DNA from: Deferribacteraceae bacterium V6Fe1
GTDB lineage: Bacteria > Chrysiogenota > Deferribacteres > Deferribacterales > Deferrivibrionaceae
Direction of reading: 5' to 3'
Assembly: GCA_022813675.1 (NCBI GenBank)
Contig: CP063375.1
Location: 1,562,001 to 1,626,000 of the forward strand
Length of the DNA: 64,000 nucleotides
The notes beneath the pieces are model-generated. The model saw only the letters and a list, made by a program, of their open reading frames with translations, was not told the DNA's origin and did not search any database. Positions 1 to 64,000 of the stretch are shown in pieces. A program made the position numbers and the translations under genes. Positions within the stretch are counted from its first letter, which is position 1. The number at the start of each line of letters is the position of its first letter.

Positions 1-356
1 TACTGATTGAGCATTTCGCGGGTGCTTTCCCAATGTGGATTGCTCCTGTACAGGTTAAAATACTGAATATCAGTGACACGCAGATTGATTATTGTAAAGA
101 GCTTTATAACGAACTAAAATCCAATGGGTTTAGGGTAGAGCTTGACTTAAGGAATGAAAAGATTGGGTATAAGATAAGGGAAGCTCAAATGGAAAAAATT
201 CCTCATATGATTATTATTGGCAATGATGAAATGGAAAATAAAAAGGTTTCTGTAAGGCTGAGAAATGGAGAAAATAAAAATAATCTTGATTTTTCAGAAT
301 ATATTGGTGTATTAAGAGAGCTTGATAAATCGAAGACTCAACAATTATGGAGGTGA
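1..356 (+). CDS. thrS: threonyl-tRNA synthetase, C-terminal part (cut by the left edge)
   Basis: This is the last ~117 residues of threonyl-tRNA synthetase, the cytoplasmic enzyme that charges tRNA-Thr. The open frame runs in from the edge at position 3 and reads LIEHFAGAFPMWIAPVQV, the conserved junction between the class II catalytic core and the anticodon-binding domain. The rest is that domain, including the IGYKIREAQ segment. The ATG at 33 is internal and not a start. The gene ends in TGA only 3 bases before the proposed infC start, so the two are probably co-transcribed, as in the common thrS-infC-rpmI-rplT arrangement. The 5' end lies outside the window. Confidence 0.95.
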   Translation, partial: LIEHFAGAFPMWIAPVQVKILNISDTQIDYCKELYNELKSNGFRVELDLRNEKIGYKIREAQMEKIPHMIIIGNDEMENKKVSVRLRNGENKNNLDFSEYIGVLRELDKSKTQQLWR

Positions 357-359
357 GTT

Positions 360-887
360 ATAGTTAAGGAAGTTGATAAGGAAAGAGTAAACGAGGAAAT
401 AACCTCACCTGAAGTTAGGTTAATTCTTTCGGACGGTACTCAAAAAGGGGTTGTATCTATAGCTGAAGCGCTAAAGATTGCAGAAGAAGAAGGTTATGAC
501 TTGGTTGAAATTGCTCCTCAAGCTAAACCTCCGGTTTGTAAAGTAATGGATTATAGCAAGTTCAAATTTGAGAAGAGTAAGAAAGAGAAGGAAGCCAAGA
601 AGAAACAGAAGCAACATCAAATTGATATTAAAGAGATAAAGTTTAGACCAAAAATTGAAGAGCATGATTACGGTGTAAAATTAAAACATGTCAGAAGATT
701 TTTAGAAGATGGTGATAAGGTTAAGGTTGTGGTCCGTTATAGAGGTCGGGAAATGATGTTTATGGACCAGGGCCTTGAGTTACTAAATAAATTAGTTAGT
801 GATTTAGAAGATCTCTGTGTTGTAGAAAAAAAACCGGAGATGCAGGGTCGTCAGCAGACAATGGTCTTAGCACCGAAGGCTAATTAG
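360..887 (+). CDS. infC: translation initiation factor IF-3, predicted AUA start
   Basis: IF-3 binds the 30S subunit, prevents premature 50S joining and checks start codons. The product is about 175 residues: N-domain with VNEEI and [10 protein letters not shown], linker helix rich in K/E/Q, and C-domain with EIKFRP and the [19 protein letters not shown] segment ending in LAPK. The frame stays open and conserved upstream of the first TTG (501) but has no ATG, GTG or TTG there. An ATA at 360 lies 6 bases after GGAGG (349-353) and gives a normal-length protein. Rare AUU/AUA/AUC starts are known for infC and let IF-3 repress its own translation. ATA is inferred from length, Shine-Dalgarno spacing and lack of alternatives. 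Confidence 0.9.
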
Positions 888-900
888 TTAGGAGGTTTAG

Positions 901-1098
901 ATGCCTAAGATGAAAACCCATAGGGGTGCTGCCAAGAGATTTAAAGTTACAGGCAGCGGAAAAGTGAAGTTCAAAAGAAACGGATTGAGGCATATCCTCA
1001 CCTCAAAATCCGCAAAAAGAAAGCGCGCTTTGCGCCGCCCTGACATCCTGACAGGGGCTGATGCAGAAAATATCAAAAAACTGCTCCCCTACGCATAA
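901..1098 (+). CDS. rpmI: 50S ribosomal protein L35
   Basis: Ribosomal protein L35, 65 residues, the usual family length. It starts [15 protein letters not shown], has the basic KRKRALRRP stretch and ends KKLLPYA, all typical of the family. A strong AGGAGG precedes the ATG. It lies 13 bases after infC and 19 before rplT, so the three are one operon. The second half (about 980-1095) uses CGC, CTC, CTG, ATC and CCC codons much more than rplT or infC, which favour AGA/AGG and AT-ending codons. This may reflect expression-level selection or replacement from another lineage. Confidence 0.97.
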
Positions 1099-1117
1099 CA
1101 GGTAAAAGGAGGAAGAT

Positions 1118-1465
1118 GTGCCAAGAGCAAAAGGTGGTTTTAAAACCAGAAGAAGAAGGAACAAATGGCTCAAAGTCAGTAAAGGGTTTGTTGGTGTTCC
1201 CAATAATGTTTACAAAAAGAGCCGTGAAGTAGGTGAACGAGCCTTAGCTGAATCCTATAAAGGGAGAAAACAGAGGAAAAGGGATTTTAGAAGGCTTTGG
1301 ATTATTAGGATTAATGCTGCTGTTAGACAGTATGGTTTAAGCTACAGCAGATTTATCGGTATGCTTAAAGATAAAAATATCGATATTGACCGCAAGGTCT
1401 TGTCAGAAATGGCAGTTAATAATCCTCAAGAATTTGAGCAATTGGTTAAAAAGGTCTCAGCTTAA
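1118..1465 (+). CDS. rplT: 50S ribosomal protein L20
   Basis: Ribosomal protein L20, 115 residues, a 23S rRNA-binding assembly protein of the large subunit. The N-terminus [18 protein letters not shown] and the later [20 protein letters not shown] are family hallmarks. The start is GTG at 1118 because the second residue must be Pro; the ATG at 1116 is in another frame. AAAGGAGGAAG lies just upstream. It is the last gene of the thrS-infC-rpmI-rplT set and is followed within 15 bases by a strong intrinsic terminator. L20 represses this operon in some bacteria; I did not identify such an RNA site here. Confidence 0.97.
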
Positions 1466-1477
1466 GACCTTTTAGAC

Positions 1478-1505
1478 GGGGTGCAAAAGCACCCCTTTAT
1501 TTTTA
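1478..1505 (+). terminator. intrinsic terminator after rplT
   Basis: Perfect 7-bp stem GGGGTGC / GCACCCC with an AAAA loop, followed by TTTATTTTT. It separates the infC-rpmI-rplT operon from pheST. Confidence 0.9.
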
Positions 1506-1552
1506 TCTAAAGTTATAATATAAATTTTCGTTAAACATAATCGGGGTGTTTT

Positions 1553-2563
1553 ATGGATTTAGGTGTCGATATTAAAAGTATTTTGGAAGAGATAGAGAAA
1601 GTATCTAACCTTAGTGACCTATATCAACTAAAGGTTAAATATCTTGGTAAAAAAGGGATAATATCACAGCTTAATAAAAATCTAAAAGATATAGAAAGCG
1701 ATAAAAGAGCTGAGTTTGGAAAGAAAATACATGAGTTGAGAGTTTTGTTTGAAAATAGCTATGATGAGAAAGAAAAAGCATTGAAAGAGATTGAAAGAAA
1801 ACAGAAGCTTGCTTCTGAAAAAATAGATATTACGCTTCCGGGCTTTCCTATAAATTATGGAAGTATTCACCCTATAACAAAAGTTTACAACGAAATTGTT
1901 GATATATTTACTGCTATGGGGTTTGAAGTAGCAACCGGACCTGAGATAGAGTCAGATTTTTATAACTTTGAGGCTTTAAACATTCCTAAAGCTCACCCTG
2001 CAAGGGATATGCAGGATACTTTTTATATATCAGAAGAAGTGCTCCTTAGGACTCATACTTCCCCTGTTCAAATAAGGACAATGTTGGAACAAAAACCTCC
2101 GGTAAAAATAATTGCACCGGGAAAAGTTTACAGGTGTGATAGTGATGTAACTCATACACCTATGTTTCATCAGGTTGAAGGCTTATTAGTGGATGAAAAG
2201 GTCACTTTTGGTGATTTAAAGGGGACATTAACACTTTTTATAAAGAGACTTTTTGGAGATGATGTTCCTGTAAGGTTTAGACCGAGCTTTTTCCCTTTTA
2301 CCGAACCTTCTGCAGAAGTAGATATGGGGTGTGTAATTTGTAACTCTAATGGTTGCAGGGTTTGTAAAAATACCGGTTGGCTTGAGATTTTGGGATGCGG
2401 TATGGTTCATCCGAATGTGTTTAAATCTGTTGGTTATGATTCCCAAAAGTACAGAGGTTATGCATTTGGAATGGGAATAGAGAGAATTACGATGCTGAAG
2501 TTTGGTATTAATGATTTGAGACTATTTTTTGAAAACAATCTAAAGTTTTTGAGTCAATTTTAG
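1553..2563 (+). CDS. pheS: phenylalanyl-tRNA synthetase alpha subunit
   Basis: Catalytic alpha subunit of the alpha2-beta2 PheRS, 336 residues (usual 320-350). An N-terminal coiled coil (about 1-90) precedes the class II core with motif 2-type HPARDMQDTFYI, RTHTSPVQIR and the motif 3 region FGMGIERITMLKFGINDLR. A Cys-rich insert (CVICNSNGCRVCKNTGW) is common in bacterial PheS of this type. ATG at 1553 follows a GGGGTG ribosome-binding site. pheT starts 9 bases after the stop, so the two subunits are co-translated. A TATAAT at about 1512 could belong to a promoter, but I see no good -35 for it. Confidence 0.97.
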   Translation: MDLGVDIKSILEEIEKVSNLSDLYQLKVKYLGKKGIISQLNKNLKDIESDKRAEFGKKIHELRVLFENSYDEKEKALKEIERKQKLASEKIDITLPGFPINYGSIHPITKVYNEIVDIFTAMGFEVATGPEIESDFYNFEALNIPKAHPARDMQDTFYISEEVLLRTHTSPVQIRTMLEQKPPVKIIAPGKVYRCDSDVTHTPMFHQVEGLLVDEKVTFGDLKGTLTLFIKRLFGDDVPVRFRPSFFPFTEPSAEVDMGCVICNSNGCRVCKNTGWLEILGCGMVHPNVFKSVGYDSQKYRGYAFGMGIERITMLKFGINDLRLFFENNLKFLSQF

Positions 2564-2572
2564 GGGTGAATT

Positions 2573-4948
2573 ATGAAGGTTAGTTTAGATTGGTTAAAGG
2601 ATTTTATTGATATAGATGGCATTGACCCGCATGAGATTGCTGACAGACTTACTATGTCCGGTCTTGAAGTGGAGGCTGTGGAGTATATCCCTGCTATAGA
2701 GAATATTGTTGTAGCTAACGTTTTAGAAAAGAAAAAACATCCTGATGCAGATAAACTTTCAGTATGTAAGGTATATGATGGGAATGAAGAATATCAAGTA
2801 GTTTGTGGTGCCAAAAATGTTGATAAGGGGCAAAATATAGTTTTTTGTAAAATAGGAGCAGTGTTGCCGGGAGATTTTAAAATCAAAAAGGCTAAGATAA
2901 GGGGTGTGGAGTCTTTTGGTATGATTGCATCCCTTAGTGAGCTTGGACTTGAAGAAAAAAGTGAAGGTATTTATGTTTTGCCGGAAGATATTAAGATTGG
3001 GGATGACCCTAACAAAATTTTGGGGCTTGGGGATTATGTCCTTGAAATATCAATTACACCTAACAGGGCAGATTGTCTAAGTGTAATAGGTGTTGCAAGG
3101 GAGATAGCTGCATTGTATGGTTTGCAGGTAAAAGAAAGGGAGTTTTCAATTCAGGAATTAGAAGAGGATGCAAATAAATATTCCTATGTGAAAGTGAAAA
3201 ATAGTGAGATATGTCCTGTATATCTTGGTAGAATCATAAAAGATGTGACCATAAAGCAATCTCCATTATATATACAAAATAGGCTTCGTAAGGCCGGTAT
3301 TAGACCTATCAACAATATAGTAGATGTTACAAATTATGTCCTTTTGGAATATGGTCAGCCCCTTCATACATTTGACTTAAATGAGATAGAAGGTGGAATT
3401 GTAGTTAGAAATGCCGACAAAGGTGAAAAAATAGTAACCCTTGACGGTAAAGAGAAAGTTTTAGATGAGTCGATGCTTGTAATTGCAGATGAGAAGAAAG
3501 CCGTTGCTGTGGCAGGCGTTATGGGTGGGGAGTATTCGGGTATCAATGATAATACTAAAGATGTATTTTTGGAATGTGCTTATTTCAAACCCGACAGTAT
3601 TAGGTTAACTGCACGCAGGCTTGGTATGCAGACAGATTCCTCTTATAGGTATGAAAGAGGAATAGATATGAAAAATACTTATAAGATGGTAGACTATGCC
3701 GCTTACCTTTTATCAAAGCTATCCGGCGGTAAAATCTTAAAGAATACACTGAGTGATAATCCAAAAGGTTATGAGGATAAAGAAGTTAAAGTTAATTTTG
3801 ACAAGATAAACTCTTATATCGGGCTTCAAATTTCAGAAGATGAAATTGTCAACATATTAAAAAGACTCAATTTTAAATTATCAAAACAAGGCACTGATTA
3901 TGTTGTGGTGCCCCCTTCATACAGGGTGGATATAGAGATTTGGCAAGATATAGTTGAAGAAGTGGCAAGAGTTTACGGTTATAACAATATACCAACCTCT
4001 ACTCCTGAAATTTTGGCTGACGGAAGAGTTAAAAAACCACTATTAAAAGCAGTAATGGATATAAAAAGACATCTTGCAGCTTTAGGTTTTGTGGAGGCTA
4101 TAAATTATTCTTTTACATCTGAAAAAATTTTAAGCCATTTTGACGACAGTAAAAAATTTGTCAAACTTTTAAATCCTATTTCAGAAGACTTGGCGGTAAT
4201 GAGGACATTTGTTTTTCCAAGCCTTTTGATGAATATTAAAAATAATTTAAATAATGGATACAAAAACGTCAGATTTTTTGAAGTTGCTTCTACCTATTTA
4301 AAAAAGGATGATGGGCTTCCTGAGCAAAAAGTTAGTCTCTCTATTGCGGTTACAGATGATTTTTTTGGGCTTTATTGGGATAAAATAAAAAAGACTGAAA
4401 CTTTTTATTACCTGAAAGGGGTTTTGGAAAATATAGGTAAGTTTTTCAATGTAAACTTTAATTTTGTGAGGTCTGACTTTGAGTTTCTTCACCCCGGAAA
4501 ATCAGCTGATATTTATATAGAAGATAAAAAAATCGGCTTTATTGGTTGCATTCATCCTGATATTAATGAAAAAATAGATATCGATCTTCCTGTCTATGTT
4601 GCTGAATTGGAGTTGGAAGAGCTTGTAAATATTGTTAAAGACAGAAAAATTAAGTTTAAGAGTTTTTCTGTGTATCCATTTGTTTACAAAGATTTATCTC
4701 TATTAGTCAAAAAGGATATTTTCAGTGAAGATATAAGAAAATTTATATTGTCATATGACCCGCTTATTGAAAACTGTATTGTTTTTGATAAGTTTGAAGA
4801 TGAAAAAATTGGTTTGGAAAATGTCAGTCTTGCTTTTAGAATTTACTTTTTACATAATGAAAAGACATTAACTGACGAAGAGACCAATGGAATCTTGACT
4901 AGACTAGTTTCAGATTTGGAAAAACGTTTTTTAGCTAAATTAAGATAG
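2573..4948 (+). CDS. pheT: phenylalanyl-tRNA synthetase beta subunit
   Basis: Beta subunit of PheRS, 791 residues, normal length. The order is an N-terminal tRNA-binding/EMAP-like domain (about 40-150, with HPDADKLSVCKV), B3/B4 editing domain (ITPNRADCLSVIGVAREIA and following), B5 domain, the catalytic-like core, and a C-terminal ferredoxin-fold anticodon-binding domain (from about residue 700, FSVYPFVYKDLSLLV). It partners with PheS from the gene just upstream and follows a GGGG ribosome-binding site. A very strong terminator lies 4 bases past the stop, closing a two-gene operon. Confidence 0.97.
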   Translation: MKVSLDWLKDFIDIDGIDPHEIADRLTMSGLEVEAVEYIPAIENIVVANVLEKKKHPDADKLSVCKVYDGNEEYQVVCGAKNVDKGQNIVFCKIGAVLPGDFKIKKAKIRGVESFGMIASLSELGLEEKSEGIYVLPEDIKIGDDPNKILGLGDYVLEISITPNRADCLSVIGVAREIAALYGLQVKEREFSIQELEEDANKYSYVKVKNSEICPVYLGRIIKDVTIKQSPLYIQNRLRKAGIRPINNIVDVTNYVLLEYGQPLHTFDLNEIEGGIVVRNADKGEKIVTLDGKEKVLDESMLVIADEKKAVAVAGVMGGEYSGINDNTKDVFLECAYFKPDSIRLTARRLGMQTDSSYRYERGIDMKNTYKMVDYAAYLLSKLSGGKILKNTLSDNPKGYEDKEVKVNFDKINSYIGLQISEDEIVNILKRLNFKLSKQGTDYVVVPPSYRVDIEIWQDIVEEVARVYGYNNIPTSTPEILADGRVKKPLLKAVMDIKRHLAALGFVEAINYSFTSEKILSHFDDSKKFVKLLNPISEDLAVMRTFVFPSLLMNIKNNLNNGYKNVRFFEVASTYLKKDDGLPEQKVSLSIAVTDDFFGLYWDKIKKTETFYYLKGVLENIGKFFNVNFNFVRSDFEFLHPGKSADIYIEDKKIGFIGCIHPDINEKIDIDLPVYVAELELEELVNIVKDRKIKFKSFSVYPFVYKDLSLLVKKDIFSEDIRKFILSYDPLIENCIVFDKFEDEKIGLENVSLAFRIYFLHNEKTLTDEETNGILTRLVSDLEKRFLAKLR

Positions 4949-4952
4949 TTTG

Positions 4953-4977
4953 TGGGGGCTTTGCCCCCATTTTTTTT
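4953..4977 (+). terminator. intrinsic terminator after pheT
   Basis: Seven-pair stem TGGGGGC / GCCCCCA with a TTT loop and an uninterrupted run of eight T. The 127 bases that follow, before the next gene, are AT-rich. They hold a TTGACC (about 5005) with only a poor -10 at 17 bases, so no promoter is called there. Confidence 0.93.
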
Positions 4978-5104
4978 AGGTTTTTTATTTTATTTATTTT
5001 TATTGTTGACCAAATAGGTTAAATTTTCTAATTTCTTATAATATGTCGGGAAAATATGGTTTTTTGTATTTTTATAAATAGAGTATAGCACTCCGGAGAG
5101 CCGA

Positions 5105-6514
5105 ATGATAGATGCCAAAAACTATAAAGTACTTGTTGTTGATGACGAAGATTATATCAGAGAGAGTATTGAAATAATCTTAAGGACTGAAGGCTTTGAG
5201 GTTTTTTCTGTTAATAGCGGACCAAAAGCTTTGCAGGTTTTGCAGGAGAAAAATATAGATGTTGTTTTAACCGACATTAAAATGCCTGAAATGGATGGGG
5301 TCACCCTTTTAAAAAAGATAAAAGGGGAGTATCAGGTTGAGGTTATTTTGATAACTGGTTTTCCAAGCCTTGACACAGCCGTGGAAAGTGTCAAATTTGG
5401 TGCATACGATTATATTACCAAACCTTTTAAAGTTGAGGATTTATTAAATAAAATATTAAAGGCAATTGAAAATAAAAAGTTAAAAAAAGAAGTTGTCGAG
5501 TTAAATCAGATTATATCAATTTACGATTCGAGCAAATTTTTTGCTAATATTATGCATGTTGATGAAATATTTGAGAAAATGAATACAATTATCTTTGATT
5601 TTCTGAAAAATGATGGATATTTTATAAGACTTTTCACAAGAGAATATATAAAGGATGTGAATGTAGATAAAAATCTTAACAAGTTTATTACCGATAACTT
5701 TAGTTATAAGGAAGCATTGACTATATTTTCAAATTTAGAACACTATGAAACAACAGTAAAGTTAAACGGTAAAGATATAAATCTCTTATTATTACCTATG
5801 AAGAGCAGAGAAGGTTTGTGGGGGATTGTAGGTGTTTTCAGAGAAGGTTCCAGAAGTTATTCAGATTTGGACTGTAAAGTACACGGTATCTATATTGATC
5901 AATTCTCTTTATCCTTGTTAAATGTTTATAGTTTTGAAGATTTGTCGAAAGGTTATTTGGAAACTATAACGGCTCTTTCAAAGGCTGTTGATGCTAAGGA
6001 TCATTATACAATGGGGCATTCGGAGAATGTTAAAAGGTATTCTTTGATGATTGTTGAAGAGTTGGGGCTTAATGAAGAATTTAAAGATGCAATGATATAT
6101 GCCGGATTATTGCACGATATTGGCAAGATTGGTGTCCCCACTGAAATAATAATTAAGCCTGATAGATTGACGAATGAAGAATACGAAGAGATGAAAAAGC
6201 ACCCTATTCATGGCAAAGATATCTTGTCCCCTATTGAGTTTCTGGGTGATGTACCGTATTACGTTTTATATCATCATGAAAAATTGGATGGTAGCGGATA
6301 CCCCTACGGACTAACAGCTGAAGATATCCCTTTGGGAGCAAAAATATTGCATGTTGCCGATTCTTATGATGCAATGACTACAGATAGAAGTTATAGAATG
6401 AGGAGAGATCCAAAGCTTGCCTTTGAAGAACTTGACAGATGCACAGGGACTCAATTTGACAGGGAAATTGTTGCAGCTTTTAAGTCTGCAATGAGGAAAA
6501 AAGGTAATATATAA
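5105..6514 (+). CDS. response regulator with HD-GYP domain (probable cyclic-di-GMP phosphodiesterase)
   Basis: Two-component output protein of 469 residues. Residues 8-120 are a receiver domain with acidic pocket D13/D14, phospho-acceptor D57, T84 and K106. Residues about 140-280 look like a GAF-type sensory linker. Residues about 285-465 are an HD-GYP domain with HSENVKRYS, catalytic H337-D338 in LLHDIGKIGVP, the HHEKLDGSGYP signature and HVADSYDAMTTDRSYR. HD-GYP enzymes hydrolyse cyclic-di-GMP, so phosphorylation here likely lowers that messenger and affects motility or biofilm. No histidine kinase lies next to it, so the partner is unknown. GGAGAG precedes the ATG. Confidence 0.93.
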   Translation: MIDAKNYKVLVVDDEDYIRESIEIILRTEGFEVFSVNSGPKALQVLQEKNIDVVLTDIKMPEMDGVTLLKKIKGEYQVEVILITGFPSLDTAVESVKFGAYDYITKPFKVEDLLNKILKAIENKKLKKEVVELNQIISIYDSSKFFANIMHVDEIFEKMNTIIFDFLKNDGYFIRLFTREYIKDVNVDKNLNKFITDNFSYKEALTIFSNLEHYETTVKLNGKDINLLLLPMKSREGLWGIVGVFREGSRSYSDLDCKVHGIYIDQFSLSLLNVYSFEDLSKGYLETITALSKAVDAKDHYTMGHSENVKRYSLMIVEELGLNEEFKDAMIYAGLLHDIGKIGVPTEIIIKPDRLTNEEYEEMKKHPIHGKDILSPIEFLGDVPYYVLYHHEKLDGSGYPYGLTAEDIPLGAKILHVADSYDAMTTDRSYRMRRDPKLAFEELDRCTGTQFDREIVAAFKSAMRKKGNI

Positions 6515-6526
6515 TTGGAAGGTGAA

Positions 6527-7534
6527 ATGAAAAGTTTGTTGAAAAAAGATTTGTTAGAGCTTGGAAAAGAAGCTTTTAATATAAAAAAACAGCTTTACGG
6601 CGATGATGTTTTTTTCGTGAGAAATGTTCATCTTAATTATACTAATATATGTGTAAATCATTGTAGATTTTGTGCTTTTGCTAAAGATGAGGGTGAAGAT
6701 AATGCTTACGAAATGTCAGTTGATGATGTTTTGAAATATCTTTCAGACAAGGCAGTCGGTTGTGTGGAAGTCCATATTGTTGGCGGGTTACATCCTTCAA
6801 AGCCATTTGAGTTTTATTTAGACATGATTCAAAGCATTAAACAGGCATACCCTTTTCTTACAATTAAGGCTTTCAGTGCAGTTGAGATTGATTACTTTTC
6901 AAGAATTTCAGGACTTAGTATTGATGGTGTTTTTGATAAATTAAAATTATCCGGGCTAGAAATGCTTCCTGGGGGCGGAGCGGAAATATTGGATAAGAAG
7001 ATTAGAAATCAGATTTGCCCCGAAAAGATTGATGCTGATAGATGGTTGTATATTATGGAATCAGCTCATAATAACGGAATTAGGACAAATGCAACAGTAC
7101 TTTATGGACATTTAGAAACTGAGGAAGATATATTGGAACACTTGTTAAAAATAAAAAAACTGCAAGATAAGACTGGAGGTTTTTCGGCATTTATCCCATT
7201 ATCTTTTCACCCTGAAAACACTTTTCTTTCAGAAAGGCTGCCGGTAACTGGAGTCGAGGACTTGAGAGTTATTGCTTTAAGTAGAATAGTTTTGGATAAT
7301 ATTCCCCATATAAAGGCTTATTGGGTGATGCTTGGGGAAAAGACAGCACAAGTTGCTTTAAATTTTGGCGCTGATGACCTTGACGGGACAATAGTAAAAG
7401 AGAAAATTACTCATGCAGCAGGAGCAAAATCAAAAGAGGGACTTACTATTGATGAGCTTGCTTTTCTGATTAAATCTGCCGGTTTTAATCCGGTTGAAAG
7501 GGATGCATTTTACAATGAAATTAAAAGATATTAA
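6527..7534 (+). CDS. mqnE: aminodeoxyfutalosine synthase (menaquinone, futalosine route)
   Basis: Radical-SAM enzyme that adds 3-[(1-carboxyvinyl)oxy]benzoate to SAM to make aminodeoxyfutalosine, an early step of the futalosine menaquinone pathway. With the chosen start it has 335 residues. C42, C46 and C49 form CxxxCxxC for the 4Fe-4S/SAM cluster. HIVGGLHP and the C-terminal GADDLDGTIVKEKITHAAGA are MqnE-type signatures; MqnC has a different motif there. I chose ATG 6527 over an in-frame TTG at 6515 because GGAAGGTG sits at 6517-6524. The gene lies 12 bases after the HD-GYP regulator and overlaps the next frame. It implies menaquinone as the respiratory quinone. Confidence 0.93.
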   Translation: MKSLLKKDLLELGKEAFNIKKQLYGDDVFFVRNVHLNYTNICVNHCRFCAFAKDEGEDNAYEMSVDDVLKYLSDKAVGCVEVHIVGGLHPSKPFEFYLDMIQSIKQAYPFLTIKAFSAVEIDYFSRISGLSIDGVFDKLKLSGLEMLPGGGAEILDKKIRNQICPEKIDADRWLYIMESAHNNGIRTNATVLYGHLETEEDILEHLLKIKKLQDKTGGFSAFIPLSFHPENTFLSERLPVTGVEDLRVIALSRIVLDNIPHIKAYWVMLGEKTAQVALNFGADDLDGTIVKEKITHAAGAKSKEGLTIDELAFLIKSAGFNPVERDAFYNEIKRY

Positions 7535-8303
7535 TAGATATATATTTATTAACCCCTCCCCTAATATGCTAAAGGTAGCCAAAAAGATAGAGGAGTTTGG
7601 TAAAAAAACTGAAGTTTGTGTTGATAAAGATATTATTGCAGCAAATTGTTACAAACTATCGGTACATTTTGACAATGAATTTTTGTTCTATAGTGATAAA
7701 AATCGGGAGAGTGAGTTTTTAGAAAAGAATGCTTTTAAATTTAAAAGAGGACTTTTTTACAGACGTCCTGTTATTGAGAATATTCCTTTTAAGGGTACTT
7801 CAAAGGAGCTGTATCTAATTAACAAAGGTAAAATACTTTTTGAACAAAAGAATGATTTCAATATTTTTAATGGTAAGCCAAATGACGATGAAGTAGTGAT
7901 TTTCTCATACTCTAAAAACATGTTAAGTGAGAGAGATTGTAAAAGAAAAATTGTGACTATTTTAGAAGTCGATAAAGAAACTTCAAATGCACTTCATTTT
8001 AATTATTTTATTTTTTTTATTAAAGATTTAAAATATGAGATGTTTTTAAATGGCAATAAATTGTACGTTGTTGGTGATAAAGATGCCGATATATTATTGA
8101 GTAAAAGATTAGAGTTTTTCAAAAAGAATAATTTTAAGAAACTCAGCGAATTTGTCATTTATGTAAACGAAAACCCATATCTTGTAAAATCGGAAAAAAA
8201 TTATATATTGTTAAACGATTACAGCTATTTTAATATTTCAGTTAAAATGCCTGATGAGTGGTATCATAAACTGGGGCGTTATTTATGCACAGGAAAGCAG
8301 TAG
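7515..8303 (+). CDS. protein of unknown function between mqnE and the Memo-family gene
   Basis: I do not recognise this protein of about 262 residues. It is very rich in Lys, Phe, Asn and Tyr, has no signal peptide or clear membrane helix, no cysteine pairs and no nucleotide-binding motif. The frame overlaps the end of mqnE by about 20 bases and the following gene by 19, so it is translationally coupled in the operon and unlikely to be spurious. In-frame ATGs at 7503 and 7515 are both possible. AAAGGG (7497-7502) suits 7515 better, though at 12 bases its spacing is long. A fast-evolving protein is likely. Confidence 0.7.
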   Translation: MKLKDINRYIFINPSPNMLKVAKKIEEFGKKTEVCVDKDIIAANCYKLSVHFDNEFLFYSDKNRESEFLEKNAFKFKRGLFYRRPVIENIPFKGTSKELYLINKGKILFEQKNDFNIFNGKPNDDEVVIFSYSKNMLSERDCKRKIVTILEVDKETSNALHFNYFIFFIKDLKYEMFLNGNKLYVVGDKDADILLSKRLEFFKKNNFKKLSEFVIYVNENPYLVKSEKNYILLNDYSYFNISVKMPDEWYHKLGRYLCTGKQ

Positions 8304-9079
8304 TTGAGGGTGTTTTTTATCCAAAGTCTTTTAAAGCAATAAAGAATTTTGTTGATAGCTATGATGTAAAATTACAAGTGGAAGCAAAAATAGCGATTGT
8401 GCCGCATGCAGGTTACATATATTCCGGTGAAACTGCAGTTAAAACTTTAAAATTTATCAGCAAAATTGAAAAAAATATAATTTTACTTGGTCCAAATCAT
8501 ACAGGGTTGGGGGAAAAGGTTGCAGTCTTTCCTGAGGGTGAGTGGCAAACACCTTGTGGGGATGTTACGGTCAATAAAGATACCGTTGACTTGCTTGTTG
8601 AAAAAAGCGTTATTTTAAAAAGAGATACAATGGCTCATATACAAGAGCATTCACTTGAAGTATTACTTCCGATTTTAAAATATCTGAAAGATGATATAAA
8701 TATTGTTCCTATTACAGTTTCTCATCTTACAAAAAATGAGTGTTTTAATGTTGCAAAGGATATATATGAAATAATAAAAGATGGCAGCTTTACGATAGTA
8801 GTAAGTACTGATTTCAATCATTTTGAAAGTAAAGAGGTTACTAACTATAAGGACAAATTAGCAATTGAAAAAATATTGGACATTGACCCTGAAGGGCTTT
8901 ATGATATCATCTTTGAAAAGAGGATATCGATGTGCGGTGTTTTTCCTGTTACCATAGCACTTTATTTGTCTAAAATGTTAAACTTAAATAATGTGAAGCT
9001 TGTAGAGCACACAACAAGTGCAAAAGCAAGTGGTGATTATAACAGAGTTGTCGGATATGCTGGTATTTTAATTGGGTAG
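8285..9079 (+). CDS. amrB: Memo-family protein (AmmeMemoRadiSam system protein B)
   Basis: Memo-family protein of 264 residues, a dioxygenase-like fold related to class III extradiol dioxygenases. In many prokaryotes it is encoded near a radical-SAM and an AMMECR1 protein, and its reaction is not settled. Family features are VEGVFYP at the N-terminus, IVPHAGYIYSGETA, LLGPNHTG, the HIQEHSLEV motif, STDFNHF and the final GDYNRVVGYAGIL. The His/Asp residues would bind metal. Neither an AMMECR1 nor the cognate radical-SAM gene is seen nearby; mqnE is a different radical-SAM enzyme. It starts inside the end of the preceding unknown gene. Confidence 0.9.
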   Translation: MHRKAVVEGVFYPKSFKAIKNFVDSYDVKLQVEAKIAIVPHAGYIYSGETAVKTLKFISKIEKNIILLGPNHTGLGEKVAVFPEGEWQTPCGDVTVNKDTVDLLVEKSVILKRDTMAHIQEHSLEVLLPILKYLKDDINIVPITVSHLTKNECFNVAKDIYEIIKDGSFTIVVSTDFNHFESKEVTNYKDKLAIEKILDIDPEGLYDIIFEKRISMCGVFPVTIALYLSKMLNLNNVKLVEHTTSAKASGDYNRVVGYAGILIG

Positions 9080-9090
9080 GAGGAGTAAAT

Positions 9091-9951
9091 ATGATTAAAA
9101 AAGCAGTTATCCCTGCAGCGGGGTTTGGGACAAGGATGCTCCCTTTTACGAAAGCTGTTCCTAAGGAGATGATTACATTGGTGGATAGACCTGCCATTGA
9201 TTATGCTATTGATGAGGCAGTTGCTGCGGGCATTGATGAGATTATTTTAATAACAAGTAAGTCAAAAAACTTGATTGAAGATTATTACGACAGATATTAT
9301 GAGCTTGAGAATGCTCTTGAAAAATCTGGGAAAACAGAGCTTTTGACTGAAGTTGTGGGGCTTGCAGAAAAATGCAAAATTGTTTCTGTCAGACAAAAAG
9401 AGCAGCTGGGGCTTGGACATGCTGTCTATTGTGCGGCTGATTTGGTAGGGGGTGAGCCGTTTGCAGTTATTTTGCCTGATGATCTGTTTCTTTCAAATAA
9501 GCCTGTGTTGGCACAATTAAAAGAGGCTTATGAAAAGGTTAAAAGCCCTGTCTTGGCAATTCAAGAGGTGCCTGAAAATGAAACTTCAAAATACGGGATT
9601 GTAGATATAAAAAACAGTATAGAGACAAATCTTTATGGCTTGAAAAGTATGGTGGAAAAACCGAAAGAAAATCCGCCTTCAAACTATGCAATTGTGGGGA
9701 GATATATTTTGACACCCGATATTTTGAAAGAGCTTGGCAATACAGGCAGTGGCGCATTGGGAGAAATACAGCTTACCGATGCTATAAACAGGGTTGCTAA
9801 AAGCGGTGAAGTGTTTGGGCTGGTTTATGAAGGTAAACGATTTGACTGTGGCAGCAAGCAGGGCTATTTGGAAGCAGTAGTAAATTTTACGTTGGCTAGA
9901 GAAGATTTGCGGGATGATTTTCTAAATGTTATAAAGAAAATAAAGATGTAA
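9091..9951 (+). CDS. galU: UTP-glucose-1-phosphate uridylyltransferase
   Basis: Makes UDP-glucose from UTP and glucose-1-phosphate for LPS and exopolysaccharide synthesis. The 286 residues match the family length. The nucleotide-binding loop is PAAGFGTRMLPFTKAVPKEM near the N-terminus, followed by PDDLF (metal-binding Asp region), VEKPKENPPSNYAIVGRYI and GEIQLTDAI. AGGAGGAGT precedes the ATG. It lies 11 bases after the Memo gene and 1 base before hsp20, so it belongs to the run from 5.1 to about 15.7 kb. Confidence 0.96.
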   Translation: MIKKAVIPAAGFGTRMLPFTKAVPKEMITLVDRPAIDYAIDEAVAAGIDEIILITSKSKNLIEDYYDRYYELENALEKSGKTELLTEVVGLAEKCKIVSVRQKEQLGLGHAVYCAADLVGGEPFAVILPDDLFLSNKPVLAQLKEAYEKVKSPVLAIQEVPENETSKYGIVDIKNSIETNLYGLKSMVEKPKENPPSNYAIVGRYILTPDILKELGNTGSGALGEIQLTDAINRVAKSGEVFGLVYEGKRFDCGSKQGYLEAVVNFTLAREDLRDDFLNVIKKIKM

Positions 9952-9952
9952 T

Positions 9953-10342
9953 ATGAAAGAGTTTAAGGGAATTTATCATCTTCACGGCTCAATAAACAAA
10001 AAGATTGAAGAAATTTTACAGACTCTATATAAGCATAAAGGGCTTGATGTCCCTTCGGGCCCAAAGATTGATGTGATTGTTGGCAAAGGCTACATAGATG
10101 TGTATGCTGATTTGCCGGGTGTAGATATTGATGATTTTAAAGTCTATTTAGTAGAAAACAAGCTTGTGATTGAAGGGGTAAAAAGAACTCTTAAGCATGC
10201 CGAGAAGGTAAATTATTTAGTTATTGAAAGGGAATTTTTTCCATTCAGAAAAATAATTGAGATACCTTCTGAAGTGAGTTTTGAAAATGGCTTTGCCAAG
10301 CTTAAAGATGGTGTGCTTCACATAAGACTGGAAATGAATTAG
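9953..10342 (+). CDS. Hsp20/alpha-crystallin family small heat-shock protein
   Basis: Small heat-shock chaperone, 129 residues, that would hold unfolded proteins in oligomers. The alpha-crystallin domain covers about residues 38-128: DVIVGKGYIDVYADLPGVDIDDFKV, the IEREFFPFRKII strand-loop and the LKDGVLHIRL motif near the end. There is almost no C-terminal extension, so the usual I-x-I oligomerisation motif is missing. It begins 1 base after galU and ends just before the lon ribosome-binding site. A holdase next to the Lon protease suggests a joint protein-quality unit. No CIRCE-type repeat is visible. Confidence 0.9.
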   Translation: MKEFKGIYHLHGSINKKIEEILQTLYKHKGLDVPSGPKIDVIVGKGYIDVYADLPGVDIDDFKVYLVENKLVIEGVKRTLKHAEKVNYLVIEREFFPFRKIIEIPSEVSFENGFAKLKDGVLHIRLEMN

Positions 10343-10365
10343 AGAAAGAAATTTTGGAGGTTAGT

Positions 10366-12690
10366 GTGGAATTTAACGAAAATGACATAAAAATACCTGA
10401 AGAGTTACCACTATTACCTGTAAGGGATATAGTGGTTTTCCCTTTTATGGTAATCCCTCTTTTTGTTGGAAGAGAGGCCAGTATCAAGGCTGTTGATGAT
10501 GCTTTGGCAGAAAAGAGGATGATTTTTTTAGCTTCTCAAAAAGATCCTATGAATGAAGACCCTGGTAAGGGTGAAGTGTATGATATCGGTACTATAGCTG
10601 TAATTCTTAGAATGCTCAAACTGCCTGACGGTAGAGTAAAGATACTTGTTCAAGGGTTAAAAAGGGGAAAAATTCAAGAATTTATTAAGGATGAACCTTA
10701 CTTTAAAGTAAGGGTTGAGCAGATAGAAGAGGATGATAAAACAGATGATTTGAAAGTAGAAGCACTTACAAGACATGTAAAAGATCAGTTAAATCGTGCT
10801 GTCAGTCTTGGCAAACCTATGCTTCCTGATCTGTTGGCAATTATTGATTCTATTGAAGAGCCGGGTAAGTTGGCTGACCTTATTGTGTCAAACTTGGGGC
10901 TAAAAATTAGTGAATCTCAAGAAGTACTTGAAACGATAGATTCTGTTGAGAGGTTGAAAAAGGTAAGTGAGTTTCTAAACAGGGAAATTTCAATTCTTGA
11001 AGTGCAGCAGAAGATTTTAAGCGAAGCAAAAGGGGAGATAGATAAAAGTCAAAAGGAATATTTCCTGAAAGAGCAGCTCAAAGCTATCAGAAAAGAGCTT
11101 GGGGAGGAAGATGATTTTAATAAAGAGATAGAAGAATTAAATATCAAAATTAATAAATTAAAGATGCCAAAGGATGTAAGGGAAGAGGCGTTAAAACAGC
11201 TCAAAAGGCTTTCAAGAATGCATTCAGATTCTGCCGAGGCGACTGTTGTAAGATCTTATGTAGAGTGGCTTGTAGAGCTACCTTGGAAAAAGTCATCAAA
11301 AGATAACCTTGATATAAAAAACGCAAAATTGATACTCGATGAAGATCATTACGGACTTGAAGAGGTTAAGGACAGGATATTGGATTTTCTGTCAGTCAGA
11401 AAACTAAAAAAAGATATGAAGAGCCCTATTTTATGCTTTGTTGGGCCTCCAGGAGTCGGTAAGACTTCCCTTGGTAAATCTATTGCAAGGGCGATGAATA
11501 GAAAATTTTTAAGAATTTCCCTTGGTGGTGTAAGGGATGAAGCTGAAATAAGAGGGCATAGGAGAACATATATAGGAGCCATGCCCGGTAAAATAATCCA
11601 AGGACTTAAAAGTGTAGGCACCGATAACCCGGTTTTTATGCTTGATGAGATAGATAAGCTTGGGAATGATTTCAGGGGTGATCCTGCTTCGGCACTTCTT
11701 GAAGTGCTTGATCCGGAGCAAAATAATAGCTTTGTTGATCACTATATTGGAGTGCCTTTTGACCTATCCAAAGTATTTTTTATAACTACGGCTAATTACT
11801 TAGAGCCTATCCCCCCGGCTTTAAAAGATAGGATGGAAATTATTGAAATACCGGGATATACCGAAGAGGAAAAGGTGAATATCGCTGAAAAATATTTAAT
11901 TCCAAAACAGTGTAAAGAGAATGGAATAGAACTATTAAAATTTAGGAAAAGTGCAATTTTGAAAGTAGTTTCAGGCTATACAAGAGAATCTGGGTTAAGA
12001 AATCTTGAGAGAAATATAGGCACTGTTTGTAGAAAAGTTGCAAGAAAAGTTGCGGAAGAGGGTGTGTTTAAAAAAACTATTACTGAAACAGATGTTGTAA
12101 AATTTTTGGGGCCGGAGAAATTTTACCCTGAAGATGAATTAAAAAATAATGAAATTGGTGTCGTAACTGGTCTTGCCTGGACCCCTTATGGCGGTGATGT
12201 ATTGTTTATTGAGTGCACTAAATATAAAGGGAAGGGGAATCTTGTTATTACTGGGCAACTTGGAGATGTAATGAAAGAATCTGCAAGAGCAGCACTGACA
12301 TATGTCAGATCAATTGCTGATAGGTATAATATTAATGAAGAAGATTTTGAAAAATACGATATACATATTCACGTTCCTGCCGGTGCAATCCCAAAAGATG
12401 GCCCTTCTGCAGGTATAACTATGGCCATAGCAATTCTTTCTATTTTTTCAGGACGGCATGTTAACAAGGAAGTAGCAATGACGGGTGAGATAACTATCAG
12501 AGGTAAGGTATTGCCTATTGGTGGACTAAAGGAAAAGTTATTGGCCGCTAAAAGAATGAACGTTAAGAAAGTTATCATCCCTAAAAAGAATGAAAATGAT
12601 TTGATAAAACTACCAAAATATATTAAAAATTCGCTTAAGATTTATACAGTAGAAAGCTTTGATGAGGTAGCGGAAATCGCTCTGATTTAA
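10366..12690 (+). CDS. lon: ATP-dependent Lon protease
   Basis: Cytosolic AAA+ serine protease that degrades misfolded and regulatory proteins, 774 residues. Order: N-terminal LON substrate domain (from LPLLPVRDIVVFPFMVIPL), coiled coil, AAA+ module with Walker A GPPGVGKTS and Walker B VFMLDEIDKLG, then the protease domain with catalytic Ser681 in KDGPSAGITMA and Lys about 724 in the GGLKEKLLAA region. I chose GTG 10366 because GGAGG (10356-10360) sits 5 bases upstream; an in-frame TTG at 10354 would leave no ribosome-binding site. It directly follows hsp20. Confidence 0.96.
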   Translation: MEFNENDIKIPEELPLLPVRDIVVFPFMVIPLFVGREASIKAVDDALAEKRMIFLASQKDPMNEDPGKGEVYDIGTIAVILRMLKLPDGRVKILVQGLKRGKIQEFIKDEPYFKVRVEQIEEDDKTDDLKVEALTRHVKDQLNRAVSLGKPMLPDLLAIIDSIEEPGKLADLIVSNLGLKISESQEVLETIDSVERLKKVSEFLNREISILEVQQKILSEAKGEIDKSQKEYFLKEQLKAIRKELGEEDDFNKEIEELNIKINKLKMPKDVREEALKQLKRLSRMHSDSAEATVVRSYVEWLVELPWKKSSKDNLDIKNAKLILDEDHYGLEEVKDRILDFLSVRKLKKDMKSPILCFVGPPGVGKTSLGKSIARAMNRKFLRISLGGVRDEAEIRGHRRTYIGAMPGKIIQGLKSVGTDNPVFMLDEIDKLGNDFRGDPASALLEVLDPEQNNSFVDHYIGVPFDLSKVFFITTANYLEPIPPALKDRMEIIEIPGYTEEEKVNIAEKYLIPKQCKENGIELLKFRKSAILKVVSGYTRESGLRNLERNIGTVCRKVARKVAEEGVFKKTITETDVVKFLGPEKFYPEDELKNNEIGVVTGLAWTPYGGDVLFIECTKYKGKGNLVITGQLGDVMKESARAALTYVRSIADRYNINEEDFEKYDIHIHVPAGAIPKDGPSAGITMAIAILSIFSGRHVNKEVAMTGEITIRGKVLPIGGLKEKLLAAKRMNVKKVIIPKKNENDLIKLPKYIKNSLKIYTVESFDEVAEIALI

Positions 12691-12706
12691 GGGGGAGTTT
12701 ATAAAA

Positions 12707-13138
12707 ATACGTGATAAGCTGGCAAGGCTGCTGACAATAGATAGATCACCCCATATAGTTGCGCTTTCTTCAGCTATAGGGATGATCATTGGTTTTTCCC
12801 CTTACGTAGGATTTCATACAGTCCTTGCTATTGCTTTTTCATATTTTTTGAATCTGCCAATTTATCCTTTAATTTTAGGTGCGTATATCACAAATCCTAT
12901 TACACTTATATTTATATATGCTTTTTGCTATAAAGTTGGGTTGATTTTGACCGATACAAATATTGATATAGTTTTGGACTGGACAAAGCTAAATTGGGAT
13001 ATTATGTTACATAATGTCAAACAAGTATTATGGCCTTTTTTTGTCGGATGCCATGTAGTTGGTGTTTTGGCAGCAGTTATAACTTACGTTGCAGTTTATT
13101 TTATAATTAAGAGATACAAAGGGGCTGTGGTTGGCTGA
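12707..13138 (+). CDS. DUF2062 membrane protein, probable AUA start
   Basis: Small membrane protein of about 143 residues of the DUF2062 family, function unknown. It has the family pattern RSPHIVALSSAIGMIIGFSP near the N-terminus, then about three hydrophobic segments. The frame is open and conserved from just after lon, yet contains no ATG, GTG or TTG before 12782, which would delete the conserved SPHIVAL segment. A GGGGGAG (12691-12697) is followed in frame by ATA at 12701 and 12707. I prefer 12707 for spacing (9 bases). A CTG at 12719 or a sequencing error are alternatives. The next gene starts 8 bases before its end. Confidence 0.75.
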   Translation: MRDKLARLLTIDRSPHIVALSSAIGMIIGFSPYVGFHTVLAIAFSYFLNLPIYPLILGAYITNPITLIFIYAFCYKVGLILTDTNIDIVLDWTKLNWDIMLHNVKQVLWPFFVGCHVVGVLAAVITYVAVYFIIKRYKGAVVG

Positions 13139-14015
13139 AATTATTGCTATAGCAAGTGGAAAAGGTGGAGTTGGTAAGAGTTTTTTTGCTGCAAATCTTG
13201 CTATGTCCATAGCTAACAAGGGTGAGAGTGTTTTACTTGTAGATGGTGACCTTGGCGGAGCAAATCTTCATAACTTTGTAGGTTTGAAAGCTCCTGGAAA
13301 GAGTTTGTATAATTTCATTAGAGAGAAGCTTCCCATAGAGGATGTGATATTAAGAACCCCTGCCAATGTTGACTTTGTTGGTGGTGCGGGTGACGTTTTA
13401 GGGATGGCCCATATAAATAATTTTGAAAAGTTGAAAATTTTAAATTATCTTAAAAGAACTAACTATAGGTTTGTAGTTTTAGATCTCGGAGCAGGAACAA
13501 GCTACAACATGATAGATTTTTTTAATTTTTCAGAAAAAAAACTTTTAATTATGACTAGTGAACCTACGTCTATTGAAAACTCTTATGGGTTTTTAAAAGT
13601 TTCCATTTATAGGAAAATAGAAAAATATCTTTTGGGTGACAAAAGGTTTGAAAATATTTGCAAGAAGTTGAGAAGTCGAAGTATGAACTACCAAAAGGTT
13701 TTTGATATATTAGAGGATTTGACGCAGATAGATGGGGCAGTAAGAGATAAGGTAGGGCAATTGATAAACAATTACAAAGTGGGTATCGTTTTGAATATGC
13801 TAAAGTTTAAAAAAGAATTGAATATTTTTTACGGTTTTGAAAATGTATCAAAGAAGTACTTGGGTATATCTATTGAAAAAATAGGTTTTATACCTTATGA
13901 TATTGGTGTGAGTGATAATTTGAAGAGGTTGCTTCCGTATTACAATAATGTTGTTGATAAGAATTATAGAGATTTTTTTGATGATGTTAGAGATTGCGTA
14001 TTTGAAAAACTTTAG
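13131..14015 (+). CDS. MinD/ParA-family ATPase (FlhG-like)
   Basis: P-loop ATPase of the MinD/ParA/FlhG superfamily, 294 residues. The deviant Walker A is SGKGGVGKS (residues 9-17), followed by LLVDGDLGGANLHNFVG and FVVLDLGAG (Walker B region). Such proteins dimerise with ATP and position flagella, chemoreceptor arrays, chromosomes or division sites. The start is TTG 13131, overlapping the DUF2062 gene by 8 bases. A CheW-CheZ protein follows 9 bases later, so a role in placing chemotaxis or flagellar parts is a fair inference. FlhF and FliA genes, often next to true flhG, are absent, and I see no clear MinD-type amphipathic C-terminal helix. Confidence 0.85.
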   Translation: MAEIIAIASGKGGVGKSFFAANLAMSIANKGESVLLVDGDLGGANLHNFVGLKAPGKSLYNFIREKLPIEDVILRTPANVDFVGGAGDVLGMAHINNFEKLKILNYLKRTNYRFVVLDLGAGTSYNMIDFFNFSEKKLLIMTSEPTSIENSYGFLKVSIYRKIEKYLLGDKRFENICKKLRSRSMNYQKVFDILEDLTQIDGAVRDKVGQLINNYKVGIVLNMLKFKKELNIFYGFENVSKKYLGISIEKIGFIPYDIGVSDNLKRLLPYYNNVVDKNYRDFFDDVRDCVFEKL

Positions 14016-14024
14016 GAGTTATTT

Positions 14025-15707
14025 ATGAATAATGAACAGAATCTTTACATTGAAGATGTGAAAGAGCTTAGAGATGAGGATAGCATTCAGCTTGTAGGCT
14101 TCAAGCTTGGTGATGAGGAGTATGCAATTGATGTGTTGAAGATTCAAGAGATTATAAGACTTATTGAAATTACATCTGTCCCTAGGATGGATTCTTATAT
14201 ACTTGGTGTTATTAATTTAAGAGGTAAAGTCATTCCTGTTGTTGATTTGCGAGTAAGGTTTGAGCTTGATAAATCTGATTTTGATAAAAAAACGCGGATA
14301 ATTGTTGTTAAGTTTGAAAAGGAAAATATTGGGTTTGTTGTTGATGAGGTTACTGAAGTAATCAGGATAGATAAGAGCATTGTTGAGCCTACACCCCCAT
14401 TGGTTGGTGCGGTGGGGCAAGAATATATCCTTGGTATATGTAAATATTTGAAAAGACTTATTATTCTTCTTGATATAGATAGAGTTGTTTATAACGATGA
14501 TAACTTGACCAGTGACCTAAGGAAGAAAATAGTTAAATCTCAGGGACAGGTTGAAGATTTAAACGAGTATGAAGAGTCTGACGAAAATTTTACTGAAGTC
14601 TCTGATACTGTTGAATCTAATGAATTAAGTGCTGTTCCTGAAGTAAGAAGTGAAATAGAAAAAGAGGAAGAAGAGATAAGTGTGGCGAGCGAATCTGTCG
14701 ATTCTGAAGACGAAGAAGAAAATCAGACAGATATGATTGATGATATTGATAAGCTTATTGCAATGGAGCTTGAAAAAAGGGAAAAAGAGACAGAAGAGCT
14801 GTTAAAAAGGAAAAAAGATGAAAAATTAAATAGTTCAAATAGTGACGTAGAAGATATTTTAAATGATGCTTTGACGCAAGCAAACTCTACTATATCGCCT
14901 GAAGCAACCCACGTTGACCAGGATGACCTTGACAGACTTATTGCAGAAGAGCTTGCCAAAAGAGAAAAAGAAACTGAAGAGCTTCTTAAACGAAAAAAAG
15001 AAGAGGAAAAAAAAAAGATAATTGATGCCGGTGAGGAGGATATCTCAACCGTTGCTCAAGAGCAGCCTGTAGAAACTGAAAATGCCGATAGTCAAAAGAA
15101 TGAAATCGTTATTGAAAGAGATTCATTGCAGGAGTTAAAATCTCTTGCAAATAAGATAATTAGAGGGGAAGCAAAAGAGATAGATATTAATATCAAAGGT
15201 GAGATTGGGGAGCTTTTAAAACTTATTTTTGAAACAAAACAAAAAATAGACAATGTTGAACCTTCCGTGGCAGATTCAAATAAGGATGTACCTCATATTG
15301 CCAAATCTCTTGAAAATGTTAACGAGTATACAGAAGAAGCTACTATTAATTTGATGGAAGCAGCGGATAAAATGTCTAATTTTTTCGCTGAGCTTAATGA
15401 AAAGATGGGAAATATCGAAAAGGTAATACAAAAGGGTGATGTCGAAAAATTTGATGAACTTATTGATAGTGTGGAAGATAAATTGAAAAGTGCTGAGGAG
15501 CTTGGGTTTAATATATTGCAAGCATTGGAATTTCAGGATATTACAGAGCAGAAAGCAAGAAAAGTGATTAAGAAGATTGAGGAAATAGGGGTAAGACTTG
15601 GAACTATTTTAGGTTACGCTAAAATACAGGCAGCAGATTCTATCAGTGAAGACACATCATCTCAAGAAGAGATTGATAAGTTGTTAGGAGAGTTTGGACT
15701 CGGATAG
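14025..15707 (+). CDS. CheW domain fused to CheZ-like phosphatase segment
   Basis: Chemotaxis protein of 560 residues. Residues about 19-157 are a full CheW domain (LVGFKLGDEEYAIDVLKIQE, GVINLRGKVIPVVDLR). Residues 165-350 are acidic and charged, with a repeated segment at 237-264 and 298-326 (IDKLIAMELEKREKETEEL and LDRLIAEELAKREKETEEL). Residues about 390-545 are helical and contain ALEFQDITEQKARKVIKKIE. This matches the CheZ active site, with D505 and Q509 in the place of E. coli D143 and Q147. The C-terminus SQEEIDKLLGEFGLG resembles CheZ and FliM CheY-binding tails. It would dock on receptor arrays and dephosphorylate CheY. AGGAG precedes the ATG; the ParA-like gene is just upstream. Confidence 0.88.
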   Translation: MNNEQNLYIEDVKELRDEDSIQLVGFKLGDEEYAIDVLKIQEIIRLIEITSVPRMDSYILGVINLRGKVIPVVDLRVRFELDKSDFDKKTRIIVVKFEKENIGFVVDEVTEVIRIDKSIVEPTPPLVGAVGQEYILGICKYLKRLIILLDIDRVVYNDDNLTSDLRKKIVKSQGQVEDLNEYEESDENFTEVSDTVESNELSAVPEVRSEIEKEEEEISVASESVDSEDEEENQTDMIDDIDKLIAMELEKREKETEELLKRKKDEKLNSSNSDVEDILNDALTQANSTISPEATHVDQDDLDRLIAEELAKREKETEELLKRKKEEEKKKIIDAGEEDISTVAQEQPVETENADSQKNEIVIERDSLQELKSLANKIIRGEAKEIDINIKGEIGELLKLIFETKQKIDNVEPSVADSNKDVPHIAKSLENVNEYTEEATINLMEAADKMSNFFAELNEKMGNIEKVIQKGDVEKFDELIDSVEDKLKSAEELGFNILQALEFQDITEQKARKVIKKIEEIGVRLGTILGYAKIQAADSISEDTSSQEEIDKLLGEFGLG

Positions 15708-15782
15708 GGGATTATTGTTTAATCTTTTTATTTAACTATTTATTGCCAAAAGTAATTTAATATTAATTTTGAAAGTGCGGTA

Positions 15783-15811
15783 TTGACATAAAAGTCATAA
15801 TACTGTAGATT
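15783..15811 (+). promoter_or_regulatory. sigma-70 type promoter for the zapB-like/zapA/6S unit
   Basis: TTGACA (15783-15788), 17-base spacer, TAGATT (15806-15811). The expected transcription start is about 15817-15819. That coincides with the ATG at 15818, which has no Shine-Dalgarno, so the transcript is predicted to be leaderless. Confidence 0.8.
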
Positions 15812-15817
15812 AACTTC

Positions 15818-16012
15818 ATGGAACTTTATGATATTTTGACTAGTTTGGAAGAAAAAATTGATAGACTTATAATGGAAAATGAAAGACTGAGTAATGAAAA
15901 CGAAGAATTAAGGTCAGAGCAAAAAGAACTGAAAGATAAGTTGGAACAATTAATTAAAGAAAGAGAGGAAGTTGCTGAAAGGATTGAAAAAATTTTAGAG
16001 CGTTTACCTTAG
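15818..16012 (+). CDS. small coiled-coil protein, ZapB-like
   Basis: A 64-residue protein that is nearly all coiled coil, with heptad Leu/Ile spacing (LEEKIDRLIMENERL, then LKDKLEQL) and high Glu/Lys. Its size and composition resemble ZapB, a cell-division coiled coil that binds ZapA, and zapA is the next gene 11 bases on. Sequence alone cannot prove homology for a coiled coil this short. The start has no ribosome-binding site and sits at the predicted transcription start (leaderless). Confidence 0.75.
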   Translation: MELYDILTSLEEKIDRLIMENERLSNENEELRSEQKELKDKLEQLIKEREEVAERIEKILERLP

Positions 16013-16023
16013 GGAGTTGGCTT

Positions 16024-16293
16024 TTGCAAATTTCTGATGTTTACATTTACGGGAATAAATACAGGCTTAAAACTGATATGGATAGCGAGACAGTTGCTTC
16101 CATTGCTAATTTTGTCGATAAAAAGATGCGTGAGATGCAAGATAGTATGAATGTGTTGACTACTTCTAAGATAGCTGTTATGGCTGCTTTTGATATCGCG
16201 GCTGAGTATTTGATACTAAAAAAGGATATTGATAAGAGCATTGATAAAATTAGTGAAATAGAGAACAAAATAGATAGTATATTAAAAGGGTAG
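16024..16293 (+). CDS. zapA: cell division protein ZapA
   Basis: FtsZ-ring stabilising protein, 89 residues. The N-terminal part (VYIYGNKYRLKTDMDSETVASIANFVDKKM) is the ZapA globular domain, and the C-terminus is a helical dimerisation coil. I chose the TTG start at 16024, which follows GGGAGTTGG. Its stop codon overlaps the predicted 5' end of 6S RNA, the same zapA-ssrS neighbourhood known from many proteobacteria. Confidence 0.92.
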   Translation: MQISDVYIYGNKYRLKTDMDSETVASIANFVDKKMREMQDSMNVLTTSKIAVMAAFDIAAEYLILKKDIDKSIDKISEIENKIDSILKG

Positions 16294-16476
16294 CCCCTGA
16301 ATTGTTCGTGATGAAATAGGAAATTTGGAGCCAACACCTCTAAAATACGGGATGATACGAGGTGTGGTGTGCAGGCCTACCTTGCAGTAGGAAGCCTAAA
16401 GCACCTGTGATTCCCAAAGAACCTGGTTAGCCAGGGCTGCAAATGGACTATGGACACGGCAATTCGGGGGCTTTTT
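16292..16476 (+). ncRNA. ssrS: 6S RNA
   Basis: About 185 nt, the usual 6S length, located just after zapA with fau two genes downstream, a classic ssrS context. The ends pair over 13 bp: 16292-16304 with 16460-16472 (CCCCTGAATTG against CAATTCGGGGG). CTGAATTGTTCG at the 5' side and GGCAATTCGG at the 3' side parallel the conserved ends of E. coli 6S. A central, mostly helical region with an open bubble (including CCTGGTTAGCCAGG) lies between. The closing stem plus TTTTT (16472-16476) also acts as terminator. 6S RNA mimics an open promoter and traps the housekeeping RNA polymerase in stationary phase. Confidence 0.9.
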
Positions 16477-16492
16477 GTTTGGTTAGAGTAAA

Positions 16493-17686
16493 ATGAGATT
16501 ATATGAGCTTATTGAACCTCAGAAGATAGAAGATATTGTAGGTCAGGGGCACTTACTTGCTCCCAATACCCCTTTGTCAAAAATTATTGAAAGCGGGGAA
16601 TTTGAATCGATAATTTTTGTCGGTCCTCCCGGTACAGGCAAAACAACTCTTGCAAAACTTATAGGTAAAAAACTTTCACTCCCTTTTCATCGCCTTCATG
16701 GCGCTGCTACAAGTGTAAATGAAATTAAGAATATTGCTGAAGTTTCAAAGCATTACGGCAGACCTTCTATTATATTTATTGATGAAATCCATAGATTTAA
16801 CAAGACACAACAAGATTTGCTTCTTAAAGTTATAGATGAAAAACACTCTTTTGTAATCGGGGCTTCTACCGAGAACCCTTACTTCAGCCTTACCCCTGCA
16901 ATGCGGTCAAGGAGTTTCCTTTTTGAATTTAAACCGTTAAATAGTGAGGCTATGCTAATACTTGTTGAAAGGGCTTGCAATGTATTGATGGAAAAGTATG
17001 GGGTAGAGGAGATATCTTTTTTAGAAAAAGATAAGCTTGTTCAGCTGGCCGGTGGGGATGGCAGGCGATTAATAAAATTTTTAGATACTGCTGCACAGTT
17101 AGGTAAAATTGAGGATAGAAAGTTAATTATAAGTCTTAATGATATTGATGAATTGGTGCATAATCTTGTTTATTCCCGTGATGAGCACTATGATTTACTT
17201 TCCGCTATGATTAAGAGTATTAGGGGAAGTGACCCTGATGCTGCTCTTGTCTGGTGTTTTAAGCTTGTAAACTGTGGTTTTGCCGTTGAGGATATTTTTA
17301 GGCGTTTGTTTGTTTCGGCATCTGAAGATATCGGTAACGCGTATCCTGATGCCGTTATTTTCGTGAATTCCGCATTTAATGCATTTTTAAATGTGGGAGT
17401 CCCGGAAGGATATATAATTTTGGCACATGCTGTCACTTTTTTGGCAAGTTGCCCTAAGAGCAATAAAAGTTATCTTGCTTACAAGAAGGTTAAGGATTAC
17501 CTTCAAAAAAATGATCCATATCCCCCGATAAATATTTGCCATAACTCTAATGGTTATAAATACCCATTTGATAGTGGCGAATTTGTTAAGCAAAATTATT
17601 TTGATGGTGATGAAAAATTTTATATCCCTTCAGAATATGGCTTTGAGTCTAAAATAAAAGAAAGGCTCAAAAGGCTTTGGGGGTAA
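16493..17686 (+). CDS. rarA: replication-associated recombination protein A (AAA+ ATPase)
   Basis: RarA/MgsA/WRNIP1-type AAA+ clamp-loader-like ATPase acting at stalled replication forks, 397 residues. The N-terminal IEDIVGQGHLL, Walker A GPPGTGKTTLAKL (about 44-56), Walker B IIFIDEIHRFNK, sensor ASTENPYF and RSRSFLFEF are typical. The C-terminal tetramerisation domain has MIKSIRGSDPDAAL. The ATG at 16493 is just beyond the 6S RNA terminator with only a weak GTTAGAG upstream. It may be read from 6S run-through or a promoter I cannot define. fau begins one base after its stop. Confidence 0.95.
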   Translation: MRLYELIEPQKIEDIVGQGHLLAPNTPLSKIIESGEFESIIFVGPPGTGKTTLAKLIGKKLSLPFHRLHGAATSVNEIKNIAEVSKHYGRPSIIFIDEIHRFNKTQQDLLLKVIDEKHSFVIGASTENPYFSLTPAMRSRSFLFEFKPLNSEAMLILVERACNVLMEKYGVEEISFLEKDKLVQLAGGDGRRLIKFLDTAAQLGKIEDRKLIISLNDIDELVHNLVYSRDEHYDLLSAMIKSIRGSDPDAALVWCFKLVNCGFAVEDIFRRLFVSASEDIGNAYPDAVIFVNSAFNAFLNVGVPEGYIILAHAVTFLASCPKSNKSYLAYKKVKDYLQKNDPYPPINICHNSNGYKYPFDSGEFVKQNYFDGDEKFYIPSEYGFESKIKERLKRLWG

Positions 17687-17687
17687 T

Positions 17688-18254
17688 ATGGAAAAGCTTG
17701 ACAAAGAGGTTTTAAGTAAAGAAGTTTTGAGAAAAAAGATGATGACTGAAAGAAAAAAAATGGATTTTGAGGAGGTCCAAAAAAGAAGTGAGAAAATTGT
17801 AAAAGATTTTTTGAGTTTGTTTGAAGAAATGAAGTTTTTTCTTTTATATTTTAGTTTTGATAATGAAGTAGAGACTTTTTACCTTGCTAAGTATTTGCTT
17901 GAAAAACATAAAGAAGTCTTTGCTCCAAAATTGGTTGGCAATGATTTGAAAGTTGGCAAGGTAAGTGATTTAAGTCTACTTGAAAAAAACAGGTATCAAA
18001 TATTTGAGCCTGTTGATTATTTTGAACGCAGCAATTTTGATGTGGTTGTTGTGCCGGGTGTGGCTTTTGACAAAAAGTGCAACCGACTTGGTTTTGGGGT
18101 AGGATACTATGACAGGTTTCTACCAAAAGTTAAATGTGAGAATATCGTTGGGTTTGCTTATGAGTTTCAAGTTGTTGATGAACTTGTTACAGAGTATTTT
18201 GACATCCCTATGGACATTGTGATTACTGAAAAAAATATTTACAGGAGGAATTGA
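17688..18254 (+). CDS. fau: 5-formyltetrahydrofolate cyclo-ligase
   Basis: Converts 5-formyl-THF plus ATP to 5,10-methenyl-THF, 188 residues. Family features are [12 protein letters not shown] near the N-terminus, [36 protein letters not shown] (ATP-binding signature GxGxGYYDR) and [11 protein letters not shown]. In many bacteria fau (ygfA) follows zapA-ssrS; here only rarA intervenes. Its stop codon overlaps the rny ATG (TGATG). With glyA at 22 kb this region carries two one-carbon folate genes. Confidence 0.93.
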
Positions 18255-19810
18255 TGATTTTGACAGTTTTATTGGCGATTGCTGGTTTGGCAGTTGGTCT
18301 TATAGTTGGTATCCTTTTTCAAAAGAAAAAAGTAGAAGCAGAAAATCAGAAGCTTAATAAACAGGCAACAGACATAATAAGCAGAGCTAAAAGGGAAGCT
18401 GAAGAAATTTTAAAAGAAGCAAAAATTGAATCGAAAGAGATAATTTACAAAACAAAGCAAGAGCTTGAAAAAGAGGCTAAGGAGAGAAGGAAAGAGCTTC
18501 AGCTACAGGAAAAAAGACTTATAAGCAAAGAGGAAAGTCTTGATAAAAAGATTGAGCTCATTGATTCAAAAGAGGAGATGTTATCAAAGAGGACAAAAGA
18601 GCTTGATGAAAAAATAAAAGCTAATGAAGAGTTAAAGGTTGAGCTTGAAAAGAAAAAAGATGCTTTGCTTCTTGAAATTGAAAAAGTAGCCTCTATGACA
18701 AGGGAAGAAGCTAAGAATATGCTTGTTCAACAGATGGTTAGTGAGGCAAAAGTAGATGCTGCACGTCAGATTAAAGAGATTGAAGAGGAGTTGAAAAACG
18801 AAGCTGATAAAAAAGCAAGGAGTGTAATAGCTACTTCTATTCAAAGGTGTGCTTCTGAATATGTTGGTGAAATAGCGGTATCTGTTGTAAATCTTCCAAG
18901 TGATGAGATGAAAGGTAGAATTATAGGTCGAGAAGGTAGAAATATTAGGACATTTGAAAGTGTTACCGGTGTGGATATAATAGTTGATGATACCCCTGAG
19001 GCTGTAATATTATCATCTTATGATCCATTCAGACGTGAAATTGCTAAAATGACTTTGGAAAAACTTATTTCTGATGGTAGAATTCATCCAGCCAGAATCG
19101 AAGAATTATATGAGAAGAGTAAAGAAGAGCTTGAAAAGCATATTGTAGAAGTTGGTGAAGAAGCAGTATTTAATTTGGGGCTACATGATATTCACAAGGA
19201 TATTGTTAAACTAGTTGGTCGTTTGAAATACAGGACAAGTTATGGGCAAAATGTTCTTGGCCATTCTATTGAAGTTGCAAGGATAGCAGGTATTATGGCG
19301 GCAGAAATTGGGGCTGATGAGAAGATGGCAAAAAGGATGGGCTTGCTTCATGATATTGGTAAGGCAATAGATTATGAAGTTGAAGGCTCTCACACAGAGA
19401 TTGGCGTGGATTTAATGAAAAAATATAATGAAGCACCTCAAGTTATCAATGCAATATTGTCACATCACGGAGAAGAAGAGTTTAAATATGTTGAATCTGT
19501 CCTTGTTCAGGCAGCTGATGCTATATCTGCTTCAAGGCCTGGTGCTAGAAGGGAAGTTTTAGAATCATATATTAAAAGGCTTGAAAATCTTGAGGCTATT
19601 GCTTCAAGTTTTGAGGGTGTATCAAAGACATATGCTATTCAAGCAGGAAGGGAAGTGAGGATAGTGGTTGAGCCTGAAGTGGTAAGTGAGGAAGCGCTCA
19701 TAACTTTGGCGAGAGATATTGCTAAAAAGATAGAAGAAGAGCTTACTTATCCTGGAAACATAAAAGTAAATGTTTTAAGAGAGTCAAGGGCTGTTGAATA
19801 CGCAAAATAA
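18254..19810 (+). CDS. rny: ribonuclease Y
   Basis: Membrane-anchored endoribonuclease that starts mRNA decay, 518 residues. Order: N-terminal membrane helix (about 2-24), long coiled coil (about 25-200), KH domain with [17 protein letters not shown] metal-dependent phosphohydrolase domain with [11 protein letters not shown] and LSHHGEEE, and the C-terminal region. I chose ATG 18254 rather than TTG 18251 since AGGAGG (18243-18248) gives 5-base spacing. It overlaps the fau stop by one base, and ymdB starts 17 bases before its end. The rny-ymdB pair is widely conserved. Confidence 0.96.
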
Positions 19811-20594
19811 TACCGTAAATATACTTTTTATAGGTGATATAGTTGGCAGAGGTGGTCGAAAAACTGTAAAGTCGGCCATCTCTCGACTAAAAGAAGAGCT
19901 TAGTTTGGACCTGATTATCGCAAATGCAGAAAATTCTGCCAGCGGATTTGGAATTACATTAAATGTTTATAAAGAGCTTTTAGGTTTTGGAATAGATATT
20001 TGCACTTCCGGAAATCATATATATGACAAAAAGGAAATTGTTGGCTATTTAGATAACCTGGACAAATTGATAAGACCTGCCAATTTACCATCAAAGGCTC
20101 CCGGAAAAGGTTTTGTGGTGGTAGAAAAGAAAGGGGTAAGGTTTTTAATTGTAAATTTATTGGGCAGGGTATTTATGCCTTTATCCGATTGCCCTTTTCA
20201 GACTTTTGAAAAGATATTGAGTGAATACCCTGACTGTCTTCCAATTGTAGATTTTCACGGTGAAGCAACCAGTGAAAAAAATGCATTTGCCTACAATTTT
20301 GATGGAAAAGCCTTAGCTGTTATCGGGACTCATACCCATGTGCAGACCAATGATGACCGTTTGTTGCCAAACGGTACATTTTATATAACTGATGCAGGGA
20401 TGTGTGGTGCACTTGACTCTTGTATTGGTGTTGTTAAGGAAAATTCCATTGAAAAATTTTTAACATCCGTGCCTATAAAATTTGATGTTGAAAAAAAAGG
20501 TAAGATGTTATTTAATGCAGTGTTTTTTAGCATTGATACAGACACAAAAAAAATAGTTAAATTTGAAAAAATTTATAATATTTGCGGGGAATAG
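19794..20594 (+). CDS. ymdB: YmdB-family metallophosphoesterase
   Basis: Binuclear-metal phosphodiesterase of 266 residues, with reported 2',3'-cAMP phosphodiesterase activity in Bacillus YmdB. Metal-site motifs: [50 protein letters not shown] and [10 protein letters not shown]. The start is TTG 19794 inside the end of rny, giving an N-terminus just before the first beta strand. Known rny-ymdB linkage suggests a role in RNA turnover or signalling. The nadA frame extends into its 3' end, but nadA probably starts after its stop. Confidence 0.92.
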
Positions 20595-20598
20595 TGTT

Positions 20599-21507
20599 AT
20601 GGACTTAAAACAAGAGATTAGAAAACTTTTAAAAGAGAAAAATGCAGTTTTGCTGGCGCATAATTATCAAATTGACGATATTCAAGAAATAGCAGATTTT
20701 ACGGGTGATTCTTTAGGACTCAGCATTGAGGCTTCTAGAGTTAAGGAAGATATTATTGTTTTTGCCGGTGTTCATTTTATGGCTGAAACAGCGTATATGC
20801 TTTCACCAAATAAAAAAGTACTTTTGCCGGAAATTGACGCAGGGTGTCCAATGGCTGATATGGTTACAGCTGAGGAATTAAGAGAGTTTAAGGCCAAATA
20901 TCCAGGAGTCCCGGTAGTGTGTTATGTAAACTCTTCTGCAGAAGTTAAGGCAGAATCTGATATTTGCTGTACATCAGCCAATGCAGTTAATGTGGTAAAA
21001 TCTATTGACAGTGACAGGGTTATTTTTGTACCTGATAGAAACCTCGGACATTATGTTTCTCGTTTTGTAGACAAGGAGATAATTTTGTGGAACGGTTTTT
21101 GTCCTATTCACGAAAGAGTCACGAGACGAGATTTAGAAATGCTTAAAAGTGAACATCCTGATGCAATAGTGGTATTGCACCCCGAATGTCCGCCTGATGT
21201 TATAGAATTAGCCGATCACGTTTGCTCTACTTCAGGAGTTTATACATTTTGCAAAGAGAGCAAGCATAAAAAGTTTATAATTGGTACTGAAAGAGGGGTT
21301 GGTTACAGATTGAGAAAAGAGAATCCTGATAAAGAATTTTATTTTGCCTACTCTCCGTTTCAATGCAAGAATATGAAGAAGACAACGTTAAAAAAAGTGT
21401 ATGATTCACTTGTAGAAGAAAAATATGAAATTAAAGTTGAGGAAGATATAAGAAAAAAAGCTGTATTGTCTATTGAAAGGATGCTACAAGTACCGAGAAA
21501 CTATTAA
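20599..21507 (+). CDS. nadA: quinolinate synthase
   Basis: 4Fe-4S enzyme that condenses iminoaspartate with dihydroxyacetone phosphate to quinolinate in NAD synthesis, 302 residues. The three cluster cysteines are present: C83 (DAGCPMAD), C168 (NGFCPIHE) and C256 (PFQCKNMK). [21 protein letters not shown] is the N-terminal signature. I chose ATG 20599 because GCGGGGAA precedes it and [11 protein letters not shown] gives a normal N-terminus; the TTG at 20563 would overlap ymdB with no ribosome-binding site. No nadB or nadC is nearby. Confidence 0.95.
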
Positions 21508-21596
21508 ATTAAAGCTAAAATTTTCCTAAATATATGGACAACTCTTAATAGGAGATTGCATCTAAATATTTGTGGTGGTGAGCAACAAGTTCGATA

Positions 21597-21625
21597 TTGA
21601 CTAAGAGTGTTTTATTTCTTATAAG
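21597..21625 (+). promoter_or_regulatory. sigma-70 type promoter for rpiB-glyA and following genes
   Basis: TTGACT (21597-21602), 17-base spacer, TATAAG (21620-21625), start expected near 21632, giving a ~23-nt leader with GAGGTGG before rpiB. The preceding 21541-21608 can fold with ACTCTTA pairing TAAGAGT. That arm overlaps the -35, and the structure may mark the end of the nadA transcript. Confidence 0.65.
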
Positions 21626-21654
21626 ACCTCTTAAATAAATTGAGGTGGTTTGTA

Positions 21655-22116
21655 GTGAAAATAGGTTTAGCTTCGGATCACGGCGGTTTCGAGTTAAAAG
21701 AAATCATCAAAAAATTTCTTTATGAGAAAGGTTTAGATGTAGTAGATTATGGCACTTCAAATGGTGACGAATCTGTTGATTATCCGGATTACGCTAAAAA
21801 AGCAGTTCTTGGCATACTTGATAAAGAAGTTGAAAGAGCTGTCATTATGTGTGGTTCGGGAATAGGAATTTCCATATCTGCAAATAAATTCCCGGGGATA
21901 AGAGCCGCTCTTTGCTGGGATTCTTATACTGCAAAAATGAGTAGACTTCATAATGATGCCAATGTTCTTGCTATGGGCGGGAGAATAATTGGACCTGAGC
22001 TTGCAAAAGAGATTGTTGAGACATGGCTATCTTACGATTTTGAAGGTGGTAGGCATCAAAGGAGAATTGATAAAATAGATTCTTTGGCTAAAGAGTATTG
22101 GAATAATATAGAATAG
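21655..22116 (+). CDS. rpiB: ribose-5-phosphate isomerase B
   Basis: Interconverts ribose-5-phosphate and ribulose-5-phosphate in the pentose phosphate pathway, 153 residues, usual RpiB size. Family motifs: KIGLASDHGGFELKE at the N-terminus, DYPDYAKKA, catalytic cysteine in VIMCGSGIGISISANK, and CWDSYTAKMSRLHNDANVL. GTG 21655 is chosen since GAGGTG (21642-21647) is 7 bases upstream and the protein then begins exactly at the conserved MKIGLASDHGG. It sits before glyA, a pairing seen in several phyla. Confidence 0.95.
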   Translation: MKIGLASDHGGFELKEIIKKFLYEKGLDVVDYGTSNGDESVDYPDYAKKAVLGILDKEVERAVIMCGSGIGISISANKFPGIRAALCWDSYTAKMSRLHNDANVLAMGGRIIGPELAKEIVETWLSYDFEGGRHQRRIDKIDSLAKEYWNNIE

Positions 22117-22125
22117 GGGATGTCT

Positions 22126-23382
22126 ATGTCTTTGTATGAAACTGTAAAAAAAGTTGACAGGGAAGTTTATGATGCTTTGCAAAAAGAGCTTGAGAGGCAG
22201 GAAACCCATCTTGAGCTTATTGCAAGCGAAAATTTTGTAAGTCCGGCAGTTTTGGAAGCCCAAGGCTCTGTTTTGACAAACAAATATGCGGAAGGTTATC
22301 CGTCAAAAAGATATTACGGCGGTTGTGAGTTTGTTGATATAGCTGAAGATTTGGCTATAAAGCGTGCGAAAGAGCTTTTTGGCGCTGATCATGCAAATGT
22401 TCAACCACACTCAGGCAGTCAAGCTAATATGGCTGTATATTTTTCCGTGTTAAAGCCGGGGGATACAATTTTAGGAATGAATTTGTCTCACGGTGGACAC
22501 TTGACACACGGAAGCCCTGTGAATTTTTCAGGTAAATTTTTTAATGTTATACCATACGGTGTAAATCAAGAGACAGAAACTATAGATTATGATGAAGTCG
22601 AAAGGCTTGCTATCACAAATAAGCCAAAGATGATTGTTGTTGGGGCGAGTGCATATCCGAGAGAGATTAATTTCAAAGAATTTAGAAGGATTGCAGATAA
22701 AGTAGGTGCATATGTCATGGTAGATATGGCACACATTGCAGGACTTGTGGCCGCAGGTGTTCATCCTAATCCTGTCCCGTATGCTGAGTTTGTTACCACT
22801 ACTACTCATAAGACCTTAAGAGGACCAAGGGGTGGTATGATTTTGTGCAAGGAAGAGTTTGCAAAAGCAATAAACTCAAATATATTCCCTGGTATTCAGG
22901 GTGGTCCGTTAATGCATGTCATTGCTGCCAAAGCAGTTGCTTTTAAAGAAGCATTAAGTGATGAGTTTAAAGAATATCAAAAACAGATTGTTAAAAATGC
23001 CAAGGCTCTTGCTGACAAACTTACTCAAAGAGGTTACAGACTTGTTTCCGGCGGCACAGACAATCACCTTATGCTTGTAGATTTGACTAAGCAAGATATT
23101 ACAGGAAAAGATGCTGAAAATGCCTTAGGGTTGGCTAACATTACTGTAAATAAAAACACTATCCCTTTTGAGACGAGAAGCCCTTTTGTTACAAGCGGTA
23201 TTAGGATAGGGACACCTGCACTGACTTCAAGGGGGATGAAAGAAACCGAGATGCAGCTTGTAGGTGAAATGATAGCCGATGTACTTGATAATATAGGCAG
23301 TGATGAGGTTATCAATAAAACAAAACAGAGAGTGCTTGATCTTTGTGCTAATTTTCCACTTTACAAGGGGAAATTATATTGA
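22126..23382 (+). CDS. glyA: serine hydroxymethyltransferase
   Basis: PLP enzyme that converts serine and THF to glycine and 5,10-methylene-THF, 418 residues. Motifs include [63 protein letters not shown] and the PLP-lysine segment [17 protein letters not shown]. Two ATGs lie at 22120 and 22126; the second has AGGGGA at proper distance while the first is fused to it. The next gene overlaps the stop (TTGA). It supplies one-carbon units that the nearby dCMP deaminase/dTMP route and fau also use. Confidence 0.96.
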
Positions 23383-23816
23383 GACCGGATTGGGATAAAT
23401 ATTTTCTTGAATTAACTGATGTAGTAAAAAAACGCTCTACCTGTCTGAGAAGGCAGGTAGGTGCGATTATTGTAAAAGACAACCATATACTGTCAACAGG
23501 GTATAATGGTGTCCCAACAAAAATATCTCACTGCTCTGAGGTTGGTTGTCTTCGTGAAAAATTAAAAGTCCCTTCTGGAGAAAGGCATGAGCTATGCAGA
23601 GGGTTGCATGCTGAACAAAATGCCATTATCCAGGCCGCACTTCATGGGGTTAGTATTAAAGATGCAACAATATATACAAATACAAAGCCGTGTTCAATCT
23701 GCACAAAGATGATAATTAATGCTGGTATTAAAAGAATAGTTTATCAGGTTGAGTATTCTGATAAACTTGCAGATGAACTTTTGGCAGAAACAGATATTGA
23801 ATTAGTCAAAATTTAG
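23379..23816 (+). CDS. deoxycytidylate (dCMP) deaminase
   Basis: Zinc cytidine-deaminase-fold enzyme, 145 residues, that turns dCMP into dUMP for dTTP synthesis; ComEB is the Bacillus homologue. Zinc and catalytic motifs are HAEQNAI and PCSICTKM, with the N-terminal [25 protein letters not shown] also typical. The TTG start overlaps the glyA stop by 4 bases, indicating coupling. dUMP made here needs methylene-THF from GlyA for thymidylate synthase, so the order makes metabolic sense. The rnf operon follows 16 bases later. Confidence 0.93.
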
Positions 23817-23832
23817 TCAGGGAAGTGTAAAT

Positions 23833-25143
23833 ATGGGTTTTTATGGTTTTGCAGGCGGGATACACCCCCGCTATAACAAAGGTTTGACCAGTGACAAACC
23901 TGTAGAAATACTTAACACAAATAAAGACGATCAAGTCTTTATCCCGCTATCTCAACATATCGGAGCACCGGCAAAACCGGTCGTTAAGAAAAACGATGAG
24001 GTGAAAAGAGGGCAGGTAATTGGTGTCCCCAGTGGTTTCGTGAGTAGCACTATTCATTCCCCTGTTACGGGAACTGTTTTGGGGATTGTAAAAGTGCCTC
24101 ATCCAATTTCCGGCAGTGTGGATGCGGTGCACATTAAAGTTACCGAATTGGACGAAGGTTATGAACATATTTCTACAGATAAGAAATTTCAGGAAATAGT
24201 CTTGGATGCCGGTATTGTTGGCTTGGGTGGTGCTACATTTCCTACTCATGTCAAGCTATCCCCCCCTAAAAAAATTGACTATTTGATAATAAACGGTGCC
24301 GAGTGTGAGCCTTATTTGACTTGTGATCACAGGTTGATGGTTGAAAAGACAGAAGAGGTTTTGAAAGGTGCAGAAATAATACGTCAAAATTTGGGTGAGG
24401 ATGTTAAGCTTATTATAGGTATTGAAGAGAATAAACCTGATGCAATTGAAAAATTCAAGAGGATTGCAGAATCTAACGTAGAGATTGTCCCCCTTGAAGT
24501 AAAGTATCCTCAAGGCGGAGAAAAACAGTTGATAAAAGCCACTGTCAATAGAGTAGTCCCCGAAGGGAAACTTCCTTTGGAAGTTGGCGTAGTAGTGCAA
24601 AATGTGGGGACATGCTTGGCTGTCTATGAAGCTATAAAGATGCAGAAGCCTTTAGTTGAAAGGGTTGTGACTGTAACGGGGGCCGTGAAAACACCCAAAA
24701 ATCTTATGGTTAAAATAGGTACTCCAATTGGTAAATTAATCGAAGCATGCGGTGGCTTTATAGGTACTCCAAAGAAAATTGTCATGGGCGGACCAATGAT
24801 GGGTTTTGCTGTTACATCTTTGGATACTCCGGTTATGAAAGGTACAAGCGGGATTTTGGTTTACCGCGATGAAGATTTACCTGATTTGAATATGACAAAC
24901 TGCATAAGGTGCGGAAGGTGTGTGACAGCTTGTCCTATGGGGCTTGTGCCTGCCATTATGGAGCAGTTTACTTTAAATGAAATGTATGAAAAAGTTTTGG
25001 ATTGGCACGTATTGAATTGTATAGAATGCGGATGTTGCAGTTATGTTTGCCCTGCACGGAGACCTTTGGTCGGTTATTTTAAAACGGCAAAAAGAGAAGT
25101 AATGAAAATATTAAAGCAGAGAGAGCAAAATGCAGGAAAATAA
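23833..25143 (+). CDS. rnfC: Rnf electron transport complex subunit C
   Basis: Peripheral NADH/flavin- and Fe-S-carrying subunit of Rnf, the membrane complex coupling ferredoxin:NAD+ electron transfer to Na+ or H+ movement. The 436 residues have the Complex1_51K-like fold (GIVGLGGATFPTHVKL, INGAECEPYLTCDHRLM) and two 4Fe-4S motifs: C357/C360/C363/C367 and C396/C399/C402/C406. It is first of the gene order C-D-G-E-A-B seen in many anaerobes. The C-terminus is short, without the long Ala/Lys repeat tail of gammaproteobacterial RsxC. rnfD overlaps its end by 14 bases. Confidence 0.95.
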   Translation: MGFYGFAGGIHPRYNKGLTSDKPVEILNTNKDDQVFIPLSQHIGAPAKPVVKKNDEVKRGQVIGVPSGFVSSTIHSPVTGTVLGIVKVPHPISGSVDAVHIKVTELDEGYEHISTDKKFQEIVLDAGIVGLGGATFPTHVKLSPPKKIDYLIINGAECEPYLTCDHRLMVEKTEEVLKGAEIIRQNLGEDVKLIIGIEENKPDAIEKFKRIAESNVEIVPLEVKYPQGGEKQLIKATVNRVVPEGKLPLEVGVVVQNVGTCLAVYEAIKMQKPLVERVVTVTGAVKTPKNLMVKIGTPIGKLIEACGGFIGTPKKIVMGGPMMGFAVTSLDTPVMKGTSGILVYRDEDLPDLNMTNCIRCGRCVTACPMGLVPAIMEQFTLNEMYEKVLDWHVLNCIECGCCSYVCPARRPLVGYFKTAKREVMKILKQREQNAGK

Positions 25144-26122
25144 ATATTTAGTCACATTTTCTCCACACGAAAGGGACGAATTGATGACCGATAAGGTCAT
25201 GATGTATGTAGTATATTCTTTACTGCCGGCAGTTGCTGTTTCCATCTATTTTTTTGGTTTTTATGCACTAAAAACATATATTTTGACAATCCTTTTTACA
25301 CTTGGCTTTGAGGCTTTGTTTCAGAAAATCAGAAAAAAGCCCATCACCCTTTCAGATAACAGTGCCTTGGTTACCGCAATATTGCTGGCAATGAATCTCC
25401 CCCCTGCAAGCCCTTGGTGGCTTATACTTGTGGGTAGTTTTATTGCTATCATAGTTGGTAAGCAAGTTTACGGCGGATTAGGTCAAAATCCTTTCAACCC
25501 AGCACTTGTCGCGAGGGTATTTTTACTGATTTCATGGCCGGCACAAATGACTTATTGGATTAAACCAAATCCGATTACGGCAGGTTTTATCTTTGATGCC
25601 GTTTCAACTGCTACCCCATTGGGGCAGTCTAAGACTGAGATATTGACAAATGGTAAGATTTTAACCTCATTTAACGGTGTATCGGATTATTTTATAGGAT
25701 TTATGAGTGGCTCAATGGGTGAGATTTCTGCTGTTGCACTTTTGGTAGGTGCGGCATTTTTAATGTACAAAAAGATTATTTCTTGGCATACACCGTTTAG
25801 CTATATTATCTCATTTATGGTTATAATTGTTCCATATTGGCTTTTAAATCCCGATAAGTCATTAAATCCTATTGTTCACTTATTTACAGGTGGACTTATG
25901 TTAGGTGCTTTTTATATGGCGACTGATATGGTGACAAGTCCTGTTACAAAAAAAGGACAAATTATATTTGGAATAGGCTGTGGGGTATTGACAGCAATAA
26001 TAAGATTGTTTGGCGGATATCCGGAAGGTGTGTCATTTGCTATACTTATTATGAATGCGTTTGTCCCTTTGATAGATTTTTATATAAGACCTAAGAGTTT
26101 TGGCGAGGCTACCAATGCGTGA
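25130..26122 (+). CDS. rnfD: Rnf electron transport complex subunit D
   Basis: Integral membrane flavoprotein of Rnf, 330 residues with about nine or ten membrane helices. The covalent FMN threonine lies in DAVSTATPLG (T162). KPITLSDNSALVTAILLAMNLPP and GGLGQNPFNPALVARVFLLISWP are family signatures. The ATG at 25130 lies within the 3' end of rnfC, and its own end overlaps rnfG by 8 bases, so subunits are translationally coupled. It is homologous to NqrB, encoded at 49.4 kb. Confidence 0.95.
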   Translation: MQENKYLVTFSPHERDELMTDKVMMYVVYSLLPAVAVSIYFFGFYALKTYILTILFTLGFEALFQKIRKKPITLSDNSALVTAILLAMNLPPASPWWLILVGSFIAIIVGKQVYGGLGQNPFNPALVARVFLLISWPAQMTYWIKPNPITAGFIFDAVSTATPLGQSKTEILTNGKILTSFNGVSDYFIGFMSGSMGEISAVALLVGAAFLMYKKIISWHTPFSYIISFMVIIVPYWLLNPDKSLNPIVHLFTGGLMLGAFYMATDMVTSPVTKKGQIIFGIGCGVLTAIIRLFGGYPEGVSFAILIMNAFVPLIDFYIRPKSFGEATNA

Positions 26123-26666
26123 TAATAATTTTAAAATGGTTTTGGTTTTAACGATAATTGCAGCTATTTCAGCATTTATTTTGTCTTTTGTCTATTCTTC
26201 TACAAAAGATAAAATAGCTGATGCATACAGACAGGAATTTTTAAGAGCTTTAGTTAAAGTGCTGCCAAAGTATGACAATGAGCCTGATAAAGATGTTCAA
26301 TCAGTTGAAGGTAAAAATGTTTATGTTGCAAAGAAGGACGGTCAGATTGTCGCCTATGCCGTTAAGACAACAAGCAATAAAGGGTATGGCGGCGATATAG
26401 ATGTATTACTTGGCGTTTCTATGGATGGAAAAATAACGGGTATCGAAATAATTAAGCACGCTGAGACACCCGGCTTAGGCAGTAAAATAGAAACAGAAAC
26501 TTTTAAACAAAGCTTTAAAGGGTTGACAGTTAATGATAAAATCGCAGTTAAAAAAGACGGTGGTGTTATTGACCAATTTAGCGGAGCTACAATAAGTCCA
26601 AGGGCGGTATCTGAAGCTGTTTCTTCAGGGCTTAAGTTTATCACCGAAAAAGTATTGGAGAAGTGA
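26115..26666 (+). CDS. rnfG: Rnf electron transport complex subunit G
   Basis: Single-helix membrane protein with a periplasmic FMN domain, 183 residues. The covalent FMN site is FSGATIS with T159. KHAETPGLGSKIE is another family motif, and the helix is residues 8-28. I chose ATG 26115 (GAGG at 26104-26107 upstream) instead of the TTG at 26100. It overlaps the end of rnfD, as expected in this compact operon, and is homologous to NqrC at 48.6 kb. Confidence 0.94.
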   Translation: MRDNNFKMVLVLTIIAAISAFILSFVYSSTKDKIADAYRQEFLRALVKVLPKYDNEPDKDVQSVEGKNVYVAKKDGQIVAYAVKTTSNKGYGGDIDVLLGVSMDGKITGIEIIKHAETPGLGSKIETETFKQSFKGLTVNDKIAVKKDGGVIDQFSGATISPRAVSEAVSSGLKFITEKVLEK

Positions 26667-26667
26667 T

Positions 26668-27297
26668 ATGTCTATACTTTCAGTTTTTAAAGATGGATTT
26701 TGGAAAAACAATGCGGTTTTTAAGCAGGTATTGGGGATGTGTCCTACTCTTGCGGTTACAACATCTGCTATTAACGGTATAGCTATGGGGTTTGCTTCTA
26801 CAGCTGTCTTGATATGTTCAAATTTTGTAGTTTCTTTGGTTAAAAATATTATTCCTTCTAAGGTAAGGATTCCTGCGTATATTGTAATAATCGCAAGTTT
26901 TGTAACTGTTATTGATTTGGTTATGAATGCATATGTGCATGATATCCATAAAGTGTTGGGGCTTTTTATACCGCTTATCGTTGTCAACTGTGTTATTTTG
27001 GGACGTGCCGAAAGCTTTGCATCAAAAAACACACCGGTTTCTTCTGTTTTTGATGGGCTTGGTATTGGACTTGGATTTACATTTGCTCTGTTTATTCTTG
27101 GCAGTGTAAGGGAAATCTTGGGTAATGGCAGCATATTGGGGTTTGCTTTGACCGGAGATTGGTTTAAGCCTGCGGTTGTGATGATTTTACCCCCGGGTGC
27201 TTTTATAGCCCTTGGATTTATACTATTTATCATAAACTATATCGAAGATAGAAAAAAAATAAAAAATGCTCCTAAAGAGCATTGTTCGGTAGGGTAG
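26668..27297 (+). CDS. rnfE: Rnf electron transport complex subunit E
   Basis: Integral membrane subunit, 209 residues, about six helices. Signatures: NAVFKQVLGMCPTLAVTTSA near the N-terminus, IVVNCVILGRAESFASKN (the conserved Cys region near the bilayer centre) and FVLGSVREILG-like FILGSVREILGNG. RnfA and RnfE form an inverted pair thought to bind a 2Fe-2S cluster within the membrane. It starts one base after rnfG and is homologous to NqrD. Confidence 0.94.
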   Translation: MSILSVFKDGFWKNNAVFKQVLGMCPTLAVTTSAINGIAMGFASTAVLICSNFVVSLVKNIIPSKVRIPAYIVIIASFVTVIDLVMNAYVHDIHKVLGLFIPLIVVNCVILGRAESFASKNTPVSSVFDGLGIGLGFTFALFILGSVREILGNGSILGFALTGDWFKPAVVMILPPGAFIALGFILFIINYIEDRKKIKNAPKEHCSVG

Positions 27298-27300
27298 GAT

Positions 27301-27879
27301 ATGTCAGGGCTTATATTAATCTTTATCAGTGCAGTTTTAGTTAATAACTTTGTTCTTAGCAGATTTTTGGGGATATGCCCTTTCTTTGGGGTTTCAAAGC
27401 AGCTTGAGACAGCTATTGGGATGAGTATGGCTGTTACATTTGTAATGACAGTAGCAGGTATTGTTACTTGGATTATTCAATATACAGTCTTAAACCCATT
27501 TAATCTATCGTATCTGCAGACAATCGTTTTTATACTTGTTATAGCTGCTTTGGTGCAGTTAGTTGAGATGGTCATTGAAAAGACATCTCCCGCACTTTAT
27601 GCAAGTCTTGGAATCTTTTTACCTTTGATAACAACTAACTGTGCGATACTTGGAGCAGCTTTGTTAAATATTCAATTTCAATATAATTTTGTACAGATGC
27701 TGGTATTTACGATTGGCTCTTCCATTGGCTTTGGCTTGGCATTGATACTTTTTGCAGGGATAAGGGAAAGGATTGATTTATCCGATGTCCCAAAATATTT
27801 TAGAGGATTGCCTGTCGCTTTTATTACTGCGGGGATACTTGCTCTTGCTTTTATGGGATTTAGCGGACTTGTAAAATAG
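27301..27879 (+). CDS. rnfA: Rnf electron transport complex subunit A
   Basis: Integral membrane subunit, 192 residues with six helices, partner of RnfE. Signatures: [28 protein letters not shown] and [15 protein letters not shown], which carry the conserved Cys pair, and the [13 protein letters not shown] loop with [19 protein letters not shown] at the end. An 81-base gap separates it from rnfB, the largest gap in the operon, with no terminator seen. It is homologous to NqrE. Confidence 0.95.
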
Positions 27880-27960
27880 AATGTGTAATGGCAATTGTGA
27901 TAAGTGATAGTGGCATAAATATATTTCAAGCAAATGAGAAATGAGTAGCGAGGGAAGATT

Positions 27961-28743
27961 ATGATAGATGCTGTAATAACATTGAGTACAACCGGTTTTG
28001 TGGCAGGTTTAGGTTTACTTTATGCATCCAAAAAGTTTGCTGTGGAAAAAGACCCGAAAATCGCTGAAGTAGGTGAAATTTTACCGGGGGCAAACTGCGG
28101 GGGATGTGGTTTTCCCGGTTGTTCCGCTTTGGCTGAAGCTATTGTCAAAGGGAAAGCCGCGCCTACTTCTTGTCCTGTTGGCGGATCTGAGCTTGCGGAA
28201 AAGATTGCTGCAATTCTCGGGGTAGAAGTAGGGGCGACAGTAAAAAATGTAGCAAGGGTGAGATGTCGTGGCGGCAGCGATAAATGCCCGGAGAAATATG
28301 AATATTACGGACCTTCTGATTGCCACAGCATTACACTTTTGTCTGGTGGGATAAAGCAGTGCACGTATGGCTGTGTCGGTGGTGGGAGCTGTGTAAAAGC
28401 ATGCAGTTTTGATGCCATATATATGGGTGCAGACAAGATCCCTGTTGTAGTGGAAGATAAGTGTACAGCCTGTGGGATGTGTGTTAAGGCATGCCCGAGA
28501 AATTTGATTGAGCTTTTGCCTGTGGATAAAAAATTTGTAGTTAATTGCAGGTCGATGGATAAAGGGGCTGATACTAAAAAGGCGTGTGCTGTCGGATGTA
28601 TTGCTTGCAGACTTTGTATTAAAAACTGTCCGGAAAATGCCATAGATATGGATGGCAATGTGGCAAAGATAAACCCTGAAAAGTGTGTTAATTGCGGTAA
28701 ATGTGAAGAGGTCTGCCCTACCAAGGCGATTAATAGTTATTAA
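27961..28743 (+). CDS. rnfB: Rnf electron transport complex subunit B (multi-cluster ferredoxin)
   Basis: Electron-entry subunit of Rnf, 260 residues. An N-terminal membrane helix (about 5-25) precedes an Fe-S domain with C46-x2-C49-x4-C54 (GANCGGCGFPGC), then ferredoxin-type motifs: CVGGGSCVKAC, CTACGMCVKACP, CIACRLCIKNCP and CVNCGKCEEVCP. It should take electrons from reduced ferredoxin and pass them to RnfC. GAGGGAAG lies before the ATG. This is the last rnf gene; a bidirectional terminator follows 60 bases on. Confidence 0.96.
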   Translation: MIDAVITLSTTGFVAGLGLLYASKKFAVEKDPKIAEVGEILPGANCGGCGFPGCSALAEAIVKGKAAPTSCPVGGSELAEKIAAILGVEVGATVKNVARVRCRGGSDKCPEKYEYYGPSDCHSITLLSGGIKQCTYGCVGGGSCVKACSFDAIYMGADKIPVVVEDKCTACGMCVKACPRNLIELLPVDKKFVVNCRSMDKGADTKKACAVGCIACRLCIKNCPENAIDMDGNVAKINPEKCVNCGKCEEVCPTKAINSY

Positions 28744-28802
28744 TTAGGTTTGTTAATACGTTTGTTTCTACTAAGAAAGAATTTATAAAATATGATAAAA
28801 AG

Positions 28803-28829
28803 AAAAAGCCGGGTTTAAACCCGGCTTTT
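28803..28829. terminator. bidirectional intrinsic terminator between rnfB and fadL
   Basis: Palindrome with stem AGCCGGG / CCCGGCT around TTTAAA, flanked by an A-run on the left and a T-run on the right, so it works for both converging transcripts. Confidence 0.92.
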
Positions 28830-28830
28830 A

Positions 28831-30168
28831 TTATTTAAATCTGTAAGTTACGTTAAGTCCGAATATGTGTGCATCAACGTTTTTGAATTCGCCTGTCATA
28901 ACAGGTACAGCTACACCGTAAGGTGCATCCTTACCTACGCTGTTGTTAAAAGTTCTATTTTCATCGTCCATGTAGTTGTATGCAAAGTCGATTGTTAAGT
29001 TTTCAAAATTAAGCCCAAAGCCTATTGCATAGAGCCATCTGTCCCCTGACGGCACAAGCGGGTCAACGGTTTCATCAGGGATAGGTGTATAGTCTCTGAT
29101 AATACCGGCTCTTAAAGCAAGCATGTCGTTAAACTGATATTGAGTCCCAAATCTGAATGCCCAAACATCATCCCAATCTTTTGGTTTATTTTGTACGGTG
29201 CCATCTTCAAAAGTAACTTCAAGTTTGTCGTATGATGACCAGCCAGTTCTTTGGGCATCAAATTCAAAAGTGAATTTGTTGAGTTTATAAGATGTTCCGA
29301 GGTAAAGTATGTCAGGTAGAGTTAAGTTAGTTGAGCCAGTCTTTTGCAATGACATAGAAGGAGTTGTTGGTCCAAATTGAAGAGGTGTTATAGAAACAAT
29401 GACTTTTCCAGTTGGAACGCTTATATCAGCGGTACCATCTTTAATTTCATGTTTGATTTTGCTTCTATAAGATATACCTGCTTTCCAGTTTTTAGTAATA
29501 GAATAATGTATCGCTATGTTATAACCATAAGCCCAGTCATCTGCACTTAGCTCAGAATCACCGTCACTATCTAAAAGAATAGTTTCGTCATTATTGTCAC
29601 CATTAATATCGGCTTTTATTAATTTTAGCTTATTTGCTAAAGTTACTTCTAATTTTTGAATATCAAGACCAACTGCAATACTTAATTTGTCAGTAAGTTT
29701 GTATGCAATGTTTGGATTTAATGTTAGTGTTACGATTTCAGCCTTTGTACCACCAGTAATATATCTTCCTTCCCAATCACTTGGCCACTCTGTAGCAAGA
29801 CCAAAGTTTGCAAAAGTAGCAAACCCGACACTTAACTTGTCAGTAGCTTTTAATGTTGCATAAAAGTTTGGAATATAGAAAGTGTTTTCTTTCGCATCTG
29901 TTGTAACGCCTGTTGAGTCACTTTCAAATGAAGCTTTTGGAGCGATTGAAGATACTCCTAAAGATATCTGTGCTCCTTCAAGCTGTGTAATACCAGCAGG
30001 GTTAAAGTATACAGCCTCAGGATTATCAGCCTGTGCAACAAATGCACCACCCATACCTAAAGATTTTGCTCCTTGCTCATTAATCTGAAAACCGCCGGCA
30101 AATACTAAAACAGGTAAAGCAAGTAAGCTTAATGTTAAAAACAATTTGGAAAACATAGATTTTTTCAT
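28831..30168 (-). CDS. fadL: FadL/OmpP1/TodX-family outer-membrane channel
   Basis: Outer-membrane beta barrel for long-chain fatty acids or other hydrophobic substrates, 445 residues. The signal peptide is about residues 1-24 (basic start, hydrophobic core, VFA cleavage site). The mature N-terminus GGFQINEQGAKSLGMGGAF and ADNPEAVYFNPAGI form the FadL plug signature. The chain ends in an aromatic/Phe-Lys strand typical of barrel proteins. AAGGAGGTTAT precedes the ATG. It lies opposite the fadD/fadNAE genes on the other strand and has a FadR-like box upstream, which supports fatty acids as substrate. Confidence 0.92.
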   Translation of the reverse strand: MKKSMFSKLFLTLSLLALPVLVFAGGFQINEQGAKSLGMGGAFVAQADNPEAVYFNPAGITQLEGAQISLGVSSIAPKASFESDSTGVTTDAKENTFYIPNFYATLKATDKLSVGFATFANFGLATEWPSDWEGRYITGGTKAEIVTLTLNPNIAYKLTDKLSIAVGLDIQKLEVTLANKLKLIKADINGDNNDETILLDSDGDSELSADDWAYGYNIAIHYSITKNWKAGISYRSKIKHEIKDGTADISVPTGKVIVSITPLQFGPTTPSMSLQKTGSTNLTLPDILYLGTSYKLNKFTFEFDAQRTGWSSYDKLEVTFEDGTVQNKPKDWDDVWAFRFGTQYQFNDMLALRAGIIRDYTPIPDETVDPLVPSGDRWLYAIGFGLNFENLTIDFAYNYMDDENRTFNNSVGKDAPYGVAVPVMTGEFKNVDAHIFGLNVTYRFK

Positions 30169-30193
30169 ATAACCTCCTTATTAAAAGTAATCC

Positions 30194-30222
30194 CTTATAA
30201 TATATAAATTTTGATTTGGCAA
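30194..30222 (-). promoter_or_regulatory. sigma-70 type promoter for fadL
   Basis: On the minus strand: TTGCCA (30222-30217), 17-base spacer, TATAAG (30199-30194). The start is expected near 30187, about 20 bases before the fadL ATG. Confidence 0.65.
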
Positions 30223-30258
30223 TATTTATTTTTCTGTTAATAGAATATTGTTTTAATG

Positions 30259-30276
30259 TGAATGATTATTCAACCT
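30259..30276. promoter_or_regulatory. FadR-like operator upstream of fadL
   Basis: TGAATGATTATTCAACCT agrees with 14 of 18 positions of the Bacillus-type FadR box TGAATGAMTANTCATTCA. Its core differs by one base from the box at 33466. It lies upstream of the fadL -35, so repression would need looping, a second promoter (a weak TTGAAT/CAATAT overlaps it) or another mode. Confidence 0.55.
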
Positions 30277-30344
30277 ATTGAAATATAATTAAATATTGTA
30301 AGATTTGATGTAATGTTTTTTGTAAGTTTTGTAAAAAAAAATTT

Positions 30345-30365
30345 AGATAAAATGATATTTTATCT
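30345..30365. repeat. inverted repeat in the fadL / small-gene intergenic region
   Basis: AGATAAAAT and ATTTTATCT are perfect inverted arms around GAT. The rest of 30169-30458 is very AT-rich with no convincing gene. The element may be the end of the 30459-30743 transcript (minus) or a protein site; no T-run follows either arm. Confidence 0.5.
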
Positions 30366-30458
30366 TATAGTGTAATTGGTTAATAGTATATTAAAGGTAA
30401 GGTATGTCGCGCCTCTGATGTAAATTACTTATTCTGAAATTTAATCTTAGGTTAAAAA

Positions 30459-30743
30459 TTATTTTTTAGGCTTATCAGCCCTAAGCTTTTGACCTATATA
30501 GTAAGATTTGTTTATTATGTTATCTACCGCTTCTTTAGGCAGTGAAATGTTATCAAATCCTATACCTGAGAAAATGTAATTGTTGTCTATAAGTTTTACG
30601 GCCTTAGTGTATTTGTTTGTTAGAGTCACCTTTTCCCCTTCTTTTAAACCGTATATAATAAAGGCATCAGTTTTGGATATAATAATTGCATTAGGAAATT
30701 TCTCTTGTGTAGCGTTGTCGTCAATGATTAGAGTATTTTTCAT
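30459..30743 (-). CDS. small protein of unknown function
   Basis: A 94-residue soluble protein I do not recognise. It has no cysteine, signal peptide or membrane helix. It contains an alternating beta-type N-terminal half (NTLIIDDN, AIIISKTDAFIIYGLKEGEKVTLTN) and a Lys-rich C-terminus. I chose ATG 30743 because GAGGTG lies just upstream and a promoter (30770-30799) excludes the upstream frame start. It is divergent from tpx. The gene has good coding bias and a clear translation start, so I think it is real. Confidence 0.65.
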   Translation of the reverse strand: MKNTLIIDDNATQEKFPNAIIISKTDAFIIYGLKEGEKVTLTNKYTKAVKLIDNNYIFSGIGFDNISLPKEAVDNIINKSYYIGQKLRADKPKK

Positions 30744-30769
30744 TTTTTCACCTCTGTTTGCTTTATACG

Positions 30770-30799
30770 ATTTTACCATATGAGGTCTATTGATTTCAA
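30770..30799 (-). promoter_or_regulatory. promoter for the small unknown gene
   Basis: On the minus strand: TTGAAA (30799-30794), 18-base spacer, TAAAAT (30775-30770). The predicted start near 30763 leaves a ~20-nt leader carrying GAGGTG. It is back to back with the tpx promoter, only 8 bases from its -35. Confidence 0.5.
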
Positions 30800-30807
30800 T
30801 TAAACTT

Positions 30808-30835
30808 TTGCATTTCCTTTATATTGTGCTACAAT
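30808..30835 (+). promoter_or_regulatory. promoter for tpx
   Basis: TTGCAT (30808-30813), 16-base spacer, TACAAT (30830-30835), start about 30842; the leader has AGGAGG before the ATG at 30861. Confidence 0.65.
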
Positions 30836-30860
30836 TAAATACAAATATTAGGAGGTTATT

Positions 30861-31367
30861 ATGGAAAGAAATGGAGTTATAACGATGAAGGGGAATCCGG
30901 TAACATTGGTTGGTAATGAAGTAAAAGTTGGTGACAATGCACCTGAGTTTACGGTAGCTGATATGGGGCTTGCTCCAAAAAAACTTTCTGATTATAAAGG
31001 TAAGGTAAAAGTTATTAGTGTTACACCATCCCTTGATACCCCTGTCTGCGATATGCAGATGAGGACATTTAATGAAAGGGCTGCAAAATATGCAGACACC
31101 GTAGTGCTTAATATCAGTATGGATCTCCCGTTTGCCATTAAAAGATTTTGTACTACCGCAGGTATAGAAAATGTAGTGGGGTTGTCCGATTATAAAGATG
31201 CCGATTTTGGACAAAAGTATGGATTGTTGATTAAGGAGTTGAGGTTGCTTGCAAGGGCAGTTTTGGTCGTAGGTAAAGATGACAAGATTGTGTATTATGA
31301 ACTTGTCAAAGAGGTTACAGAACATCCTGATTACGATAAGCTTTTTAATTTTCTTGATAATTTATAG
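30861..31367 (+). CDS. tpx: thiol peroxidase (atypical 2-Cys peroxiredoxin)
   Basis: Reduces H2O2 and organic hydroperoxides using thioredoxin, 168 residues. The peroxidatic cysteine is C63 in SLDTPVCDMQ and the resolving one is C97 in KRFCTTAGIENV, the Tpx spacing. The N-terminal TLVGNEVKVGDNAPEFTV is also typical. Single gene with its own promoter, ribosome-binding site and terminator. With the rubredoxin/flavodiiron pair at 58 kb it suggests an oxygen-sensitive organism with peroxide defence. Confidence 0.96.
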   Translation: MERNGVITMKGNPVTLVGNEVKVGDNAPEFTVADMGLAPKKLSDYKGKVKVISVTPSLDTPVCDMQMRTFNERAAKYADTVVLNISMDLPFAIKRFCTTAGIENVVGLSDYKDADFGQKYGLLIKELRLLARAVLVVGKDDKIVYYELVKEVTEHPDYDKLFNFLDNL

Positions 31368-31368
31368 A

Positions 31369-31395
31369 ATAGCGGGGATTATCCCGCTATTTTAT
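31369..31395 (+). terminator. intrinsic terminator after tpx
   Basis: Stem ATAGCGGGGA / TCCCGCTAT with a short TTA loop followed by TTTTAT, directly after the tpx stop. Confidence 0.85.
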
Positions 31396-31544
31396 ATCGT
31401 TATTTATTTCTCCGCTGATTTTAATAATTTCCTTCTTTTCCCTAATTATTTTAAGATAGCACCATTAGTTTTTTATTGAATAAATTATAAACTTTCTTAC
31501 ATTTAGAGTTAAACTATGCTAAAATTAAAATTATATTTTAAAAC

Positions 31545-31573
31545 TTGACAAATTTATCTTATAAATGTAATGA
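31545..31573 (+). promoter_or_regulatory. possible promoter for fadD
   Basis: A perfect TTGACA (31545-31550) with a weak -10 at 17 bases (TAATGA, 31568-31573). The -10 overlaps the FadR-like box at 31571-31588, as expected for a repressed promoter. Confidence 0.45.
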
Positions 31574-31588
31574 ATGAATGCTCGTTCA
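31571..31588. promoter_or_regulatory. FadR-like operator upstream of fadD
   Basis: TGAATGAATGCTCGTTCA matches the Bacillus FadR consensus TGAATGAMTANTCATTCA at all but two positions (A to G at 10 and 14). It sits 19 bases before the fadD ATG, next to the ribosome-binding site and over the putative -10. Confidence 0.7.
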
Positions 31589-31606
31589 AAATATATGGGA
31601 GGTCGT

Positions 31607-33442
31607 ATGTTAGAGTTTGAATTTAAAACAATACCGCAGATATTGAAGAAAAATGCGGAAGAATTTTCGGACAAAGCTGCATTTAGATTCAAAAGGAAAG
31701 GGAAATGGGAAGATATAACTTTCAAACAGCTTTATATAAAGGTATTGATGGCTGCCAGAGGTTTGCTCAGGCTTGGTGTTAAACATGGGGATAAGGTAGC
31801 AATATTATCTGAAAACAGACCTTTTTGGGCGGAAGCTGACCTTGCAATCCTTTCAATAGGTGCAATAGATGTGCCGATATATCCGACAAATACCCCTGAA
31901 CAGATAAAATATGTATTAAATCACTCAGAAACAAAGGTCTTGTTTGTGTCAAACAAACTCCAATATAACAAAATATATCAAATTAAAGACGAACTTCCTC
32001 ACTTAGAAAGAATAATCACTTTTGACAGGTTTTTGACCAATAAAGATTTTCCTGCAGATTCTATGCTTCAATTGATGGAGATATCAGAAGATTTGAGTGA
32101 TGAAGATATTAAGAATATAGAAAATATCTACAATAATCTTGATACTAATGAGCCGGCTACGATAATTTATACTTCCGGTACTACCGGTACTCCTAAGGGT
32201 GTCGTTTTGACACATTACAATTTTATCTCAGAGATAATCTTAGGGACAAGGAAAATTCCTGAGGTGAGCAGTGATGACACTTTCTTGAGTTTTTTGCCTT
32301 TGAGTCACGTTTTGGAACGTGCTGTGGGTTATTATATCCCATTTTATAGAGGGGCAACAATTGCTTATGCAGAAAGTATCGAAAAAGTACCTGATAATAT
32401 GATAGAGGTTAAGCCTACTGCAATAGTTAGTGTCCCAAGACTTTTTGAAAAGATGCACTCGAGGATATTTGAAAATATCCATTCCATGCCCACATTTAAG
32501 AAAAATCTTGTGCATAAAGGTATTAATATTTCTCAAAAATATGTTCACAAAAAATATATAGAAGGGAAAGTTGACTCTTGGCTTAGATTACAGAGAAAAT
32601 TTTTTGATAAATTGATTTTTAGTAAGATAAGGGAAAGACTTGGCGGGAATATTAGATATTGTGTTTCAGGTGGTGCTCCTCTTGACAAATCTATTAATGA
32701 GTTTTTCTGGGCAATCGGTATTCCTATAATGGAAGGTTACGGTCTTACGGAAACGAGTCCTGGTGTATGTATAAATAATTTCACCCATGTAAGGTTTGGC
32801 TCTGTGGGGACGCTTTTTGAGGAAACTTATGCCAAGTTGGGTGATCAAGATGAGCTTCTTTTGAAAGGTCCGATGGTAACCAAAATAGGTTATTATAAAA
32901 ATGAAGAGGCAACAAAAGAAGCTTTTACTGAAGATGGCTGGTTTAAAACAGGGGATGTAGGCAAAATAGATGAAAACGGATTTATTTATATTGTTGACAG
33001 ACTGAAAGAGCTTATCATTACGGCTGGCGGCAAAAATATCGCACCGCAACCTATAGAAAATGAGCTTAAGCTTGATAAATATATAAGCAATGCTTTTGTT
33101 TACGGCGATAGAAAACCTTATCTTGTGGCAGTATTGGTGCCAAACTTTGAAAGATTATACGAATATACAAGGGAGAAAAAGTTAAACTATCTCGATGCTT
33201 CTGACCTTGTTACCAAAGATGAGATATTAAAACTTTATCAAGAAAGGGTGGATGAGGTAAATAAAAAATTAGCAAAATATGAAACAATCAAAAAATTTGT
33301 ACTTGTCCCTGTAGAATTTACGGTTGATGGCGGAGAATTGACACCGACATTAAAATTGAAGAGAAGGGTGATTTATGAAAAGTACAAAGATAAGATAGAG
33401 TGTTTGTATGATGATAATGGTGATTGTTTTACTTGCACGTAA
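31607..33442 (+). CDS. fadD: long-chain acyl-CoA synthetase (AMP-forming)
   Basis: Activates fatty acids to acyl-CoA through acyl-AMP, 611 residues. ANL-superfamily motifs: TIIYTSGTTGTPKGVVLTH (P-loop, A3), EGYGLTETSPGV (A5), GWFKTGDVGKIDENGFIYIVDR (A7/A8) and KELIITAGGKNIAPQPIE. The length and KLKR near the C-terminus fit the FACS/FadD15-like group. I chose ATG 31607 because GGGAGG (31597-31602) precedes it; the ATG at 31574 lies inside the operator. fadN follows after 61 bases with its own promoter. Confidence 0.93.
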   Translation: MLEFEFKTIPQILKKNAEEFSDKAAFRFKRKGKWEDITFKQLYIKVLMAARGLLRLGVKHGDKVAILSENRPFWAEADLAILSIGAIDVPIYPTNTPEQIKYVLNHSETKVLFVSNKLQYNKIYQIKDELPHLERIITFDRFLTNKDFPADSMLQLMEISEDLSDEDIKNIENIYNNLDTNEPATIIYTSGTTGTPKGVVLTHYNFISEIILGTRKIPEVSSDDTFLSFLPLSHVLERAVGYYIPFYRGATIAYAESIEKVPDNMIEVKPTAIVSVPRLFEKMHSRIFENIHSMPTFKKNLVHKGINISQKYVHKKYIEGKVDSWLRLQRKFFDKLIFSKIRERLGGNIRYCVSGGAPLDKSINEFFWAIGIPIMEGYGLTETSPGVCINNFTHVRFGSVGTLFEETYAKLGDQDELLLKGPMVTKIGYYKNEEATKEAFTEDGWFKTGDVGKIDENGFIYIVDRLKELIITAGGKNIAPQPIENELKLDKYISNAFVYGDRKPYLVAVLVPNFERLYEYTREKKLNYLDASDLVTKDEILKLYQERVDEVNKKLAKYETIKKFVLVPVEFTVDGGELTPTLKLKRRVIYEKYKDKIECLYDDNGDCFTCT

Positions 33443-33461
33443 AGATAAAATGTGCTATAAA
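33433..33461 (+). promoter_or_regulatory. promoter for fadN-fadA-fadE
   Basis: TTGCAC (33433-33438), 17-base spacer, TATAAA (33456-33461); start expected about 33468. The -35 overlaps the last codons of fadD, and a FadR-like box covers the start site. Confidence 0.7.
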
Positions 33462-33465
33462 GAGA

Positions 33466-33483
33466 TGAATGGTTATTCACTAT
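33466..33483. promoter_or_regulatory. FadR-like operator at the fadN start site
   Basis: TGAATGGTTATTCACTAT agrees with 13 of 18 positions of TGAATGAMTANTCATTCA and includes the inverted core TGAAT-GGTT-ATTCA. It overlaps the predicted transcription start of fadNAE. Confidence 0.6.
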
Positions 33484-33503
33484 AAAATAAATGGAGGACT
33501 ATA

Positions 33504-35894
33504 ATGAAGCAAATTAAAAAGGCTGCAGTTTTAGGTGCCGGCGTTATGGGCGCTACTATTGCTGCACACCTTGCAAATGCAGGGATTGAAGTAGTAATGC
33601 TGGATATAGTTCCAAGAGAACTTACCGAAGAAGAAAAGGGGAAAGGGCTTACCGAAAAGGATAAGGAATTTAGAAACAGGATAGTCAATAATGCGTTTAG
33701 AAACCTTGTTTCTATGAAGCCGGCTGCATTTTACTTAAAAGATTTTGCAAAGCAAATTACTGTTGGCAACCTTGAAGATGACATTCATTTGATAGGTGAT
33801 TGTGATTGGATTGTTGAGGTTGTTGTTGAAAATATGGACATTAAGAAAAAACTTTTTGTAGAAAAAGTTGTGCCTAATGTAAAAAATAATGATGTTATAA
33901 TTTCTACTAATACAAGCGGCTTGTCCGTTAATGCAATGGCTGAGTTTTTACCTGAAAGCTTAAGACCTAACTTTCTCGTAACTCACTTTTTTAATCCACC
34001 TAGGTATATGAGATTGATGGAGATAGTGCCTTCTAAATATACTTCCGATGAAGTAGTTAATTTTATGTCTGAATTTATCAGTAAACGTTTAGGTAAAGGT
34101 ATAGTTTATGCCAAAGATACCCCTAATTTTATCGGAAACAGGATTGGCGTTTACGTAATCTACTCAGCATTTAAGCATCTGCTTGACCTTGATATGACCG
34201 TTGAAGAAGCTGATCAGGCTGCAGGGCCTGCTGTCGGTATGCCAAGGACAGCTATTTTTAAATTGGCTGACTTGGTTGGTATAGATACAATAGTGCATAT
34301 TGGAAAGAACTCTTATGGATTGTTAACAGAAGATGATGAAAGAGAAATCTATAAGATTCCTGATTTTCTGCAAAAAATGGTTGATAACGGACTTTGCGGA
34401 AACAAGACAAAGCAGGGATTTTATAAGAAGGTAAAAGATGAGTCTGGCAGAAAGACGCTCTATTATGATTTGAAAGATGGAGAGTTTAAAGAGTCTGTAA
34501 AACCAAAATTCGCTTCAGTTACTCAGACTAAGCAAATAGATGATGTAAGACAGAAGATTAAAATAATGGTTAACGGGAATGATAAGGCGTCTCAGTTTGC
34601 TTGGAGACTTTTGAGGGATGGTTTGATTTATACATTTAAACGCATTCCTGAAATATCTGACGATATTGTAAATGTAGATAATGCAATGAAGTGGGGATAC
34701 AACTGGGAGCTTGGACCATTTGAAATTTTTGATGCGATAGGTGTACAGGATTTTGTCAAGAAGTGTGAAAAAGATGGAGTATTTGTACCTGAAGCATTGA
34801 AAAATATCGAAGCTTTTTACAAGTTTGAAAATTCCAAGCAGTATTATTACGATATAGTAGCCGGTGAGTATAAAGAGCTTACACAAAAAGAAACTTCTAT
34901 TGACCTTCAGATTTTGAAAAGGCAGGGAAGACTTGTCGAGAGTAATAAAGGCGCTTCTATTATAGATTTGGGTGACGGTGTATTCTGTCTTGAGTTTCAT
35001 TCAAAAATGAACTCTATCAGTGGCGACATCCTTTCAATGACAAAGAAAGCCATTAAAAGAGCTGAAGAGGAAGGGGTTGGGCTTGTTATCGCAAATCAAG
35101 GGAAGGCATTTTCCGTTGGTGCAAACCTTGCTATGCTTGCTGTCGCAATCGCTGAGGGTGCATTTGATGATATAAATATGATGGTAAAAGCATTTCAGGA
35201 TGCTGCAATGGCAATCAAATATTCTCATGTGCCTGTGGTCGCTGCACCGTTTAATATGACTTTGGGTGGCGGATGTGAATTTTGCTTACATTCTGATGCT
35301 ATTAATGCACACGCTGAAACCTATATGGGCTTGGTAGAAATAGGGGTAGGTCTTCTTCCTGCCGGTGGCGGCACAAAAGAGATGGCTGTGAGGGCTATTT
35401 TAGAAGCAGAAAAATATAATACGGATGTTTCGCCGTTTATATTCAAAAATTTTATGAACATTGCCATGGCAAAAGTGTCAATTGGTGCTTATGAGCTTTA
35501 TGATTTGGGCTACATGGATGACAATGACACAGTTAGTATGGATATAGACAGATTAATCTATGATGCTAAAATGAAGGTTATTGCACTTTCTAAAAATTAC
35601 AGACCTAAAAAACCGCTTACAGATTTAAAAGCACCCGGCAGAAGTGTGGCTGCCAGCATTAAGAGCCAGCTCTGGAATATGAAAATGGGCGGTTTTATAA
35701 CGGAATATGAAGAGTTTTTGGGTTCTACTATTGCCGATGTTATTACAGGCGGCGATGTAAATGCCGGGACACTTATTACTGAGGAGTATTTACTAAAGCT
35801 TGAAAGGGATGCTTTTGTAAAACTTTGTACTCAAAAGAAAACTATAGAGCGCATTCAACATATGTTGAAGAAAAATAAGCCTCTTAGAAATTAA
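33504..35894 (+). CDS. fadN: 3-hydroxyacyl-CoA dehydrogenase / enoyl-CoA hydratase fusion (FadN type)
   Basis: Bifunctional beta-oxidation protein, 796 residues, arranged as in Bacillus FadN. The dehydrogenase part comes first (AAVLGAGVMGATIAAHLANAG Rossmann motif near residue 7, then THFFNPPRYMRLMEIVP and DTPNFIGNRIGVY). The crotonase part follows (about 490-720, GVGLVIANQGKAFSVGANL, FNMTLGGGCEFCLHSDAI, VEIGVGLLPAGGGTKEM). E. coli FadB has the reverse order. It hydrates enoyl-CoA and oxidises L-3-hydroxyacyl-CoA with NAD+. Good GGAGG ribosome-binding site. It leads a three-gene operon with fadA and fadE. Confidence 0.95.
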   Translation: MKQIKKAAVLGAGVMGATIAAHLANAGIEVVMLDIVPRELTEEEKGKGLTEKDKEFRNRIVNNAFRNLVSMKPAAFYLKDFAKQITVGNLEDDIHLIGDCDWIVEVVVENMDIKKKLFVEKVVPNVKNNDVIISTNTSGLSVNAMAEFLPESLRPNFLVTHFFNPPRYMRLMEIVPSKYTSDEVVNFMSEFISKRLGKGIVYAKDTPNFIGNRIGVYVIYSAFKHLLDLDMTVEEADQAAGPAVGMPRTAIFKLADLVGIDTIVHIGKNSYGLLTEDDEREIYKIPDFLQKMVDNGLCGNKTKQGFYKKVKDESGRKTLYYDLKDGEFKESVKPKFASVTQTKQIDDVRQKIKIMVNGNDKASQFAWRLLRDGLIYTFKRIPEISDDIVNVDNAMKWGYNWELGPFEIFDAIGVQDFVKKCEKDGVFVPEALKNIEAFYKFENSKQYYYDIVAGEYKELTQKETSIDLQILKRQGRLVESNKGASIIDLGDGVFCLEFHSKMNSISGDILSMTKKAIKRAEEEGVGLVIANQGKAFSVGANLAMLAVAIAEGAFDDINMMVKAFQDAAMAIKYSHVPVVAAPFNMTLGGGCEFCLHSDAINAHAETYMGLVEIGVGLLPAGGGTKEMAVRAILEAEKYNTDVSPFIFKNFMNIAMAKVSIGAYELYDLGYMDDNDTVSMDIDRLIYDAKMKVIALSKNYRPKKPLTDLKAPGRSVAASIKSQLWNMKMGGFITEYEEFLGSTIADVITGGDVNAGTLITEEYLLKLERDAFVKLCTQKKTIERIQHMLKKNKPLRN

Positions 35895-35915
35895 TTTTAG
35901 GTTTGGAGGATAAAA

Positions 35916-37094
35916 ATGAGAAATGCATATATTGTAAAAGCATATAGGACGGCTGGTTGTAAGGCCAAAAAAGGTAAATTTAAAGATATGAGGCCTGATG
36001 ATTTGGCTGCTGCTGCTATCAAGCATCTTGTTGAGCAAACTGGAATAGATGCAAAAGATATAGATGATGTAATTATCGGTTGTGCCTTCCCTGAAGGGGA
36101 GCAAGGGATGAATGTGGCAAGGGTTGCCTCATTTAAGGCTGGTCTCCCTATTGAAGTGCCTGCTGTAACGGTAAATAGATTCTGCTCAAGTGGCTTGCAA
36201 ACCATTGCAAATGCAGCTGAAAGAATAATGGCAGGATTTGCAGATTGTATTATTGCAGGTGGAGCTGAGTCTATGACAATGGTTCCGATGGGTGGCAACA
36301 AATATAGTGCAAACCCTTCCCTTATGGCTTCTTGGCCTGAGACATATGCTTCAATGGGTGTTACTGCTGAGCTTGTCGCTGAGAGATATAATATTTCAAG
36401 ACAAGAGCAGGATGAATTTGCTTATAACAGCCATATGAAGGCAATAAAAGCGATAAATGAAGGAAAATTTGATGATGAGATTGCACCTGTAGAAGTTGAG
36501 TATACCTCAATTGATGCTAAAAATAAGGTTAAGAAAGTTAAAGAGGTTGTAAAGATAGATGACGGTGCAAGAGCAGATACTACAATTGAAGGGCTTGCAA
36601 AATTAAAGCCTGTATTTAGAGTCAATGGCTCGGTTACTGCTGGTAATTCATCTCAAATGACAGATGGTGCAGCTGCTGTGCTGGTTGTCAGTGAAGAATA
36701 TTTAAAAAAGACAGGTCTAAAGCCTATTGCAAAGTTTGTAAGCTTTGCAGTAGCCGGTGTTGAGCCGGAATATATGGGTATTGGCCCGGTTAAAGCAATA
36801 CCGAAAGCTCTTAAAATGGCAAACTTGGAGTTGTCTGATATAGGGCTTATCGAACTTAATGAAGCATTTGCTGCTCAATCACTTGCAGTATTAAAGGAAT
36901 TAAATATCAATCCTGAAATAGTTAACGTAAATGGCGGTGCTATTGCACTCGGTCACCCTCTTGGTTGTACCGGTTCAAAATTGACTGCAACTCTTTTAAG
37001 TGAAATGCAGAGAAGAGATGTAAAATACGGAATGGTAAGTATGTGTATTGGCGGCGGTATGGGTGCTGCCGGAATTTTTGAATTATTAAAATAA
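35916..37094 (+). CDS. fadA: acetyl-CoA acyltransferase (3-ketoacyl-CoA thiolase)
   Basis: Cleaves 3-ketoacyl-CoA with CoA to acetyl-CoA plus a shortened acyl-CoA, 392 residues. The catalytic residues are visible: C90 in [17 protein letters not shown]347 in [11 protein letters not shown], and C377 in [20 protein letters not shown] precedes the ATG and it lies 21 bases after fadN. In Bacillus the same fadN-fadA-fadE order is used under FadR control. Confidence 0.96.
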
Positions 37095-37113
37095 TGGTTT
37101 AAAGGGGAATATT

Positions 37114-38892
37114 ATGGAAAAGAAGCTTTTAAAAGGTGCTGAGTATTTACTTACTGAAGTTTCAAAGGAAGATATTTTTACACCTGAAGATTTTTCAGAC
37201 GAGCAGAAACAGATTGCTCAAACAACAGAGGAATTTGTTACTAACGAAGTTATGCCTGATATCGAGGCTATTGATCAGCAGGACTTTGATAAAGTCGTAG
37301 CTCATATGAAAAAAAGCGGGGAGCTTGGGCTTTTAATGATTGATGCCCCTGAAGAGTACGGCGGACTTGAGCTTGATAAAGCTACAAGTATGCTTGTAGC
37401 AGAAAAGATTGCTCCAAGCGGTTCATTTTCTGTTGCATACGCAGCTCATACAGGTATCGGAACTTTACCTTTGGTTTACTACGGAACAAAAGAGCAGAAG
37501 GAAAAGTATCTTGAGAAAATAATTACAGGGGAGTGGATTGCTGCATACTGCCTAACTGAGCCAGGGAGTGGTAGTGATGCACTTGGTGCAAAAGCTACAG
37601 CAACTTTAAGTGAAGATGGAAAATATTATATATTAAACGGCACAAAGCAATTTATCACAAATGCAGGTTTTGCTGACCTTTTTACTGTTTTTGCTAAAAT
37701 AGATAAAGAACATTTTACTGCATTTTTGGTTGAAAGGACTTTTGAAGGCTTAGAGCTTGGACCTGAAGAGAAAAAGATGGGTATCAAAGGCTCTTCTACA
37801 CGTCAGGTTATTTTAAATAACTGTAAAGTGCCTGTAGAAAATGTTCTTGGTGAAGTCGGAAAGGGGCATAAAATTGCTTTCAACGTTCTTAACGTTGGAA
37901 GATTTAAGCTTGGCGCTGCAGTAAATGGCGCTGCTAAATATGCGCTTTCTGAAGGGATTAAATATGCAAACGAAAGGAAACAATTTAATCTTCCTATCAG
38001 CAAGTTTGGGGCAATTAAAGAAAAAATAGCCGATATGACTGCTTATGTTTATGCTTCTGAATCTCTTATTTACAGACTTGCAGGCCTTTTGGACGACAAG
38101 CTGGCAACAATCGATAAAAATATTGATAATTATTATGAAGAATATCAGAAAGGTATTGAAGAATATGCAATTGAATGTTCAATCTCAAAAGTATTCTGCT
38201 CTGATGTCCTTGCAAAAGTAGTAGATGAAGTTGTTCAAATATTTGGCGGATATGGTTTTATTCAGGAGTATCCTGCTGAAAGATTCTATAGAGATGAAAG
38301 AATCAACAGAATTTTTGAAGGGACAAATGAAGTAAACAGACTTCTTATCCCTGGAATGATGCTAAGACGTGCTATGAAAGGGGAATTACCTTTCCAGAAA
38401 GAGGCAATGAAGGCGATAGAAGCACTTATGACTCCGTCATTTGATGAAATTGATACTGAGGCACCTTTTGCCGTAGAAAAAGAATTATTGAAAAATCTAA
38501 AAACACTTTACCTTGTAGTTTCCGGTGCTGCTGCTCAGAAATTTATGGACAAAATTGTTAAAGAGCAGGAAACACTTTTAGCTTTGGCTGACATCGCTAT
38601 CCAGATTTTTGCTATTGAGAGTGCTGTCCTTAGAGCTGAAAAGAATCTTGGTAAAGTTACCGAAAAGAAAGCTGCACTTATGGCTGATGCGGTTAAGGTA
38701 TTTACATTTGATGCCGTTGAGATTATCGCTAAGGCTGCGAGAAAGGCAGCATTCTTTGTAGAGGAAGGGGATAACCTGATGATGATTTTAAGTGGTATCA
38801 GAAGATTTACAAAATATGATGCTACTGGACTTCTTCAGGCTAAAAGAAATTTGGCTGCTGCAGCTATTGAAACTGAAAAATACGTATTTTAA
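37114..38892 (+). CDS. fadE: acyl-CoA dehydrogenase
   Basis: FAD enzyme for the first step of beta-oxidation, 592 residues, the longer FadE type of Bacillus. The N-terminal and middle domains carry YCLTEPGSGSDALGAKATA and FITNAGFADLFTVFAK (FAD/substrate). The C-terminal helical domain carries QIFGGYGFIQEYPAERFYRD and RINRIFEGTNEVNR with the probable catalytic Glu of FEGTNE. A further ~180-residue helical extension follows. It would pass electrons to an electron-transfer flavoprotein, whose genes are not in the window. A terminator lies right after the stop. Confidence 0.95.
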   Translation: MEKKLLKGAEYLLTEVSKEDIFTPEDFSDEQKQIAQTTEEFVTNEVMPDIEAIDQQDFDKVVAHMKKSGELGLLMIDAPEEYGGLELDKATSMLVAEKIAPSGSFSVAYAAHTGIGTLPLVYYGTKEQKEKYLEKIITGEWIAAYCLTEPGSGSDALGAKATATLSEDGKYYILNGTKQFITNAGFADLFTVFAKIDKEHFTAFLVERTFEGLELGPEEKKMGIKGSSTRQVILNNCKVPVENVLGEVGKGHKIAFNVLNVGRFKLGAAVNGAAKYALSEGIKYANERKQFNLPISKFGAIKEKIADMTAYVYASESLIYRLAGLLDDKLATIDKNIDNYYEEYQKGIEEYAIECSISKVFCSDVLAKVVDEVVQIFGGYGFIQEYPAERFYRDERINRIFEGTNEVNRLLIPGMMLRRAMKGELPFQKEAMKAIEALMTPSFDEIDTEAPFAVEKELLKNLKTLYLVVSGAAAQKFMDKIVKEQETLLALADIAIQIFAIESAVLRAEKNLGKVTEKKAALMADAVKVFTFDAVEIIAKAARKAAFFVEEGDNLMMILSGIRRFTKYDATGLLQAKRNLAAAAIETEKYVF

Positions 38893-38893
38893 T

Positions 38894-38916
38894 AAAGGGG
38901 CTAAAAGCCCCTTTTT
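38894..38916 (+). terminator. intrinsic terminator after fadE
   Basis: Stem AAAGGGGCT / AGCCCCTTT with a two-base loop, then TTTTT. Only 10 bases separate it from the next ATG, which has no visible promoter, so the following three genes may depend on read-through. Confidence 0.85.
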
Positions 38917-38925
38917 CTAACTATT

Positions 38926-39879
38926 ATGATTAAAAAATATACTGTAAACACCCCTTATCCGGTTGGGCCTGTCCATTTTTACTTAAAAAATTATGGGAAA
39001 TATGATGTGCTTTTTGATACCGGGCCTTATACGGACGAAGCGAAAGAATACTTACAAAAGACTATAGATTTATCAAGATTAAAATACACCTTAGTTACTC
39101 ATTGCCATGCAGACCATTACGGTTTGATTGACTTTATCCATAACAATTCTGACAGTAAAATTATACTTGCAAAGTCAGATTATTTGAGATTTGCAAGATT
39201 TGATGACAGAAAAAGATGCTTTTTAAAAATGGTGAAAGAATATGGCTTTAATGAGGCAGAGCTTTCTGCAATAGAGCATGTGCTTATCAGATTTAAAGAT
39301 GAAGTCCCAATGCCTAATGAAGTTTTTATATTGGAAGAATCAAAAGATATTCTTGAAGAGCTTCAAATCAGCTACATCCCTTGCCCCGGGCATTCCCAGA
39401 GCGATATAGTATATTTGGTTGATAATTATGCCATTACGGGGGATGTGGTATTAAGGGATATTTTTCAAACACCGCTTCTTGATATTGATATTTCAAACTT
39501 TATGGACAGGTTTCAAAATTACAGGGAGTTTTGTAACACTATTGAAAAATTAAAAAATATTGAAACGATGACCTTTTTACCTGGGCACAGAGAATATATA
39601 GACAGTGTGGATGAAAGAATAATTTTTTATATTAGCAAACTTTTAGAGAGAGCAAGTTTAATTAAGGATGATTTGAGAAATAAAGGGATTTCATTTGTGC
39701 TAAGAAAGCTTGTGGATGATTTAAAGCTTAATCCTTTAAAAGCATATTTAAAGCTTTCAGAGGTAGTGTTTATTAATGATTTTCTTTCCGAGCCGGAAAT
39801 TATGTTAAGTGTCCTTGATAGAGTTAATCTTTTGGATACCTTAAAAGATAATTTGGCTAAATTATTTAAAGGGAGTTAA
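38926..39879 (+). CDS. metallo-beta-lactamase-fold hydrolase
   Basis: Soluble MBL-superfamily protein, 317 residues. The metal motif HxHxDH is present as THCHADHYG (about residues 61-69), with later ligands PCPGHSQSDIVY and ITGDVV, and FLPGHREYI near residue 225. The C-terminal ~80 residues are helical, as in glyoxalase II-like or LACTB2-like hydrolases. The substrate is not evident. Its place between fadNAE and two crotonase genes suggests an acyl-CoA or other thioester, but that is inference. It starts 10 bases after the fadE terminator without a clear ribosome-binding site. Confidence 0.8.
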   Translation: MIKKYTVNTPYPVGPVHFYLKNYGKYDVLFDTGPYTDEAKEYLQKTIDLSRLKYTLVTHCHADHYGLIDFIHNNSDSKIILAKSDYLRFARFDDRKRCFLKMVKEYGFNEAELSAIEHVLIRFKDEVPMPNEVFILEESKDILEELQISYIPCPGHSQSDIVYLVDNYAITGDVVLRDIFQTPLLDIDISNFMDRFQNYREFCNTIEKLKNIETMTFLPGHREYIDSVDERIIFYISKLLERASLIKDDLRNKGISFVLRKLVDDLKLNPLKAYLKLSEVVFINDFLSEPEIMLSVLDRVNLLDTLKDNLAKLFKGS

Positions 39880-39880
39880 T

Positions 39881-40669
39881 ATGGAATATAAATTTTTTGA
39901 AATTACTAAAGATGGAAAAGTCTGCCTTGTAAAGTTTAACAATGCATCAAAGATGAATGCACTTAATTGGCATTTTTGGGAAGAATTACCGCTACTGGTA
40001 GATGAAATTGAGAATGATAAAGAAGTAACCGTTACTGTGTTTTACTCTGATGCAAAAGATTTTTCAATTGGGCTTGATATATTTGACTTTGGAGAAAAGT
40101 TTCAGGATTTAATTTTTTCTAACGATAAAGAAAAGCTTTATGAAACTATAAAAGTTATGCAAAAAGGGATGGATAAGATTGAGCAAGGGAAAAAGGTATA
40201 TATCTCCGCGATAAACGGATATTGTATTGGTGGAGCTTTGGATTTTATTGCTGCTTGTGATTTGAGGTTTTGTTCGGAAGATGCAATATTTTCTTTAAGG
40301 GAAACAAAGCTTGGCATAGTTGCCGATATGGGCTCATTGCAAAGGTTACCTTTTATTATAGGGTTTGGGAATCTTAAATATCTTGCTTTCACCGGTAAAG
40401 ACTTTAATGCGAGAAAAGCTTACGATATCTCTTTGATTAATGAGATTTTTGAAAAAGAGAAACTTTTTGATGAGACTTTGAAGATTGCCAAAGAGATTGC
40501 TGACAATCCTTATGAAACAGTTGCCGGATGCAAATATATCATTAACAACATAATAAAGGATGATATAGCAAAATCTCTTGAGGATGTAGCCATGTTTAAT
40601 AAAGAAAATCTTAATTTTATGAAAGTGATATCCAGATTTACAGAAAATCGTAAAGGAGGACGTAAATGA
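39881..40669 (+). CDS. crotonase-family protein, dienoyl-CoA isomerase-like
   Basis: Crotonase-fold protein, 262 residues. The segments SINGYCIGGALDFIAACDLRFC and FSLRETKLGIVADMGSLQRLP closely parallel eukaryotic delta3,5-delta2,4-dienoyl-CoA isomerase (ECH1). Equivalents of its three acidic residues are present: Asp in AACDLR, Glu in LRETK and Asp in VADMG. That activity removes misplaced double bonds during oxidation of unsaturated fatty acids. It begins one base after the MBL gene and overlaps the next crotonase gene by 4 bases. Simple enoyl-CoA hydratase is an alternative, but the AD-x-G-x-LQRLP pattern argues against it. Confidence 0.78.
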   Translation: MEYKFFEITKDGKVCLVKFNNASKMNALNWHFWEELPLLVDEIENDKEVTVTVFYSDAKDFSIGLDIFDFGEKFQDLIFSNDKEKLYETIKVMQKGMDKIEQGKKVYISAINGYCIGGALDFIAACDLRFCSEDAIFSLRETKLGIVADMGSLQRLPFIIGFGNLKYLAFTGKDFNARKAYDISLINEIFEKEKLFDETLKIAKEIADNPYETVAGCKYIINNIIKDDIAKSLEDVAMFNKENLNFMKVISRFTENRKGGRK

Positions 40670-41373
40670 TTAAAGTTGAATACAAAGAAAATCTTGCATA
40701 TTTGGTATTAGATAACGGTGAAAATAAACAAAATATAGAATTTGCCGAAAATATGCTTGCGGCTCTTAATGAAATTGAGGAAAATAAAAATGTAGATGTC
40801 CTTATTATAACTTCAAGTGACGAAAAGAATTTTTCTCAAGGGGTCGATTTAAATTTTCTAATGGAAAAATTTTCTACAAAGGATTATGAGAGTGTCAAAG
40901 TCTTTATGCATAAGATGAATGAGGTATTTAAGAAACTTTTGATGTTTCCAATACCTGTAATTGCAGAGATTACCGGACATGCGTTCGGAAACGGTGCCTT
41001 GCTTGCTTGTGCATGTGATTTTAGATTTATGAGGAATGACAGAGGATTTTTTTGTTTCCCTGAAGTAGATGTAAATATTCCTTTTTTGCCTTCAATGGTT
41101 GAGTATGCCAAAAAGGCGGTTGGATTTCAGACTTTGGAGATGATGCTTTTGACAGGCAGAAGATTAACGGCAAAAGAGGCAGAGGCTTATGGCATCTTGA
41201 AAAGTTATGATGATGTTAAATCACTCAAAGAGGGTGTCTTTGAATTTGCTAAAAAAATGAAAAAGGGGAGAAATATTTACAAAGAGCTCAAACTCAGACT
41301 GCATAAAGATATTTTGAATAGCTTTGAAGAGGATAAAAAATATATAGATAATCTTCTTATCTACTATCCGTAG
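40666..41373 (+). CDS. crotonase-family protein, delta3-delta2-enoyl-CoA isomerase-like
   Basis: Crotonase-fold protein, 235 residues. The region EITGHAFGNGALLACACDFRFM followed by RGFFCFPEVDVNIPFLPSM resembles enoyl-CoA delta isomerases (ECI/PECI group) that shift a 3-cis double bond to 2-trans. The oxyanion-hole segment and a Glu in PEVD are present. With the neighbouring ECH1-like gene, this pair would let the fadNAE pathway degrade unsaturated acyl chains. ATGA overlap with the previous gene and an AAAGGAGG ribosome-binding site support the start. Confidence 0.75.
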   Translation: MIKVEYKENLAYLVLDNGENKQNIEFAENMLAALNEIEENKNVDVLIITSSDEKNFSQGVDLNFLMEKFSTKDYESVKVFMHKMNEVFKKLLMFPIPVIAEITGHAFGNGALLACACDFRFMRNDRGFFCFPEVDVNIPFLPSMVEYAKKAVGFQTLEMMLLTGRRLTAKEAEAYGILKSYDDVKSLKEGVFEFAKKMKKGRNIYKELKLRLHKDILNSFEEDKKYIDNLLIYYP

Positions 41374-41382
41374 ATTAAATAA

Positions 41383-41420
41383 AGGTTGAGTGAGGAATTA
41401 AATAATTTCTTGCTCAACTT
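41383..41420 (+). terminator. hairpin after the crotonase genes, probable terminator
   Basis: AGGTTGAG pairs with CTCAACTT and the stem continues through TGAGGAATT / AATTTCTTG to an AAAT loop. It is followed by a broken T-rich stretch (CATTTTGTTTGTTT). The -35 of the next promoter begins inside that stretch. Confidence 0.6.
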
Positions 41421-41432
41421 CATTTTGTTTGT

Positions 41433-41461
41433 TTGACAGAATTTACTTTTAATAATAAAAT
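41433..41461 (+). promoter_or_regulatory. sigma-70 type promoter for the hybrid kinase gene
   Basis: TTGACA (41433-41438), 17-base spacer, TAAAAT (41456-41461). The start is expected at about 41467-41469, the position of the ATG, with no Shine-Dalgarno. This is a second predicted leaderless transcript. Confidence 0.8.
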
Positions 41462-41466
41462 TGCTT

Positions 41467-44400
41467 ATGAAGTTTAATAAAAAAATAAGTTTTATTTCAT
41501 ATCTTATTCGCTATTTTATAATTATCTTGTCATTGGCAAGTATTGTCGTGATGGTATCATTAATTTTATTCTCAAATTATCAATTTAAAGAAAATATAGA
41601 ATCTACAAAAAGTGATTACCTTGAATATCAAAAAAAGATAACAAAAAGCAAAGTTATGGATGTCATAGAGAATATAAACTTTGCAGTCTCAAAAAGCAGT
41701 AGTAAGGCAAAAAAAATAGTAAAATACCAGACTGATATGTCTGTAGAAGTCGCTAAAAATATATATCAAAAAAATATTGGACTTTATGGCCCGGAAGTAG
41801 TTAAGCAGATTATTAAAGAATCTCTCAGAGAAATTAGATACAATGATGGCAGAGGGTATACGTTTATACTTGATTTAAATGGCAACGAAATCTTAAATGG
41901 GGACAGAACTGAATTGGAAGGTAAAAATTTGTTACGTTATCCTGATCAAAAAGTTGTAAAGGTTGTTCAGGATATGATTAAAATTGCCAAAAAAGATGGG
42001 GAAGGATTTTATACATATAAATGGACAAAGCCTGGAAAAGAAGGGGGAGACTTTACTAAAATATCGTATGTTAAACTAATTCCTGAGCTTGGATGGATTG
42101 TCGGAACTGGCGAGTACCTTGAAGATATAATCGAAGATGCAAAAAAGGATGTGCTGGCAAAAGCAGGAAATATTAGATTTGGAAAATCAGGATATATATT
42201 TATTTTTGATTTTGACGGAAAATATTTAGCTCATATAAAGAGTGAATTGATAGGCAAATCAAGATTTTGGTATGTTGATAAGAACGGAGTAAATGTCGGT
42301 GAAGAATTACTCAAATTGTCTTTAATGCCTGACGGAGGATTTTTAAGCTATTACTGGCTAAGGGGGCAGGATGAGTATGCTAAAAAAATTGCTTATGCAA
42401 AAGCTTATCCCGAATGGAAGTGGGTTATTTGTGCAGGTCTTTTTGAAGATGAAGTGTCTGAAATAATAAACAATAAAAGCGTAGAATTTAATGAAAGTTT
42501 AAGCAGGCAGCTATTTTTCATTTTATTTATAGTTTTAAGTATTCTATCTTTATTTTATGTCTTTACATATTTTTATGCCAGGCTTTTAAGAAAAGATAAA
42601 AATAAGATATTAAGCCTTATACAGGATAATGCAGAAATAAACACTCTAAATTTTAAATTTAGTGAATTTGAAAATATAGCCGAACAAATTATCAAATATA
42701 AATCTGAAATTCACGAAATGAAAGAGCTGCTGTTTAAAAAGAATGAAGAATATAAAAATTTGATAGAATTTTTGCCTTTACCTGTAACGATAACAGCGGA
42801 CGAAAAATTTGTGTTTATTAATAAAGAAGCTGAAAAGTTGTTAAATATCAAAAAAGAAGATGTCGAAAAATATAGTCCCGATTTTTTTGTTTATAGTGAT
42901 AAAAGTTGCTATAAGGCTCTCATAAATTCTAAAGAAAATATAGTGAATAGGACACTTTTTGTTCGAAATTTGAACGGTGATATTATTGAAGTCGATGTTA
43001 CTTCTGCCAAAGTTATTTATGAAGGTATGAATGCTTCACTTTGCATTTTTAAGGATATATCTGAGATTAAAAATGCGTATGAGCAAATTAAAAAGGATAA
43101 AGAATTAATATACAATGTATTGGAAAATATTAGCGATGCCGTAATAGTAATGGGTAAGGATTATAATATTACTATGTTAAACAGCTACGCGAAAGAATTG
43201 AGCAGTAATAATAATTGCCAATATTTTTATGATTGCTTTAAGATTTATGAAGACGAAAAGATGATGTCAGAGCAAATCGTTAAGTCTGCTTATAGTGATG
43301 AGGATTTGTCCTGGATTTTGGGGAAGACTTTTTTACTTAAAGGGAAGCATGAATTGATTGTTTCAATCTCATTATCAAGAATTTATAATAATAGCGGGGG
43401 AGTAGATACCGTTGTTGCAGTCTTGAGAGACTTAACAGAAGTTATTAATAATGAAAGGACTATAAATCAAATCTCAAGGATAGAATCTCTTGGTCAGCTC
43501 GCCGGCGGTATTGCACATAATTTTAACAATGTATTAGCTGCTGTGTTAAATTCAATGGAAATAATAAAATTGCAATTGAATGACAAACCAGAACTTTTAT
43601 CTTTGATTGGTGATGTCAAAGAGACTGTAAACAAGGCTAAATCTATTACAAATCAGCTTATCACATTTTCAAAGGGTGGTGAGCCGGTAAAGGCTAATTT
43701 TAATATTAATAAAACTGTAAGTGAAGTTTTAAAGGTTGTTTTATCAGGCCAAAGTGTAATAACAAAGATAAACCTTTATTATAAACCGCTCTTTGTATTT
43801 GGTGATGAGGGGCAGATAAGCCAGGTTATTCAAAATATATTAATCAATGCATTACATGCAATTGATAAAGAAAATGGAATTGTAAGGGTGTTTACAAGAT
43901 ACAGTGAGTTTAAAAAGGACACTCTTGTCGGAGATATTTTTGTTAAAAAAGGAAGATATGCAGAAATTGTCATCGAGGATAATGGATCAGGAATCGATGA
44001 TAAGATTAAAGATAAAATATTTGATGCTTACTTTACAACAAAACAAAACGGGACAGGGCTCGGGCTTTCCTCTTCACTGAGTATAATAAATAAACACAAC
44101 GGCTTTATTACTTTTAAAAGTAAAGTAAATATTGGCACTACATTTATTTTATACCTACCTATATCCGAAAGTGAAGGATTATATGACGTTGAGCTAAAGG
44201 AAGATCTTTTTGTAGCATTTAATGGTATTTTGATTATGGATGATGAAAAAGTAGTTAGAAACAGTTTGGCTATTATGCTTAAAGATTTTTCAAAAAGAAT
44301 ATTCCAAAGCTCCGATGGAAATGAAGCAATATCGATATTGGAAAAGAATAAAGATATTATAGATGTGGCTGTTTTGGATTTGACTATTCCTGGTAAAATG

Positions 44401-44595
44401 GGCGGAGCCGAATGTGTCAAAATATTGAAGGGCTTGAACCCTGACTTACTGTGTATTGTGAGCTCCGGTTATTCCGATGATCCTGTCCTTGCCAATTTTA
44501 GAGAGTATGGATTTGATGCTGTCTTGGCAAAACCTTATACGCTGGAATCACTTAAAAAGCTGTTGTGCCGGCTTACAAAAAGGTGTGAAGAGTAA
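41467..44595 (+). CDS. membrane hybrid histidine kinase with Cache and PAS domains
   Basis: Sensor of 1042 residues. A membrane helix (about 12-36) precedes a long extracytoplasmic region with two Cache-type segments (DGRGYTFILDLNGNEI and GYIFIFDFDGKYLAHI, each followed by WIVGTGEY or WVICAGLFEDEV). A second helix lies near 350-372. Two PAS-like domains (about 425-670) follow. The kinase core has HisKA H684 in GGIAHNFNN, ATPase boxes NALHAID, EDNGSGI and GTGLGLSSS. The C-terminal receiver has D971 in AVLDLT. The ligand is unknown; Cache_2-type domains often bind carboxylates. No DNA-binding partner is adjacent. ATG 41467 fits the promoter better than TTG 41461. Confidence 0.9.
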   Translation: MKFNKKISFISYLIRYFIIILSLASIVVMVSLILFSNYQFKENIESTKSDYLEYQKKITKSKVMDVIENINFAVSKSSSKAKKIVKYQTDMSVEVAKNIYQKNIGLYGPEVVKQIIKESLREIRYNDGRGYTFILDLNGNEILNGDRTELEGKNLLRYPDQKVVKVVQDMIKIAKKDGEGFYTYKWTKPGKEGGDFTKISYVKLIPELGWIVGTGEYLEDIIEDAKKDVLAKAGNIRFGKSGYIFIFDFDGKYLAHIKSELIGKSRFWYVDKNGVNVGEELLKLSLMPDGGFLSYYWLRGQDEYAKKIAYAKAYPEWKWVICAGLFEDEVSEIINNKSVEFNESLSRQLFFILFIVLSILSLFYVFTYFYARLLRKDKNKILSLIQDNAEINTLNFKFSEFENIAEQIIKYKSEIHEMKELLFKKNEEYKNLIEFLPLPVTITADEKFVFINKEAEKLLNIKKEDVEKYSPDFFVYSDKSCYKALINSKENIVNRTLFVRNLNGDIIEVDVTSAKVIYEGMNASLCIFKDISEIKNAYEQIKKDKELIYNVLENISDAVIVMGKDYNITMLNSYAKELSSNNNCQYFYDCFKIYEDEKMMSEQIVKSAYSDEDLSWILGKTFLLKGKHELIVSISLSRIYNNSGGVDTVVAVLRDLTEVINNERTINQISRIESLGQLAGGIAHNFNNVLAAVLNSMEIIKLQLNDKPELLSLIGDVKETVNKAKSITNQLITFSKGGEPVKANFNINKTVSEVLKVVLSGQSVITKINLYYKPLFVFGDEGQISQVIQNILINALHAIDKENGIVRVFTRYSEFKKDTLVGDIFVKKGRYAEIVIEDNGSGIDDKIKDKIFDAYFTTKQNGTGLGLSSSLSIINKHNGFITFKSKVNIGTTFILYLPISESEGLYDVELKEDLFVAFNGILIMDDEKVVRNSLAIMLKDFSKRIFQSSDGNEAISILEKNKDIIDVAVLDLTIPGKMGGAECVKILKGLNPDLLCIVSSGYSDDPVLANFREYGFDAVLAKPYTLESLKKLLCRLTKRCEE

Positions 44596-44633
44596 GTATT
44601 TTCATACGGTTAAAAGATTTAAATTATAATTTT

Positions 44634-44987
44634 CTAAACTTTTGCGGGACGTCCGTCTTTATCCAAATTAACAAACGTAATTTGTGTGGAAAAAGCATGG
44701 AACTCTTTTGCTCCTGCCGCAGGTGGCCGTGCAAATACGTTGACCTCGTAAACAACGGAGCTTTTACCTTTTTTAATATTTCTGATATCAAATTTTAAAA
44801 TACTCCCGTTTTCGACCCTTTTTTTGAAATCGATATCGTTCATTGCGACAGTTACAAATGTGGCGTTGGGAAAGTCCAAGGTAGCAGCCATCCAAGCAAA
44901 TTCATCAATCCATTTAAGCATTACCCCGCCAAAAAGGTAACCGTGATGATTGAGATGCTCCGGTCTGACAAGCGCATAAGTTTCCAT
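44634..44987 (-). CDS. acyl-CoA thioesterase, hotdog fold
   Basis: Hotdog-fold thioesterase of the YciA/acyl-CoA thioesterase group, 117 residues. It has the N-terminal LVRPEHLNHHGYLFGGVMLKWIDEFAWMAA with the catalytic Asp/Glu region, VTVAMNDIDFKKRVENG, and VYEVNVFARPP. It would hydrolyse acyl-CoA and release free CoA, fitting the neighbouring fatty-acid genes. It lies 3 bases after the P-loop kinase gene on the same strand, and converges on the histidine kinase gene with no clear terminator between them. Confidence 0.85.
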   Translation of the reverse strand: METYALVRPEHLNHHGYLFGGVMLKWIDEFAWMAATLDFPNATFVTVAMNDIDFKKRVENGSILKFDIRNIKKGKSSVVYEVNVFARPPAAGAKEFHAFSTQITFVNLDKDGRPAKV

Positions 44988-44990
44988 ATT

Positions 44991-45488
44991 TCAACCTTTA
45001 TCGTTAAAATTGACTACAAAATCTTCAAGTTTTTGAATGGTGCCATTATTTTCGATTATCAGGTCACACCTGTTTCTTAAAAGCACTATTTCACTTTCTG
45101 CAGGGTGGTCTTCAATAAAAGCAAGCCCAAGTTTTTCAGCCCTTTTCCTTCTTATTTCAGTATCTGCTTCGATATATATTGTAAAAAAACCGCTTTTTTG
45201 AACAGCTTCAAATTCTATTACCTTTCTCACATCATCACAAAACAGGTTATTTTTAGTTTGGCTTGCCCTTTTTATAAAATCTTTTACAAAATAGTCTTTT
45301 CCAAAGTATTTTCTTACGGCTTCCCCCATATCTTGCATAAAGCCCCTATTTTTGGGTACCCCCAGTAAATCGTTAATCTGATATAGTTTGTCGATAAACT
45401 TTATCTCAATCCCACCGTATTTTTTAATAAAAAGCTCTTTTAAGGTCGTCTTGCCCGCACACTGCTTGCCGGTTATTGCAATTTTCAT
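44991..45488 (-). CDS. P-loop kinase, dephospho-CoA kinase/nucleotide-kinase-like
   Basis: Small P-loop kinase of 165 residues. The Walker A is ITGKQCAGKTTLKE (residues 4-17), with CDDVRKVIEFEAVQ and the lid-like RRKRAEKLGLAFIEDHPAE. The form resembles dephospho-CoA kinase or a nucleoside monophosphate kinase, but the substrate cannot be fixed and the length is shorter than CoaE (about 200). It forms a tight pair with the thioesterase gene. AGGAGATATT precedes the ATG. Confidence 0.7.
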   Translation of the reverse strand: MKIAITGKQCAGKTTLKELFIKKYGGIEIKFIDKLYQINDLLGVPKNRGFMQDMGEAVRKYFGKDYFVKDFIKRASQTKNNLFCDDVRKVIEFEAVQKSGFFTIYIEADTEIRRKRAEKLGLAFIEDHPAESEIVLLRNRCDLIIENNGTIQKLEDFVVNFNDKG

Positions 45489-45616
45489 AATATCTCCTAT
45501 GTAAGTGAAATTATACTATAAAAGTATAAAAAATAAAATCAATTGTTGCAATTTAATCTAATACTGCTAATGTATTTCAAAAGGGTTAGAAATGCCCAAA
45601 AATAATGAGGTGATGT

Positions 45617-46042
45617 ATGTCAGTACAAAAAGATTCAAAAATTAAATTTCACTATTCTGTGACAATTGAGGATGGAACTGTTGTTGATTCAACGATAGAT
45701 GAAAATCCGTTGGAAGTGCAGCTTGGTAACAATGAACTTTTACCAAAGCTTGAAGAAGGTCTTATAGGTATGAACAAAGGTGATGAAAAAACAATTACTC
45801 TTGCTCCTGAGGATGCATTTGGTCCTGTTATGGATGAGGCAATTACCGATATTCCAAGAGGTAATATCGAGCTTGACGAATCTGTTCAGGAAGGGATGTT
45901 TATCGACCTTAGCGATGAAAAGGATCAGATGTACAGAGGTTTGGTTAAAGAATTAAATGATGAGTTTGTAAAAATAGACTTTAATCATCCTTTGGCTGGA
46001 AAAACACTTACTTTTAGTGTTAAAGTTGAGGAAATTTTATAA
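45617..46042 (+). CDS. slyD: FKBP-type peptidyl-prolyl isomerase, SlyD-like
   Basis: Peptidyl-prolyl cis-trans isomerase and chaperone, 141 residues. FKBP strands IKFHYSVTIEDGTVVDST, LEVQLGNNELLPKLEEGLIGMNKGDEKTI and the insert-in-flap domain (EDAFGPVMDEAITDIPR ... MYRGLVKELND) are present, followed by DFNHPLAGKTLTF, the SlyD-type signature. It lacks the metal-binding His-rich tail of E. coli SlyD. GAGGTGATGT precedes the ATG. Its terminator lies inside an opposing small gene. Confidence 0.92.
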   Translation: MSVQKDSKIKFHYSVTIEDGTVVDSTIDENPLEVQLGNNELLPKLEEGLIGMNKGDEKTITLAPEDAFGPVMDEAITDIPRGNIELDESVQEGMFIDLSDEKDQMYRGLVKELNDEFVKIDFNHPLAGKTLTFSVKVEEIL

Positions 46043-46177
46043 TTTTTTAGGCTTGTTATTTGAACAGCTACAAGAGGCTCCGCACCCGCAGGAGCCTTTT
46101 TTTGTTTTATTAATTATCAAAATAAAAAATACAAACAATAAGAAAGTAACTGAAAATATAAGTATAAAGTATTTCAT
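46037..46177 (-). CDS. 46-residue Cys-rich membrane protein, minimal NqrM-like
   Basis: Too short for usual gene calling. The ATG (46177) directly abuts the nqrF stop, with GGAAG upstream, making it the last gene of the nqr operon. Residues 2-22 form one membrane helix (FILIFSVTFLLFVFFILII). After KTKKG comes SCGCGASCSCS with four cysteines (C30, C32, C36, C38), then NNKPKKL. NqrM, the Na+-NQR maturation protein, is also encoded after nqrF and has one helix, then a GSCGG segment and further cysteines. It is usually longer (about 60-85 residues). So this may be a shortened NqrM or another small metal-binding protein. It overlaps slyD by 6 bases. Confidence 0.72.
   Translation of the reverse strand: MKYFILIFSVTFLLFVFFILIINKTKKGSCGCGASCSCSNNKPKKL
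46075..46103 (+). terminator. intrinsic terminator of slyD, inside the opposing small gene
   Basis: Stem AGGCTCC / GGAGCCT with a 9-base loop, followed by seven T. It lies in the Cys/Gly codons of the 46-residue minus-strand gene, so one sequence serves as coding DNA and as terminator. Confidence 0.88.
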
Positions 46178-47404
46178 TTAACTTCCAAAATCATCAAATC
46201 TTATGTTCTCCTTTTCTACACCCAGACTGTCAAGCATATTTAATACCGAGTCAAGCATCATAGGTGGTCCGCAAAGATAGTATTCCACGTCTTCGGGAGC
46301 AGGGTGGTTTTTGAGGTAATTTTCATACACAACTGTATGTATAAAACCGGTATAACCTGTCCAGTTGTCTTCAGGCAATGGTTGGCTCAATGCAACATTC
46401 CATGTAAAATTATCATACTTTTCAGCTAAATTATCAAAATCTTCCTGATAAAATATCTCTTTTAAACTTCTTGCTCCATACCAAAAACTTATCTTTCTTT
46501 TGGAGTTAAGCCTGAGCAGTTGGTCAAAAATAATAGATCTCAATGGTGCCATACCAGCCCCGCCACCTATGAAAACCATTTCCGCATCAGTATCGGAAGC
46601 TTTAAATTCACCGAATGGTCCCATTATCATAACCTTATCACCGGGCTTTCTGCTAAAAATATACGATGAACCTTTTCCTGGTGGGATAGTGCAGTCATAT
46701 AAAGGTGGGGTGGCTATCCTTACATTTAGTTTAATAATACCTTTTTCAAGCGGATAATTTGCCATTGAATAGGCTCTGATTACTTCCTCATCAACCTTTG
46801 ATTTAAGACTTAAAAGGCCGGTATCTTGCCAATCTTTGATATATTGTTCCCCAATATCAAAATCTTTAAAATCCACCTCATAAGGCGGAACTATAATCTG
46901 AATGTAGCCGCCAGCTTCAAAGTCAAGGTCAACCCCTTCCGGGAGCTTTAACGTAAATTCTTTTATAAATGTTGCAACATTGTCATTGGATATAACTTCA
47001 CATTCCATCTTTTTGGCACTAAATATTTCAGGCGGAAGTTCTATTCTCAGATCTTTTTTTACCGGCAGCTGACAAGAAAGTCTGTACCCTTCTTTTGCTT
47101 GCTTTTTATTGATATGAGATTTTTCAGTAGGTAAAAGTTTTTGCTCTTTATCCAATACTTTTACTTTACACTGACCGCAAGAGCCACCGCCACCACAAGC
47201 TGATGAAACAAAAATCTGATTATTTGCCAGCGCATTAAGAAGTTTTTCCCCGGGATTGACTATTATTGGATTTGTTTCATCGTTATTTACGATTATTTTC
47301 AACTTCCCCTGCGGGACAAGTCTTCTCTTAGATTCTATGATAAAACCAACAAGAATTAAGATAATTAGAGTAAAAAATACAACACCCAAAACTATTACTG
47401 TCAT
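46178..47404 (-). CDS. nqrF: Na+-translocating NADH-quinone reductase subunit F
   Basis: NADH-oxidising entry subunit of Na+-NQR, 408 residues. Order: N-terminal membrane helix (about 3-23), 2Fe-2S ferredoxin domain with C70, C76, C79 and C111, the same numbering as the well-studied Vibrio protein, FAD domain with RAYSMANYP, and NADH-binding domain with [14 protein letters not shown] and [10 protein letters not shown] near the C-terminus. It passes electrons from NADH through FAD and 2Fe-2S to the membrane. It is the last large gene of the nqrABCDEF operon, 12 bases after nqrE. Confidence 0.96.
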
Positions 47405-47416
47405 TAAAACTCCCGA

Positions 47417-48028
47417 TTAAAGTTTAATTCCTGAGAATAACATAAAAGCGATTGCCATAATTCCGGCCATTATAAATGTAATACCTATCCCGTCCAATCC
47501 TTTTGGGACGTCGGAATACTTCATTTTTTCTCTTATCCCAGCCAATGTTACAATCGCAAGCGCCCATCCAACCCCTGAGCCCAGACCGTAAACAACACTT
47601 TCGCCAAAGTTATAATTTCTTTGTACCATAAAAAGTGTACCACCCAAAATAGCACAGTTTACAGTTATGAGCGGGAGAAATATTCCAAGCGCGTTGTATA
47701 AAGCAGGCATAAATTTATCAAGAAACATTTCAAGCACTTGCACCAATGCAGCAATAACACCTATATAGGTAACAAGCCCGATAAACGTAAGGTCTACATT
47801 TTCAAATCCCAACCAAGACAATGCGCCTTCTCTTAATATGTGTTGATATATGAGGTTGTTAACAGGTACTGTTATTGTCTGTACAACTATTACCGCAATA
47901 CCAAGCCCTTTTGCTGTCTCAATTTGCTTGGAAACAGCCAAGAAAGTACACATCCCTAAGAAAAAGGCTAATGCCATATTTTCTACGAATACAGACTTAA
48001 CAAAGAGGCTTAAATAAGCTTCAACCAT
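47417..48028 (-). CDS. nqrE: Na+-translocating NADH-quinone reductase subunit E
   Basis: Integral membrane subunit of 203 residues, about six helices, homologous to RnfA. It has [29 protein letters not shown] and [24 protein letters not shown], whose cysteines contribute to the intramembrane Fe-S cluster formed with NqrD. The C-terminal [20 protein letters not shown] matches the family. The start overlaps the nqrD stop by one base (TAATG). Confidence 0.95.
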
Positions 48029-48636
48029 TATTTTTCTTCCTTAATAAGTAGTTTTACGCCCCATATAATAAGTCCTATGAGGAAAAAGGCACTTGGTGCA
48101 AGCAAAAAAAGACCGTTAGGAGTATACCATCCGCCATTGTTAACTGTAGTTAATACTTCTACACCAAAAAGTTTTCCTGAGCCTACAATTTCCCTGAAAA
48201 AACCTACAATGATTAAAATAAGCCCATATCCTATACCATTTCCAAGGCCGTCAAGTAGGCTGTCGATAGGTTTATTTTTTAATGCGAATGCTTCCGCTCT
48301 GCCCATTAAGATGCAGTTGGTGATTATAAGTCCTACAAAAACAGATAGCTGTTTGCTAATGTCATACATATATGCCTTTATAACCTGGTCAGCTACAATT
48401 ACAAGCGATGCAATTACAGTCATTTCAACGATTATCCGAATACTTGGCGGGATAAAGTTTCTGATTGCACTTATGGCAAAATTTGAAATACTTAATACAG
48501 CCGTAACGGATAAGGCCATTACTACAGAAGTTTTTAGGTTTGAAGTAACAGCAAGGGCGGAGCATATCCCTAAAATCTGAACAGCTATAGGATTATTTTT
48601 AAAAATAGGGTCAAAAAATAGATTAATTCTTTTCAA
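48028..48636 (-). CDS. nqrD: Na+-translocating NADH-quinone reductase subunit D
   Basis: Integral membrane subunit of about 202 residues, homologous to RnfE, pairing with NqrE. Signatures: [20 protein letters not shown] near the N-terminus, [20 protein letters not shown] and [19 protein letters not shown] near the end. I chose TTG 48636 because AAGGAG lies 7 bases upstream and [12 protein letters not shown] gives the usual N-terminus; an ATG at 48657 in the same frame is the alternative. Either way it overlaps the nqrC end. Confidence 0.93.
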
Positions 48637-49405
48637 TTGGCAGCTCCTTATGCTCATTTAGGTATTTTAAAAGATAACCAAATCCTTTATCACCGAGCCA
48701 GAATCTTACAAATGAGTTAACCCCATTGGTAGTCATTGTAGCCCCGGAGAGGCCATCTATTTGATATTGCCAATCTTCACTATTTTTGTCTGGATTTCCT
48801 TTTATAACTTTAATTTTAAGGTTACCGTTTTTATCAAAGATTTTTTTGGATTTCCAAAGAGCTTTCCATTTAGGATTATCCACCTCTCCGCCAAGCCCAG
48901 GTGTTTCCTTTTGGTCATAAAAGGTTAGCCCTTTTATAGTGCTTCCATCCTTTTCTATGGCTATAAAACCATACATCGTTGACCATAACCCGTTACCATA
49001 AATCGGCAATACGATACAGTCCAAATTTCCATTTTCATAAAAGGCATAAAAGGGTATTTTAGCAGGTATACTCTTGAAACCCTCAAGTTCCCCGTCAAGT
49101 TTTATACTTGTATTGGGATTTTCGGATAATTTTTTGAAGTTTTTAAAATATTTACTTACATCATTTGCAACCTCAATATTTTTAGTATTTAGGTCGAAAT
49201 AAAATATTTTAATTTTTTTAAACTCTTCTTCAAGATTATTAATATCTTTTCCCGCTGCAATAAGGACATTTTTGTTCCTTTCAAGCTCCTCATTTTTTTG
49301 CTGAATAGGTTTTAGCAGCACGGCGGCCAATGATACGACAAAGGAGAAAAAGAGTGCCAAAATAAGTGCTGTAAGAAATATCTTTTTATTAGATTCTTGC
49401 TGCAT
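48623..49405 (-). CDS. nqrC: Na+-translocating NADH-quinone reductase subunit C
   Basis: Membrane-anchored periplasmic flavoprotein, 260 residues. One N-terminal helix (about 10-30) precedes the FMN domain. The covalent FMN site is [12 protein letters not shown] with T223, matching Vibrio T225. [20 protein letters not shown] and [15 protein letters not shown] are family motifs. FMN attachment needs an ApbE transferase, not found in this window. It overlaps nqrB by 17 bases. Homologous to RnfG. Confidence 0.95.
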
Positions 49406-50594
49406 ATTTTTTTTCTCTTCTTTTTATATTTCCTTCTATCACAAAATGATCAATAAGTGGTGCCATAATATTTGCAAATAGTATTGCAAGCATAGCACCC
49501 TCTGGATATGCAGGGTTTACTATCCTTATAATTGCTGTTAATGCACCTATTAAGAAACCGTAATAGTACTTCCCCTTTTCAGTCATTGATGCCGATACGG
49601 GGTCGGTAGCCATGAAAACTACACCGAAAGCAAAGCCTCCTATGATAAGATGTGTGAGAGGGCTTAGCTGAAACATATAATTTGTATCACTTCCAATCAT
49701 ATAGAATACAGAAGATACGCCGAGTAGACCGATTACGGAGCTTAATATGATCCTCCATGAGCCAATCCCCGTATAAATTAATACAAATGCTCCAAACAAG
49801 CATGCAAGTGTCGATGTTTCCCCCATTGAGCCGGGGATGAATCCTAAAAAGGCATCAGTTAAACTATATGAAATGTTCCCTGTGGAAGCCATTTCAGCAA
49901 GAGGGGTTGCCTTTGATATTGAGTCAAGTCCAACCCATACCTTGTCACCTGACATTGAAGCAGGATAAGCGAAAAATAGCACTGCTCTTGAAAAAAGTGC
50001 GGGGTTTACAATATTTCTCCCCGTGCCGCCAAATACCTCTTTTCCTAAAACAAGCCCTATCGAGAGTGCAACACTTGCTTCCCACAATGGGACTGTTGGA
50101 GGCAGAATAAGAGGGTAGAGGAGAGAAGTTACAAGAAAAGCTTCCCCAATCTCATGTTTTCTTACTACGGCAAATAATAACTCCCAAGTGCCGCCGACTA
50201 TCAGTGTAATTATATATAGAGGGAAAAAGTAAAGACTACCAAGGAAAAAGTTGGAGCCAATACTTTTATAATCGTAAGGGATATTAAAAAACTCCATTAA
50301 AGTATGCCTAAAGCCGATGGCAGTCTTGCTATTGTCAAGGGCATAAGCAAGGTTTGCCTGATATCCGGTATTGTAAAGAGCCATAATAACACAAGGGATA
50401 AGAGCAACAACTACTGTTGTCATTACACGCTTGAGGTCTAAGCCGTCTCTAATATGTGTTTTACCTTTAGTTCTGTTAAGTGGAGTGAGGATAAAAGTGT
50501 CTATCATTTCAAAGACGGGGAAAAGGCCCTCAAACTTTCCACCTTTAACAAAATGTTTTTCAACCTTAGCAAAAAACTCGGCAAGTTTTTTCAT
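49389..50594 (-). CDS. nqrB: Na+-translocating NADH-quinone reductase subunit B
   Basis: Large membrane subunit with covalent FMN and the quinone/Na+ region, 401 residues and about ten helices. The FMN threonine is T230 in SISKATPLAEM (Vibrio T236). DGLDLKRVMTTVVVALIPC near the N-terminus, GGTGRNIVNPALFSRAVLFF and FMATDPVSASMTEKGKYYYG are characteristic. Homologous to RnfD. It follows nqrA by 15 bases. AGGAGAAT precedes the ATG. Confidence 0.95.
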   Translation of the reverse strand: MKKLAEFFAKVEKHFVKGGKFEGLFPVFEMIDTFILTPLNRTKGKTHIRDGLDLKRVMTTVVVALIPCVIMALYNTGYQANLAYALDNSKTAIGFRHTLMEFFNIPYDYKSIGSNFFLGSLYFFPLYIITLIVGGTWELLFAVVRKHEIGEAFLVTSLLYPLILPPTVPLWEASVALSIGLVLGKEVFGGTGRNIVNPALFSRAVLFFAYPASMSGDKVWVGLDSISKATPLAEMASTGNISYSLTDAFLGFIPGSMGETSTLACLFGAFVLIYTGIGSWRIILSSVIGLLGVSSVFYMIGSDTNYMFQLSPLTHLIIGGFAFGVVFMATDPVSASMTEKGKYYYGFLIGALTAIIRIVNPAYPEGAMLAILFANIMAPLIDHFVIEGNIKRREKKYAARI

Positions 50595-50609
50595 CTATTC
50601 TCCTAACTA

Positions 50610-51935
50610 TCAAAAAGCTTCATGGTAAATTGAATCCAATACATCTCTAAGAAGTTTTGAATAATCATTTTTGCCCGGACATACAAACGTGCAAAGTGCA
50701 AGGTCTTCTTCACCAAGCTCAAGACAGCCGAGCTTTTGTGCCATATCCGTATCACCTATGGAGAGATATCTCAAAAGATGTGTAATCTCTATGTCAAAAG
50801 GGAAAACTTTTTCATATGAGCCAACAGGAATTATGGGCCTTATGCTTCCATGCATTGATGTATCAAATGTAACATATTTATTTCCAAATATTTTTGATAA
50901 AAATACATTTTTAACGGAAAATACGTCAATACCCGGTAATGCCCATTCCATGAATTTTCTTTCTGTCATTTCATTTAAAATAGTAATTTGATAATCATAT
51001 CTGCCTAAAAACGGTTCATCTTTTGTAACTTTTCTGCCATATAAAATGTTGCCGGAAATGATTCTGATATCTTCATCCAAATCTCTATTAAGAATTTCGA
51101 GAATGTTGCTCCCCAAAGGAGCTTTTACAACAGTTATTTTTTGATTGGTTATGTCCGAAACAGCTATATATCTATAAGCTGATAATATATTTTTGCTAAA
51201 CAGTTTACCTATTGCAGCAACTTCCTGAAAGTCAATATACCATACACTCTTTTTTTCATTGACGGGGCATAGGTGATGGATATGCGTGCCAACAAGCCCG
51301 GCAGGATGATTGCCTAAAAATTTGACAATATTTAATTTTTCTGTCTCTGAAATATTCAGCTCAAATTTCTTGTCAACACATACGAAAACTTTTGATTTGG
51401 CAATATTGTTAATAATTTTTAAGCCTTCTATAAATTCATCTTTTATTAAAGAGATTACGCTGTTTGCATTGTATGCAAGAGGCCTTGTGTCCATGGCATT
51501 TACAAAAATTACATCAGGCAAATTTTTAGGGTCAGGCAACATGTCAAAAGGACGTTGTCTAAATGCAGAAAATAAACCGCTTTCAAGCAAAGTTTTTATT
51601 ATATTGTTTTTGTCAGCCTTAAAGTTAAACTCAAAATTGTTTTCTTCAACTTCAACACAGGCAGATAATATCTTCCTCTTTTCACCTCTGGTTACGCCTT
51701 TAAATGTGCCGTTTGCCAAAATGTTAAGTTTTAAATCTTCATTTTTCTTATCTTGGAGGAGAAAATCAAAAGGTGTGATTTTGCCGTTGTCATCCGCTAA
51801 AAGTTTTGGCTTAAATAACTTATAATCTTCAGTTGTAATACCGACAGATTTGGGGGTAATATTTTCAATATTACCATCATTATATTGGCAGAATAAGGGT
51901 AACCTTACCCCTTTTTTTATCTTTATTTCTTTCAT
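50610..51935 (-). CDS. nqrA: Na+-translocating NADH-quinone reductase subunit A
   Basis: Peripheral cytoplasmic subunit of Na+-NQR, 441 residues, RnfC-like fold without Fe-S motifs. It has IKKGVRLPL at the N-terminus, the FSAFRQRPFDMLPDPKNLPDVIFVNAMDTRPLA region, HPAGLVGTHIHHLCPV and the late YEKVFPFDIEITHLLRYLSIGD. It is the first gene of nqrABCDEF. The ribosome-binding site is weak (AAAGA), and a long leader with a perfect palindrome precedes it, which may limit its translation. Confidence 0.94.
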   Translation of the reverse strand: MKEIKIKKGVRLPLFCQYNDGNIENITPKSVGITTEDYKLFKPKLLADDNGKITPFDFLLQDKKNEDLKLNILANGTFKGVTRGEKRKILSACVEVEENNFEFNFKADKNNIIKTLLESGLFSAFRQRPFDMLPDPKNLPDVIFVNAMDTRPLAYNANSVISLIKDEFIEGLKIINNIAKSKVFVCVDKKFELNISETEKLNIVKFLGNHPAGLVGTHIHHLCPVNEKKSVWYIDFQEVAAIGKLFSKNILSAYRYIAVSDITNQKITVVKAPLGSNILEILNRDLDEDIRIISGNILYGRKVTKDEPFLGRYDYQITILNEMTERKFMEWALPGIDVFSVKNVFLSKIFGNKYVTFDTSMHGSIRPIIPVGSYEKVFPFDIEITHLLRYLSIGDTDMAQKLGCLELGEEDLALCTFVCPGKNDYSKLLRDVLDSIYHEAF

Positions 51936-51949
51936 TCTTTTGTCAGCCC

Positions 51950-51965
51950 TGATAAAATTTTATCA
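51950..51965. repeat. 16-bp perfect palindrome just before nqrA
   Basis: TGATAAAATTTTATCA, its own reverse complement, ends 14 bases before the nqrA ATG. A dimeric regulator site is possible. It does not match the FNR or Fur consensus. Confidence 0.6.
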
Positions 51966-52146
51966 CAAACAGCTCTAATTTTAAAATTCAATTTATTCTC
52001 CACATATTGTCTATATACAATTAAAACACAAAAAACAAAAAAGTCAACAAGGGGTTTTTTAGAAAAGTTTTAAATAAAAGGCAAGCAAAATTTTTAAATT
52101 GAACAAATTTTGTTGCATTTTGCCAAAAAGACATAAGTATCAAGCA

Positions 52147-52174
52147 ATTGTATATAAAATAATTTATTTGACAA
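52147..52174 (-). promoter_or_regulatory. promoter of the nqr operon
   Basis: On the minus strand: TTGTCA (52174-52169), 16-base spacer, TACAAT (52152-52147), start about 52140. It is the best-scoring site by eye in the region. Confidence 0.6.
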
Positions 52175-52288
52175 TAAGTTATACTAATTCTAAAGAAGCT
52201 GTTTTTGACATATTTTCCACAAAAAAATACCTAAAACAAAAAGAGTTAAGAGTTGGTGATTAAAATTTGTGCAAATTAAGATAATAGT

Positions 52289-53398
52289 TTAAATTTTCCT
52301 TTTTAGAAAATATGCTCCAAAAACAAACACAGGGACGCCGAGCAAAAATGTGCCAAGAAAATATTTGTAGACATAAGTAAAATCCAGCCCTTTTAATATA
52401 ATACTAAAAGAGCCCTCAAGATAGTATTTAAGTGGTGATAAATACGTCAATTTTTGAAAAATGTATGGCATACTTTCAACAGGTGCCCACGAGCCTGAAA
52501 GATAAAGAATAGGTAGCAGCAGCATTATTGTGATTTGAGAAACTTGAAGCATATTATTGGCTACGGAGGCTATAAACATCGAAATACCCGATGATGTAAA
52601 TACGTATAGTGTTGTAAGCAGAGTAAAAAGTATGAAACTTCCCTGAAAAGGAATTTTTAAAAGACCTTTAATAATAAGTATTGTAGAAATTATGACTCCC
52701 AACACTATAATTACATTCATTGCAATAACCTTTGCTATCATAAATTCGGAGATTTTGACGGGAGAAACCAACATCATCTCTATATTACCATTTTCTTTCT
52801 CTTTTATTATTGCTGATGCAGGGAGTATAAGTATGAGAAGAGTTATAACGCTAAAAAGCTCTGTTATTGTCATGAATATGTGAGAATCCATATTTTGGTT
52901 ATATAAAACCTTTTGCTGCAGATTTACGATAGGCAACTTTTTAACATTGATATGAAAAGACTTTTCCAAGGAAAATTTGGATATTATATTTGCGGCATAC
53001 CCTGCAAAAAGATAGCTTGATGATGACTCTGTGCCGTTGACTATAATCCCGACATAGTTATCCGATTTTGAAAGTATTTTTTTTTCAAAATCTTTCGGTA
53101 TAGTTATTATACCTACACACTTATCCTCAAACATATATCTTTCTGCCGTTTTTAATCCGGATAAGTAGCCCATAAATTCAAATGTCGGTTTTTGAAATTT
53201 GGATATAAGCTCTCTTGATAGATAAGACATATCTTCATCTATAACATAAAACTTGGCATTTTTTAGTGTCAAATCTATCCCCCTTGCAGCAATATAAAGG
53301 TCACCGGTAAATAGATATAATACGAATAAAAGCAGCCCTTTATCACGAAAAAATTGTATAAGCTCTTTAATTATTAAAACAATCAGTCTGTATATCAT
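52289..53398 (-). CDS. ABC-2 type exporter permease (second, YbhR-like)
   Basis: ABC-2 family membrane permease of 369 residues: one N-terminal helix (about 10-30), a ~140-residue extracytoplasmic domain, then five helices (about 180-365). IKEKENGNIEMMLVSPVKISEFMIAK is the conserved cytoplasmic ABC-2 motif. It starts 4 bases inside the preceding permease gene. The arrangement adaptor, tandem ATPase and two permeases matches the YbhG-F-S-R exporter of E. coli. Last gene of the operon. Confidence 0.88.
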   Translation of the reverse strand: MIYRLIVLIIKELIQFFRDKGLLLFVLYLFTGDLYIAARGIDLTLKNAKFYVIDEDMSYLSRELISKFQKPTFEFMGYLSGLKTAERYMFEDKCVGIITIPKDFEKKILSKSDNYVGIIVNGTESSSSYLFAGYAANIISKFSLEKSFHINVKKLPIVNLQQKVLYNQNMDSHIFMTITELFSVITLLILILPASAIIKEKENGNIEMMLVSPVKISEFMIAKVIAMNVIIVLGVIISTILIIKGLLKIPFQGSFILFTLLTTLYVFTSSGISMFIASVANNMLQVSQITIMLLLPILYLSGSWAPVESMPYIFQKLTYLSPLKYYLEGSFSIILKGLDFTYVYKYFLGTFLLGVPVFVFGAYFLKRKI

Positions 53399-54513
53399 TC
53401 ATACTTCCTAAATCTAAAGATGGATAAACTAATGAGAATAATATAAAAAATCGCTAATATGGTCATATTTTTTATATATTCAGACAAGGAAAGCCCCTTC
53501 AGGTAGCACATTTTAATAAGATTGAAGTAGTAATAGTTTGGGAAAATGTGAGCAATAAAATATGCCTCATTTGCCATGGAGCTTACCGGGGTAATATATC
53601 CCGAATATAAAATTGCTGGAATGATGCATATAATTGCCGAACCAACAACTGCCGTTACCTGAGTCTTTACAAATGTGGATATGAGTATCCCAAGGGATGT
53701 AGAGACCAAAAGGTAAAGTATGGAGGAAAATGTAAAGAGTAAAAAGCTCCCTTTAAACGGGACATCAAACAGAAAGATTGTCATTAAGTAAAGTATAAAG
53801 TAGTTGATAATGAAAATAGACATTACAAAGAGCTGTTTGCCAAGAATAAACTCTGTTTTTCTGATAGATGAAGTATAAATGTTATAAATTGAGCCGTACT
53901 CTTTTTCTTTGACAACTAAAAGGGATGAAACGATAGCAGGACCGATAAAAAGAGCTATTAGAAGGACCCCGGAAGCAGTGACATTTTTTTGTCTCATGTC
54001 TTCATTAAACCAGTATCTTGTCCTAATATCAGTAATTACACTGTTTTGACTGTGTTTTGTGATTAAGTTCAAATTAAAATTATTGGCAATTATAGTTGAA
54101 TAACTGATTGATACCGAAGCTCTATATGGAAAAATACCGTCCTCAAAAATTTGTATGTCCACGGGGAGATTTGATTTTAATCTTTTTTCAAAGTTTGAGG
54201 GGATTACGAGAAGCATTCTTGATTCCCCTTTGTCGATCAACTCTATACCTTCATTTTGACTTTTTACCGTGCCAATAAATTTATAATATCTGCTGTTTTG
54301 AATAAAGCTATATGTTAATTCTCTGCTAAGATAAGAATTATCTTCATCTAATATCACGAAAGGGATTTTTTCAACGTCAAGAGCCATTCCATAGCCAAAA
54401 ACAAACATTATCATGATTGGCATCATAAATACCATAATCCTTGAAATTTTATCCCTTTTTAGCTCTTTTATCTCTTTTTTATAAATTGTTGATATCTTTT
54501 TAATATTCAACAT
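53395..54513 (-). CDS. ABC-2 type exporter permease (first, YbhS-like)
   Basis: Permease of about 372 residues with the same layout as its neighbour: N-terminal helix, large extracytoplasmic loop, five C-terminal helices, and VVKEKEYGSIYNIYTSSIRKTEF as the coupling motif. I chose ATG 54513, preceded by GGAG at 9 bases and overlapping the ATPase gene by 14 bases, rather than the frame start at 54555. The two permeases would form a heterodimeric membrane channel. Confidence 0.87.
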   Translation of the reverse strand: MLNIKKISTIYKKEIKELKRDKISRIMVFMMPIMIMFVFGYGMALDVEKIPFVILDEDNSYLSRELTYSFIQNSRYYKFIGTVKSQNEGIELIDKGESRMLLVIPSNFEKRLKSNLPVDIQIFEDGIFPYRASVSISYSTIIANNFNLNLITKHSQNSVITDIRTRYWFNEDMRQKNVTASGVLLIALFIGPAIVSSLLVVKEKEYGSIYNIYTSSIRKTEFILGKQLFVMSIFIINYFILYLMTIFLFDVPFKGSFLLFTFSSILYLLVSTSLGILISTFVKTQVTAVVGSAIICIIPAILYSGYITPVSSMANEAYFIAHIFPNYYYFNLIKMCYLKGLSLSEYIKNMTILAIFYIILISLSIFRFRKYE

Positions 54514-56287
54514 TTTCAGTTGCTCCGACAAATATATCTTCGATTGAAACTTCACCTTCCGAAAAAGTCATGTTTAGAGATGTTAAATCACCAAGATTTT
54601 TTGCAAAGACTTTGACCCTGTTACCAAAAATATCGGTATAAAATCCTGCCTTCCTTAAAGAGTCTTCAAGTAAATAGGGATTTTTTGTTTTTATTGAATA
54701 TGGTTGTCCGTATTTTTTCATAAATTTTCCCCTTAAATTTTCCGGGGTATCATATTCTACAACTTCACCATTGTTCATTAAACATATTTTATCACAAAAA
54801 TCTGCCTCTTTCATGAAGTGGGTTGAAACTATGAATGTGGTATTTTTATTGTTTGAAAGGTATCTAATTATCTGCCAAAAAACATCCCTTTCACTTATAT
54901 CAACTCCTGAAGTGGGTTCATCCAAGAAAACAAGTTTGGGCTCATGCACTATTGCACACATTAAAGCGATTCTTTGCTTAATACCTAAAGGGAGTTTTTC
55001 TACAATTTCATTTTTATACTTTTCAAGATTGCCAAGGGTGTAAAGTTCGTTGATTTTTTCTGTGAGTTTGGGCTGTTTTATATTTCTAATGGCAGCATTT
55101 AGTACTAAATTTTCTTTAACAGTCAAATCGTTGTAAAGGGAAAATTTTTGGGACATATAACCGATATTTTCTTTTATATTAGTGTTTTCTATAAAAAAGT
55201 CATATTTCCCGCTTGTAGGTTTATACAAACCCAATAAAATTTTCATTAAAGTGGTTTTTCCTGCACCGTTTGGCCCCAACAAACCTATAATTTCACCATT
55301 ATAAACTTCAAAAGAGGCATTTTTTACAGCGTGAAAGTCACCGAATTTTTTGGTTACGTTTTCAAGGCATAGGATTTTCCTGCCTATGATTTTTGATGGA
55401 TTCAAATTTAGGTTTAATTTTCTTGTACCAATAATTTTCAATGTTTTTTCTTCAACACCGCATTCGACTTTTTCACAATCCTCATAACTTTTTGATCGTT
55501 TGGGTAAAAATTTTACGAAATTTCTACCTAATGTTGCAAAATAGTAGTCAGACTTGTTTAACTCGTTATAAAATTGTATAAAATCTGGCTTTTTATATAT
55601 TAAACAATTTTCATTTGAGTTTTGCTCGCTGCTAAATATTATTTTTCCGCTATGCATAAAAAGTGTAGTGTCCCCCCTTTCAGCTTCATCCATATATGAA
55701 GTGGAGACAATGGCGGTTACCCCTTCTTTATTAATAAATTGGTAAATTAGTCTGTAAAGTTCTCGTCTTGAAATTGGGTCAACGCCGGTTGTAGGCTCAT
55801 CCAATATTATTATCTTGGGAGAATGTATTAAGGAGCAACATATCCCAAGTTTTTGTTTCATCCCCCCGGAAAGCTTGTTTACCTGCCTGTTTCTAAAGTT
55901 CAACAAGCCAGTTGCTTTTAATAATGTTACTTTCCTATCTTCCCTCGTTTTTTTATCTATCCCATGCAGGTCTGCAAAAAAGTTAATGTTTTCTTCGATG
56001 CTTAATCTTTGATAAAGGTTTAGCCCCAAGCCTTGGGGCATAAAAGCTATATTGTCTTTTAAGTGTTCGATATCTTTTATTTTAATTATCTCTTTACCAA
56101 ATATGGAAAAATACCCGGAGTCAAATTTCAAAACGCCAGCAAGTATTTTTAAAAGAGTAGATTTTCCAGCTCCATCAGGGCCGACTATGCAGGTCAAAGA
56201 TTTTTTTTGTATCTTGACAGATACATTATCAAGAGCTACGGATTTTTTGTATCTTTTGGTAATATTTGTTGCTTCTATTATATTCAT
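54500..56287 (-). CDS. tandem-domain ABC transporter ATPase (YbhF-like)
   Basis: Two ABC ATPase domains in one chain of 595 residues. Domain 1 (about 4-230): Walker A GPDGAGKSTLLK, signature LSGGMKQKLGI, Walker B IIILDEPTTGVDP. Domain 2 (about 305-530): Walker A GPNGAGKTTLMK, a degenerate signature LPLGIKQRIAL, Walker B LVFLDEPTSGVD. The weak second signature suggests one less active ATP site. It powers the two permeases encoded downstream and overlaps the adaptor gene by 4 bases. Confidence 0.93.
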   Translation of the reverse strand: MNIIEATNITKRYKKSVALDNVSVKIQKKSLTCIVGPDGAGKSTLLKILAGVLKFDSGYFSIFGKEIIKIKDIEHLKDNIAFMPQGLGLNLYQRLSIEENINFFADLHGIDKKTREDRKVTLLKATGLLNFRNRQVNKLSGGMKQKLGICCSLIHSPKIIILDEPTTGVDPISRRELYRLIYQFINKEGVTAIVSTSYMDEAERGDTTLFMHSGKIIFSSEQNSNENCLIYKKPDFIQFYNELNKSDYYFATLGRNFVKFLPKRSKSYEDCEKVECGVEEKTLKIIGTRKLNLNLNPSKIIGRKILCLENVTKKFGDFHAVKNASFEVYNGEIIGLLGPNGAGKTTLMKILLGLYKPTSGKYDFFIENTNIKENIGYMSQKFSLYNDLTVKENLVLNAAIRNIKQPKLTEKINELYTLGNLEKYKNEIVEKLPLGIKQRIALMCAIVHEPKLVFLDEPTSGVDISERDVFWQIIRYLSNNKNTTFIVSTHFMKEADFCDKICLMNNGEVVEYDTPENLRGKFMKKYGQPYSIKTKNPYLLEDSLRKAGFYTDIFGNRVKVFAKNLGDLTSLNMTFSEGEVSIEDIFVGATENVEY

Positions 56288-57360
56288 TGAATGTTCAGTA
56301 AGAAGTCAGCCGGCATTCCGGGTTTTAAGATATTTTCAGTGTCGTTAACGAACACTTTGATTAAAAATACTTGCTTAACTCTTTCCCCCTGAGTTTGCAC
56401 CTCCTTCGGAGTAAACTCTGACTTGTCACTTATGTAAACAATCTTTCCTTTAAAGGCCTTATTTTCAAAGCTATCTATAGTTAGTGTACCTTCCATGCCG
56501 ATTTTGACTTTTTCAAGATATGGCTCAGGCAGATAACCCCTGAAGTATATTTTTGACGGCTCATATGCCGTGATAATCGGTTGGCCAGCCGCTATTACTT
56601 CTGAAGGTTGTGAAAGTTTTTTTAATATCAAAAGATTTGAATGTGCGTATATTTTTGAGTCATTAAGGTACGTATTAAGTTCATTGATAAATTCTTTTAT
56701 TTTCTGACTATTATTCTCAGCAATTTTTAAATCCAATTCCGCAATTTTTAGGCTCGATTCAAGAGATTTTATCTCTTCAGATATAATGTCTACTTCTTTT
56801 TTATTTTCAATGGCCACTTTAAGTGCATTTTCGGCATTTTGCTGGTCTTTAACCGATAAGTTGTAAGCAGTCTTTATCTCTTCGTATTTTTGTTCGGAAA
56901 TCGCTTTTTCTTTAAATAGTTTTTCATATCTTTTGTAATCACTTTCAATTTTTTCTAAATTTGCTTTAGCCTTTTCAAGATTATTTTCAGATATCAAAAT
57001 ATTACTGTTTAGATTTTTTTCTGTAATATTTTTTTTGATGATTAGTTGCTGTAACTTATTCTTTAAAATGTCAATATTTGATTTTTTTACGTTTATATTA
57101 CTTAGGCTTGATTTTTCATCTATTTTTGCCTGATTAATTTTAGACGTTATATCTTCACAGTAAAGCTCGGCAATAAGCTCCCCGCTTTTTACATTGTCAC
57201 CCTCTTCAATATATATACCCTTTATTTTCCCGGGCATTTTAAATGCAAGGTTTATTTCATCGGCTTCAATGCGCCCGCTTATTTTTAACCCTGGAGAGCC
57301 ACTGTTAGTGCAGCCAAAAAGCATGAGTGCGGATAATAAAGAAAAAATAAGTTTATACAT
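56284..57360 (-). CDS. HlyD/membrane-fusion lipoprotein of the ABC exporter (YbhG-like)
   Basis: Periplasmic adaptor of 358 residues. It begins MYKLIFSLLSALMLFGCTNS, a lipoprotein signal with Cys17 in the lipobox LFGC. Then come a biotinyl-lipoyl half (GKIKGIYIEEGDNVKSGELIAELYC), a long coiled coil (about 80-225), the second lipoyl half and a beta-barrel domain (YFRGYLPEPYLEKVKIGMEGTL). I chose ATG 57360 because AAGGAGAT precedes it and the promoter overlaps the upstream frame start. E. coli YbhG is not a lipoprotein, so the anchoring differs. The exported substrate is unknown. Confidence 0.88.
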   Translation of the reverse strand: MYKLIFSLLSALMLFGCTNSGSPGLKISGRIEADEINLAFKMPGKIKGIYIEEGDNVKSGELIAELYCEDITSKINQAKIDEKSSLSNINVKKSNIDILKNKLQQLIIKKNITEKNLNSNILISENNLEKAKANLEKIESDYKRYEKLFKEKAISEQKYEEIKTAYNLSVKDQQNAENALKVAIENKKEVDIISEEIKSLESSLKIAELDLKIAENNSQKIKEFINELNTYLNDSKIYAHSNLLILKKLSQPSEVIAAGQPIITAYEPSKIYFRGYLPEPYLEKVKIGMEGTLTIDSFENKAFKGKIVYISDKSEFTPKEVQTQGERVKQVFLIKVFVNDTENILKPGMPADFLLNIQ

Positions 57361-57376
57361 ATTATCTCCTTGCACT

Positions 57377-57405
57377 ATTTTATAAAAGAATTTCGGAAAT
57401 GACAA
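57377..57405 (-). promoter_or_regulatory. promoter of the ABC exporter operon
   Basis: On the minus strand: TTGTCA (57405-57400), 17-base spacer, TAAAAT (57382-57377), start about 57370, ten bases before the adaptor ATG and leaving room for its AAGGAG. Confidence 0.7.
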
Positions 57406-57447
57406 TTAAAGAATTGGGAATATAAGTTAAAATTTTATATTTGAGTT

Positions 57448-57473
57448 AACTAAGAGGGAAAACCCTCTTAGTT
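57448..57473 (-). terminator. hairpin after the flavodiiron gene, possible terminator
   Basis: Perfect 11-bp stem AACTAAGAGGG / CCCTCTTAGTT with an AAAA loop, ending at the flavodiiron stop codon. The expected T-run on the minus strand is poor, so termination may be partial. Confidence 0.55.
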
Positions 57474-58681
57474 TAATTTCCTTCTAAGACTTTTAAGGCA
57501 AATTCTCTGCCCCAATCGTAAGCTTTCTTTAGCTCTTCTTCACTCGGAGTCATTTGGACTTTTAAGGATTCCAAAGGTAATTTCATTCTCATGGTTTTTA
57601 ATATATCTTCACACATTTTGACACCTTCTCCGCTCCATCCGTATGAGCCGAAAGCACCGGCTTTTCTGTTTGATACATTAAGGACGACGAGCTGAGCAAA
57701 AATGTTAAAAATTGGTTTTGGAGCTTTGGCGTTTATTGTTGCCGTCCCCATTAATAGACCATGAGAAATCTCAATTTCATCTATTATTTTTGAAGCATCA
57801 GTTTCGGCAGCATCATACATTTTGACAATTATTCCCGTTTCCTCGGCACCTTTTTTAATTTGTTCGGCAAGTAATTTTGTATTTCCATATGCAGTGGCAT
57901 AAACCACTGTTATCTGTCGGTTGTGATTATTTTGATAATATCTGTTTGCTTGCTCTTTGTAAAAATTGATATAAAAATCTATATTTTCACGTAAAATCGG
58001 TCCGTGCGACGGGCAAACCATTTTTATGGTAATATTTTCAATTTTTTTAAATGCCGTTAAAATGTGTTCTTTGTAGGGTCTCATGATAGCATTGTAATAA
58101 AACTTAAATGCTTCTTGTGTATCTTTTTTTTCTTTTATTTCATCGTTAAAAATACCTGTTTCAGGGCAATAATGCGCACCCAAAAAGTCACAAGGGAATA
58201 AGATTTCATCTTCTACCAAGTATGTAAACATTGTGTCAGGCCAGTGAAGGAAAGGGGTGTGAAAAAACCTTAATGTTTTACCGCCTAAGTCTATCGTATC
58301 GGCATCTCCGACAGCCCTGCCGTTGAATTCTTTGTTTACAATATTTTGCACAAAATTTTTGCCTGTCTTTGAATATATTACTTCAATATTAGGGTTTATT
58401 TCCAAAATTTTAGGAAGCGCACCCGAATGGTCAGGTTCGTTATGATTTAATATAATGTAATCTATCTCTTTGATGGGGCAAATCTCTTCAATAGTTTTGA
58501 CATATTCGTCTGCAAAAATCATTTTATTTGCTTCAATAAGTGCCTTTTTTTCTGACCCTATTACAAGATAGCTATTGTAAGTAGTACCATGCTTAGTGGG
58601 GATAACAATATCAAATACTTCAAGCTTCGGGTCTCTGACACCTACCCAAAAAATATTTTCCTTTATCTGAATCGCTTTCAT
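57473..58681 (-). CDS. flavodiiron protein (FprA-type A flavoprotein)
   Basis: Cytosolic diiron/FMN protein that reduces O2 to water or NO to N2O, 402 residues. The N-terminal metallo-beta-lactamase-like domain has the diiron motif H80-N-E82-P-D84-H85 and later ligands in HTPFLHWPD and PCDFLGAHY. The C-terminal flavodoxin domain starts near 253 (ITVVYATAYGNTKLLAEQI) and includes GSYGWSGEGVKM. ATG 58681 is preceded by GGAGGT at the right distance; TTG 58684 is less likely. Rubredoxin, its usual electron donor, is encoded just upstream. Confidence 0.95.
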   Translation of the reverse strand: MKAIQIKENIFWVGVRDPKLEVFDIVIPTKHGTTYNSYLVIGSEKKALIEANKMIFADEYVKTIEEICPIKEIDYIILNHNEPDHSGALPKILEINPNIEVIYSKTGKNFVQNIVNKEFNGRAVGDADTIDLGGKTLRFFHTPFLHWPDTMFTYLVEDEILFPCDFLGAHYCPETGIFNDEIKEKKDTQEAFKFYYNAIMRPYKEHILTAFKKIENITIKMVCPSHGPILRENIDFYINFYKEQANRYYQNNHNRQITVVYATAYGNTKLLAEQIKKGAEETGIIVKMYDAAETDASKIIDEIEISHGLLMGTATINAKAPKPIFNIFAQLVVLNVSNRKAGAFGSYGWSGEGVKMCEDILKTMRMKLPLESLKVQMTPSEEELKKAYDWGREFALKVLEGN

Positions 58682-58695
58682 CAACTACCTCCATT

Positions 58696-58720
58696 AAAAA
58701 ACCACCCCTTGGGGTGGTTT
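58696..58720 (-). terminator. hairpin between rubredoxin and flavodiiron genes
   Basis: On the minus strand AAACCACCCC pairs with GGGGTGGTTT followed by a TTTTT run, a strong intrinsic terminator. The downstream flavodiiron gene has no separate promoter that I can see, so partial read-through would make rubredoxin more abundant than its partner. Confidence 0.8.
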
Positions 58721-58725
58721 AGATG

Positions 58726-58884
58726 TTATTCGTATTCTTCAAAGCTTTCTTTTGGTGCGCCACACTCCGGGCAAAGCCAGTCAGAAGGAACATCTTCCCA
58801 AGCAGTACCAGGATTAACACCGTTATCAGGGTCTCCTGCAGCCGGATCATAAATGTAACCACAAATTGTGCAAATATACTTCAT
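58726..58884 (-). CDS. rubredoxin
   Basis: A 52-residue iron protein, below common length cut-offs but unmistakable: C5-x2-C8-G and C38-x2-C41-G, with [24 protein letters not shown] between (given in two parts: [13 protein letters not shown] and [11 protein letters not shown]). One Fe is held by four cysteines. It carries single electrons, most likely to the flavodiiron protein encoded directly downstream. AAGGAGGTTACT precedes the ATG and a perfect consensus promoter drives it, so high expression is expected. Confidence 0.97.
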
Positions 58885-58907
58885 AGTAACCTCCTTTATT
58901 TAGAACA

Positions 58908-58936
58908 ATTATAAATACAAAAACCCGAATTGTCAA
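58908..58936 (-). promoter_or_regulatory. consensus sigma-70 promoter for rubredoxin
   Basis: On the minus strand: TTGACA (58936-58931), 17-base spacer, TATAAT (58913-58908), a full match to consensus. The -35 overlaps the stop codon of the preceding gene. The spacer contains CGGGTTTTT, which pairs with AAAAACCCG about 23 bases upstream, so promoter and upstream terminator are interleaved. Confidence 0.88.
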
Positions 58937-59922
58937 ATAGATTTTTCTTCCGGGTTTTTAATTCCAATTTTCTTTAATAATCTCTTCTTAATCGTATCAC
59001 AAATTTCAGAATATGTCTTTCCATTTAGCGGAATTTGTCCACCTGCGGATTTCATATGACCGCCACCGGTGCCCAAATTTTTTACAATTGAAAGAGCAAT
59101 GCTGCCTACTTTTTTCTTGCTGGACTTGCATCTTAGTGAGAAATAGGCCATATTTTCAACTCTTCCGATTACAAAAGTCCATTTGATATCCCTTATTTTA
59201 AGTAAAACGTCGGCAGTTTCTGCAATTAGGTCAGTATTTCTTACTTCGTCCAGATTACAAAAAATTAAATCTTCAATTACAACGGAATTTTCAATGGCCT
59301 TTTTTATGTTTTTAAAATGGTAGCGGGGAAGGTCGGGTGTTTCAATTTTTGCTAATTTGTTCAAGTTAATAAATGGTAATATATACCCCATCATTTCCAA
59401 ATCAATTTTGCTATTGCTTCTGCCATAGCCAATAGTGTCTGTTTTTATTCCATAATAGAGTGCAGTAGCAGTGAATTTATCAAGCTCTATACCTAATATT
59501 TTGTAGTATTCGCCAATGATTGTGCTGGTGCTCCCGTATTTAGGCCTTACATCATATATCTTTGCATTTTTAGTTTGTATTCTGAAATTATGATGGTCAA
59601 TTACAATATCAGGGAAAAATTTATCCGGGATATAGACATTTCCGGCAGTAGGTTGAGTATCTACTAATATGATACAGTCATATCTTGAAAATGTCAGCTT
59701 TCTTGATGCATGAAGTTCAATTTTGCACTGTTTGACCATTTCACGGTTTTCAGCTCTGCCAATTACTCCGTCATAGGCGATGGTGCACCTTTTTTTAAAT
59801 GTTTTAACTAAAATATTTTTAATACCGGCGGCAGCTCCGAGGGTATCAGGGTCGGGGTTGTTGTGCGTAAGTATCAGAATTTTTCTTTTAGGTTTAACAA
59901 AATTTAATATTTCGTTTATCAT
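58933..59922 (-). CDS. DHH-family phosphoesterase (NrnA-like oligoribonuclease / pAp phosphatase)
   Basis: DHH/DHHA1 protein of 329 residues. The N-terminal DHH domain has THNNPDPDTLGAAAG (metal ligands), VDTQPTAGN and VIDHHNFR; the C-terminal DHHA1 domain has GTGGGHMKSAGGQI. The family includes NrnA nano-RNases and pAp phosphatases, and also GdpP-like cyclic-dinucleotide enzymes; without extra sensory domains, NrnA-like is the best fit. It lies 32 bases after the secreted-protein gene, last in the lptD operon. Its 3' end is used by the rubredoxin promoter. Confidence 0.87.
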   Translation of the reverse strand: MINEILNFVKPKRKILILTHNNPDPDTLGAAAGIKNILVKTFKKRCTIAYDGVIGRAENREMVKQCKIELHASRKLTFSRYDCIILVDTQPTAGNVYIPDKFFPDIVIDHHNFRIQTKNAKIYDVRPKYGSTSTIIGEYYKILGIELDKFTATALYYGIKTDTIGYGRSNSKIDLEMMGYILPFINLNKLAKIETPDLPRYHFKNIKKAIENSVVIEDLIFCNLDEVRNTDLIAETADVLLKIRDIKWTFVIGRVENMAYFSLRCKSSKKKVGSIALSIVKNLGTGGGHMKSAGGQIPLNGKTYSEICDTIKKRLLKKIGIKNPEEKSI

Positions 59923-59954
59923 TTGTCTTTATCATACCATATAAAGTATTATTT

Positions 59955-60983
59955 TTACAAGAAAGTAATAATAATCTCATCATTTTCTGTTTCTATGGAT
60001 ATTTTATTGTCATAAGTTACAATTTTTTCGGACAATTTTTCCTGTGAAAATTTAGTTGTTACTTCAAATGTCGCTTGGCTCATAGAATATGACTTTAAAG
60101 TGTAATTATCTATAAACCCTTTTTCTTTTAAAAAATTGAGTAATTTGTTCAGGTTAGAGATTGTTTTAAAATTGATAAATGTGGCATTATACGACTTTTC
60201 GGTAGCCTTATTTGCTTCCGATTTAATGATATTTGCCGTGATATACTTGAGAATATTTTCAGAGGCCTTTTTGAAAGCATCGGAAGCTGCATCTAATTCT
60301 GTTTTGCCAAGAGAAGATGTTACTGTTTTGATTGTAGGTAAAGTTTCTTTTTTAGTATAAATTTTTACCGTAGTGGTGAGCCTGCAAAAATAATCTTTAT
60401 CTATCGAAGAGCATTCTGGAGAAACATTAAAAGTAAAGAAATATTTTGCTTTGCTGTTTCCAAAATTGGAAAGTTTGTCTTCGAAGTTTGAATTATCCGG
60501 TGTGAGAATTTCAAAGTCTTCTTGATATTTGATAGAAAAGTTATATTGGGGTAATATTTGGTTAATTTGCTCTTTTATTTTTGTTTTTAAGTTAGAGTCT
60601 AAATCTTCATTTTCAAAAATGTAGATAACGGAATGTGTGATATTGTTAATCAGATAGTTGGCATCTGTAATTGCGACCTCATCAATAGTTGCATTTATTT
60701 CATAGTATACAGTAAAATTATCTACTTTTCTGCTAAGGACAGTGTATTTTTTTATAAACTTAAAAAATTCTTCATTGATATCAGGTATATCCTCTTCGGA
60801 GTGATTTAAAACAAAGTAGTTGTATAAGGCATCAATTAATGCGGAGTTTTTGGCGGATATTTCAGCAGTTTTAAGGTCATCGTTTATGATTACTGCTCTG
60901 CCGACCCCCTTCATATCATATGCAAAAACGGTAGTTGAGTAAAATATAACGAAAGCTATTAAAGAGAATATTTTATATCTCAT
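59955..60983 (-). CDS. secreted protein of unknown function with FlgT/LPP20-like N-terminus
   Basis: Exported protein of about 342 residues. A signal peptide (about 1-22, hydrophobic, ending VFA) is followed by GVGRAVIINDDLKTAEISAKNSALIDAL. This pattern (G-x-A-x-I ... A-x-x-x-A-x-x-x-A-L) is seen in FlgT- and LPP20-type envelope proteins. The rest shows alternating strands and helices and no enzyme motif. ATG 60983 has AAGG upstream; TTG 60989 is the alternative. It overlaps the epimerase gene by 11 bases, next to lptD, so an envelope role is plausible but unproven. Confidence 0.65.
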   Translation of the reverse strand: MRYKIFSLIAFVIFYSTTVFAYDMKGVGRAVIINDDLKTAEISAKNSALIDALYNYFVLNHSEEDIPDINEEFFKFIKKYTVLSRKVDNFTVYYEINATIDEVAITDANYLINNITHSVIYIFENEDLDSNLKTKIKEQINQILPQYNFSIKYQEDFEILTPDNSNFEDKLSNFGNSKAKYFFTFNVSPECSSIDKDYFCRLTTTVKIYTKKETLPTIKTVTSSLGKTELDAASDAFKKASENILKYITANIIKSEANKATEKSYNATFINFKTISNLNKLLNFLKEKGFIDNYTLKSYSMSQATFEVTTKFSQEKLSEKIVTYDNKISIETENDEIIITFL

Positions 60984-61944
60984 CGGCAACCTTTTTTAAA
61001 GTAATTTCAAAATCTGTAAAATGTTTCCATCCCAAATTATTATAAATTTTATCAGGCATTACGCACAAATTTAGCTTGTTTTTACCTTCATATATTACTT
61101 TTGAGCTATCAGTCTTTACAAATTCTGCGAATGTGTCAACTATTTTTTTTATACTAACATTATGGCCACAAGCATTATATATTGTGAAGTTGGTTTTATC
61201 TTTAAACGTAGATTCAATTGCGATAAGTATATCTTCTGTATGCCCTATGTTTATGGTTGTCTCAGGGTGAAAATCTATTACGACTTTTTTGTTGTTTTTT
61301 AAATCTGAGAAGATATTTGGCAATATCGGATAAATACCGTTATGTCCGCCTACTAAAAAAGGGATACGTATGATTGTTATCGGAATACCAAACCTTTCAT
61401 TCAAAGTCTTTAAAATTGATTCAACGGAGAGTTTTATGCTGCCGCTTATTGTATCCGGGTTTGGGTGACTGTTTTCGTCATAACATTTTTCCTCTTCAGT
61501 AAATCTAAATACGTCTAAAGCGCTAATATATATAAGTCTCTTACCGGTGTAGTTACCATCCCAATGTTTTAAGGCTTCAATTGCAATGTTTAAAACACCT
61601 GAAATATTATCCCTAATGTATGAGATTCCAAGATTTTTTTTGTCTGCAATAAAGCTGTTAAAAGCAAAATTGAAAATATAATCTACCCCTTTGTTTGTGT
61701 AATATGTGGAAAGGGAGCTTTTTCTCTCAGTAAGAATATTTGAAATTAATTCCGTGTTGGTAATATCACCTTTGATATAATCGAACTTATCGTAACTGTT
61801 AAACAACTCTTTATTATTAATGTATTTTTTATCAGCTTCGTTATCTATACCAAATACATTATACATTGGAAAATTATCAAGTAAAAGTTTCGCAAATTTA
61901 GAGCCCAAATGCCCTAATACACCTGTTATTAGTATATTTTTCAC
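60973..61944 (-). CDS. NAD(P)-dependent epimerase/dehydratase-like protein lacking the catalytic Tyr
   Basis: Extended SDR-family protein, 323 residues. The N-terminal GVLGHLGSK (residues 8-16) is the GxxGxxG dinucleotide site, followed by GDITNTELI. The usual active-site pair Y-x-x-x-K appears as S-G-S-I-K in DTISGSIKLSVE, so the Tyr is replaced by Ser. The Ser of the triad remains in ISALDVF. It may bind a nucleotide sugar without epimerase activity or use another residue. It overlaps lptD by 4 bases and is co-transcribed with it. Confidence 0.82.
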   Translation of the reverse strand: MKNILITGVLGHLGSKFAKLLLDNFPMYNVFGIDNEADKKYINNKELFNSYDKFDYIKGDITNTELISNILTERKSSLSTYYTNKGVDYIFNFAFNSFIADKKNLGISYIRDNISGVLNIAIEALKHWDGNYTGKRLIYISALDVFRFTEEEKCYDENSHPNPDTISGSIKLSVESILKTLNERFGIPITIIRIPFLVGGHNGIYPILPNIFSDLKNNKKVVIDFHPETTINIGHTEDILIAIESTFKDKTNFTIYNACGHNVSIKKIVDTFAEFVKTDSSKVIYEGKNKLNLCVMPDKIYNNLGWKHFTDFEITLKKVADEI

Positions 61945-64000
61945 TTCTTCTCCAAAATCTTTCTTTCCGCCCCTCCGAGCCCTTTAAATTCAAATATTAG
62001 ATATACTGTCCTTTCTGTTTTTGTATTTATTGAGCTTTCTTCAATTATATCATAATAATTTTCTTTCAACAAAAGTCCAAAGCTCCAACAATCAGATTTA
62101 TAAACACCTTTTAGCCCAAGCTCCTGCCTTTTGAGGTTTAAAAGTTTGATATTTTCTTCATCCGAAGCAAATTTTTCATAAATATTTAAATCGAATTTAT
62201 TGGCACTATAAGTTACGTTATATTTGAGTGTGGTATTGTAGTCAGTAATGGTATCATCGAAAACATATTCCGTATAAAAGTAAAATTTACTTAATTTTAG
62301 TCTGTAACTATTTTTAAAATATGTGGATTGTTTTTCATAATAATCATAGCTATTCTCAAAATTGATACTGAACAAATCTTTATAATTGAAACTTGACTTT
62401 ACATACAACGGTTCAAATTTTTCATCAGACTTTGATAGATTGTATTTTTGATTGATTTCAAGCTTCATGTCCCAAATATTGCCTTTAAAATAGTTGGTCA
62501 TGGTGTAGCCGTAATAATTTTCAGCACTAATTACATCGTTTTCAATTAAGTTTGGCAAGCCTGTCTGATCCAAATACGGTGTTACCTTGTACTCAAAAGT
62601 ATTAAAAATAGAGTGTTTGAAACTCTGATAATTTTTATAAAGTTCGTTAAAAGATAGCTTAGCTCCGTATGAGTAGATTGTCCTATTGATACTGTCACCG
62701 TTATATTTTACTTTCAAAAAGCTTTTTTCAAAGTCATTATCCTGCAATGTATTTATATTATTCAGGTTGCTCCAATAAGTGGCAGTTTGTGTGAAATGAG
62801 GGGTAAGGGTGGCGATTTTTATGTCAAATGGTTTATACAGTTTTATTTTTGCGAAGTATCTGTCATATTCGATTTTGCTTGAACTTTCGCTCCCGTCAAT
62901 ATTGTAAATGTAGTTTGTGTAGAGGATTTTATTAAAATCTGCAAAATAGTCTGCTTTGATTTCAGAAAATCTCAGTCCATATTTTTCAACAATAGTATTT
63001 GGTTTTCTGATTATATGATTTTTAGTAAAACCATCATCGTTTTTGTAATAATGCATATTGTCAAGGTATCTTAAAGATATGTTAGAATATTTAAGGTTAT
63101 AGTTTAGTCGTATCTCATTTACGGAGTAGTTTTCATCATTTTCCAATTCGAATTTGTCACTTTTTATGGCAAACTCGTCAAAATCTTCCTTATATTTAAA
63201 ATCGCTGACGTAATCTATATTGAATTTTAGTTCGAGATTTTTTGCCAAATACATATTTGATTTGTTTACAAATCTCCATCTTGTAGTTTTGTTTGATTTT
63301 GAGTTTTGGTCATCAAGAAATTCACCATACATGTAAATTGATTCGCCGGAAGATTTTTCATATCTGAATTCAGTATTAAACATTGGACCTTTTAAACTGA
63401 AAAGGTTTGCTCCAAAAGTAAAATCCTTATTGAGACCCAAATCCAGAAAATATTTTGGTGTTACAAAAAAACCGGCATCTGTTTTAAACCCTATATCAGG
63501 TATTAAAAAGCCGCTTTCCCGTTTTTTCTTTATTGGCCATACAAAATAAGGGGTATAAAGCACAGGGATATCGTTTATGTTGAATGTGGTATGTCTTGAT
63601 TTAAAATATTCACCATAATCAATTTCAGCTGTTCTTGAGTAAAAATACCAGTCAGGGTTTTCTTGATTGCAAGAAGTTATTACGGCATTTTGGAGTAGGA
63701 AACTATTGTCTCCTGTTTTCTCAATTTTTTTTGCATTGAAATAGGTGTGTGGAGCGTAAAACCCCTTTCCGTTGTCTATAGAACCCTTTTTTGTAGTTAA
63801 ATCAATCTTTAGGTAAGTTGCTGTCAAATAGTTGTAATCATCTTGAAAAACTACATTCCCACTTGCCTCTGCGGTATTTGTATCTTTGTGGTATGTGAGA
63901 TTATCGGATGTAAGAATAATATTTTTATATGTGACAAGCACACTTCCCACGGCAAATACGGTATTGTTATCAATTGATGTTACCTTATCGGCTTCTAAAT
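61941..64000 (-). CDS. lptD: LPS-assembly outer-membrane protein LptD (N-terminus cut by right edge)
   Basis: Outer-membrane beta-barrel that inserts lipopolysaccharide into the outer leaflet; 686 residues are visible. The part nearest the edge is the OstA/LptA-like beta-jellyroll (SVLVTYKNIILTSDNLTYHK, NTAEASGNVVFQDDYNYLTA), then the plug-barrel junction with VITSCNQENPDWYFYSRTAEI and VPVLYTPYFVWPIKKKRESGFLIPDIG (written as IPVLYTPYFVWPIKKK and RESGFLIPDIG). The remainder is many aromatic-ended beta strands. The open frame continues past 64000, so the GTG at 63950 is internal. It confirms an LPS outer membrane. Confidence 0.93.
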   Translation of the reverse strand, partial: LEADKVTSIDNNTVFAVGSVLVTYKNIILTSDNLTYHKDTNTAEASGNVVFQDDYNYLTATYLKIDLTTKKGSIDNGKGFYAPHTYFNAKKIEKTGDNSFLLQNAVITSCNQENPDWYFYSRTAEIDYGEYFKSRHTTFNINDIPVLYTPYFVWPIKKKRESGFLIPDIGFKTDAGFFVTPKYFLDLGLNKDFTFGANLFSLKGPMFNTEFRYEKSSGESIYMYGEFLDDQNSKSNKTTRWRFVNKSNMYLAKNLELKFNIDYVSDFKYKEDFDEFAIKSDKFELENDENYSVNEIRLNYNLKYSNISLRYLDNMHYYKNDDGFTKNHIIRKPNTIVEKYGLRFSEIKADYFADFNKILYTNYIYNIDGSESSSKIEYDRYFAKIKLYKPFDIKIATLTPHFTQTATYWSNLNNINTLQDNDFEKSFLKVKYNGDSINRTIYSYGAKLSFNELYKNYQSFKHSIFNTFEYKVTPYLDQTGLPNLIENDVISAENYYGYTMTNYFKGNIWDMKLEINQKYNLSKSDEKFEPLYVKSSFNYKDLFSINFENSYDYYEKQSTYFKNSYRLKLSKFYFYTEYVFDDTITDYNTTLKYNVTYSANKFDLNIYEKFASDEENIKLLNLKRQELGLKGVYKSDCWSFGLLLKENYYDIIEESSINTKTERTVYLIFEFKGLGGAERKILEKK

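Follow-up and report, generated by a model that had tools for sequence, protein, structure and literature searches.

The 46-codon open reading frame directly behind nqrF in Deferribacteraceae bacterium V6Fe1 is, to judge from its conservation at the protein level, a real gene that is kept in the order Deferribacterales, and it forms the true end of the nqr operon. The encoded peptide is probably the Deferribacterales counterpart of NqrM, delivering iron to the NqrD/NqrE centre, and may be either a shortened and diverged NqrM or a recruited peptide of the FeoB-associated type. It probably works like NqrM; by sequence alone it cannot be called an NqrM. Assembly of the NqrD/NqrE iron centre is poorly understood, and the peptide would be a compact counterpart with a Cys pattern of its own, tied to nqr order-wide. 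The dedicated factor known to date for this centre is, as far as we are aware, NqrM. NqrM is needed for maturation of Na+-NQR (Kostyrko et al. 2016, as cited in PMC12174285), and is thought to supply iron for the intramembrane centre of NqrD/NqrE, or to insert it (PMC12174285, PMC6209661).

We analyzed a window of 64,000 nucleotides from the genome, which consists of one contig of 2,358,333 bases. On the minus strand, the genes nqrB to nqrF extend from 50594 down to 46178. Gene order and sequence identify nqrB (49389-50594), nqrC (48623-49405), nqrD (48028-48657) and nqrE (47417-48028), and nqrF (46178-47404) matches TIGR01941 with 638.8 bits. NqrD keeps Cys 32 and 115 and NqrE keeps Cys 27 and 125, which we take, from the NQR structure, to be the expected ligand positions of the intramembrane Fe/[2Fe-2S] centre. 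The small frame (46037-46177, 46 residues plus stop) is co-directional with nqrF. The nqrF stop occupies 46178-46180 and the ATG begins at the immediately next base, as the original prediction had it, except that the strand (minus) was then left unstated. The upstream sequence, TTTTGGAAGTTAAATG, contains GGAAG (46182-46186, minus strand) within the end of nqrF, 4 bases ahead of the ATG, which may act as a ribosome-binding site.

The translated product, MKYFILIFSVTFLLFVFFILIINKTKKGSCGCGASCSCSNNKPKKL, has a single hydrophobic stretch at about residues 3-23, followed by NKTKKGSCGCGASCSCS (the tail after the hydrophobic stretch is also given as KKGSCGCGASCSCS). Cysteines lie at residues 30, 32, 36 and 38 with the spacing CxCx3CxC, so that the build that had been described, one membrane helix and then a four-Cys tail, is borne out by hydropathy and sequence. 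Among the 60 long open frames of the window, nqrF alone has a small ORF with a helix and at least three Cys within 25 nt of its stop, which indicates that the small ORF is more than chance.

Relatives with nqr carry the same small gene. Of the 23 Deferribacterales genomes with nqrF, 19 have an ORF with helix and Cys whose start is offset by -4 to +6 bases relative to the nqrF stop, and the first tail Cys is at residue 30-32 in all 19. Nearly all members of the family have four or more thiols. In an alignment of 18 sequences the first tail Cys (C30) is the sole invariant column, with conservation of 90% or more at two other Cys columns. Between the window species and its nearest relative, whose NqrF is 98.5% identical, the small ORF has accumulated 7 synonymous changes and 1 non-synonymous change.

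The peptide is encoded with nqr, and within the order only with nqr, apart from a few exceptions (G022, G044 and the Calditerrivibrio group). The family profile matches 21/23 nqrF-positive versus 2/23 nqrF-negative genomes of the order (Fisher p 1.6e-8, with shared descent ignored). One of the two nqrF-negative matches is in a Calditerrivibrio-group genome that is incomplete (G022); the other is weak (G044). The most telling contrast is found within one genus, where G016 carries both nqrF and the peptide and G009, a 99% complete genome, carries neither. In line with this, nqr is reported from just two Deferribacter genomes out of four, those of D. desulfuricans and D. thermophilus (PMC13186404). 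A search of one literature collection returned no paper that pairs Deferribacter with Na+-NQR, nor FeoB-associated with nqr.

The Calditerrivibrio group provides evidence against a counterpart of NqrM, as its nqrF genomes G003, G010 and G017 have no such ORF behind nqrF. In G017, G003 and G022 a short version was found behind hemD instead, overlapping the hemD stop; in G010 none was found behind hemD either. The hemD-linked genes (L085, 753-884; L101 and L102, both on the minus strand) encode 43 or 33 residues: the form of G017 has 43 (MRFFLLFIITLVSFFFFMVAIYRKKRCCSGGGESSKKKGCSCN) and that of G003 has 33 (MKFLAIFLFSLLFIVIFMFIIGKRKKVCGCGRR), with G022 near-identical to the latter. As few as two thiols are left in the Calditerrivibrio form (VCGCGRR). 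The family as a whole ranges from 33 to 77 residues in the order, and the member in G016 also has 43. The suggestion that the window protein is about the smallest version thus had to be abandoned, since relatives of 43 and 33 residues are shorter. Relocated or 33-residue forms constitute a natural set of minimal variants. In G019 (L084), a possible copy lies about 138 nt behind nqrF and reads without a stop into a longer lipoprotein-like frame, possibly due to fusion, frameshift or assembly error.

The peptide was not recognized by the Pfam model for NqrM. PF04400 (DUF539; cut-off 22 bits) gave no match, not even a weak one, to the window protein or to other family members, and none in any genome of the order, the genome under study included. 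The 14 control genomes had no match either, while a positive control of 8 plasmid records with nqr yielded NqrM in 6. As far as tested, no nqrM was detected elsewhere in the genome and the frame is conserved, although the profile search proposed with the original prediction went against it. Of 11 NqrMs in other phyla that are supported by context (position and sequence), 5 escape the model as well, so that its silence in the order is weak evidence; the model seems too narrow for distant phyla. NqrMs that are recognizable behind nqrF/apbE and go unreported by PF04400 occur at L061, L064, L066, L073 and L077. While the order has no PF04400 match, the ligand cysteines of NqrD and NqrE are kept, so a maturation factor is still to be expected, and the lack of an annotated NqrM in a member of Deferribacterota does not have to imply the lack of such a factor.

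In build and position the peptide resembles NqrM, which is also small, has its helix at the N-terminus followed by basic residues and (G)SCG, usually contains four Cys, and is likewise encoded at the nqr operon end and co-present with nqrF. The first tail Cys is at 30-32 in the Deferribacterales family versus 32-34 in NqrM. In our NqrM alignment C33 is invariant and G34 and G35 are at least 90% conserved; in V. harveyi NqrM the first Cys (Cys33) alone is reportedly critical.

Several details differ. Canonical NqrMs have at least 52 residues (shortest, L139) versus 46 here, and were rightly described as longer. The shared GSCG start was correct in part: GSCGC keeps S, C and the first G of [ST]CGG, whereas the second G is replaced by Cys. 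All four cysteines are present, in a compact CxCxxxCxC rather than the usual C-x(about 10)-CxxC of NqrM. A helix Gly 10-13 residues before SCGG is found in 72 of 76 NqrMs; the window protein lacks it, as do almost all other members of the family, although L128 of Thermodesulfobacteriota, which lacks the usual Gly-containing MxxG, still scores as NqrM. The operon position is similar rather than the same, because NqrM usually follows apbE and the peptide directly follows nqrF, with apbE unlinked (about 169 kb away in the same genome); nqrM of Enterobacter, on the other hand, does directly follow nqrF. The earlier term minimal NqrM is supported for a real nqr-linked gene with a helix, four thiols and a first Cys near the NqrM position, but not with respect to PF04400, SCGG or the helix Gly.

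Profile-profile comparison places the family somewhat nearer to NqrM than to FeoB-associated peptides. With hhalign, the family matched NqrM at 94.9% (score 41.9; enlarged set, 94.4% and 40.7) and the FeoB-associated set at 90.4% (score 33.1; enlarged set, 86.6% and 32.4). Shuffles of target columns reached at most 29.8 for NqrM (200 shuffles) and 32.4 for FeoB-associated, but leave the shared order of helix, basic residues and Cys intact, so that shared descent and shared build are not fully separable by these scores. On single members, the NqrM profile mostly gave 3-11 bits (best 20.7); 14 of 18 outscored almost all shuffles of the respective sequence, and few did so with the FeoB-associated profile. 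Short sequences with helix and Cys can resemble each other without common descent.

Operon-end position, the invariant first Cys, and near-universal presence in nqr genomes without a detected nqrM are together most simply explained by a counterpart of NqrM. Its single helix would anchor a basic, Cys-rich C-terminus that is predicted to face the cytoplasm by the positive-inside rule. The thiols of the CxC...CxC tail may bind iron or an Fe-S precursor, and the bound iron would be passed to the Cys4 centre that lies between NqrD and NqrE, as thought for NqrM in Vibrio. Such a peptide could have arisen as a shortened, strongly diverged NqrM, or by recruitment of a FeoB-associated-type peptide into that position. 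The more radical version, that an iron peptide of 33-77 residues, FeoB-associated-like and unrelated to NqrM, displaced NqrM order-wide and non-orthologously, is a possibility that we advance only tentatively and that we do not favor. If true, it would mean that the minimum for building the NqrD/NqrE iron centre is a single helix with just two thiols.

Compact helix and Cys peptides in the nqrM slot are not confined to Deferribacterales. Two were found elsewhere, of 48 residues at L058 (G095) and 56 residues at L079 (G378), and compact forms may accordingly be more general. Both peptides lie behind a CBS-domain gene, that of G095 also behind apbE, and neither slot has a canonical NqrM. A CBS-domain gene also follows nqrM in some alphaproteobacterial nqr operons (L051, 8378-8773; L053, 8385-8777) and recurs near nqrF in other lineages; its product is possibly an NQR regulator.

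The peptide could also be of the FeoB-associated type (PF12669) in function, sitting in the nqr operon and serving general ferrous-iron handling or Feo transport. We consider this unlikely, even though length, single helix and compact Cys-rich tail are similar and PF12669 is the best Pfam match of the window protein (22.7 bits, E 1.2e-4), outscoring PF04400; together with the missing helix Gly and SCGG, this also speaks against a counterpart of NqrM. The score is below the family cut-off of 27; with an E limit of 10, PF12669 matches 13 of the 18 family members (best E 1.4e-5). The hhalign values of 87-90% with the FeoB-associated set and the occurrence of feoB in nearly all genomes of the order would fit such a role, but FeoB-associated peptides are encoded next to feoB or fused with it, and here the gene is linked to nqrF, with the genome's own feoB (G000:C1:862923, versus 1608046 for the ORF) about 745 kb away. 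The CxCx3CxC tail is also unlike the published FeoB-associated motif, Cx3-5Cx2-3Cx6-8C (PMC8749426). Presence of the peptide tracks nqrF and not feoB, as genomes with feoB and without nqrF mostly lack it. Certain genomes of the order carry true FeoB-associated peptides immediately after feoB (for example, L092, 1492-1650), and these are distinct from the nqr-linked ones. Some genomes hold both kinds, which argues that the nqr-linked one is not simply a misplaced part of Feo.

Operon-end position, a single helix and co-occurrence with nqrF would also be expected of a small subunit, structural or regulatory, of the Deferribacterales Na+-NQR that has no role in maturation. This reading is less plausible still, given that the Cys tail with its invariant C30 is the most conserved part, which suggests metal or thiol chemistry, and that a PDB profile search with the family returned no significant match.

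A chance frame, with Cys codons that are a by-product of the terminator of the convergent FKBP gene (45617-46042), is already refuted by conservation and is extremely improbable, because 16 genomes from other genera show this protein pattern in the corresponding position although their nucleotide sequences differ, and synonymous changes outnumber non-synonymous ones 7 to 1 even though the hairpin is kept in its genus. The terminator-like hairpin, AGGCTCC-GCACCCGCA-GGAGCCT with a T run (46072-46100, plus strand, z -3.38), coincides exactly with the Cys codons of the small ORF; it is absent from the list of a separate pattern scan. Its sequence is common to three species of the genus. With the Cys codons inside the hairpin, conservation of the tail at the DNA level among species of the genus is no proof by itself, and it is the order-wide protein pattern, kept by other genera with different DNA, that proves the gene. 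The one stretch thus seems to be in double use in these three species, coding on the minus strand and serving as FKBP terminator on the plus strand.
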